A program made the translations under genes and the position numbers. A model generated the notes under the pieces. The model had not been told where the DNA came from and did not search any database. It saw only the letters and a list, made by a program, of their open reading frames with translations. A DNA stretch of 28,167 bases from a virus: positions 1 through 28,167 of the IMG/VR virus record IMGVR_UViG_3300030118_002023; one strand, 5' to 3'. Below are positions 1 to 28,167 of this stretch, one piece after another (within the stretch, counting starts at the first letter, position 1; every line of letters begins with the position of its first letter).

Positions 1-678
1 TTCACGAACCAGTGAAGATGTAACCAGTGAACCATGCATAGCAGAGAACAGTGAACCACCAAAGACACCAGCAACTCCCAGCATGTGGAAGGGGTGCATC
101 AGGATGTTGTGCTCAGCTTGGAAGACAAGCATGAAGTTGAATGTGCCAGAGATGCCAAGGGGCATGCCATCTGAGAAAGAACCTTGACCAAAGGGATATA
201 CCAGGAAGACTGCGGATGCTGCTGCAACAGGTGCAGAATAAGCAACACAGATCCAAGGGCGCATACCCAGTCTGTAAGACAGTTCCCACTCACGACCCAG
301 GTAGCAGAAGATGCCAATGAGGAAGTGGAAAACTACCAGTTGGTAAGGACCACCATTGTAGAGCCATTCATCCAGAGATGCTGCCTCCCAAATGGGGTAG
401 AAGTGAAGACCAATTGCGTTGGAAGAAGGGACAACAGCACCAGAGATGATGTTGTTACCATACAGAAGTGAACCAGCAACAGGTTCTCTGATTCCGTCAA
501 TGTCCACAGGGGGAGCAGCAACGAAAGCAGTAATGAAGCATACGGTGGCTGCCAACAGAGTTGGAATCATCAGCACACCAAACCAACCAACATACAGACG
601 GTTATTGGTTGAGGTCACCCACTGGCAAAATTGTTCCCAGGTGGATGTAGATTGTTGTCTTGAAAGTGTTGTAGCCAT
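1..678 (-). CDS. psbA: Photosystem II D1 protein, 5' part (runs off left edge)
   Basis: This is the first 226 codons of the D1 reaction-centre protein (family length about 360), cut by the window edge. It begins [17 protein letters not shown]. Residue numbering matches cyanobacterial D1 exactly: TyrZ is Y161, the manganese ligand is D170, and H190, H198 and H215 fall in [10 protein letters not shown] and MHGSLV. Residue 130 is Glu (GREWELS), as in the high-light type of D1. D1 is the rapidly photodamaged core of PSII; cyanophages carry psbA to keep electron flow going in the infected host thylakoid. No intron is seen in the visible part. Upstream lie a roughly 160-nt structured leader and a composite promoter. 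Confidence 0.98.
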
Positions 679-702
679 TGTTTTGAAAAAGGGTTATGTA
701 GT

Positions 703-718
703 AGTACGGGGTGGTACT
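703..718 (-). promoter_or_regulatory. psbA leader hairpin proximal to the start codon
   Basis: The arms AGTAC and GTACT (703-707 and 714-718) pair around a 6-nt loop, 25 nt upstream of the psbA ATG in the transcribed leader. Together with the larger hairpin at 731-753 it makes the leader structured. PhotoRC RNA motifs are known in psbA leaders of marine cyanobacteria and cyanophages; whether this is one was not tested against a covariance model. Confidence 0.4.
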
Positions 719-730
719 GAGTATAGTATT

Positions 731-753
731 CCCACTCTACCCTCCAGAGTGGG
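731..753 (-). promoter_or_regulatory. psbA leader hairpin, 8-bp perfect stem
   Basis: CCCACTCT (731-738) pairs perfectly with AGAGTGGG (746-753) around a 7-nt loop. It lies between the psbA promoter and the start codon. On the minus strand it is followed by AATACT rather than a T-tract, so it is not a typical intrinsic terminator. A leader element stabilising the mRNA or controlling translation is more likely; photoRC-II is a candidate family. Confidence 0.55.
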
Positions 754-836
754 TATGAAGGACTGTTGTTTAGACACGCTGTTTAGTCCTGGTAAGGCGT
801 GTAAAACAAATGTGGGGGAACCCTCACTTGTTGATG

Positions 837-870
837 TATTTATATTAAGGCATATCCAGGGATCTGTCAA
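837..870 (-). promoter_or_regulatory. Composite sigma-70 / T4-late promoter of psbA
   Basis: On the minus strand a consensus -35 TTGACA (865-870) is followed after exactly 17 bp by TAATAT (842-847), a 4/6 match to the -10 box. Overlapping it is TATAAATA (837-844), the T4-type late promoter recognised by the phage late sigma factor. The two elements would start transcripts a few bases apart, allowing psbA to be transcribed by host RNA polymerase early and by the phage-modified polymerase late. The same arrangement occurs at 9754-9787. Confidence 0.75.
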
Positions 871-948
871 CAACAATGTGACACCTTGACAACTGGTCAG
901 AATCCCAATAGACTAGGTTTGTCCAGGATGATAAGGATTACTTCGTCT

Positions 949-1104
949 CTAGTATCTAAACTGCTCTACATAATCTAATACCTTGTTTAGGTATTGGTCA
1001 GCAAGATACTTATACTCTGATGGTGCATTTTCTACTTTAAGTTCATCCTTTAACTTAAAGAGTTTTGACTGTATCTCATATCTTGTAATAGGTCCTCTTG
1101 GCAT
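949..1104 (-). CDS. Small charged protein of unknown function (51 aa)
   Basis: The 51-residue protein begins MPRGPITRYEIQSKL and ends VEQFRY. It is hydrophilic, rich in Lys, Tyr and Leu, and looks helical, with no membrane segment or signal peptide. Its ATG overlaps the stop of the upstream gene by one base (TAATG at 1102-1106), the usual sign of translational coupling, which is the main support for it. Small proteins of this kind are common beside photosynthesis genes in cyanomyoviruses. I assign no function. Confidence 0.7.
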   Translation of the reverse strand: MPRGPITRYEIQSKLFKLKDELKVENAPSEYKYLADQYLNKVLDYVEQFRY

Positions 1105-1361
1105 TACTGTTCTTTCTCCCATCTGTCAATAAATTTCATTCTAGATTCCCAAGTATCTTTCTCTCCATAGATGTGACCTTTCTTATGGTCCTTATTAATA
1201 CACCCTGGTCCTGGAACTACACCACAGACCAGATTGGACAGTGTTTTAGTATCACCCATACGACCTGTGCTCCAATAGTGTTGTCCATTTAACCAAGTTG
1301 CTCCACATTTTGGACATTCAATTCTCTCCATTTTAAAATCAGAGAATTCTTTGTCTTCCAT
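1104..1361 (-). CDS. Small protein with a CPxC zinc-binding-like motif (85 aa)
   Basis: This hydrophilic 85-residue protein has CPKCG at residues 17-21 and further Cys and His residues downstream (NLVCGVVPGPGCINKDH), so a small zinc ribbon or knuckle is plausible. The C-terminal third is Lys/Glu/Trp rich. An alternative start is Met11 (MERIECPKCG); neither start has a clear Shine-Dalgarno sequence. It is coupled to the downstream 51-aa gene by a one-base overlap. Its 5' end faces the plus-strand gene at 1495 across a 133-bp divergent region. Function unknown. Confidence 0.7.
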   Translation of the reverse strand: MEDKEFSDFKMERIECPKCGATWLNGQHYWSTGRMGDTKTLSNLVCGVVPGPGCINKDHKKGHIYGEKDTWESRMKFIDRWEKEQ

Positions 1362-1462
1362 TTTTAAAGTACAGGTATGAGGGTAATATACTATTTAACG
1401 CACTTTATATAAATTTAAGATGTTTGCTAGGATACAAAGATATGTGTTTCAAAAATACATAT

Positions 1463-1470
1463 TCTAAATA
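1463..1470 (+). promoter_or_regulatory. Late-promoter-like box TCTAAATA (plus strand)
   Basis: TCTAAATA lies 24 nt upstream of the ATG of the first plus-strand gene. It differs from the T4 late consensus TATAAATA at one position, and the same variant occurs on the minus strand at 25396-25403 directly upstream of another gene. A further related sequence, TATAAATT, lies about 55 nt upstream of it in the same divergent intergenic region. Confidence 0.45.
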
Positions 1471-1494
1471 CAGGAGTGTATCTGGAAAACATTT

Positions 1495-1986
1495 ATGAGA
1501 AAGGCAGCATTGCTTTTTAGTATGTTTCTGATGGCGGCACCAGCACATGCCGATCTTACACATAGAATAACAACTAGTGTTCAACTTCAAGTTGACTCTG
1601 CTGCTTCACAAGCAACTAGAATTGGTAGTTCTTATTCTGTCAGTGGTAGCAATATTACTGCGTCTGATATGGGTGGTCTTACTGCTCCTGCCAGTGCAAC
1701 TGCTGCTGCTACTTTAAGCGAAGGTACTTATGCAGTTACAACAGCAGGGAGTGCATTTACCCTGTCCGAATCCTATAATCAGGGAGACGCAATCCCAGGA
1801 AATACAGCCATCACTAGTGGTGTGGCTGCCTCCTTGCCCGCGTTTGGAAATGTCACAACCACTGCTGGCGGTGTCGCTGGCAATCTGGCTGGTACTATCA
1901 ATTCTGCTGGTACTATGGCGTTGACTGCTGGCGGAGCTGGCACTAGTGCAACTGGTCAATTTGTCACAGAAATTACTATTAAATAG
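1495..1986 (+). CDS. Secreted Ala/Ser/Thr/Gly-rich protein, paralog of the next gene
   Basis: This 163-residue protein has a textbook signal peptide: basic n-region (MRKAA), hydrophobic core, and AHA followed by Asp at about residues 18-20. The mature part is low in charge and rich in Ala, Gly, Ser and Thr. The segment SYSVSGSNITAS and the later AGSAFTLSESYNQG align with QYSATGSGITAS and PGHAFQFTETYQG in the following gene, so the two are diverged tandem paralogs. The composition suits an extended beta-rich exported or virion-surface protein. It is the first of three plus-strand genes, behind a late-like box. Role not recognised. Confidence 0.85.
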   Translation: MRKAALLFSMFLMAAPAHADLTHRITTSVQLQVDSAASQATRIGSSYSVSGSNITASDMGGLTAPASATAAATLSEGTYAVTTAGSAFTLSESYNQGDAIPGNTAITSGVAASLPAFGNVTTTAGGVAGNLAGTINSAGTMALTAGGAGTSATGQFVTEITIK

Positions 1987-1998
1987 TAGGAGGATGTG

Positions 1999-2433
1999 AT
2001 GAATAGATTAACAAAGGCTATTGGTCTTATGTTTATCTTGGGTGCAAGTGGACTGCCTATGAAGGCAGTCCCTGTTGTTCCTAACTTCACACAGGGATCA
2101 ATGACCAGCCACACGGAGACAACCTCCAAAGTGACTGAAACTATTAATAGTATGGATTACAACACAGGGTATCAATACTCTGCTACAGGAAGTGGTATTA
2201 CAGCATCAGGTAACCTGAACCCAGGTACTGGGGCTAACAATGTAACTATAGATGGAGTGACCTCATCATGGACAGGAATAAACAGCAGACCAACGTTTAC
2301 ACAAACAACACCAGGTCATGCCTTTCAGTTCACAGAGACTTATCAAGGACCAGGATTGAGTCAACAGACAATTATTCAAAGAGAAACAGAGGTAACAAGC
2401 GTCACAGACACAGTTTCTATCTTCTCTCAATAA
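1999..2433 (+). CDS. Secreted Thr/Ser-rich protein, paralog of the preceding gene
   Basis: This is a 144-residue protein. The ATG at 1999 follows a strong AGGAGG Shine-Dalgarno (1988-1993); a GTG directly before it is less likely. The N-terminus has a basic-hydrophobic signal-like segment (MNRLTKAIGLMFILGASG). The mature part is rich in Thr, Ser, Asn and Gly and shares GSGITAS and AFQFTETYQ motifs with its upstream neighbour. Its last 166 bases overlap the open frame of the next gene in the -1 register. Probably exported or virion-associated; function unknown. Confidence 0.82.
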   Translation: MNRLTKAIGLMFILGASGLPMKAVPVVPNFTQGSMTSHTETTSKVTETINSMDYNTGYQYSATGSGITASGNLNPGTGANNVTIDGVTSSWTGINSRPTFTQTTPGHAFQFTETYQGPGLSQQTIIQRETEVTSVTDTVSIFSQ

Positions 2434-3185
2434 TCTTTGGACTATTATCCCCAGCTCAAACTTTGGCAGAGACTGTTGGTGGTGTTAGCGCCACTGCCTC
2501 TCCTATTGCTAACTCATCTGGAAGTGTTACAAACCAAGCCATCCAAGTCCTCCAAGGACCATATATCACCAACACCTATGGTGCTGGAATTCAATGTCAA
2601 GGACCAACTCTAAACTTCACTCCTTATGTGACAGGTAGTGCTTCTCAACAAAAACCTTGGGAACCATATTACAATGAACCTGTATATGATCAGAGAGACT
2701 TCCTTGGTCAGTTTGATGAGAATGGGAATCCTATTGGGGATGGAGCACCTGACAATCCTGGTGCTATCATCTATGAGATTCCTACAAGAACAGGACAGAA
2801 AGATAATTACAGTCTCTCTGTTGGATTCTCTGCCACATGGTCTAGACCATTAGATAAAAAACTACAAGAACAGTGCAAGGAAGCAGCAGCAGCAAATATT
2901 GCACTTATGCAACAGGCAACTGCTAATAAGAGATTGGATTTTGAAATTGCAAGACTGAAGAACTGTGGTGAGTTAATCAAGAGTGGAATTAGTTTTCACC
3001 CTAAATCACCATACTTTTCCATCTGTGCAGATGTGGTAGTTCAAAATGTAACCACATTAGCACCACACACTCACTCTATCCCTTCCTCTTCTTCTTCCTT
3101 GGGAACACAGACCTCAATGCCTTCACTGCAGCATTCATCTGACGCTGCTCTGCTCGGCGCTCCCCTGTCGATTTCACAGGAATAG
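2268..3185 (+). CDS. Exported protein with unusual overlapping start and end
   Basis: The open frame is 305 residues, but its first 57 or so lie inside the previous gene in another frame. The conserved-looking protein begins at a signal-like segment (YLLSIIFGLLSPAQTLA, then ETVGG), preceded by a basic stretch (NRGNKRHRH). No ATG, GTG or TTG lies just upstream of that segment; the only ATG is at 2268. Either the N-terminus is long, a rare start such as ATT is used, or frameshifting joins it to the previous gene. The mature part has Cys pairs, aromatic-rich segments (PWEPYYNEPVYDQRD) and a helical Ala/Gln/Lys stretch. Its last 110 bases overlap the minus-strand gene ending at 3076. Function unknown. 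Confidence 0.7.
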   Translation: MDRNKQQTNVYTNNTRSCLSVHRDLSRTRIESTDNYSKRNRGNKRHRHSFYLLSIIFGLLSPAQTLAETVGGVSATASPIANSSGSVTNQAIQVLQGPYITNTYGAGIQCQGPTLNFTPYVTGSASQQKPWEPYYNEPVYDQRDFLGQFDENGNPIGDGAPDNPGAIIYEIPTRTGQKDNYSLSVGFSATWSRPLDKKLQEQCKEAAAANIALMQQATANKRLDFEIARLKNCGELIKSGISFHPKSPYFSICADVVVQNVTTLAPHTHSIPSSSSSLGTQTSMPSLQHSSDAALLGAPLSISQE

Positions 3186-3894
3186 GTTTCTTTCTGATAG
3201 CAGCAATCTTCTTTACTACCTTCTTAACAGTTGGTTTGACTGCTTTCAAAAGGATATCTGCCAATGGTTTAGCAAGCAATGCAGATGTTGTTGCTACAAC
3301 TGCAATACTACCCACCTGGACTACCTGACCACCACTAGGTAGTCCTTTTACTATCTGTGTGGGCAGAGAAACAGATTCAGTTATCTGAACACACTCTTTA
3401 CCAAGTAGTTTATATTCTACAACTCTTTCTCTAAATCCATTCACTAATGTTCCTACTGGTTCTTTTGCTTCCTGTGCAGGAGTAGGACACTCTATGTTAG
3501 CTGATGATGGTGGTGTAGGAGTTTGAGGAGTTGCTGGTGCCTCTGGTGCTTTTGGTTCTGGTTTTATATCTGTTGGTGGCACAGGTGCAGGAGTAGGATA
3601 AGTTAAGTTTTCAGGTTCATAGCGTATAGGATTAAAACTAGGGACGCCAGCATCACAATACGTAACCACTCCGTTTTCGTCATCTTTCCCCACTGTATTT
3701 GATTTGTTTTCACTCTCATGTGCCTCTACACATCCAGGCACATTAACAATAGGCACACCCAGTTCTAATGTGACTGGTGCCACTGGTGGTATTGCTACTG
3801 ATGTTTGTTGTAAAGATTCAGGTATGTTGGGAATGTTTAAGTTCCCAACAGTTATGTTTCTTAAATTAATAAATTCAATATTAATATCTTCCAT
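3076..3894 (-). CDS. Proline-rich membrane-associated protein of unknown function
   Basis: I chose the ATG at 3894, which overlaps the stop of the upstream gene (TGATG); the frame is open a little further. The protein has 272 residues in three parts: an N-terminal region rich in Asn/Ile/Val, a Pro-rich linker at about 105-140 (repeated TPxPP-like runs), and a hydrophobic segment at about 192-215 followed by a very basic tail ending RKKKRKG. Four Cys residues lie in the first half. The layout suggests a structural or membrane-anchored virion protein, but no family is recognised. The 3' end overlaps the convergent plus-strand gene by 110 bp. Confidence 0.78.
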   Translation of the reverse strand: MEDINIEFINLRNITVGNLNIPNIPESLQQTSVAIPPVAPVTLELGVPIVNVPGCVEAHESENKSNTVGKDDENGVVTYCDAGVPSFNPIRYEPENLTYPTPAPVPPTDIKPEPKAPEAPATPQTPTPPSSANIECPTPAQEAKEPVGTLVNGFRERVVEYKLLGKECVQITESVSLPTQIVKGLPSGGQVVQVGSIAVVATTSALLAKPLADILLKAVKPTVKKVVKKIAAIRKKPIPVKSTGERRAEQRQMNAAVKALRSVFPRKKKRKG

Positions 3895-4478
3895 CAGCAA
3901 TCATTAAAAACAGTACCAACCTCACCACCAATATAACTACCTGCTTGCTGTCCTAGCAGAAGAGCCCATCCACTAGCCAACCATCCAACATAGGGGATGC
4001 TAGAAACAGCAGGAACAAGAACACCAGTAGCAATACTAGTCCCTGCCATTGCACCTTGTGATCGTGCTCCAGCGTCCGCCGCTATACACTCTGCGCTTTT
4101 GGCACCCAACTTTCCCTCGCCCTCTAATGAGCCACCTCCCAAATTCCTAGTGCCATCCATTGTGAACTGATCTCTTCTATGTTCAGTTCTTTGTTCTCTA
4201 CCTCCCCCAAACAATCCTCTTCTTTCATGGTCCAGTTCAAGTGACCTTTCAGATTCTAGAACCTTAGGATCATTTGCTCTATACTCAATCTCATATCCAT
4301 CTTTACCAGCAGTAATTCTGTAAGATGAGTATGGACCATCAGGAATGTTAAATGTTGGTGTCTGAGCTATTTCAGGTTGATGATTGAGAATGTGACCTAG
4401 GATGCCAATGTGGGCAACAGCCACAGTTCCTCCAACTGCAATAGTAAACCACTTAAGGGGAGATTTAGATTTGTTCAT
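3894..4478 (-). CDS. Membrane protein with glycine-zipper-like C-terminus
   Basis: This 194-residue protein has an N-terminal membrane helix (residues about 9-29), a charged central region rich in Arg/Glu/Gly, and a C-terminal hydrophobic Gly/Ala/Ser-rich part (about 138-190) with small-xxx-small spacing (GTSIATGVLVP, GQQAGSYIGGEVG). Such regions resemble glycine zippers that insert into or pack within membranes. It overlaps the upstream gene by ATGA and the downstream gene by one base. No family is recognised; a virion or lysis-related role is speculation. Confidence 0.75.
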   Translation of the reverse strand: MNKSKSPLKWFTIAVGGTVAVAHIGILGHILNHQPEIAQTPTFNIPDGPYSSYRITAGKDGYEIEYRANDPKVLESERSLELDHERRGLFGGGREQRTEHRRDQFTMDGTRNLGGGSLEGEGKLGAKSAECIAADAGARSQGAMAGTSIATGVLVPAVSSIPYVGWLASGWALLLGQQAGSYIGGEVGTVFNDC

Positions 4479-4705
4479 CTGAATGAAGGGATAGCAGGTC
4501 CAGTTGTTTCAGGAATACCTGGCACAGCTGCATCCACCATACCTGGAAGAGCACTTTGAATAGATGATGCTATGTTTGCTGCAATCTGTGCTTTAACACC
4601 CTCTACAATGTTATCTTTATTGATATAAAGAATTGCTCCACCAACAACCAAACCAAGGGATACACACCCAGAAAAGAGTGCTACACCATTAATTACTTTT
4701 TGCAT
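4475..4705 (-). CDS. Small single-pass membrane protein (76 aa)
   Basis: This 76-residue protein has one N-terminal hydrophobic segment (about 7-28, GVALFSGCVSLGLVVGGAILYI), then an amphipathic Ala/Ile/Val-rich stretch and a Pro/Gly tail ending GPAIPSFR. It overlaps the next gene by ATGA and starts 13 bases inside the end of the 53-aa gene before it. The hydrophobic-then-amphipathic layout suits a membrane-tethered assembly factor or minor virion protein. Function unknown. Confidence 0.72.
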   Translation of the reverse strand: MQKVINGVALFSGCVSLGLVVGGAILYINKDNIVEGVKAQIAANIASSIQSALPGMVDAAVPGIPETTGPAIPSFR

Positions 4706-4854
4706 TTTAGTTTCTCAATAGAAAGTAGTGTTGAATATGGAATCCATGCAGGGGGTTCATCACCAAATTGCACTTGAACCTCAGTAATAACTTGTTCAAG
4801 TGCTTTATCATAGGATTTCCTTGTGTTCAGAACAAAACTCATAGGACTAATCAT
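4693..4854 (-). CDS. Small soluble protein (53 aa)
   Basis: The short frame encodes MISPMSFVLNTRKSYDKALE and continues to LLSIEKLKCKK. Its ATG overlaps the previous stop in an ATGA tetranucleotide (4851-4854), and its 3' end overlaps the next gene by 13 bases, so it fills a gap that would otherwise have no gene in a fully packed operon. An internal Met5 is an alternative start. No motif is recognised. The call rests on the coupling geometry and gap-filling. Confidence 0.6.
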   Translation of the reverse strand: MISPMSFVLNTRKSYDKALEQVITEVQVQFGDEPPAWIPYSTLLSIEKLKCKK

Positions 4855-5063
4855 CGCTGTCTGTCCTTCATTATACGTTTCACATCTCTATCTAGCTCTT
4901 TCTTAAGTTTAAACTTCATAAACTCAATCTTCACTCTCAAAGGGAAGTATCTGATTTGCAAATTTATGTATGTAAAGAACTTCATTGTTTCATCATATCC
5001 AGCGTAAGCAAACATCAATAAGATGACTGCTGCTGTGAGATAGAAACTATAAACTGCTGCCAT
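4851..5063 (-). CDS. Small membrane protein with basic tail (70 aa)
   Basis: This 70-residue protein has one membrane helix at about residues 4-22 (VYSFYLTAAVILLMFAYAG) followed by a strongly basic amphipathic tail (KFKLKKELDRDVKRIMKDRQR). The N-out, basic-in layout predicts a single-pass inner-membrane protein with a cytoplasmic tail. It sits two bases downstream of the thermonuclease gene and overlaps the next gene by ATGA. Function unknown. Confidence 0.72.
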   Translation of the reverse strand: MAAVYSFYLTAAVILLMFAYAGYDETMKFFTYINLQIRYFPLRVKIEFMKFKLKKELDRDVKRIMKDRQR

Positions 5064-5065
5064 AA

Positions 5066-5527
5066 TTAGTCCACCAATGTTCCATGTGCTCTACGAATCT
5101 CTCGTAGTTCTTCAAAGTTCTTTTGCTTTGTTCCACCATCATAGGACCAAGCATATCCTTCTGTGATCATTTCTTCGTTAAGCGATACATCCCCATCGCC
5201 AATATATAACCAGCCAAGAAGACGCCCATACTTTCCGACACCACCAACGAGCTCAGTCCTAATAATAAGGTCATCATCACCAGCAATTGCGCCTTCCAGT
5301 TTGCTTTTAAGCCAGTAGGTTGCATCAATTCCAAGTTCCTTTTCCTCCAGATTTCTTGTACGTTTTTCTGGGGTATCAACACCTGCAACTCTGACTCTTT
5401 CTTTTTTGAAGAGGTCAAATCCAAGATCAATGGTTACATCAATGGTATCACCATCAACTACCCTGTTGATTTCCACTACCCTGAAATTGTAGCAGCTCTT
5501 CCTGCTTGGCGGTGTCATAGCCCCCAT
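5066..5527 (-). CDS. Staphylococcal nuclease-like thermonuclease
   Basis: This 153-residue protein has the SNase fold signature: VDGDTIDVTIDLGF (beta-1/2, catalytic Asp), RVRVAGVDTPEKR (metal-ligand Asp and catalytic Arg region), KYGRLLGWLYIGDGDVSLNEEMITEGYAW (second catalytic Arg, C-terminal helix). These enzymes are Ca-dependent phosphodiesterases cutting DNA and RNA. Start: the frame opens at 5545, but a perfect AGGAGG lies six bases before the ATG at 5527, so I use that Met. The first 74 bases overlap the upstream gene. No signal peptide is evident, so it may act inside the cell, for example in host DNA degradation or nucleotide salvage; this is inference. Confidence 0.88.
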   Translation of the reverse strand: MGAMTPPSRKSCYNFRVVEINRVVDGDTIDVTIDLGFDLFKKERVRVAGVDTPEKRTRNLEEKELGIDATYWLKSKLEGAIAGDDDLIIRTELVGGVGKYGRLLGWLYIGDGDVSLNEEMITEGYAWSYDGGTKQKNFEELREIRRAHGTLVD

Positions 5528-5738
5528 AGTTACCCTCCTTGGCATCTGCTGCCATTGCTAAACCAATAATTGTGATTGCTGCAGATATGACAGCGCCAGC
5601 ACCCCAAACCCAACGTTCCAGTTTACGAACTCTCAGACGAAGTTCTGAGGATAGTTCCTCAACATCTTCAATTCTGTGTTTCAGGAGTGCTATCTCCTGA
5701 TCCTGGTTCGCATCTTTCTGATTGATTTGGTTGGACAT
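5454..5738 (-). CDS. Coiled-coil plus membrane helix protein, XhlA-like layout
   Basis: This 94-residue protein has an acidic/basic heptad-patterned helix (about 8-42, DQEIALLKHRIEDVEELSSE and on), a single membrane segment (about 45-65, VWGAGAVISAAITIIGLAMA) and a polar Gln/Gly tail. The order short coiled coil then TM helix resembles XhlA-type lysis accessory proteins, though I see no specific signature. It overlaps the thermonuclease gene by 74 bases and the preceding gene by 71 bases, both out of frame. Confidence 0.72.
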   Translation of the reverse strand: MSNQINQKDANQDQEIALLKHRIEDVEELSSELRLRVRKLERWVWGAGAVISAAITIIGLAMAADAKEGNYGGYDTAKQEELLQFQGSGNQQGS

Positions 5739-5874
5739 CTTTTAGTTCCTCAAATGCCATATCCATAATTGTATATATGTAGTAGGATACAACTAAAAGA
5801 AATATTAGTATTGAGATGATAACAGACCATACAGGGTCAGTTACATTATCTAATGGTCTAAGAAAAAGGTTCAT
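5668..5874 (-). CDS. Small single-pass membrane protein (68 aa)
   Basis: This 68-residue protein has a strong hydrophobic helix at about 16-36 (VWSVIISILIFLLVVSYYIY) followed by an acidic polar tail. The last 71 bases lie inside the next gene in another frame; the tail (residues 46-68) reads as low-complexity polar sequence, as expected where a frame rides on its neighbour. It overlaps the upstream gene by ATGA. Function unknown. Confidence 0.68.
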   Translation of the reverse strand: MNLFLRPLDNVTDPVWSVIISILIFLLVVSYYIYTIMDMAFEELKDVQPNQSERCEPGSGDSTPETQN

Positions 5875-6101
5875 GGATTGCGTCTAGGGATACCCAAGGA
5901 GTCAAGATATTCAAGCCACCAATCTTGATCTTTTATGTATCTCCAATTTGGCACTGGTTTTCCCTGTTCCACAACATAGTATTGATGTAAGGCATCATCT
6001 ATAATCTTGTCTATTTCAATACTCTTCGTCCTCCTCATCAACATCTGCATATGCATCTGCCAGATAGGGTCCGTGGGGTTTTCTTGATTCTGATTCAACA
6101 T
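5871..6101 (-). CDS. Small soluble protein (76 aa)
   Basis: This 76-residue hydrophilic protein is rich in Gln, Trp, Asp and Tyr, with a basic C-terminus (SLGIPRRNP). No membrane segment is seen. ATGA overlap at its 3' end and 86 bases of out-of-frame overlap with the upstream gene at its 5' end. Met17, Met19 or Met21 are alternative starts that would shorten the overlap. Function unknown. Confidence 0.65.
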   Translation of the reverse strand: MLNQNQENPTDPIWQMHMQMLMRRTKSIEIDKIIDDALHQYYVVEQGKPVPNWRYIKDQDWWLEYLDSLGIPRRNP

Positions 6102-6204
6102 ATTTTTCCTCAGAGTGAATTCCAGAAAAAAAGACCACCATCTTCATTACAATAAAGATTATAAGGATAGGTGATAAACATGCTAGAAGAACTGCTGTAT
6201 TCAT
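6016..6204 (-). CDS. Small membrane protein with acidic tail (62 aa)
   Basis: This 62-residue protein has a membrane helix at about 4-27 (AVLLACLSPILIIFIVMKMV) and a very acidic C-terminus (DVDEEDEEY). A strong Shine-Dalgarno (AAGGAGG) sits upstream of the ATG at 6204, and the ATG overlaps the preceding stop (ATGA). Its acidic tail is coded over the start of the next gene. Function unknown. Confidence 0.7.
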   Translation of the reverse strand: MNTAVLLACLSPILIIFIVMKMVVFFSGIHSEEKYVESESRKPHGPYLADAYADVDEEDEEY

Positions 6205-6347
6205 TTATGCTCCTCCTTTTTTACACTACAAGTTAACTTACAGTCCTCTCCTGTAAATTCAGAGTCTGGTATAAATGGTTCTGACCCACAGATAGCACTT
6301 CTACACCACCTATTCTGTGTGGGTAATTTATTCTTTTCCCCAGGCAT
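6201..6347 (-). CDS. Small Cys-containing protein (48 aa)
   Basis: The 48-residue frame begins MPGEKNKLPTQNRWCRSAIC and ends SVKKEEHK. Four Cys residues (CRSAIC and DCKLTC) could form a small zinc site or disulfides. It overlaps the next gene by ATGA and starts 20 bases inside the end of the previous gene. The Shine-Dalgarno of the next gene lies within its last codons. The call rests on gap-filling and coupling rather than on similarity. Confidence 0.55.
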   Translation of the reverse strand: MPGEKNKLPTQNRWCRSAICGSEPFIPDSEFTGEDCKLTCSVKKEEHK

Positions 6348-6534
6348 CCCACAAGTCCTTAAAGTAAAAATTAATAGAGACTAATGTTCCTGTTGGTGTA
6401 GGCATCTCTGACTCTGCCCATTGATGACAGAACTTATGGATGCCTGTTGAACCATTTACCACTCTTGGTCCGTACATTCTGGAGAATGCACACATTGCAA
6501 ATCCATATCTATGTTTGATTTCTTCCTGATCCAT
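6328..6534 (-). CDS. Small soluble protein (68 aa)
   Basis: This 68-residue protein begins MDQEEIKHRYGFAMCAFSRM. It is aromatic-rich (Phe, Tyr, Trp) with a conserved-looking C-terminal FYFKDLWDAWGKE. No membrane helix or known motif is seen. It overlaps the upstream gene by 26 bases and the downstream small Cys gene by 20. Function unknown. Confidence 0.65.
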   Translation of the reverse strand: MDQEEIKHRYGFAMCAFSRMYGPRVVNGSTGIHKFCHQWAESEMPTPTGTLVSINFYFKDLWDAWGKE

Positions 6535-6715
6535 CTGCTATTTCCCTCCTTTTACAGGTGGTCTCTTCAAATAGGACAGGGTGTGCTGTCCCATTACCAT
6601 CATAAGCATCTGACTCATAATAAACATTCTCACCCTTGTAGAATGCAAACCAAAGTGTTGAAAGTACAAAGGGGATTGATACCCACATCAGTGCATCAGA
6701 TAACATTGGTAGCAT
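6509..6715 (-). CDS. Small membrane protein overlapping the talC 3' end (68 aa)
   Basis: This 68-residue protein has an N-terminal membrane helix (about 5-26, LSDALMWVSIPFVLSTLWFA) then a polar tail with basic stretches. Met4 is a second possible start. Its first 20 bases lie inside the last codons of talC, so the two are probably translated in tandem. Function unknown. Confidence 0.65.
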   Translation of the reverse strand: MLPMLSDALMWVSIPFVLSTLWFAFYKGENVYYESDAYDGNGTAHPVLFEETTCKRREIADGSGRNQT

Positions 6716-7349
6716 CCCAGTCAGCTTGAAATAAATCTAATCCCTTATCTGTAAGAATGTGCTTATACATCCCCCAGAATACTTTGGGTGGAATGGTGCA
6801 AACTTGTGCTCCTGCTGCAAAACAACGTCCAACATGGTGAACATCACGAAGAGAAGCAGCAAGCACCTGTGTCCTTACACCATGAGTTCTATATGTGTCT
6901 GCAATAGATCCAACCAGTGCTACACCACTCAAAGAATTATCATTCATCCTACCAACAAAAGGAGAGACATAAGTTGCTCCTGCTTTTGCAGCAAGGATTG
7001 CTTGTGATACAGAGAAGATAAGAGTTACATTCACCTTGACTCCTTCATCTGAAAGAATCTTACATGCTTTAAGACCTTCTACTGTGCAAGGAACTTTAAC
7101 TGTGATTGGATCTCCAATGGGCAAATAGTGTTTTGCCTGCTCCACCATCCCCTCTGCTGTATCTGCTACCACCTCTGTTGAGATACTGATGAGTCTGGGA
7201 CACCAGGAGATAAGTTCTGATGCTACTTGCTCAATAGTCCTACCTGACTTGAGAATCAGAGTAGGGTTAGTTGTGACTCCATCAATGAGACCAGTCTCAT
7301 ATGCTTTACCAATTTCCTTGGAGTCAGCTGTGTCTAGGAATATTTTCAT
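6696..7349 (-). CDS. talC: Transaldolase, TalC/fructose-6-phosphate aldolase type
   Basis: This 217-residue protein of the short TalC/FSA subfamily is a normal full length. Motifs: MKIFLDTADSKEIGKA at the N-terminus, DGVTTNPTLI, the Schiff-base lysine K85 in ITVKVPCT, VNVTLIFS, and SPFVGRMND. The open frame starts at a TTG four codons earlier, but MKIFLDTADS is the canonical start. Transaldolase transfers a dihydroxyacetone unit between sedoheptulose-7-phosphate and glyceraldehyde-3-phosphate in the pentose phosphate pathway. Cyanophage talC is thought to shift host carbon flow from the Calvin cycle toward NADPH and ribose-5-phosphate for nucleotides. Confidence 0.96.
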   Translation of the reverse strand: MKIFLDTADSKEIGKAYETGLIDGVTTNPTLILKSGRTIEQVASELISWCPRLISISTEVVADTAEGMVEQAKHYLPIGDPITVKVPCTVEGLKACKILSDEGVKVNVTLIFSVSQAILAAKAGATYVSPFVGRMNDNSLSGVALVGSIADTYRTHGVRTQVLAASLRDVHHVGRCFAAGAQVCTIPPKVFWGMYKHILTDKGLDLFQADWDATNVI

Positions 7350-7370
7350 TAGTTTATGCAACTACTCTAT

Positions 7371-7520
7371 CTATAACTTACGCATAGAATTATAGCGTGG
7401 ATTTGTTTCCACTTCAACACGTATCATAACTGTCATTTCATCAACACATTTATCCCACTTATCCCTCGCCTCAGGCGCACCTAATGCTTTTTTCGCCAGA
7501 GAGTGTGCCAATTGTGCCAT
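7371..7520 (-). CDS. Small soluble protein upstream of talC (49 aa)
   Basis: The 49-residue frame begins MAQLAHSLAKKALGAPEARD and ends YNSMRKL. It is a charged, helical protein with no membrane segment. It fills the otherwise empty interval between talC and the gene ending at 7570, and stops 21 bases before the talC ATG. No family recognised; called from position and good codon usage. Confidence 0.6.
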   Translation of the reverse strand: MAQLAHSLAKKALGAPEARDKWDKCVDEMTVMIRVEVETNPRYNSMRKL

Positions 7521-7569
7521 AAAATAGAACACTCATCTGCCTTTTGTTGTAGATGAGGTTCTCTATACA

Positions 7570-7881
7570 TTACTTCTTAATCTCCACTGCTGATACCACT
7601 GGTGGTTCTTCATCTTTCTTCTTCTTTGTGGGTGCAGAACCAGTCCCTCCATTTTTAGCAGGGCTCAATCCAAAGGCAGCTAGTGATCCGCTGAAGACTG
7701 ATGCAATAAAGGTAGGATCAAAATCTAAAATCTTCTGACCATTGGGGAGTCTTACATAACTGAAAGTAAGGAGAGATGCAGACCAAATTAGTACAACAAC
7801 TTTGACCAGATTACCAAGTACTTCACTCTTATCTTCATCATGGTCCTTCTCTTCTACTTTTGCCTTGGATTTACCCAGCAT
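7570..7881 (-). CDS. Two-hydrophobic-segment membrane protein, possible holin-like
   Basis: This 103-residue protein has a charged N-terminus, two hydrophobic stretches (about 22-43, VLGNLVKVVVLIWSASLLTFS; and about 57-73, TFIASVFSGSLAAFGLS) and a Lys-rich tail (TKKKKDEE). Size, two membrane segments and charged tail suit a small class II-like holin, but no specific signature is seen. It is the first gene after a late promoter (7904-7911), which fits late expression. Treat holin as a hypothesis. Confidence 0.72.
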   Translation of the reverse strand: MLGKSKAKVEEKDHDEDKSEVLGNLVKVVVLIWSASLLTFSYVRLPNGQKILDFDPTFIASVFSGSLAAFGLSPAKNGGTGSAPTKKKKDEEPPVVSAVEIKK

Positions 7882-7903
7882 TTTGTAGAGTTCGAGGTAA
7901 TAA

Positions 7904-7911
7904 TATTTATA
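7904..7911 (-). promoter_or_regulatory. T4-type late promoter TATAAATA
   Basis: A perfect TATAAATA on the minus strand lies 22 bases before the ATG at 7881. Its first T is the last base of the T-tract of the terminator at 7911-7933, so the end of one transcription unit directly becomes the promoter of the next. No -35 TTGACA is seen here, unlike at psbA and the 9278-9640 gene. Confidence 0.8.
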
Positions 7912-7933
7912 AAAAAAGGGGCAATTATGCCCC
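7911..7933 (-). terminator. Rho-independent terminator
   Basis: On the minus strand GGGGCA and TGCCCC form a perfect 6-bp GC-rich stem with a 4-nt loop, followed by a run of seven or more T. The stop codon of the 49-aa gene (7925-8074) lies inside the hairpin, so it ends the hli transcription unit. Confidence 0.85.
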
Positions 7934-8074
7934 TTGACCTTGATACACTGGTGTCATCATTCCACCATCTGGTGGACCACCATCATCCTCATCTCTTCTT
8001 GCCAATGCAAGCATAAGAAAGTAAGGGGTGATGATGAACACTAGTGTTTGAAATAGTGTCCAATCATATGTCAT
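7925..8074 (-). CDS. Small membrane protein of the hli cluster (49 aa)
   Basis: The 49-residue frame begins MTYDWTLFQTLVFIITPYFL, giving one membrane helix at about 7-25, then RRDEDD and a Gly/Pro/Met-rich tail ending YQGQGA. Its ATG overlaps the stop of the 23-aa gene in ATGA, and its own stop lies in the terminator hairpin. It is the last gene of the hli unit, so a thylakoid or photosystem-related role is possible but only by association. Confidence 0.7.
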   Translation of the reverse strand: MTYDWTLFQTLVFIITPYFLMLALARRDEDDGGPPDGGMMTPVYQGQGA

Positions 8075-8142
8075 TTATCAGTCCCCTTTACTACTGCAAA
8101 GATAGGAATCAATATGAGTATTGCTGCTCCTATGAATCCCAT
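8071..8142 (-). CDS. 23-aa single-helix membrane microprotein
   Basis: The frame MGFIGAAILILIPIFAVVKG plus TDK encodes one hydrophobic helix and a short polar tail. Both ends are tightly coupled: TGATG with the hli gene before it (one-base overlap) and ATGA with the gene after it. That geometry is the evidence that so short a frame is real. Size and helix resemble the small subunits of photosystems and cytochrome b6f, but I cannot match it to a named subunit. Confidence 0.6.
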   Translation of the reverse strand: MGFIGAAILILIPIFAVVKGTDK

Positions 8143-8264
8143 CAGATCACTCCAGGAATAATTTGTCCTGTGACTGCATAAACTGCACAGATAATGATGA
8201 ATCCCATCATTGCTGCACGACCATTTGCTCTGAAAAAGATATCAGCGTTACTTGCGTTATCCAT
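8142..8264 (-). CDS. hli: High-light-inducible protein (40 aa), NGR half-motif
   Basis: The frame is open further upstream, but the real start is MDNASNADIFF at 8264, which overlaps the preceding hli stop (TGATG). This one-helix Hlip has FRANGRAAMMGF and ends TGQIIPGVI. The chlorophyll-binding motif is normally ExxNGRxAMxG; here the Glu three before Asn is Phe while the Arg is kept. Hlips bind chlorophyll and carotenoid as dimers in the thylakoid and quench excess energy or protect PSII assembly. The neighbouring 35-aa Hlip has the opposite loss. Confidence 0.9.
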   Translation of the reverse strand: MDNASNADIFFRANGRAAMMGFIIICAVYAVTGQIIPGVI

Positions 8265-8371
8265 CAGAAAATGCCAGGAATGATTTGACCTGTGGTTGCA
8301 TATGCACCCATTGCTGCGACTACGCCCAGCATAGCTGCCCAACCATTAATGCGTTCTGCCTTTTCGTTCAT
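8264..8371 (-). CDS. hli: High-light-inducible protein (35 aa), ExxN half-motif
   Basis: The frame reads MNEKAERINGWAAMLGVVAA and on to TGQIIPGIF, 35 residues with one membrane helix. A GAGGAAGGA Shine-Dalgarno precedes the ATG. The Hlip motif is ExxNGRxAMxG; here Glu and Asn are present (ERINGW) but Arg is replaced by Trp. The one-base stop/start overlap with the next hli suggests equal, coupled synthesis of the two. The ATG overlaps the preceding gene's stop by ATGA. Confidence 0.88.
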   Translation of the reverse strand: MNEKAERINGWAAMLGVVAAMGAYATTGQIIPGIF

Positions 8372-8517
8372 TGTCCTTCCTCTTGTGTTTTGTTGTAGAT
8401 AACAACTCTGCCATTTTCGTGAGTGAAAATAAGTTCATCATCGTGCCCCCAGCAGAGTTCTTGGTATAGGGCATTAAGTCTCTCCATGTCTTCATAGAGA
8501 GCATTGGGGTTGCTCAT
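8368..8517 (-). CDS. Small soluble protein in the hli operon (49 aa)
   Basis: The 49-residue frame begins MSNPNALYEDMERLNALYQE and ends IYNKTQEEGQ. It is acidic and helical in the first half with likely beta strands after (ELIFTHENGRVVIY). It overlaps the next hli gene by ATGA and begins 30 bases after the preceding hli gene. The Shine-Dalgarno of the next gene is coded in its last codons. Function unknown. Confidence 0.68.
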   Translation of the reverse strand: MSNPNALYEDMERLNALYQELCWGHDDELIFTHENGRVVIYNKTQEEGQ

Positions 8518-8547
8518 ATTTCCCACTAAGTATATCTTCTAGTTATA

Positions 8548-8757
8548 CTAGATGATACCAAAGAAGAGATTACCTGTAAAGGCATATGAAATAAACCCAG
8601 CAACAATACCCAACATTGCAGCACGACCATTCAACTTTTCAGCGAACTCATTGTGAGTCTCAATGCCATAACGATCAAGGGTTTCCTTGGTCATGTACAT
8701 TCTTGGTTCAGTGGCCCACATGTTTGTACGTCCACCTTCTTCTGTTGTAACAGTCAT
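8548..8757 (-). CDS. hli: High-light-inducible protein (69 aa), complete motif
   Basis: This is a 69-residue Hlip. The frame opens at a TTG four codons earlier, but the ATG at 8757 has GGAG eight bases upstream and is preferred. The N-terminal half is soluble; the C-terminal helix carries the full motif EKLNGRAAMLG and ends TGNLFFGII. It is the promoter-proximal gene of the hli unit, 30 bp behind a perfect sigma-70 promoter, so probably expressed early. Role: pigment binding and photoprotection in the thylakoid during infection. Confidence 0.95.
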   Translation of the reverse strand: MTVTTEEGGRTNMWATEPRMYMTKETLDRYGIETHNEFAEKLNGRAAMLGIVAGFISYAFTGNLFFGII

Positions 8758-8787
8758 GTTTTTCTCCAATGTGTGAAGTATTGTTAC

Positions 8788-8816
8788 ATTATATATAATT
8801 TTTTAATATTTGTCAA
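8788..8816 (-). promoter_or_regulatory. Perfect sigma-70 promoter of the hli unit
   Basis: The minus strand reads TTGACA (8811-8816), 17 bp, TATAAT (8788-8793), a 12/12 match with optimal spacing. An AT-rich spacer and upstream AT-rich DNA add strength. It is 30 bases upstream of the hli ATG at 8757. Host vegetative-sigma promoters of this kind drive early genes in T4-like cyanophages. Confidence 0.9.
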
Positions 8817-8832
8817 ATTAAGAGTGGACACT

Positions 8833-9015
8833 TTAATAACTGGCACACTTGTTTGGGTTTGATCTACACCACTTATAAACAAAGGCATCTGCATCCTTAG
8901 TCATATCATGATGATAGTGATTATGAATCTGACCAATGATAATCAGACATCCTAAGAGCAATACATTGATATGAACGATAGGATTGGATGCTAGACAGAG
9001 CAAATATTTTTTCAT
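8833..9015 (-). CDS. Small membrane protein (60 aa)
   Basis: This 60-residue protein begins MKKYLLCLASNPIVHINVLL: a basic N-terminus and hydrophobic segment (about 4-29), then a His-rich stretch (IHNHYHHD) and two Cys. It could be a signal-anchored or exported metal-binding-like peptide. The ATG overlaps the stop of the upstream gene in ATGA. It ends 17 bases before the hli -35 box. Function unknown. Confidence 0.6.
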   Translation of the reverse strand: MKKYLLCLASNPIVHINVLLLGCLIIIGQIHNHYHHDMTKDADAFVYKWCRSNPNKCASY

Positions 9016-9218
9016 TCAGTAGGAGGGTTTGGCCAACCAGGAGGACACATGACAACATTATATTTCTCTTGAATAAAATCAACAACTGTGAGTGACACTT
9101 CTACAGGTTTCTGGGGTTCTGGATCATACCTAGATGGCATATCCATTACAACCCTCTCTGGGTTGGTCTCAGAGGGTGTGATAGACCTTATACAAAGGTC
9201 AATAGAATCATAGTCCAT
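9012..9218 (-). CDS. Small soluble protein (68 aa)
   Basis: The open frame reaches 9269, but that part is the terminator hairpin; the ATG at 9218 with GGAG eight bases upstream is the likely start (MDYDSIDLCIRS). The 68-residue protein is acidic and Pro-rich, ending CPPGWPNPPTE. No motif is recognised. It is the first gene after the terminator at 9232-9259, so it needs its own promoter or read-through. Confidence 0.65.
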   Translation of the reverse strand: MDYDSIDLCIRSITPSETNPERVVMDMPSRYDPEPQKPVEVSLTVVDFIQEKYNVVMCPPGWPNPPTE

Positions 9219-9231
9219 TAATTTTCTCCAT

Positions 9232-9259
9232 AAAAAAAGAGGGTCCTCTTGGACCCTCT
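9232..9259 (-). terminator. Rho-independent terminator after the exported beta-protein gene
   Basis: GAGGGTCC (9239-9246) and GGACCCTC (9251-9258) form a perfect 8-bp stem with a TCTT loop (9 bp counting the flanking A-T pair), followed on the minus strand by seven T. It lies 18 bp after the stop of the 9278-9640 gene, making that gene a one-gene transcription unit. Confidence 0.92.
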
Positions 9260-9277
9260 CATTATACACAGGGCAGA

Positions 9278-9640
9278 TCAGAAGGCAAACTTCAGACCAG
9301 CTTTGGTGCCATAGCTATTGTCATCATCACCAGTGATGAAGGAGACTTCACCATAAGCGGACAGTGAATCAGTCAGAGCAACTGAAGCACCAGTTTTGCC
9401 ACTGAATTCAGTCTCAGTCTCTTCGCCATCAATGGCAACCAGAGCAGGACCACCCTGGATGTACCAAGCAGCATTATCACCAAGAGCGCCTTCATAACCT
9501 ACGTGAGCATCAGTGACAGTGCCAGAGTAGTCAGAACCAGCCCATCCAGAGTTGGCTTCTACGTTTACGTAGGGACCTGCAAGGGCAGCACCTGCAGAAG
9601 TGAACAGAACAGCAGTAGCTGCGAATACAGATTTGATCAT
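9278..9640 (-). CDS. Exported beta-strand protein, probably outer membrane
   Basis: The start is MIKSVFAATAVLF at 9640 with GAGGT 9 bases upstream; the frame is open 20 codons further but that part is leader. The 120-residue protein has a signal peptide (cleavage near AALA/GPYV). The mature part alternates polar and aromatic/hydrophobic residues in short strands (AAWYIQGGPALVAI, ASVALTDSLSAYGEVSF) and ends GTKAGLKFAF, with the terminal Phe typical of outer-membrane beta-barrel proteins. It has its own composite promoter, leader hairpin and terminator. It may alter the host surface, for example permeability or exclusion of other phages; this is inference. Confidence 0.8.
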   Translation of the reverse strand: MIKSVFAATAVLFTSAGAALAGPYVNVEANSGWAGSDYSGTVTDAHVGYEGALGDNAAWYIQGGPALVAIDGEETETEFSGKTGASVALTDSLSAYGEVSFITGDDDNSYGTKAGLKFAF

Positions 9641-9687
9641 TGGAATTACCTCGTTTTTACTTGTGGAATGGTTACCCACAGATGGAA

Positions 9688-9706
9688 AAGGGATCGACAA
9701 TCCCTT
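9688..9706 (-). promoter_or_regulatory. Leader hairpin of the exported beta-protein gene
   Basis: AAGGGAT (9688-9694) and ATCCCTT (9700-9706) form a perfect 7-bp stem with a 5-nt loop, 48 bases upstream of the ATG and about 45 bases after the late promoter. On the minus strand it is followed by TTCC, a weak T-tract. It may stabilise the leader, attenuate transcription, or end read-through from the glycan operon. Confidence 0.5.
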
Positions 9707-9753
9707 GTTTGTATCCTTTTGTTACTTAAATTGCTGTAAGACAAAAGGTTAAG

Positions 9754-9787
9754 TATTTATACTAGCAGGAGTGTTTACCCCTGTCAA
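9754..9787 (-). promoter_or_regulatory. Composite sigma-70 / T4-late promoter
   Basis: The minus strand has TTGACA (9782-9787), exactly 17 bp, TAGTAT (9759-9764, 4/6 to the -10 box) overlapping TATAAATA (9754-9761). The layout matches base for base that of the psbA promoter at 837-870. The TTGACA also contains the stop codon (TGA) of the GT25 gene, the last gene of the glycan operon. Confidence 0.75.
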
Positions 9788-10611
9788 GTACCTTCCTCAT
9801 AGGTGGGAAGTTTCTCCTCCTCTCTTTGAGTTGGTTGTGTGACCCTACCAAGGTAAGGGTCAAAATCCATCAGTTGCTCAATAGACATCTGGCAACCTTG
9901 TTGCTGCCAGTAGTTCAGTTGAGACTCAACATTCCCTTTATGGAATACATCAATATGTTCTGGATGGATACTAGAACCCAACTCAATGCGATAGAGAAGG
10001 AGAGGCAGGGAATAAGCATTTCCTGAATTATAGAGTAGGTCATCTGCCACAGGACGTGGTTTAACTCCATTATCCAGTTTGTACTTATCCCCCCTGCAAT
10101 GAAGATCAATCATCTTCTTTGCATGGTGCCTGGTGATAAGATAGCACGCAGTTGAGAACTCATTCACAAAACGTTTATGAATCCTAACATGTAAATCACC
10201 TGTACAGATGATAGCAATTTGTACTACATCCCAGTCATAAGGAATTCTACAATAGAAGTCTTTCCATGTAAAGTTCCAGAACCTGACTAGATCCAGATTG
10301 CAATCATCCTCCATCATGATAGCATAAGGTTCATCAGTATTGTAGTAGAAATCCTTAATTGCTTTCAGGTGTGATGTGGTACAACCAATCTCACCAGAAG
10401 ACATAAGGTCAGGATACCTGCCTTTAAGAATATCCCCAAGGTCATCCTCTCTACCATCATAAGCAGAGACACGCTTGTAGTTTTTAATTTCCCAATACTT
10501 AAATTGGTCCTCCATGTATTGCCATCTTTCAGGTTGATCATCAAGATTGATACAGTAGATAGGACCAATGCCCTTCAACTTATAAGTTGCTTTGTTCTTA
10601 TCTCTTTCCAT
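9784..10611 (-). CDS. Glycosyltransferase family 25 (LPS-type)
   Basis: This 275-residue protein carries GT25 signatures: IYCINLDDQPERWQYM near the start, SGEIGCTTSHLKAIK (about 72-86), AIMMEDDCNL (about 97-106) with the acidic metal-binding motif, and PVADDLLY further on. GT25 enzymes add galactose or glucose to lipopolysaccharide cores or to collagen-type acceptors, using NDP-sugars in the cytoplasm. It is the last gene of the operon and overlaps the upstream gene by 14 bases. The Glu-rich tail EREEEKLPTYEEGT style end is unlike the core family. Donor and acceptor cannot be read from sequence. Confidence 0.88.
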   Translation of the reverse strand: MERDKNKATYKLKGIGPIYCINLDDQPERWQYMEDQFKYWEIKNYKRVSAYDGREDDLGDILKGRYPDLMSSGEIGCTTSHLKAIKDFYYNTDEPYAIMMEDDCNLDLVRFWNFTWKDFYCRIPYDWDVVQIAIICTGDLHVRIHKRFVNEFSTACYLITRHHAKKMIDLHCRGDKYKLDNGVKPRPVADDLLYNSGNAYSLPLLLYRIELGSSIHPEHIDVFHKGNVESQLNYWQQQGCQMSIEQLMDFDPYLGRVTQPTQREEEKLPTYEEGT

Positions 10612-11548
10612 GAATTACTTTTTCAACATTTGGCAGGAAGTATTCACTCAGTATTCTAGACCATTCAAACTGTTTTGCATAGTCCAGAACCTCTTGTCTA
10701 TTGTTCACAGAGTATTCTCTGTTCTCAATAATCTTTTGTTCCACATATTCCAGATCATTGATCCTATCTTCTGGAATGACTGTGATGAATTCCTTGGTGG
10801 TGTCTAGGTTGGCAGCAGCCCATTGACTGATAACAACCCCTAGACCAGCAGCAAATGCCTCTGGACAGACCAGAGGGTGTGCTTCACCATCAGATAGCAG
10901 AACAAGGTTACCATAACTGGTAAGCATCCTATGTAGCTTCTCCTTGTCCCACTCACCCAGATAATTCTTTGCTTTATCAAATCTATTATCTGCAATGTTT
11001 CCTGCATACCAGAGTGAATCAATACTCTGGAACAGGTGTTGTCTCTTTCTAGAATCAACCTTGGCAAGATAGATGGATCTATCTGCATTAGTTGGATTAG
11101 AAGATACCTTGAACTTCCCTAGGTTCACACCATTAGGATTCAAGAACAATCTCTCCCTAGGGATACCAGCAAGATTGTGGTAGATATCATTGATACCATC
11201 AGAGAGACCAAACACATTAGGTTTGATTCTGGCAAACTCATCAAACACTCTCTGCTTATATCCACCCATCATTTCAGGGCGTTCAATATAAGCAAAGTGT
11301 GTAGTCACTGCACTAGGATATTGAATGTATGGGTAGATAGGAACCCAGTCATCATAGTTGATATGAACAAAGTCAGGACGAAACTCATTGATCATTTGAA
11401 TGACCTGTCTGGGGTCACCTACATTCACAATCTGAACACTATGTCCTAGTTGACTCAATGTCAGTTTCATATCCCATATCAGGGATTCAACAGCACCCCA
11501 TCCCTTGGGAGGAATAGGTGTGTTGGGTCCAATAATACTGATCTTCAT
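10598..11548 (-). CDS. GT4-like (GT-B fold) glycosyltransferase, copy 1
   Basis: This 316-residue protein begins MKISIIGPNTPIPPKGWGAV, the N-terminal Rossmann start typical of group 1 transferases, and has the C-terminal nucleotide-binding motif LLSDGEAHPLVCPEAFAAGL with E-x7-E. NPNGVNLGKF in the middle is the usual hinge segment. GT4 enzymes are retaining transferases using NDP-hexoses. It is a diverged tandem paralog of the next gene (same KGWGAxE start and VISxxAAxxD...EFITVIP end). Overlaps by ATGA upstream and 14 bases downstream. Confidence 0.87.
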   Translation of the reverse strand: MKISIIGPNTPIPPKGWGAVESLIWDMKLTLSQLGHSVQIVNVGDPRQVIQMINEFRPDFVHINYDDWVPIYPYIQYPSAVTTHFAYIERPEMMGGYKQRVFDEFARIKPNVFGLSDGINDIYHNLAGIPRERLFLNPNGVNLGKFKVSSNPTNADRSIYLAKVDSRKRQHLFQSIDSLWYAGNIADNRFDKAKNYLGEWDKEKLHRMLTSYGNLVLLSDGEAHPLVCPEAFAAGLGVVISQWAAANLDTTKEFITVIPEDRINDLEYVEQKIIENREYSVNNRQEVLDYAKQFEWSRILSEYFLPNVEKVIHGKR

Positions 11549-12516
11549 TTGATAATGCTTTCTACATTTTTCACATACCTATCAATCAGAGTGGTCAATG
11601 AGAATGTATCCATTCCATACTGTCTGATCTCCTCCCTATTAGCACAAGAGTATTCTCTGTTCTCCTTAATCATCTGATTGATATAATCCATATCATTCAA
11701 TCTGTCATCAGGGATAACAGTAATGAAGTCTCTACACACATCAAGTTCAGCAGCACTATGGCGTGAAATGACCACACCCAGTCCTACCACCAGTGCCTCT
11801 TTGATAGCAAGAGATGTACCATTCTCACCATCAGAGAGCAGCACCATATTAGCATACTTGGTCAAATTACCACAGAGTTTTTCTCTACCCCACTCTCCCT
11901 TATAACTGGATCTCTCCTTATGGAATGGTGTTCCTGCTTCATACTTGCCAACAAAATCCACACCAATCAGATCCTGATAGATGTATTGCTTCTTCCTCTC
12001 AGAAATCTTACCAAGATAGATTGACTTGTCAGTGTAAGTGCATTCCTTGTCAAATGTAAATTCAGGATCATTGGTGCCTTCCATCAACCAGAAGAGTCTA
12101 TCCTCATCCCATTGATGCTTCTGATACCAGACAACATCCTTGGGTGATACTGCAAAGTTATAATACTTGTCTCTGTTCTGAATCATCCAGTCAGACACTC
12201 TCCAATATCCATCCTTCCTATGCCACTCTGGTTGATCTATGTAAGGGTAGTGACTGCTGAATAGGATAGGACACTTAACCTTTCCATGAAGATAGTCAAC
12301 AACAGGGTAGAACATATCATAGTGAATATGAATCACATCATAGTCACCTTCCAGACACTCTCTGGCAATCTCATTCATATCAGGGACATTAATGATGTCA
12401 CCCTCATGTCCCATCTCTCCCAGGACACAGGCTCTATCCCATATCTGTCTTTCCAGAGCGCCCCAACCATCAGGTGGGATAGGCATAATGCCTGGTCCAA
12501 CTAAACAGATCTTCAT
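11545..12516 (-). CDS. GT4-like (GT-B fold) glycosyltransferase, copy 2
   Basis: The start is MKICLVGPGIMPIPPDGWGA at 12516, which overlaps the upstream stop by ATGA; the frame is open five codons more from a TTG. The 323-residue protein has the GT-B layout. In the C-terminal motif LLSDGENGTSLAIKEALVVG the first Glu of E-x7-E is replaced by Asn, with a Glu adjacent, so donor binding may differ from copy 1. CRDFITVIPDDRLNDMDYI matches KEFITVIPEDRINDLEYV in copy 1. The two arose by tandem duplication and now probably add different sugars or linkages. Confidence 0.87.
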   Translation of the reverse strand: MKICLVGPGIMPIPPDGWGALERQIWDRACVLGEMGHEGDIINVPDMNEIARECLEGDYDVIHIHYDMFYPVVDYLHGKVKCPILFSSHYPYIDQPEWHRKDGYWRVSDWMIQNRDKYYNFAVSPKDVVWYQKHQWDEDRLFWLMEGTNDPEFTFDKECTYTDKSIYLGKISERKKQYIYQDLIGVDFVGKYEAGTPFHKERSSYKGEWGREKLCGNLTKYANMVLLSDGENGTSLAIKEALVVGLGVVISRHSAAELDVCRDFITVIPDDRLNDMDYINQMIKENREYSCANREEIRQYGMDTFSLTTLIDRYVKNVESIIK

Positions 12517-13427
12517 TTCAAACTTCTCCAATAATCAAGAGTATCATTAATGGTCTCTTCTAGGGAAATAGTAGGTTCCCATCCCAGAAGTTCTTTCGCC
12601 TTATTTATGTTGCCCCAGATAACTGCCTCATCAGTGGGTCTGAATAGTTCTCTGTCCTGATGAATTGATCTATTGCCTACAATCAAACTGATAATCTTTG
12701 CAACACCATGTGTCTCTGTGCCACCAATATTGATAGTGGTGTTTTTGATTTTCTCACACAGAATCAATCCTCTTACAAGGTCTCTCACATCTACAATAGA
12801 TCTGATTGCACTCATATTTCCAACAGGAATAGAATCATCACTAAAAACGACTCTCCTACAAACATCAGACACTAGGTCACCAGTTTTCCTAGGACCAGTG
12901 CAGTTGAATATCCTTGCATTCACATAGTCAATACAACCCATCTCATAGTAGTTCCTGACTAGATGCTCCTGTGCAAGTTTACTTGTTCCATAAGGAGACA
13001 GTGGTTTGGTAGGTGACTCTTCATCTGGTGGTGTAGACCAATCAATGTCACCATATACAGCAGATGAAGATGCATTGATGACCAATGGTCTATGCTTCAG
13101 TACCCTACAAGCTTCTAACAGATTTTGTGTGCCAATGATATTTGTGGTGAGTGTGTGCTTTACAAACTTGAATGAAACATCAGGTCTACTCTGTGCTGCT
13201 AGATGAAAGATTACCTTGGGTTTGAATAACTCAATGTTTTTAAGTACACTTGAAAAAGAAGTGAGGTCAAGGTGAATCTGATCTTCCAGACTATCCAGAT
13301 ACTTATCTCTACTATCAATAGTAGGTTTATGATATGTTGCTAGTACATCTCTGTTGTCCTGCTTCAAGGCATCATAAAGATGTGTGCCCATCATACCAGC
13401 AGCACCAGTGATTAGGTATTGAACCAT
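12513..13427 (-). CDS. NDP-sugar reductase/epimerase, RMD-like SDR
   Basis: This extended short-chain dehydrogenase has 304 residues: GAAGMMG at 8-14 (NAD(P) binding), HLAAQS at 75-80, Ser/Ser-Ala-Val-Tyr near 120, and catalytic Y146-x3-K150 (SPYGTSK). The C-terminal half (VGNMSAIRSIVDVRDLVRG, then RPTDEAVIWGNINKAKELLGW) follows GDP-6-deoxy-D-mannose reductase and its relatives. It would reduce a GDP-4-keto-6-deoxy sugar. No 4,6-dehydratase is visible here, so the host or another phage gene would supply the substrate. It overlaps the nucleotidyltransferase gene by 16 bases. Confidence 0.85.
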   Translation of the reverse strand: MVQYLITGAAGMMGTHLYDALKQDNRDVLATYHKPTIDSRDKYLDSLEDQIHLDLTSFSSVLKNIELFKPKVIFHLAAQSRPDVSFKFVKHTLTTNIIGTQNLLEACRVLKHRPLVINASSSAVYGDIDWSTPPDEESPTKPLSPYGTSKLAQEHLVRNYYEMGCIDYVNARIFNCTGPRKTGDLVSDVCRRVVFSDDSIPVGNMSAIRSIVDVRDLVRGLILCEKIKNTTINIGGTETHGVAKIISLIVGNRSIHQDRELFRPTDEAVIWGNINKAKELLGWEPTISLEETINDTLDYWRSLK

Positions 13428-14059
13428 GATTTGAAAGTCTCCAATCTTTCTGGGGTCCCTATATCAAACTTTTCAGATTTAACGACCTTATAGGATAGGT
13501 CTACACTAGGAAGTATATCATACTCTATGCTGATAGGGAAACTATTGGGCAAAACTAAATCTTTCTTATAGATCTTATAGATGCCCATATTGACTAGCTT
13601 CTTCTGTCCTGCTGCCTCTGGGTTTTTCTCTATGAACTCTGTGACTTTTCCTTTCTTCCCTTCAATATAACCTTCATCACCCATTATCTTTTCTTTACTT
13701 ACAAAGACTGTGGTTGAATCAGCATCTACATTAATATCACCACCAAAGAAAGTATCACCATTCATGACGTAAAAAGATTCTGGTAGGTCAATTTTCCTCA
13801 TCCACCCACCAGTTCCAGAGGGATAACCCTCATTGAAGACATCACAATCAAAGTCTTCAAACCATTCATAGTTCAAGACTGAACACACCAAGGTGATATC
13901 AAACCCTGACAGATTGTCTATCACTCTCTGTAAGAAACTCTTACCATAGATTGACACAAGAGGTTTTGGTGTATCACCTGTGACAGTTTTGAGTCTGGTT
14001 CCTCTACCACCAACAAGAATATAAAGTTTAATCCCCTTTGATAACTCTGTAACTATCAT
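13412..14059 (-). CDS. Sugar-1-phosphate nucleotidyltransferase, HddC-like
   Basis: This 215-residue protein is shorter than RmlA and similar in size to HddC-type guanylyltransferases. Motifs are LYILVGGRGTRL (nucleotide binding), DTPKPLV, and MNGDTFF (metal-binding Asp). Paired with the HddA-like kinase at 14366-15379, it probably makes a GDP- (or other NDP-) sugar from a 1-phosphate. The start is uncertain: the ATG at 14059 lies 32 bases inside the upstream gene, TTG is possible earlier, and the family usually starts just before KLYILVGG. Confidence 0.87.
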   Translation of the reverse strand: MIVTELSKGIKLYILVGGRGTRLKTVTGDTPKPLVSIYGKSFLQRVIDNLSGFDITLVCSVLNYEWFEDFDCDVFNEGYPSGTGGWMRKIDLPESFYVMNGDTFFGGDINVDADSTTVFVSKEKIMGDEGYIEGKKGKVTEFIEKNPEAAGQKKLVNMGIYKIYKKDLVLPNSFPISIEYDILPSVDLSYKVVKSEKFDIGTPERLETFKSWFNT

Positions 14060-14378
14060 CCTCAAAGTGCTCTGTTGAAAATTCAAATAATTCTGTATCT
14101 CTAATTGCCTTCATCTGATGTCGTAGTCCAACAGGAACATGAAAACTATCACCCTGTCTAAGAATCTCTGTCTTTGCTTTGGTAATATCATCTGTTGGTC
14201 CATGAGTGATATAGATCATACCACTCTGAACATAAAACACTTCATCCTTGATCTTATGGTAGTGAAAGGAACACTTCAATCCCTCTCTGAAAAACAAAAG
14301 TTTGCCGCAGTACTCTTTCTTATTGACAATCCATTTTTCATATCCCCATCCCTTGGGATGGAACTCTACTGCCGCCAT
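14028..14378 (-). CDS. Cupin-fold protein, sugar isomerase/epimerase-like
   Basis: This 116-residue single cupin has the first motif FFREGLKCSFHYHKIKDEVF (His-x-His and Glu metal ligands, about 29-48) and the second with PVGLRHQMKA. It resembles the C-terminal cupin of mannose-6-phosphate isomerase/guanylyltransferase enzymes. It lies between the kinase and nucleotidyltransferase genes of the GDP-sugar set and overlaps both (13 and 32 bases). It may isomerise or epimerise a sugar phosphate or NDP-sugar. Substrate unknown. Confidence 0.82.
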   Translation of the reverse strand: MAAVEFHPKGWGYEKWIVNKKEYCGKLLFFREGLKCSFHYHKIKDEVFYVQSGMIYITHGPTDDITKAKTEILRQGDSFHVPVGLRHQMKAIRDTELFEFSTEHFEDDSYRVIKGD

Positions 14379-15379
14379 ACATCAACTCCATGCTTTACGA
14401 ACTTGAATGGGACAATCCTACCTGTCTCTCTTTTTTTAAGTGCTGTAATCAATTTGTGTCTCTTCTCAAATTCAGTAAAGAGGACCATATGTCCTCCACC
14501 ACCAGCACCAGAGATTTTAGCAGCAGTTGCACCATTGAGCATAGCATACTCATAAGTATCTATCAAGGCAGGAGAACCCACTTTGCTATTTGTTTGTAGT
14601 TTGAGGTTCCAGTAATCATTCATCAGGTCAGAGAGTTTCTTTACATCACCCACAAGAAGACTTCTCTTAAATTCTATACAAGCATCCTTGATCTTATGGG
14701 TGATGTCAACAGTCTTAGAATCTTTTTTCAAATTTTGTGATGTCCCTTCAATAATTCTCACATCACTTCTAGGTGAACCAACATAATACAGAACAGTATT
14801 CATCTCTAACATATTCTGCGTCTTGTAGTTCAATCTCAATGGGTTCACAATAGTTCTACCATCCTGCAAGAACTCAATATAATTAAATCCACCAAATGCT
14901 GCTGAATATTGATCCTGCTTACCACCAGGAAGGTCACATATATCTCTTTCAATCCTCAATGCAGCAGCTGCTGTTTGATACTCATCATAAGGAATACCAT
15001 AGTATTCACTAATAGCAGTCACCAATGCCACTACGAGGGCACTAGAACTGCCCAGACCACTGCCAGGGGGTGCCTCAACATAGGTGGTGATCTTTACAGG
15101 AGTCTTCCTTGGGTGATTCTTTAAAAGGTATTGATAGGAATTGATTAGAAGTTGCAAGGGACCAGATACATATTGGTCATCCAAATACTTTTGAGTGTCC
15201 TCTATATCAAGATCAACACTCTTAAAACACCAGTCCTCCCATGCCTCTACTTTACAATAGGCGTATTGGTCAATGGTGCCACTTAACACCACACCACCAT
15301 GATTATTCCAATATGGGCTAATGTCTGTTCCCCCACCAGCAAGACCAAGGCGTAAAGGTGCTTTTGCAAATACAGTCAT
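14366..15379 (-). CDS. GHMP kinase, D-glycero-D-manno-heptose 7-phosphate kinase-like
   Basis: This full-length GHMP kinase (337 residues) has motif 1 APLRLGLAGGGTD (7-19), motif 2 PPGSGLGSSSA (104-114, phosphate-binding loop), DLPGGKQDQYSAAFGG (149-164), and motif 3 SGAGGGGHM near 292-300. This pattern fits HddA, which makes heptose-1,7-bisphosphate on the way to GDP-D-glycero-D-manno-heptose, but fucokinase-like relatives share it. The HddC-like partner is one gene away. GmhA and GmhB, needed before and after it, are not seen in the window. Confidence 0.88.
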   Translation of the reverse strand: MTVFAKAPLRLGLAGGGTDISPYWNNHGGVVLSGTIDQYAYCKVEAWEDWCFKSVDLDIEDTQKYLDDQYVSGPLQLLINSYQYLLKNHPRKTPVKITTYVEAPPGSGLGSSSALVVALVTAISEYYGIPYDEYQTAAAALRIERDICDLPGGKQDQYSAAFGGFNYIEFLQDGRTIVNPLRLNYKTQNMLEMNTVLYYVGSPRSDVRIIEGTSQNLKKDSKTVDITHKIKDACIEFKRSLLVGDVKKLSDLMNDYWNLKLQTNSKVGSPALIDTYEYAMLNGATAAKISGAGGGGHMVLFTEFEKRHKLITALKKRETGRIVPFKFVKHGVDVWRQ

Positions 15380-15383
15380 ATCA

Positions 15384-16223
15384 CTATTTAATGTAACAAA
15401 CCTTCTCCAACTCTCTGATTGTTTTTGGTGTCAGACCATTAGTAATATCACTGGTGTAAAATTCTTTGATATCATTATGGAACAAGAATACCTTCTGAAA
15501 CTTATCATCATCAGGGTTCTTACCATAGAAATTGCCCTTTGTATATTTTAGAGGCATCTGATTATGATTAGAACTATGGTTCATTGAACCATGAGCAAAC
15601 TTGTAATCACCTTCCTTGAATAGTGATAAACCCAACAAGAGTTCATCAGTTATACCAGCAGGACATTGACCATCAGCAAAGATAGCATCAAACATTTCAG
15701 AGAATGTCTTAAAGATTTTATCATGGACTCCCCTCTTAAACAAGAAGACACCTGAAGCAATGTATCTTTGATAGGCATTTCCTGCATTAAGGTATGGGTG
15801 AATTGATTTAGCAGAGACTCTCACTTTGGTGAAGTAATCTTTGATATCATTCAACCACCAGTGTGGACAGATTAGAAACTTATCTTCTGAATACTTAATC
15901 AAATCATCCACTCTGTCATTGACAATAACTGTATCAGAGTCCAGATAGAAGCAATAGTCTGTTTCAAGATACTCATAAAGATGATATCTCATCTGCCAAA
16001 TGTGTGGTTTATACCAGTCTCCACCTTTACCTTCTTGAACAGGATAATGAATAATTCTTACATTGTCCTGACCCTCAGGAGCACCTAGTCTACCATCAGC
16101 ATCAAGGATGAGAATCTCATGGTCCTGCTCAATTCTTTCCAGAGAGCGCAGAGACCTCAATAGATTCTCATAGTGACTATCATCACCACCAATAATATAA
16201 CCAAATGTAATCTTTGACATCAT
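15384..16223 (-). CDS. GT-A fold glycosyltransferase
   Basis: This 279-residue protein begins KITFGYIIGGDDSHYENLLR and has a hallmark DSD at 95-97 (YCFYLDSDTVIV) for divalent metal and NDP-sugar binding. LNAGNAYQRYIASGVFLFKR and the later acidic GITDELLL resemble the acceptor and catalytic parts of GT8/GT2-like transferases. Met2 is an alternative start. It overlaps the upstream methyltransferase by ATGA and lies four bases before the GHMP kinase. Family, donor and linkage are not assigned. Confidence 0.8.
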   Translation of the reverse strand: MMSKITFGYIIGGDDSHYENLLRSLRSLERIEQDHEILILDADGRLGAPEGQDNVRIIHYPVQEGKGGDWYKPHIWQMRYHLYEYLETDYCFYLDSDTVIVNDRVDDLIKYSEDKFLICPHWWLNDIKDYFTKVRVSAKSIHPYLNAGNAYQRYIASGVFLFKRGVHDKIFKTFSEMFDAIFADGQCPAGITDELLLGLSLFKEGDYKFAHGSMNHSSNHNQMPLKYTKGNFYGKNPDDDKFQKVFLFHNDIKEFYTSDITNGLTPKTIRELEKVCYIK

Positions 16224-16840
16224 TCAGGTTTGATATAGGACCAACTCTTATAAGAGGCTTCATTTGTCATCCAGATGTCCTGAACAACATCTGCAAAGTA
16301 TTCTTCCAGGGCACCCTCCACATCAAAGAAATCATATGCTTCATTGGTGGGTTCACAGAAACAATCATGTCCTGAAATGATACCACCTTTTTTGAGTTTA
16401 GGATACCAAGCAGTAATATCATCTAGCACTGCTTCCTTGGTGTGGTCTGCATCAATGTAGATCCAGTCAAAGTATTCATCCTCAAACTCTTTTGCTCTCT
16501 CCACAGATGCACCCTGACACAATGTGACTTTGGGATTATTGCCATACCTCTCAATCACACGCTTGTGTCCTCTCTCTACCTGCCCATCACGGTTACGGAA
16601 GTAATCATCATTACCCTCTGTGGACCACAGATCAACACAATAGAATTCAGATGTCACAGGTTCCAGTTGAGGATAATAGATATCAAGATACCCACCATAC
16701 TCCACACCAATTTCTACAACTTTAAGGTCAGTCCTACCATCAACAGCAAGACTATCCTTAATCACAGTAGGGAGGTGTTCACGTGGAAACTCAAAGTGCT
16801 TATAGCGAGGATCAATCTTAAATCCATATGGGTTGTTCAT
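16220..16840 (-). CDS. Class I SAM-dependent methyltransferase (glycan-type)
   Basis: This 206-residue protein has motif I VVEIGVEYGGY (41-51), a YCVD strand (67-70) with acidic residue for SAM ribose, and IDADHTKEAVLDDI (129-142) of the Methyltransf_24 type, followed by PKLKKGGIISGHD. A strong AGGAG precedes the ATG by six bases. These enzymes O-methylate sugars or lipid-linked glycans. It overlaps the GT-A gene by ATGA. The acceptor is unknown. Confidence 0.85.
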   Translation of the reverse strand: MNNPYGFKIDPRYKHFEFPREHLPTVIKDSLAVDGRTDLKVVEIGVEYGGYLDIYYPQLEPVTSEFYCVDLWSTEGNDDYFRNRDGQVERGHKRVIERYGNNPKVTLCQGASVERAKEFEDEYFDWIYIDADHTKEAVLDDITAWYPKLKKGGIISGHDCFCEPTNEAYDFFDVEGALEEYFADVVQDIWMTNEASYKSWSYIKPE

Positions 16841-16848
16841 TTTTTCTC

Positions 16849-17763
16849 CTAGATCAATTTCAGTAAACCTTGTACCCTGTTCACAAATGTGTGTTCTTTA
16901 CGAATAATATTCATCTGGTGTTTAATTCTATCAATATTATCCATATTTTTCAATCCCTCTTGAAATAGTTCTGGGATGCTCTCTGAATAGAGAACAGAGT
17001 CATCAATGAATTCCTGACTAGTTCTTGAATTAGTCATACCAAGTTGACCAAAACTGATTGCCTTCATCAACCTGCATCCAATGTAACCCCATTTCTTATG
17101 AGTCCTGTTCCTGAAATCAGGACACATAAAGGATTGTTGTGTGAGTCTCATATTCTCCTCTTCTGAAAGAGGATTAGCCCATGGGTCATTCACAGACGTC
17201 TTGATATTCATCTTAATACAGCAGTCTGCAAACTCCTGAATGTATTCAGCGTTAGCAAACCTACCATGTGTAGATATACTTCCTAAGAAGTAATAGGTAT
17301 CAGACCTTTTAATCTTTGCCCATTCAAGATCAATCTCATCTGGTAAGAGATTGGTAGCCCATGCCATGTAGATGATCTCATAGTCTCCAGAGTCTCTCTC
17401 ATGGAGTACACCCTTATCTAGCACATCACACTTAGACCTATCCAGAACATAGCTGTAATTATCTGAATCCATTTTGTCCATCAGATATCTGACGTCAACA
17501 AGTTTCTTGACATTGCCAACATACTTTTCTGGATTCACACAGACATGAACAAAATATGTGCTGGTCTTCCTCAAAGGAATCTTTCTATCTGCAAACCCCT
17601 CTGTAAAGAAGAGGCAGTCTTCATAGTCAAAGTCCTCTGGATAATCACCATCATGAAACCAGTATGTCTCATACCCTAGACTCTCAAATGCTTTGAAGAC
17701 AGCAGCATGTGTATATGAATGGGTATGCGTGTGTAATGGATACCCCCAGATAATAACTTTCAT
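16849..17763 (-). CDS. Putative GT-B fold glycosyltransferase
   Basis: This 304-residue protein begins MKVIIWGYPLHTHTHSYTHA, a Rossmann-like start with a His-rich loop. In the C-terminal half it has YFLGSISTHGRF and WGYIGCRLMKAISFGQLGMT followed by DDSVLYSES, the usual order of a GT-B C-terminal donor domain (CgeB / group 1-like). No clear E-x7-E is present, so activity is inferred from fold-like pattern and context. Intergenic gaps to both neighbours are eight bases. Confidence 0.7.
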   Translation of the reverse strand: MKVIIWGYPLHTHTHSYTHAAVFKAFESLGYETYWFHDGDYPEDFDYEDCLFFTEGFADRKIPLRKTSTYFVHVCVNPEKYVGNVKKLVDVRYLMDKMDSDNYSYVLDRSKCDVLDKGVLHERDSGDYEIIYMAWATNLLPDEIDLEWAKIKRSDTYYFLGSISTHGRFANAEYIQEFADCCIKMNIKTSVNDPWANPLSEEENMRLTQQSFMCPDFRNRTHKKWGYIGCRLMKAISFGQLGMTNSRTSQEFIDDSVLYSESIPELFQEGLKNMDNIDRIKHQMNIIRKEHTFVNRVQGLLKLI

Positions 17764-17771
17764 AATAACTC

Positions 17772-18545
17772 CTAGATCAGATCAACCTGAAGGTCTCCTG
17801 TTTTCTGTTTGATAATCTTCTTCTGCTCATTGATATCTATACCACTTCTCTTCATCATATAAACACCCAGGTCCAAGATCTCACCAGCAATATCCTCTTC
17901 ACTAATTGATTGTAGCATAAGTTCGTGCATATGTCTCAATCCATTTTTGTAGAAGGGTAAGATCTTCTCATAAGTTTTGTTTATCAACCCCATATATTGT
18001 GGTGGACCAAACCAGAACCAGTCCTGGTAGTGTCTATCACCACCACATTGCAATGCACCATCCATCATATAAACCTTATCAGGTGTGAATTCAGAGAACT
18101 TAATAGGTCTCTCAAATGTCAGGTCAGTCCTTGCTCTTACTATAAAATCATAGTCATCCAGGTTAGGATTAGACATAGACCAGAAGATAGAATACCACTG
18201 ACTTCTCTGCCTAGTAACAATACTACGAATTACATCTGCATCCATAGATGAATCAAACAGACTATTAGTAGGAAAGTCATTATAACCAAAGAACTCCTTT
18301 GGTTTATGTGCTTCTACATAGGTCCACTTGGGATTATACAATTCACTGAACTTGTCTAGTGGACTGTAATCATCTGGATACTTGTCCTTACTCTCCCATA
18401 CAAATGACTTTCCCTTGTATGAATCATCCCACCACAGATGAGCATAAACATCCACATCATTATGATCTAGAATGTTCTTCTTGAACTGTTCATATGACTT
18501 CTCAATATATCTGGGTTGACCAGAGAAACAAAGTGCTACTTTCAT
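17772..18545 (-). CDS. Capsule/LPS-type putative glycosyltransferase, copy 1
   Basis: This 257-residue protein begins MKVALCFSGQPRYIEKSYEQ, then DVDVYAHLWWD, and in the middle YDFIVRARTDLTFERP, where RTD takes the place of a DxD metal motif. This pattern is widespread in capsule and LPS clusters and is thought to be a GT-A-like transferase. It is a tandem paralog of the next gene, which shares ALCFSGQPR, DVDVxAHLWxD and RTD. Start and preceding stop overlap by one base (TGATG). Confidence 0.75.
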   Translation of the reverse strand: MKVALCFSGQPRYIEKSYEQFKKNILDHNDVDVYAHLWWDDSYKGKSFVWESKDKYPDDYSPLDKFSELYNPKWTYVEAHKPKEFFGYNDFPTNSLFDSSMDADVIRSIVTRQRSQWYSIFWSMSNPNLDDYDFIVRARTDLTFERPIKFSEFTPDKVYMMDGALQCGGDRHYQDWFWFGPPQYMGLINKTYEKILPFYKNGLRHMHELMLQSISEEDIAGEILDLGVYMMKRSGIDINEQKKIIKQKTGDLQVDLI

Positions 18546-19306
18546 CAGAATCTAGGAAGTGTAATATGGATAGGCAATGCTAAACATTTGATATCAAAGA
18601 AGTCAATCATCTTTCTATGGATGAGCTCACAGCACCAGGCACCATCTGTCTGTTCCATACATTGATCAATGCAATAATCAATTACTGGATAGGCAGACAT
18701 AAAGGCATCCATTACCTTTGAACCACCAAAGTTAAACCAATCATTAATCATACCATCTGGTTGGTTCTGATTACCAGAGAAGAAAACCATATCTTTTGGG
18801 AACCCTTCATAACTAATCTTACTTCCAACAACAGAGTCTGTTCTAATCTTCAAGACATAATCATACTTGAAGTCATTGGCATGTTCATGCTCTTTTTTGA
18901 GAGTACAAACCTGCATCAGAGAGTAATAGTAGGAGATGATATTGTTAACATCTCTCACTGCAAAGTTAGGTTCATCAGGGTTATCAATTGCACCCCATTT
19001 ATATCTTTTAAGTGATGCCTGATAGTTGTCAGATAGGTTTGAGTCTAGAAACTTCCTACTCTTCTCTACCTTGATACCCTTTGGTTTATAGATCTCTTTG
19101 AACTTATCAATGGCATCAGGAGCAATGCGTTGATCTTTCCACTTACCTGCTCCACCATACTTATATGGTTTGCTTTGAAGGTCTTCATCAAACCAGAGAT
19201 GAGCAAAGACATCTACATCATAATCAGCAATGACGTTCTGAATGATATGGGGTGCAACCTGTTCAATGAACCTAGGTTGCCCAGAGAAACACAATGCTAT
19301 CTTCAT
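18545..19306 (-). CDS. Capsule/LPS-type putative glycosyltransferase, copy 2
   Basis: This 253-residue protein begins MKIALCFSGQPRFIEQVAPH and has DVDVFAHLWFDE and YDYVLKIRTDSVVGSK, matching copy 1. WFNFGGSKVMDAF aligns with WFWFGPPQYMGLI downstream, so the two share full-length architecture. It ends with IHITLPRF. It overlaps the upstream fusion gene by ATGA. Donor and acceptor unknown; duplication suggests two related transfer steps. Confidence 0.75.
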   Translation of the reverse strand: MKIALCFSGQPRFIEQVAPHIIQNVIADYDVDVFAHLWFDEDLQSKPYKYGGAGKWKDQRIAPDAIDKFKEIYKPKGIKVEKSRKFLDSNLSDNYQASLKRYKWGAIDNPDEPNFAVRDVNNIISYYYSLMQVCTLKKEHEHANDFKYDYVLKIRTDSVVGSKISYEGFPKDMVFFSGNQNQPDGMINDWFNFGGSKVMDAFMSAYPVIDYCIDQCMEQTDGAWCCELIHRKMIDFFDIKCLALPIHITLPRF

Positions 19307-20355
19307 AGATAATCACTTAGGTTATCATTATTTCTGGGGATATTTATGGCATCACAAGAGGGATAGGTATTGCTCTTTGCAAAGTCATTAACCACAACTC
19401 TCTTGCAATGTGGCAGTCCCATCACCAGTTGATCATAAGGCATATTATGCTTCTTCATCTCATTGACTGTGACTTCACGTAGGAACTCTGGACGACTTGT
19501 AGTCAAGATGATATAAAGTTTGCCCTCTTCATATTGCTCTCTTAAATACTGTATGTTGAGTGTTAGTGGTTCACCTGAACCCACATATGGTGGGAACTGA
19601 ATAGATGAGTTAGTGACCAGTGTTCCATCAATATCAACAAACAAAGTCTTATATTGCTGCTTGTATTTGTTCCAGACTTCTAGTGTCCCCCAGTCTTTGT
19701 AGTTCTGAACTCTCTGCCCTTTGAACTTGGAACCAGTCAACATCATATCATAGATGACATTACTGATGTAACACTCACCCTCCATATCTGCAAGTTTCTC
19801 ATAGGACTTACAGAACTCTTGGGCATCTTCAAAACCATATCCACCACAAGAGAATGTAGAACTGATAACATCCTTCTCTGCAATATTGGTGATGATATCA
19901 TTCACATCCAATTCAATATAACTCTTGTTCCTGGCATTGATATCATCCTGAGCATTCAGATCAAAGTATGCAACCTGATTTCCTTCCTGAATATCACACT
20001 CATAATAATTGTCAGAGTCTTTCACAAAGACAAATCCTTTTACCTCATCACCAGATAGGACTTGATAGACAGTCTCAGACTGTGATGATGTGGGTTCTCG
20101 TAGGTAAGCAAACTTTGACTTGTCTAGGATACCAAGTTCTTTCAACTCCCTAGCCATGCCCTTGGTGAACTGATACTGGTCTTCATGTTCTTGGAGAACT
20201 ACAAAGTAAATGATATCAAAGAAGTCTAGGTTAAGACCTGATAGGGACTCAACCACCATAAATCTATTCTTCTTAGGGTGAGTCAACATCCACTTGGGTC
20301 TCATGTTGGGGAAGCGTGATGACTTCCCTGCCATGGGAACTACTAAGGTCTTCAT
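19303..20355 (-). CDS. Nucleotidyltransferase fused to a HAD-family phosphatase
   Basis: This two-domain protein has 350 residues. Residues about 1-230 form a GT-A-like nucleotidyltransferase: PMAGKSSRFPNMRPKWML (signature with Gly10/Lys11 loop and Lys21), VKDSDNYYE, DWGTLEVW. Residues about 235-340 form a HAD domain with LFVDIDGTLV (nucleophile D241, acid D243) and ILTTSRPE. This could make an activated NDP-linked compound and hydrolyse a phosphorylated precursor or by-product. The upstream gene is an APH-like kinase overlapping by 83 bases, suggesting a kinase-transferase pathway. Substrate unknown. Confidence 0.85.
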   Translation of the reverse strand: MKTLVVPMAGKSSRFPNMRPKWMLTHPKKNRFMVVESLSGLNLDFFDIIYFVVLQEHEDQYQFTKGMARELKELGILDKSKFAYLREPTSSQSETVYQVLSGDEVKGFVFVKDSDNYYECDIQEGNQVAYFDLNAQDDINARNKSYIELDVNDIITNIAEKDVISSTFSCGGYGFEDAQEFCKSYEKLADMEGECYISNVIYDMMLTGSKFKGQRVQNYKDWGTLEVWNKYKQQYKTLFVDIDGTLVTNSSIQFPPYVGSGEPLTLNIQYLREQYEEGKLYIILTTSRPEFLREVTVNEMKKHNMPYDQLVMGLPHCKRVVVNDFAKSNTYPSCDAINIPRNNDNLSDYL

Positions 20356-21145
20356 ATAGTTCAGTCTTCTCTACTAGGGTTTTCAGTATAATCCTTTGTG
20401 CTGGATCAGTCAAGTATGGTTCAATGCGCAATAGGTTCATAGCATCCAGCACTTTGAATGCTTTTGTATTTAACTGGTCAGAATATCTCTCTTCTAACCT
20501 GTTCCAGATGTAGTGGTAGATCTGGTAGATTTTTAAATTGTTTATACTTTGAATTTTTAGATTCCAGAAGTAGAATAAATCTTGCTTTAACTTAGCAAAA
20601 TCTATCAAATAACTATCAATAAATGAATCCAGGAAGTCAATAAAGTATAGTCTATTGGAGTGAAAGATGATATTAGCAAAGGTCAAGTCACCATGACAGA
20701 AACTGTATGGGACATGCATATCTACAATCTGTTCTCTGATATGTGACAGCAGAGCACTGTCCTTCATACTATCCAACTTCTTCTCAAAGATAGACCTAGA
20801 CACTTCTGTATGATACATTCTTGAATTCTTAATCAAGAAGTCAAAGTATCCATAGAGTGAGTCAACTACTAGGTCAACTTGTTTTGTATTGGCATGAGAA
20901 AAGTATTCATCAAAAGAGAACCCTGTGACATACTCCATATCAAAGGAGAATAGAGTTCCCTGATAGATTCTATGGACCCTTGGTGTCTCAATGTTCTGTA
21001 AGATGAAGTGTGAAAAGAGAGATTGCTTCTTGATTTGAGAAAGCAGTCTCTGATTATAATCAACATCAGAAGAATACTTTCTCAATACATCATCTTTGAG
21101 TAGTTCTATATGACATCCAGATAGACCACTCTTCAAGTTTGTCAT
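20273..21145 (-). CDS. Aminoglycoside-phosphotransferase/choline-kinase-like kinase
   Basis: This 290-residue protein has the APH fold signature: SFCHGDLTFANIIF (148-161) with catalytic D153 and N158, and YFIDFLDSF with D170 for metal. The N-terminal lobe is short (Lys22-Lys23 region). Family members phosphorylate small alcohols such as choline, ethanolamine, homoserine or sugar alcohols. Coupled to a nucleotidyltransferase-HAD fusion, it recalls LicA/LicC-type activation of a small alcohol before transfer onto a glycan. The last 83 bases overlap the next gene in another frame, a long overlap for this operon. Confidence 0.8.
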   Translation of the reverse strand: MTNLKSGLSGCHIELLKDDVLRKYSSDVDYNQRLLSQIKKQSLFSHFILQNIETPRVHRIYQGTLFSFDMEYVTGFSFDEYFSHANTKQVDLVVDSLYGYFDFLIKNSRMYHTEVSRSIFEKKLDSMKDSALLSHIREQIVDMHVPYSFCHGDLTFANIIFHSNRLYFIDFLDSFIDSYLIDFAKLKQDLFYFWNLKIQSINNLKIYQIYHYIWNRLEERYSDQLNTKAFKVLDAMNLLRIEPYLTDPAQRIILKTLVEKTELYEDLSSSHGREVITLPQHETQVDVDSP

Positions 21146-21858
21146 ACCTGATACTTTGAATTATCTTTTGAGAGGTGAACTACCACTGGTTCAAAATCAC
21201 AGTAAGCAGTGAAGCATTCTGGGTAAGCATACTGTGGTCCTAGGGTATGAACATCATCCTTATTCTCAATGAAGAACTTATTCATCTGACTCTCATCATG
21301 CCATACAGCAATTACATTCCTGTCTAGATCATCCTTGGTTCTTCTATCCAGTTCAGTAATCATATCAATCACATAGGGAACTCTACCACCCCACAGACAT
21401 CCCTGCCAGTAGGTTGTGATGTCATCATCCTCTGTGATAGAAGCAAGGGATTCTGGGTTAGTCTCAAAGGCACCAGGGAATTGAGTATGGGGTTGCATAC
21501 CAAGGGCATGGCAGGGGTGATGCACACCAATGAACTTCTTATCAGTCAGAAGTTCTTCTTCTGATACCTCTGCAACCACTCTCATATCAGCATCAAGGAA
21601 GAGAACATAGTCAAACTCTTTGAGTTTCTCTTCTGCTTTGAGGATAGTTCCCCATCTTTCCAGAGTGATATAAGGCCACTCTAAATGCTCCTGCTCATAG
21701 AAGATAATGTTCTCAGGAATACCTTGAAGCTCCCCATCTGTGAAGACAAAGTAACTCTTCTCTGTACTGGTTGCTAGGAACTTCTCACAACCCTCATACC
21801 AGGTAGGTAGAAAGTCAAGGTATCTATTGGTTCCAATAAAGACTACTGCTAGTTTCAT
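21142..21858 (-). CDS. Glycosyltransferase family 6 (ABO-type fold)
   Basis: This 238-residue protein, with no membrane anchor, is the size of bacterial and phage GT6 enzymes. It has the metal motif DAD at 89-91 (VLFLDADMRVV), HHPCHA, WQGCLWGG, and a C-terminal VWHDESQMNKFF then PQYAYPECF, the acceptor and nucleotide residues of GT6. GT6 includes mammalian A/B blood-group transferases, which are retaining GalNAc or Gal transferases. The DxD triplet is notable because most bacterial members have NxN and are metal-independent. It overlaps both neighbours by ATGA. Confidence 0.9.
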   Translation of the reverse strand: MKLAVVFIGTNRYLDFLPTWYEGCEKFLATSTEKSYFVFTDGELQGIPENIIFYEQEHLEWPYITLERWGTILKAEEKLKEFDYVLFLDADMRVVAEVSEEELLTDKKFIGVHHPCHALGMQPHTQFPGAFETNPESLASITEDDDITTYWQGCLWGGRVPYVIDMITELDRRTKDDLDRNVIAVWHDESQMNKFFIENKDDVHTLGPQYAYPECFTAYCDFEPVVVHLSKDNSKYQV

Positions 21859-22544
21859 TTTACAAAAGTAAGACTACAAACATTCAGATGAGGTTCACCA
21901 GGGACTCTGAATAAATCCTTGTCTCTATGCTCCCACCAACCAACTCTTTTGAATCCTTGTGCCTCTGCTGCTTTAACAAAGGTATCTGGACTCACAAACT
22001 CACCATCCTCAGAATCTAACTGACAGTCAGATGAAATGATGAATGTTCCCATTGGTTTAAGACATCTGTATGTCTCTCTGAATACATTATTCAAGACAGT
22101 TTGACCATCAGGACAGACACCTGTTCTACCACAGAAATGAGTGATTGCACAAAGGTCAAGAAAAACATCAACACTTTCATCCTCTACAAGAGGAAACCAG
22201 TCCCACACATTAGACTCAACCATCTTTGCTTTACTGCCTACACAATCATGGTCAAGGCGACCACCTGTCTTAGGAGTATCCACACAGGTCACATCATGGC
22301 CCCAGGAACTGATGATATGTGGAACACACCCCCTAGCACTACCTAGATCAACTACCTTCAATCCATCAGTATCATTGTAAAGGTATTCAAATCTTTCCAG
22401 TACACCAACCCACTTTACAAGAGCATCAGACTTTCTCCATAGATCCTGGTGTGGAAAGTCATTCTCCCAGTTTCTTCTGTCTCTCTCCTCTCTTGCATGT
22501 TGGAGATCTTGTTTGGTATAGAGATAATTGGTAACCTGATTCAT
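21855..22544 (-). CDS. Class I SAM-dependent methyltransferase
   Basis: This 229-residue protein has motif I VVDLGSARGCVPHI (64-77), VTCVDTPK with the acidic SAM-ribose residue, a VDVFLDLCAITHF motif IV region, and RCLKPMGTFIISSD. SLTFVK ends the last strand. Several Cys and His (CAITHFCGRTGVC) could bind metal. It would methylate a sugar, aglycone or lipid-linked intermediate of this cluster. ATGA overlaps with both neighbours. Confidence 0.85.
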   Translation of the reverse strand: MNQVTNYLYTKQDLQHAREERDRRNWENDFPHQDLWRKSDALVKWVGVLERFEYLYNDTDGLKVVDLGSARGCVPHIISSWGHDVTCVDTPKTGGRLDHDCVGSKAKMVESNVWDWFPLVEDESVDVFLDLCAITHFCGRTGVCPDGQTVLNNVFRETYRCLKPMGTFIISSDCQLDSEDGEFVSPDTFVKAAEAQGFKRVGWWEHRDKDLFRVPGEPHLNVCSLTFVK

Positions 22545-23197
22545 TCTCTAATCTCAAAGTCTGGGAGCGAATTATATAGATCTGTTGCTATTTGAAGAAT
22601 TGATTCAAACCTCTCACGCTTATCCTCTGGAACAAGATCCAGTGTAGAATTCCTAGGTTTCTTCTTATAGTTAGGGGGGACTGACTTCTGCCTCAAAAAG
22701 TCTACAAAGATTTCTTTTCCATAGTCCCATTGTACATCAGACTTAACACATAGGATAGGATATCTGACAGGATATGTGGTCCAGTTATGAATGTGTTCAT
22801 AGGTCATAAACCAATCAAGACCACCATCAACATACTCTTTAAGAGTATAGTGCTTTTTGTACTGTGGATGCACTTTATAGATTTCTTTTGATTCAGGATG
22901 CAACTCTACATTATCAGTCCTAGTTGGGTGTAAGGGTAGACCTTTATTCTCAATATGTGTAACACCCATATCACGTCTGAACAGAGAGATCACAGACTGA
23001 ACAGGGTCACCCATCACAAAGATAGCTCTATCAATCTCACTATACTGTGGTGGGTACAATGTATGCTTACACCTACCAAAGTTAATACCTTGATGGAAAT
23101 GATCTGAATTACTTTCAATGCCCAAATCATTTACAATCTTGAATAATTGACTGGATGCACATCCACCAATGCTATTCAGAATAGTTACTTCACTCAT
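22541..23197 (-). CDS. Sulfotransferase-like P-loop protein
   Basis: This 218-residue protein begins VTILNSIGGCASSQLFKIVN, resembling the 5'-phosphosulfate-binding loop of sulfotransferases (GxxSSxxL), and at about 57-75 has RAIFVMGDPVQSVISLFRR, resembling the 3'-phosphate-binding segment (RxP..xxxS). Downstream it has YFDFL-like LKEYVDGGLDWF. If correct it would transfer sulfate from PAPS to a glycan. The match is by eye and the Lys usual in the P-loop is absent, so it may be a diverged nucleotide-binding protein. Overlaps of 4 and 8 bases. Confidence 0.6.
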   Translation of the reverse strand: MSEVTILNSIGGCASSQLFKIVNDLGIESNSDHFHQGINFGRCKHTLYPPQYSEIDRAIFVMGDPVQSVISLFRRDMGVTHIENKGLPLHPTRTDNVELHPESKEIYKVHPQYKKHYTLKEYVDGGLDWFMTYEHIHNWTTYPVRYPILCVKSDVQWDYGKEIFVDFLRQKSVPPNYKKKPRNSTLDLVPEDKRERFESILQIATDLYNSLPDFEIRE

Positions 23198-23999
23198 CTA
23201 TTACCTCCCATTCATCTGGATACAAATCTCTGATATCTAGGTGTGCATTGTTGGGTCCAAACCATACTGATGGAGCAACTACTTTGCCCTTGTTTGCCAA
23301 CCAAGCACCCCACCAGGAGAATGTAGAGTTAGCAATAATAAAGTCTGAACATAAGGACATCAGGCACAGGTCAGTATAACTTGTGTTGCCCTCTGCTACT
23401 AGGAATCTATCATCAGAGAACAGTTGTTGCCTCTTACACCACTCTGGATCATCAGAGAATATAATTATATTCCTACCATCAAATCTAGTCAATGCCTTCT
23501 CATAGTAACTGATGTTCAGGTTGTGATGATTACCTGCATTCTTTAAGAAGTCACCTCTTCTGATGTGAAGTGCAACAGGATTATCAACACCAGACATTAT
23601 CTCTACACAAGGTTCTTTGATCTCATCAAAGAATTCAAAGTCCTTACGAATTACATCCTCAATATTCTTGAAATACCTCTCTGTCTGAAAGAAACCAACA
23701 AGATTTACCCAGTCAGGGCAGTTGTTATAGATGTCTTCATTAAAATGAAAACCACCCTCTTGTATATTAGGTCTATTAGCATCAATAACCTGTGCATTCA
23801 AAGCACTAAATGTGCTCATCTTGAATACATCAAAGAGTTCAATTCTTAATCTGTTACCAAGTACATCAGTAATGACCTCATCATGATAGGGGATGCAATA
23901 GTTGTATCCTCTGTTTGCTGCAATGCCTTTTACAGCAGCATACTGAAACATCTGGTTACCCAGTTGTCCCAGTTTGCCAAGATAATTAAACCCTATCAC
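23190..23999 (-). CDS. Glycosyltransferase family 11, alpha-1,2-fucosyltransferase-like
   Basis: This GT11 protein has GQLGNQMFQYAAVKG near the N-terminus (donor loop), the ALHIRRGDF motif (about 143-151, GDP-fucose binding), and DLCLMSLCSDFIIANSTFSW then WGAWL at the C-terminus. The frame is open to a TTG at 24050, but GTG at 23999 with AGGAG 10 bases upstream gives VIGFNYLGKLGQLGNQMF, the usual start position. It would transfer fucose or a related 6-deoxy sugar. The GDP-sugar enzymes in this cluster could feed it. It overlaps the GME gene by 14 bases at this start. Confidence 0.9.
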   Translation of the reverse strand: MIGFNYLGKLGQLGNQMFQYAAVKGIAANRGYNYCIPYHDEVITDVLGNRLRIELFDVFKMSTFSALNAQVIDANRPNIQEGGFHFNEDIYNNCPDWVNLVGFFQTERYFKNIEDVIRKDFEFFDEIKEPCVEIMSGVDNPVALHIRRGDFLKNAGNHHNLNISYYEKALTRFDGRNIIIFSDDPEWCKRQQLFSDDRFLVAEGNTSYTDLCLMSLCSDFIIANSTFSWWGAWLANKGKVVAPSVWFGPNNAHLDIRDLYPDEWEVIDE

Positions 24000-25083
24000 T
24001 ATTGATTTGCTCCTGAATCCAATGATATGTGTGACGAATACCCTCTTCAAGATTCACTTTTGGTTCCCATCCAAGTTTCTCTCTGATGAGATCATTGTTG
24101 GAGTTCCTACCCCTCACACCCAGAGGTGCATCAAGTTTATGTACTCTGCGTACAACCTTGCCTGATACCTTTGCAGCAGTCTCAACCAGTTGATTGATGG
24201 TTACCATCTCCTCAGAACCAATGTTCACAGGTCCAAGGAAGTCTGATTCCATCAGTCTTCTAGTTGCTTCAATACAGTCATCAATGAACAGGAAGGAACG
24301 AGTTTGTAAGCCATCTCCCCACACCTCGATTCCTCCACCAACCTCTGGGAGGTAAGCCACTTTACGGCAGATTGCAGCTGGTGCTTTCTCTCTTCCACCC
24401 TCCCAGGTTCCTTCTGGTCCAAAGATATTGTGGTAACGGGCAATCCTAACAGGAATGCCATGGTTACGATTGTAAGCCAAGTACAATCTCTCTGCAAAAA
24501 GTTTCTCCCACCCATATTCTGAGTCTGGGGCTGCTGGGTATGCTGAGTCTTCACGGCAATTAGGGATATCAGGGTCTAGTTGATTGTACTCTGGGTACAT
24601 ACAAGCAGAACCAGAGTAGAAGATCTTAGTAGGTTGATCAAGGTTAGGACGATGCTGACCAACTGCTGGTGGTTCATTACCAGTGAATGTCTCATTCAAC
24701 TTGCGAACAGATTCCAGGACATTCAGATTGATGGTACAGGAGTTATGCATAATCTCTGCATCATTGTCTCCTGTAAAGACAAATCCTGCTCCTCCCATAT
24801 CAGCAGCAAACTGATAGATCTCATCAAAAGGTTCAATATACTGATAGGGAACTTCTGCATAGAAGTTTCCATTAAATCCTGCAAACTGGATAACTCTCTC
24901 TACAAATTTGAAATCACGCAGGTCACCTACAATGAACTCATGTGCTTCTGTTTCACCAAACTCTGGGTGCTTGAGATCAACTCCACGCACCCAGTATCCT
25001 TCTGCACGCAGTCTTTCAACCATGTGACTACCAATAAACCCACCAGCACCTAGTACCAGTGCTGTCTTTCTATATTCAGACAT
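23986..25083 (-). CDS. GDP-mannose 3,5-epimerase-like SDR
   Basis: This 365-residue protein is close to plant GME (about 377). It has GAGGFIGS (12-19, NAD), AADMGGAGF (93-101), SACMYPE with catalytic Cys161, YGWEK (Y190, K194), and GTWEGGREKAPAAICRK with Lys233. The Cys-Lys spacing of 72 equals that of the Arabidopsis enzyme (C145/K217). Two stretches (about 64-88 and 131-151) look inserted relative to plant GME. It converts GDP-mannose to GDP-L-galactose/gulose, or an equivalent GDP-sugar. It is the first gene of the operon and ends 14 bases inside the GT11 gene. Confidence 0.92.
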   Translation of the reverse strand: MSEYRKTALVLGAGGFIGSHMVERLRAEGYWVRGVDLKHPEFGETEAHEFIVGDLRDFKFVERVIQFAGFNGNFYAEVPYQYIEPFDEIYQFAADMGGAGFVFTGDNDAEIMHNSCTINLNVLESVRKLNETFTGNEPPAVGQHRPNLDQPTKIFYSGSACMYPEYNQLDPDIPNCREDSAYPAAPDSEYGWEKLFAERLYLAYNRNHGIPVRIARYHNIFGPEGTWEGGREKAPAAICRKVAYLPEVGGGIEVWGDGLQTRSFLFIDDCIEATRRLMESDFLGPVNIGSEEMVTINQLVETAAKVSGKVVRRVHKLDAPLGVRGRNSNNDLIREKLGWEPKVNLEEGIRHTYHWIQEQINSDRV

Positions 25084-25104
25084 GTTAAAATAGTGTTTGT
25101 AATA

Positions 25105-25133
25105 ATTATAGGAGGTCAGATATCAGACGTCAA
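25105..25133 (-). promoter_or_regulatory. Sigma-70 promoter of the glycan operon
   Basis: The minus strand has TTGACG (25128-25133, 5/6), exactly 17 bp, then TATAAT (25105-25110, 6/6). The -35 box overlaps the stop codon of the 25123-25371 gene. The -10 box ends 21 bases from the ATG at 25083, so the leader is very short and has no clear Shine-Dalgarno. No late box is present, so this operon is predicted to be early or middle. Confidence 0.82.
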
Positions 25134-25371
25134 TCCTTCTGACACCATCTTCACCTTTGGGGAAATACTCTGTGATTGATTTCACTTTGTTAAGTGCTTC
25201 AATAAGTTTGTCAACTTTACCACCATCACTAGCAGGTGCTGCTTTGTGCTCATGATTTTTCAGTTTTGCAACTGCTGCTTCAAGAGCTTTCAATCTTGCT
25301 TCCACTTCTACATCATACTTTGACATAGATGCACCACTTGCAGACTTTGCTGCTGTTCCTTTGTACGCCAT
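25123..25371 (-). CDS. Small coiled-coil protein (82 aa)
   Basis: The start is MAYKGTAAKSASGASMSKYD at 25371; the frame is open six codons further but those codons lie in untranslated leader. The 82-residue protein is Ala/Lys-rich with a heptad-patterned helix (about 17-40, VEVEARLKALEAAVAKLK) and a charged, possibly helical second half. It ends GVRRIDV. It lies just downstream of a late-type box (25396-25403) and a terminator. A virion or scaffold role is possible; no family is recognised. Confidence 0.72.
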   Translation of the reverse strand: MAYKGTAAKSASGASMSKYDVEVEARLKALEAAVAKLKNHEHKAAPASDGGKVDKLIEALNKVKSITEYFPKGEDGVRRIDV

Positions 25372-25395
25372 GTTAATTAATAAAGACATCCAGTG

Positions 25396-25403
25396 TATTT
25401 AGA
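25396..25403 (-). promoter_or_regulatory. Late-promoter-like box TCTAAATA
   Basis: TCTAAATA on the minus strand sits 24 bases before the ATG at 25371, the same distance as its copy on the plus strand at 1463-1470. It directly follows the T-tract of the terminator at 25403-25431, mirroring the terminator/TATAAATA arrangement at 7904-7933. Confidence 0.6.
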
Positions 25404-25431
25404 AAAAAAGGAGACCCCTTGAGGTCTCCTT
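25403..25431 (-). terminator. Rho-independent terminator
   Basis: AAGGAGACC (25408-25416) and GGTCTCCTT (25423-25431) form a 9-bp stem with a 6-nt loop, and on the minus strand the stem runs into a seven-T tract. It ends the unit carrying the genes at 25549-26021 and its downstream hairpins. Confidence 0.9.
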
Positions 25432-25450
25432 AAAGGGTCTTGCATGCACG

Positions 25451-25539
25451 CCACTTGCTTTTAGGAAGCAAGAAACCATGGGGTCATATGACTCCACCAC
25501 CTAGTTTTAGGAACTAGGAAACCAGGGGTTATCCCGACC
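25451..25539. ncRNA. Tandem covarying hairpins, candidate structured RNA
   Basis: Two 28-nt units, 46 nt apart, share the layout CCA, 7-bp stem, loop TTAGG, 7-bp stem, AAACCA (25451-25478 and 25497-25524). The flanks and loop are identical, but the stems differ at three pairs and each change is compensated: CTTGCTT/AAGCAAG versus CCTAGTT/AACTAGG. After each unit GGGG begins another small hairpin (25480-25495 around GTCATATGAC; 25526-25535 GGG-TTAT-CCC). The region lies between the 25549 stop and the terminator, so on the minus strand it is the 3' UTR of an early unit. No known family recognised. Confidence 0.6.
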
Positions 25540-25548
25540 AGAGCTAGT

Positions 25549-25803
25549 TTAACGACATATCGAGTCTTTAATATAAGAAGGTGCGCCATCAGGATCCAAC
25601 CAACATGTATAGTCATGATCTTCCATAGCAGTGAGTAACTGCATTTCATTATCACAAAGATACATGTCTCTGTATTTTCCTGTATAGGAATCTACCTTTT
25701 GAATGCGACAGTCAGGTTGTCCATTGATTTCCAACTTACCAACCTGCACATACCTGTAAGGAAAACGTTCTAGAAGAACAGTGGGTTTCCTAGTGACTTT
25801 CAT
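25549..25803 (-). CDS. Small protein of unknown function (84 aa)
   Basis: The start is the ATG at 25803 (MKVTRKPTVLLERFPYRYVQ), two bases after the preceding stop. The 84-residue protein looks like a small beta-rich fold: alternating strands YVQVGKLEI, DCRIQKVDSYTGKYRDMYLC, then an acidic helix and YTCWLDPDG. Four Cys are spread out. No family recognised. It follows the 71-aa gene in the unit behind the promoter at 26044-26072. Confidence 0.72.
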   Translation of the reverse strand: MKVTRKPTVLLERFPYRYVQVGKLEINGQPDCRIQKVDSYTGKYRDMYLCDNEMQLLTAMEDHDYTCWLDPDGAPSYIKDSICR

Positions 25804-25805
25804 AA

Positions 25806-26021
25806 TCAAACAACTTCAGTGGTCTGGAGATCTTCTGCAATGCAGTCAATGAGGATATCATAATCATCAAGAGGATCACCAGAAAAGACTACTCCATCAT
25901 TCTCATAGAACTTGCGAACCTTCTTGTAAAGTTTTGGATTCTTTACATCCAGAAAGAAATCACCTTGAACTGCTGAACGAAGAGTAGTAATGTCTTTTTT
26001 GAACTTAGAAGTAATAGTCAT
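25806..26021 (-). CDS. Small acidic protein of unknown function (71 aa)
   Basis: The 71-residue protein begins MTITSKFKKDITTLRSAVQG: basic N-terminus, FYENDGVVFSGDPLDDYDIL in the middle, acidic C-terminus ending LQTTEVV. No membrane segment or known motif is seen. It is the first gene of the unit behind the sigma-70 promoter at 26044-26072, so probably early, when small host-takeover proteins are made; that role is inference only. Confidence 0.75.
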   Translation of the reverse strand: MTITSKFKKDITTLRSAVQGDFFLDVKNPKLYKKVRKFYENDGVVFSGDPLDDYDILIDCIAEDLQTTEVV

Positions 26022-26043
26022 TGTCTTGTGTGTTGACCTTTAT

Positions 26044-26072
26044 ATTATAGGACAGTGGACTCTTAGAGTCAA
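26044..26072 (-). promoter_or_regulatory. Sigma-70 promoter of the small early unit
   Basis: The minus strand has TTGACT (26067-26072, 5/6), exactly 17 bp, TATAAT (26044-26049, 6/6). Within the spacer and -35 box is an inverted repeat GACTC-TTA-GAGTC (26058-26070), a possible operator. The promoter is 22 bases upstream of the ATG at 26021. Confidence 0.82.
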
Positions 26073-26075
26073 TAG

Positions 26076-26095
26076 GGACAGACAAAAATCTGTCC
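26076..26095 (-). other. Hairpin between tRNA 3' end and promoter
   Basis: GGACAGA and TCTGTCC (26076-26082 and 26089-26095) pair perfectly around a 6-nt loop rich in A (T on the minus strand). It begins two bases after the tRNA discriminator base. It has no following T-tract on the minus strand, so it is more likely a 3' processing or stabilising element of the tRNA transcript than an intrinsic terminator. Confidence 0.45.
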
Positions 26096-26097
26096 TA

Positions 26098-26170
26098 TGC
26101 TTCCTGAGAGGATCGAACTCTCCTTAGGCAAATTATGAGTTTGCTGCATTCACCAGATTGCTAAGGAAGC
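26098..26170 (-). tRNA. tRNA with CAU anticodon (Met or Ile2)
   Basis: The 73-nt sequence folds as a full cloverleaf: acceptor GCTTCCT/AGGAAGC, D arm GCA...TGC with GG in the loop, anticodon stem GCAAA/TTTGC with loop CTCATAA (anticodon CAT), five-base variable loop, T arm GAGAG/CTCTC with TTCGATC loop, discriminator A. CCA is not encoded. CAT is either elongator tRNA-Met or tRNA-Ile2 read as AUA after lysidine modification; sequence alone does not decide. It is expressed with the upstream antitoxin-like gene or from read-through. Confidence 0.92.
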
Positions 26171-26177
26171 AGGTAAA

Positions 26178-26351
26178 TTAGGATGCTTCGTTGTTCTGGT
26201 CTATGTACAACCTGAAATACTCTTCATCAGCAGGCACCATGACTGCCTTCTCTCCTCTCTCATTCTCTACCCCAATTGGTTCACCTTTCTCTACTCTGGT
26301 GACCAATTGTTCCCAGTTCTTTTGCCAGTATTCCACGGAATAAAAATCCAT
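26178..26351 (-). CDS. PhD/YefM antitoxin-like protein (57 aa), no toxin partner
   Basis: The 57-residue frame begins MDFYSVEYWQKNWEQLVTRV and continues EKGEPIGVENERGEKAVMVP, then a helical tail. The order helix, KGEPIxVxNxxGxxAVMVP, helix matches the core of PhD/YefM antitoxins, which bind DNA as dimers and neutralise a toxin. No RelE/Doc-type toxin gene lies beside it. A perfect inverted repeat directly precedes the start (26352-26373). It ends seven bases before the tRNA. It could be an anti-host-toxin decoy or a stand-alone regulator. Confidence 0.65.
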   Translation of the reverse strand: MDFYSVEYWQKNWEQLVTRVEKGEPIGVENERGEKAVMVPADEEYFRLYIDQNNEAS

Positions 26352-26373
26352 AGTTGCAAGTATATATGCAACT
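26352..26373. promoter_or_regulatory. Inverted repeat abutting the antitoxin-like start codon
   Basis: AGTTGCA (26352-26358) and TGCAACT (26367-26373) are a perfect 7-bp inverted repeat with an 8-bp AT-rich centre, ending one base before the ATG at 26351. PhD/YefM proteins bind such palindromes to repress their own genes, but a translation-blocking mRNA hairpin is equally possible. No clear Shine-Dalgarno is visible. Confidence 0.45.
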
Positions 26374-26384
26374 AATAATATAAC

Positions 26385-28167
26385 TTATACAGCAGTAGAT
26401 GTCAACGCAATACCTACATCTCCACCACTAAAGAAGTCATCCTGCATTGCTGTCTGTGTGGTAGTAGCACCACCTGCTGTCCAACTGATGTATATGGGAT
26501 TACCATCACCATTGACATCTTTAGTAGCAATAATTTCACTATTTGATTCATCAAAGAGGTCAATCTTATTATCGCCATGATATCTGATGGAAAACTTAGT
26601 GCTGCCAGGATTAGGGTCAGACCACTTAGTAGCAGAATAGTTAGAGTTACTAGTGTTAAAACTAAATCCTTTCAAATTATCAAGTTCTTCACTGGTGTTA
26701 CTCTGGAAAGCCCAGTCCCAATAAGTTGAATTGTTCTCAAGGTTTGAGAGACCAGAAGATGCATTAGTGGAACTCCATTGTCCAATCTGTGAGTTGGGAT
26801 GTGATGCTGGTAGTGTCCAATGCATCTTGTATCCAGCAGGGATACCATCTCTATGTCTCCATACCTGGTCTGCTGACCACGCAAGAACATTACCAGTGCT
26901 ATGAATACCAACTCCACCAAGACCTTGATTCTCTGGGAAACCACCAATTCTCCAGTTCTGCCATGGATTGTAATAACCAGGTGGTTCATGAGCAATCTCC
27001 CAACCATAGTATTCAATACCTTGAACAGTAGGAAGTCTAGTTGAATCACCACCAAGAGAGATGAAAATAGGATTACCATCTAGTGCTGTATTAGATGTAG
27101 CAATCTTAGTTCTTACACCTGCGTTTACACTATAAACAACAAGTTTGTTAGTTCCATTCTCATACTGCATTCTCATACTTGTACCAGCTAATGCTGTAGT
27201 ATCATCAATACCAGCAGCAAGTGTGAAAGCACCATCTTGATCACCTTGTGCCTTTGGTTTTCCAGTTCTATCAAATCTAATTTGGAAGGAATAATTTCTC
27301 TTAGTGCTATCCAGAACACCAATCTTCATGTTATTTTTAGTAGCACCATGCTGGTTAATGGCCAATTGAGTCCAGATAAACTCTTGTCCTGGTCTCATCT
27401 TCTGACCCCAGGTTACATTATATAATGCAGAACCAATATAATAGAAACCATTATTAGAGATAAGGGCAGTATTTGCTTCCTGTAATGCATATCCATTAGC
27501 AGTCAGGATCAACCAAGTATTAGCATTATGACCTGATTCCCAGTCACGATACTCCATAAACCAAGCTGCCTTGTTCCACTCCCATTCATACTGAACATAG
27601 TCTGACAGAACATCATCAGAATTATTCACAGCAAGAAGGTGTGGATACATATCACCACTTAGTACATCATCACCAGTAAGGACTACTTCATCAGTGTCCT
27701 CATCAAAGATATCCCAGGTATTGTCGGCATTATATCTCCAAGACATGTTCCTTCCTGAAAGAGCAAGGGTGGTGCTACTAGTATCCATAGCAGTGTAACT
27801 AGTATTCATAGTAGCATCTTCATGAGCAGTGAACTTCTCCTGATTAGTAAGTCTCCAGGTCATCTCACCTGCCTGATAGGCATTGTTCTCACCGCTACCT
27901 AAGTCTTCTGTTCCCTCAAATGCTGTTGCCCAATATTGATTACCAGCAGTTGTTGGAACTGTAAACTTAACCTTCAATCCAGCTTTCAATGCCCTGTTAG
28001 ATTTCCACACATCGTTAGTTTTGGTTCCATCATAGAAACTACTTGAACTAGGACGATCTGAATCTGTGTAAGATCTGAGAGTAAAATCTTGCCCTCTAAC
28101 TTCTGAGACAGTTGGAAGGAAAGTGCCAGCATCAGGATCACCAGCAGCGAAGTAGATATAAGTTTCA
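26385..28167 (-). CDS. Large repeat-built fibre/adhesin-like protein, C-terminal part
   Basis: The frame is open from the right edge for 594 codons, so the protein continues outside; the GTG at 28010 is only an internal codon. It is rich in Trp, Asn, Ser and Thr, with few Cys. Three diverged modules can be seen: each has a segment like VWxxxxxLxAGxKVxFTxP, a middle with TxxxxxLxG, then NxxDLFDExxxEIxxxxD and GNPIYISxxGG (clear at about 52-182, 248-375 and 430-566 of the visible part). Such modules suit carbohydrate-binding or lectin-like domains of tail fibres or surface adhesins. The C-terminus ends at the left with GGDVGIALTSTAV. Confidence 0.8.
   Translation of the reverse strand, partial: ETYIYFAAGDPDAGTFLPTVSEVRGQDFTLRSYTDSDRPSSSSFYDGTKTNDVWKSNRALKAGLKVKFTVPTTAGNQYWATAFEGTEDLGSGENNAYQAGEMTWRLTNQEKFTAHEDATMNTSYTAMDTSSTTLALSGRNMSWRYNADNTWDIFDEDTDEVVLTGDDVLSGDMYPHLLAVNNSDDVLSDYVQYEWEWNKAAWFMEYRDWESGHNANTWLILTANGYALQEANTALISNNGFYYIGSALYNVTWGQKMRPGQEFIWTQLAINQHGATKNNMKIGVLDSTKRNYSFQIRFDRTGKPKAQGDQDGAFTLAAGIDDTTALAGTSMRMQYENGTNKLVVYSVNAGVRTKIATSNTALDGNPIFISLGGDSTRLPTVQGIEYYGWEIAHEPPGYYNPWQNWRIGGFPENQGLGGVGIHSTGNVLAWSADQVWRHRDGIPAGYKMHWTLPASHPNSQIGQWSSTNASSGLSNLENNSTYWDWAFQSNTSEELDNLKGFSFNTSNSNYSATKWSDPNPGSTKFSIRYHGDNKIDLFDESNSEIIATKDVNGDGNPIYISWTAGGATTTQTAMQDDFFSGGDVGIALTSTAV

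Follow-up and report, generated by a model that had tools for sequence, protein, structure and literature searches.

The two minus-strand hairpins studied here belong to a known family, the wcaG RNA (RF01761), and the surroundings of this RNA across its cyanophage relatives suggest that the family may well have been mis-assigned. According to the sequence comparison, RF01761 would represent the last two units of a variable-length array of H-type pseudoknots, placed at the stop codons of small cyanophage genes and ending in a fused terminator/promoter; such an array would act as a 3'-end device of marine cyanophages, with message protection, protein binding or the release of a small RNA as its possible roles. 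Both Rfam and cyanophage papers present wcaG as regulating exopolysaccharide or high-light genes that lie downstream; if the array is instead a 3'-UTR element, ligand searches and claims of downstream regulation targeted the wrong transcript.

We scanned the whole window (the complete 28,167-nt stretch analysed, from a 28 kb virus contig) with cmscan and detected RF01761 on the minus strand at 25526-25440, with 58.3 bits against a gathering threshold of 42 (E 1.3e-8). The match covered the full model (positions 1-98) without truncation, and the alignment placed the two hairpins and the middle hairpin in consensus order, with only two positions showing non-standard pairing. wcaG was the sole Rfam match in the hairpin region up to E 1; thus, a preQ1-like or other known aptamer was rejected, and so was a new RNA family, as the first-pass annotation of this DNA had called the hairpins. 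Reading the element on the plus strand was also discarded, since the model matched the minus strand only and the terminator lies on that strand too. The family goes back to a 2010 study that found it in marine metagenomes and T4-like cyanophages and proposed a possible riboswitch (Weinberg et al. 2010, PMC2864571); it was later listed in S-SCSM1, S-CREM1 and S-CREM2 (PMC9602691, PMC9964418, PMC10665884), and has the Rfam type Cis-reg. A literature search retrieved no experiments on wcaG function and no ligand-binding data, and the literature on Syn9 and S-PM2 transcription yielded no 3'-end or start-site data at the wcaG locus. The same cyanophage and marine setting was found in the window, which has cyanophage homologues and psbA with its PhotoRC-II RNA (RF01717, 59.4 bits; 718-815, minus strand) directly upstream of the partial gene (1-678, minus strand), identifying it as a fragment of a T4-like cyanophage. 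The window copy shares with RF01761 the full-length match above the cut-off, the GUUUC...GUGG letters in two hairpins and the marine cyanophage origin, and differs by its 5-nt loops, a GGAGUC-type linker, an extra upstream module and a terminator immediately after; it is an ordinary, somewhat divergent wcaG RNA. The features of the region, in the direction of transcription, are the following:

26044-26072, minus strand: promoter-like TTGACT-17-TATAAT (11/12 consensus matches)
25549-25809, minus strand: upstream 86-aa gene, phrog_481, no assigned function; the array begins at its stop codon
25525-25566, minus strand: extra upstream module outside the Rfam model (from the sequence)
25440-25526, minus strand: wcaG RNA, RF01761 (cmscan)
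25500-25524, minus strand: wcaG module 1, GG-UUU-CCUAGUU-CCUAA-AACUAGG, stem 25518-25500 (from the sequence; module type from the terminal-module alignment)
25479-25499, minus strand: inter-module linker UGGUGGAGUCA..UGACCCCA (from the sequence; a recurrent linker type)
25454-25478, minus strand: wcaG module 2 (terminal), GG-UUU-CUUGCUU-CCUAA-AAGCAAG, stem 25472-25454 (from the sequence)
25435-25453, minus strand: conserved end linker UGGCGUGCAUGCAAGACCC, with the terminator next (required by the search pattern and hence shared by every surveyed locus)
25403-25431, minus strand: intrinsic terminator AAGGAGACCUCAAGGGGUCUCCUUUUUUU, the strongest terminator-like site of the region
25396-25403, minus strand: putative late-type promoter TCTAAATA directly after the terminator, one mismatch to NATAAATA
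25123-25389, minus strand: downstream 88-aa gene, phrog_35121, no assigned function
25133-25105, minus strand: the epimerase's own promoter-like site
23986-25083, minus strand: nucleotide-sugar epimerase, phrog_540, first gene of the sugar cluster

On the minus strand, the first unit reads UGGUUU-CCUAGUU-CCUAA-AACUAGG-UGG (25524-25497) and the second UGGUUU-CUUGCUU-CCUAA-AAGCAAG-UGG (25478-25451). Both are 7-bp hairpins with the same flanks and the same CCUAA loop (TTAGG on the plus strand), and stem pairs 2, 4 and 5 of the seven are changed on both sides (C-G/U-A, A-U/G-C, G-C/C-G), just as the first-pass annotation had described them. A pair of perfect 7-bp/5-nt hairpins sharing a loop within 80 nt occurred once in the window and in none of 50 shuffles in 2-base blocks, while the folding signal of the region was weak when taken alone (z -2.0). 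These two hairpins are preceded by a third unit, composed of a GAC-UCGAUAU-GUC hairpin (25566-25554) and the linker UGGUCGGGAUAACCCC (25540-25525), which overlaps the final codons of the 86-aa ORF and whose linker type recurs 5' of wcaG in many relatives. The first-pass annotation had recognised the structure but overlooked the RNA strand, this extra module (25566-25525) and the known family.

Homologous units, whose absence elsewhere would have counted against the element in the first-pass annotation, are plentiful in cyanophages. We found wcaG in 44 of the 48 contigs picked by the upstream phrog_481 gene (two of the 48 were picked otherwise) and in 25 of a second set of 50 (18 above the cut-off), which consisted of contigs picked by the downstream 88-aa gene together with three named phages. 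The phrog_481 gene adjoins wcaG in many relatives; since part of the sample was picked by neighbouring genes, gene-neighbour frequencies are biased. Bellamy, S-SM2, SynMITS9220M01, Syn9, S-PM2, S-RSM4, S-SZBM1, WH25-B and S-H34 have one wcaG each, and none was found in P-SSM2 or P-SSM4. A loose pattern scan of cellular genomes gave only chance matches among the matches listed, and of the stretches examined L206 alone passed the first regular expression, spuriously. After removal of near-duplicates the survey set comprised 125 3' ends, or 124 without L206, and 63 of the loci behind the terminator and stop-codon counts had been located through their RNA pattern only. Small ORFs are annotated over the wcaG RNAs of S-SM2 (SSM2_190), Syn9 (gp208), S-RSM4 (SRSM4_042), WH25-B (XLM56225.1) and S-H34 (QJC69105.1), and these are probably spurious gene calls.

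In these relatives wcaG is a tandem of compact hairpin/pseudoknot modules. The linkers between modules begin with UGGUGCGGA, UGGUGGAGUC or UGGUCGGGA, the last one ends with UGGCG(U/A)GC(A/C)UG, and their spacing is mainly 41-59 nt. At least three linkers were present in 81 of 119 loci (background 0.29 linkers per 600 nt), so that the array exceeds the Rfam model with its two hairpin modules; the counts were obtained with custom linker regular expressions, and divergent units may have been missed.

The terminal module can be parsed as 4 nt - UUU - 7 nt - 4 nt - NNAAA - 7 nt, with its first 4 nt pairing with the four loop nucleotides to form a compact H-type pseudoknot, which may already be present in the published wcaG drawing. 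We aligned the terminal modules without gaps, using only those whose main helix had already been found by pairing. Among the 52 distinct sequences the main helix was 100% paired, a percentage biased towards pairing by this preselection, with two-sided changes at 4 of 7 pairs; the pseudoknot helix, which was no selection criterion, was paired in 99.5% of cells, with two-sided changes at 3 of 4 pairs. Double-changed cells numbered 113 against a shuffle mean of 29 (0 of 500 shuffles as high), and the signal was lost when the pairing partners were slid. The wcaG structure is therefore real and selected, and this covariation across the family bears out the selected structure that had been proposed from the two window units. 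Only 2 of 123 terminal modules have a 5-nt loop, the window's own among them; with loops of this length, the pseudoknot contact in the window's modules is limited to GG/CC.

Of 119 loci, 112 have an array that starts at the stop codon of a same-strand gene (control 184/600, 31%). An intrinsic terminator follows wcaG in 113 of 125 loci (116 under a laxer threshold), starting 6-20 nt past the end motif GUGGCGUGCAUG, compared to 37 of 3000 (1.2%) and 34 of 2007 (1.7%) in two controls. In 96 of 116 loci a -10-like hexamer was found 2-9 nt beyond the stem of the terminator (control 163/5000, 3.3%); the strict -35/-10 test (9 of 12) gave a weaker result than the -10 box alone, 38 of 124 loci against 10.6% in the control. 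Some loci have a TTGACA within the stem-loop of the terminator, with a spacing of about 17 nt, so that terminator and promoter are fused. Compact fusions of this kind were seen in many loci (e.g. L018 past 5520, with the -35 in the stem-loop and the -10 4-8 nt after the stem). The next gene usually has its start codon about 70 nt past the array. In the window, the octamer after the terminator differs at one position from NATAAATA, the cyanophage late-promoter consensus (PMC2984593). The location in a 3' UTR directly before a terminator, which had been suggested for the window alone, is hence supported by more than 100 homologous loci.

Some loci depart from this arrangement. Four loci that lack a terminator have a tRNA directly after the array (S-PM2, S-RSM4, L386 and L090), and cleavage by RNase P would there likewise place the array at the end of an RNA. 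In another 4 of 124 loci a start codon follows 9-13 nt past the array, again with no terminator, and hence the array can be intercistronic; in Syn9 a promoter follows the array with no obvious terminator. In S-PM2 we also observed an unannotated, broken frame at 121.3-122.8 kb (L494:317-1760), followed by the wcaG array and a tRNA-Gly; by eye it resembles a tryptophan-halogenase homologue (from MKIVIVGGGTAGWIA).

This arrangement bears directly on the published proposal, in which wcaG is a 5'-UTR cis-regulatory RNA that acts on the downstream gene through its translation or stability. The consistent classes of downstream genes and the Rfam type Cis-reg agree with that proposal, whose authors usually took motifs that commonly precede genes to be parts of 5' UTRs (PMC2864571). 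In the large majority of loci, however, the array is separated from the gene by a terminator and a -10 box, which argues against such a role in most of them, and it is joined directly to the preceding gene's stop codon; we therefore regard the 5'-UTR role as highly improbable, and the 3'-UTR placement suggested by the loci as the better fit.

The reading that we favour, with about even confidence, is that the wcaG array belongs to the 3' UTR of the upstream message and, together with the terminator, would make a compact 3' end that is exonuclease-resistant, protein-binding or both. In the window, the putative promoter at 26044-26072 is the likely start of the transcription unit that the array closes. 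The array would be co-transcribed with the small phrog_481 gene (86 aa), would run from its stop codon to just before the intrinsic terminator, and the transcripts would end at that terminator; the resulting 3' end could resist exonucleases and/or bind a host or phage protein, while the 88-aa gene and the sugar epimerase would start from the promoter-like sequences located after the array. The two roles raised in the first-pass annotation, a small RNA derived from the 3' UTR and a protein-binding platform, may each apply. Against a 3'-UTR role stand the loci with a nearby start codon and no terminator, Syn9 with its promoter but no obvious terminator, and the GG/CC-limited pseudoknot contact of the window's modules. 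In Bellamy and Syn9, moreover, arrays were found in a single region of each genome, which is odd for a general mRNA stabiliser, and the genes downstream are consistently of the sugar or high-light kind, the pattern that prompted the 5'-UTR proposal and that synteny may explain. If the role is true, phage mRNAs ending in a variable tandem array of compact pseudoknots would offer a useful means to study how 3' ends are protected in cyanobacteria.

The nearly constant adjacency of array and terminator also fits an attenuator or riboswitch, in which the array would sense a ligand or protein and set terminator read-through, giving the sugar or high-light genes expression beyond that of their own promoter. 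The downstream genes are mainly of nucleotide-sugar, other envelope or high-light type, and wcaG was considered a possible riboswitch by Weinberg et al. (2010; PMC2864571). We consider this mechanism unlikely, as no conserved antiterminator pairing between the array and the terminator arms was found among the survey loci: their complementarity was equal for native and swapped combinations (-9.66/-9.50 and -8.16/-8.32 kcal/mol). In addition, the -10 box after the terminator means that read-through is not required, and Weinberg et al. give the 5'-UTR position of motifs that precede genes as an assumption. A candidate pairing in the window, of GACCC with the 3' arm of the terminator, was rejected because it is not general among loci.

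Repeated modules with fixed UUU, AAA and UGG positions and a terminator end would also suit a multi-site binder, as expected if the array were processed or transcribed alone into a free small RNA acting in trans or as a protein decoy. This is quite unlikely, given that the window showed no promoter-like site of at least 9/12 shortly before the array.

Very unlikely, in turn, is a processive antiterminator, in which the nascent array, like HK022 putRNA or the Bacillus EAR element (epsC), would alter RNA polymerase to pass terminators and let early transcription enter the sugar cluster. We know of no sequence similarity of wcaG to putRNA or EAR, and their likeness is one of position: they are also structured RNAs upstream of terminators (PMC9378689; PMC2864571), EAR precedes exopolysaccharide genes as the window wcaG precedes a long polysaccharide cluster, whereas wcaG stands at a unit end with a new promoter after it. 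A NusG-like gene near the S-H34 array would agree with such a mechanism; this gene (L467:4179-4769) is annotated as NusG antitermination factor and lies about 1 kb downstream. On the other hand, a polysaccharide-specific role does not account for the arrays that precede tRNAs or high-light genes, and no further strong minus-strand terminator was detected in the window from 25.1 down to 9.3 kb (the next is at 9.26 kb), which leaves little for an antiterminator to pass.

A short stem, a U-rich loop 1 and an A-rich loop 3 are common to the preQ1-I riboswitch (RF00522) and other small H-type pseudoknot aptamers. The wcaG module shares the preQ1-I topology, but the region matches only wcaG in Rfam up to E 1 and has no link to a metabolite gene. 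The upstream pseudoknot domain of tobamoviruses precedes a tRNA-like end, to which the cyanophage wcaG arrays that precede tRNA genes may be compared. That domain, like the wcaG array in the favoured reading, consists of tandem pseudoknots in a 3' UTR (PMC4683447), an analogy only, as virus type and sequence are unrelated. STAXI (Weinberg et al. 2010) likewise has a pseudoknot structure in tandem, in two or three copies, but its neighbours are DNA-binding and antirestriction proteins; the likeness is by description, sequences aside, and STAXI gave no Rfam match in the window.

Finally, two further sites were observed on the minus strand of the window. A 57-aa Phd/YefM-like antitoxin (phrog_375) is encoded at 26178-26351 beside a tRNA-Met, with no obvious adjacent toxin partner, and a perfect TTGACA-17-TATAAT promoter-like site is located at 8788-8816.
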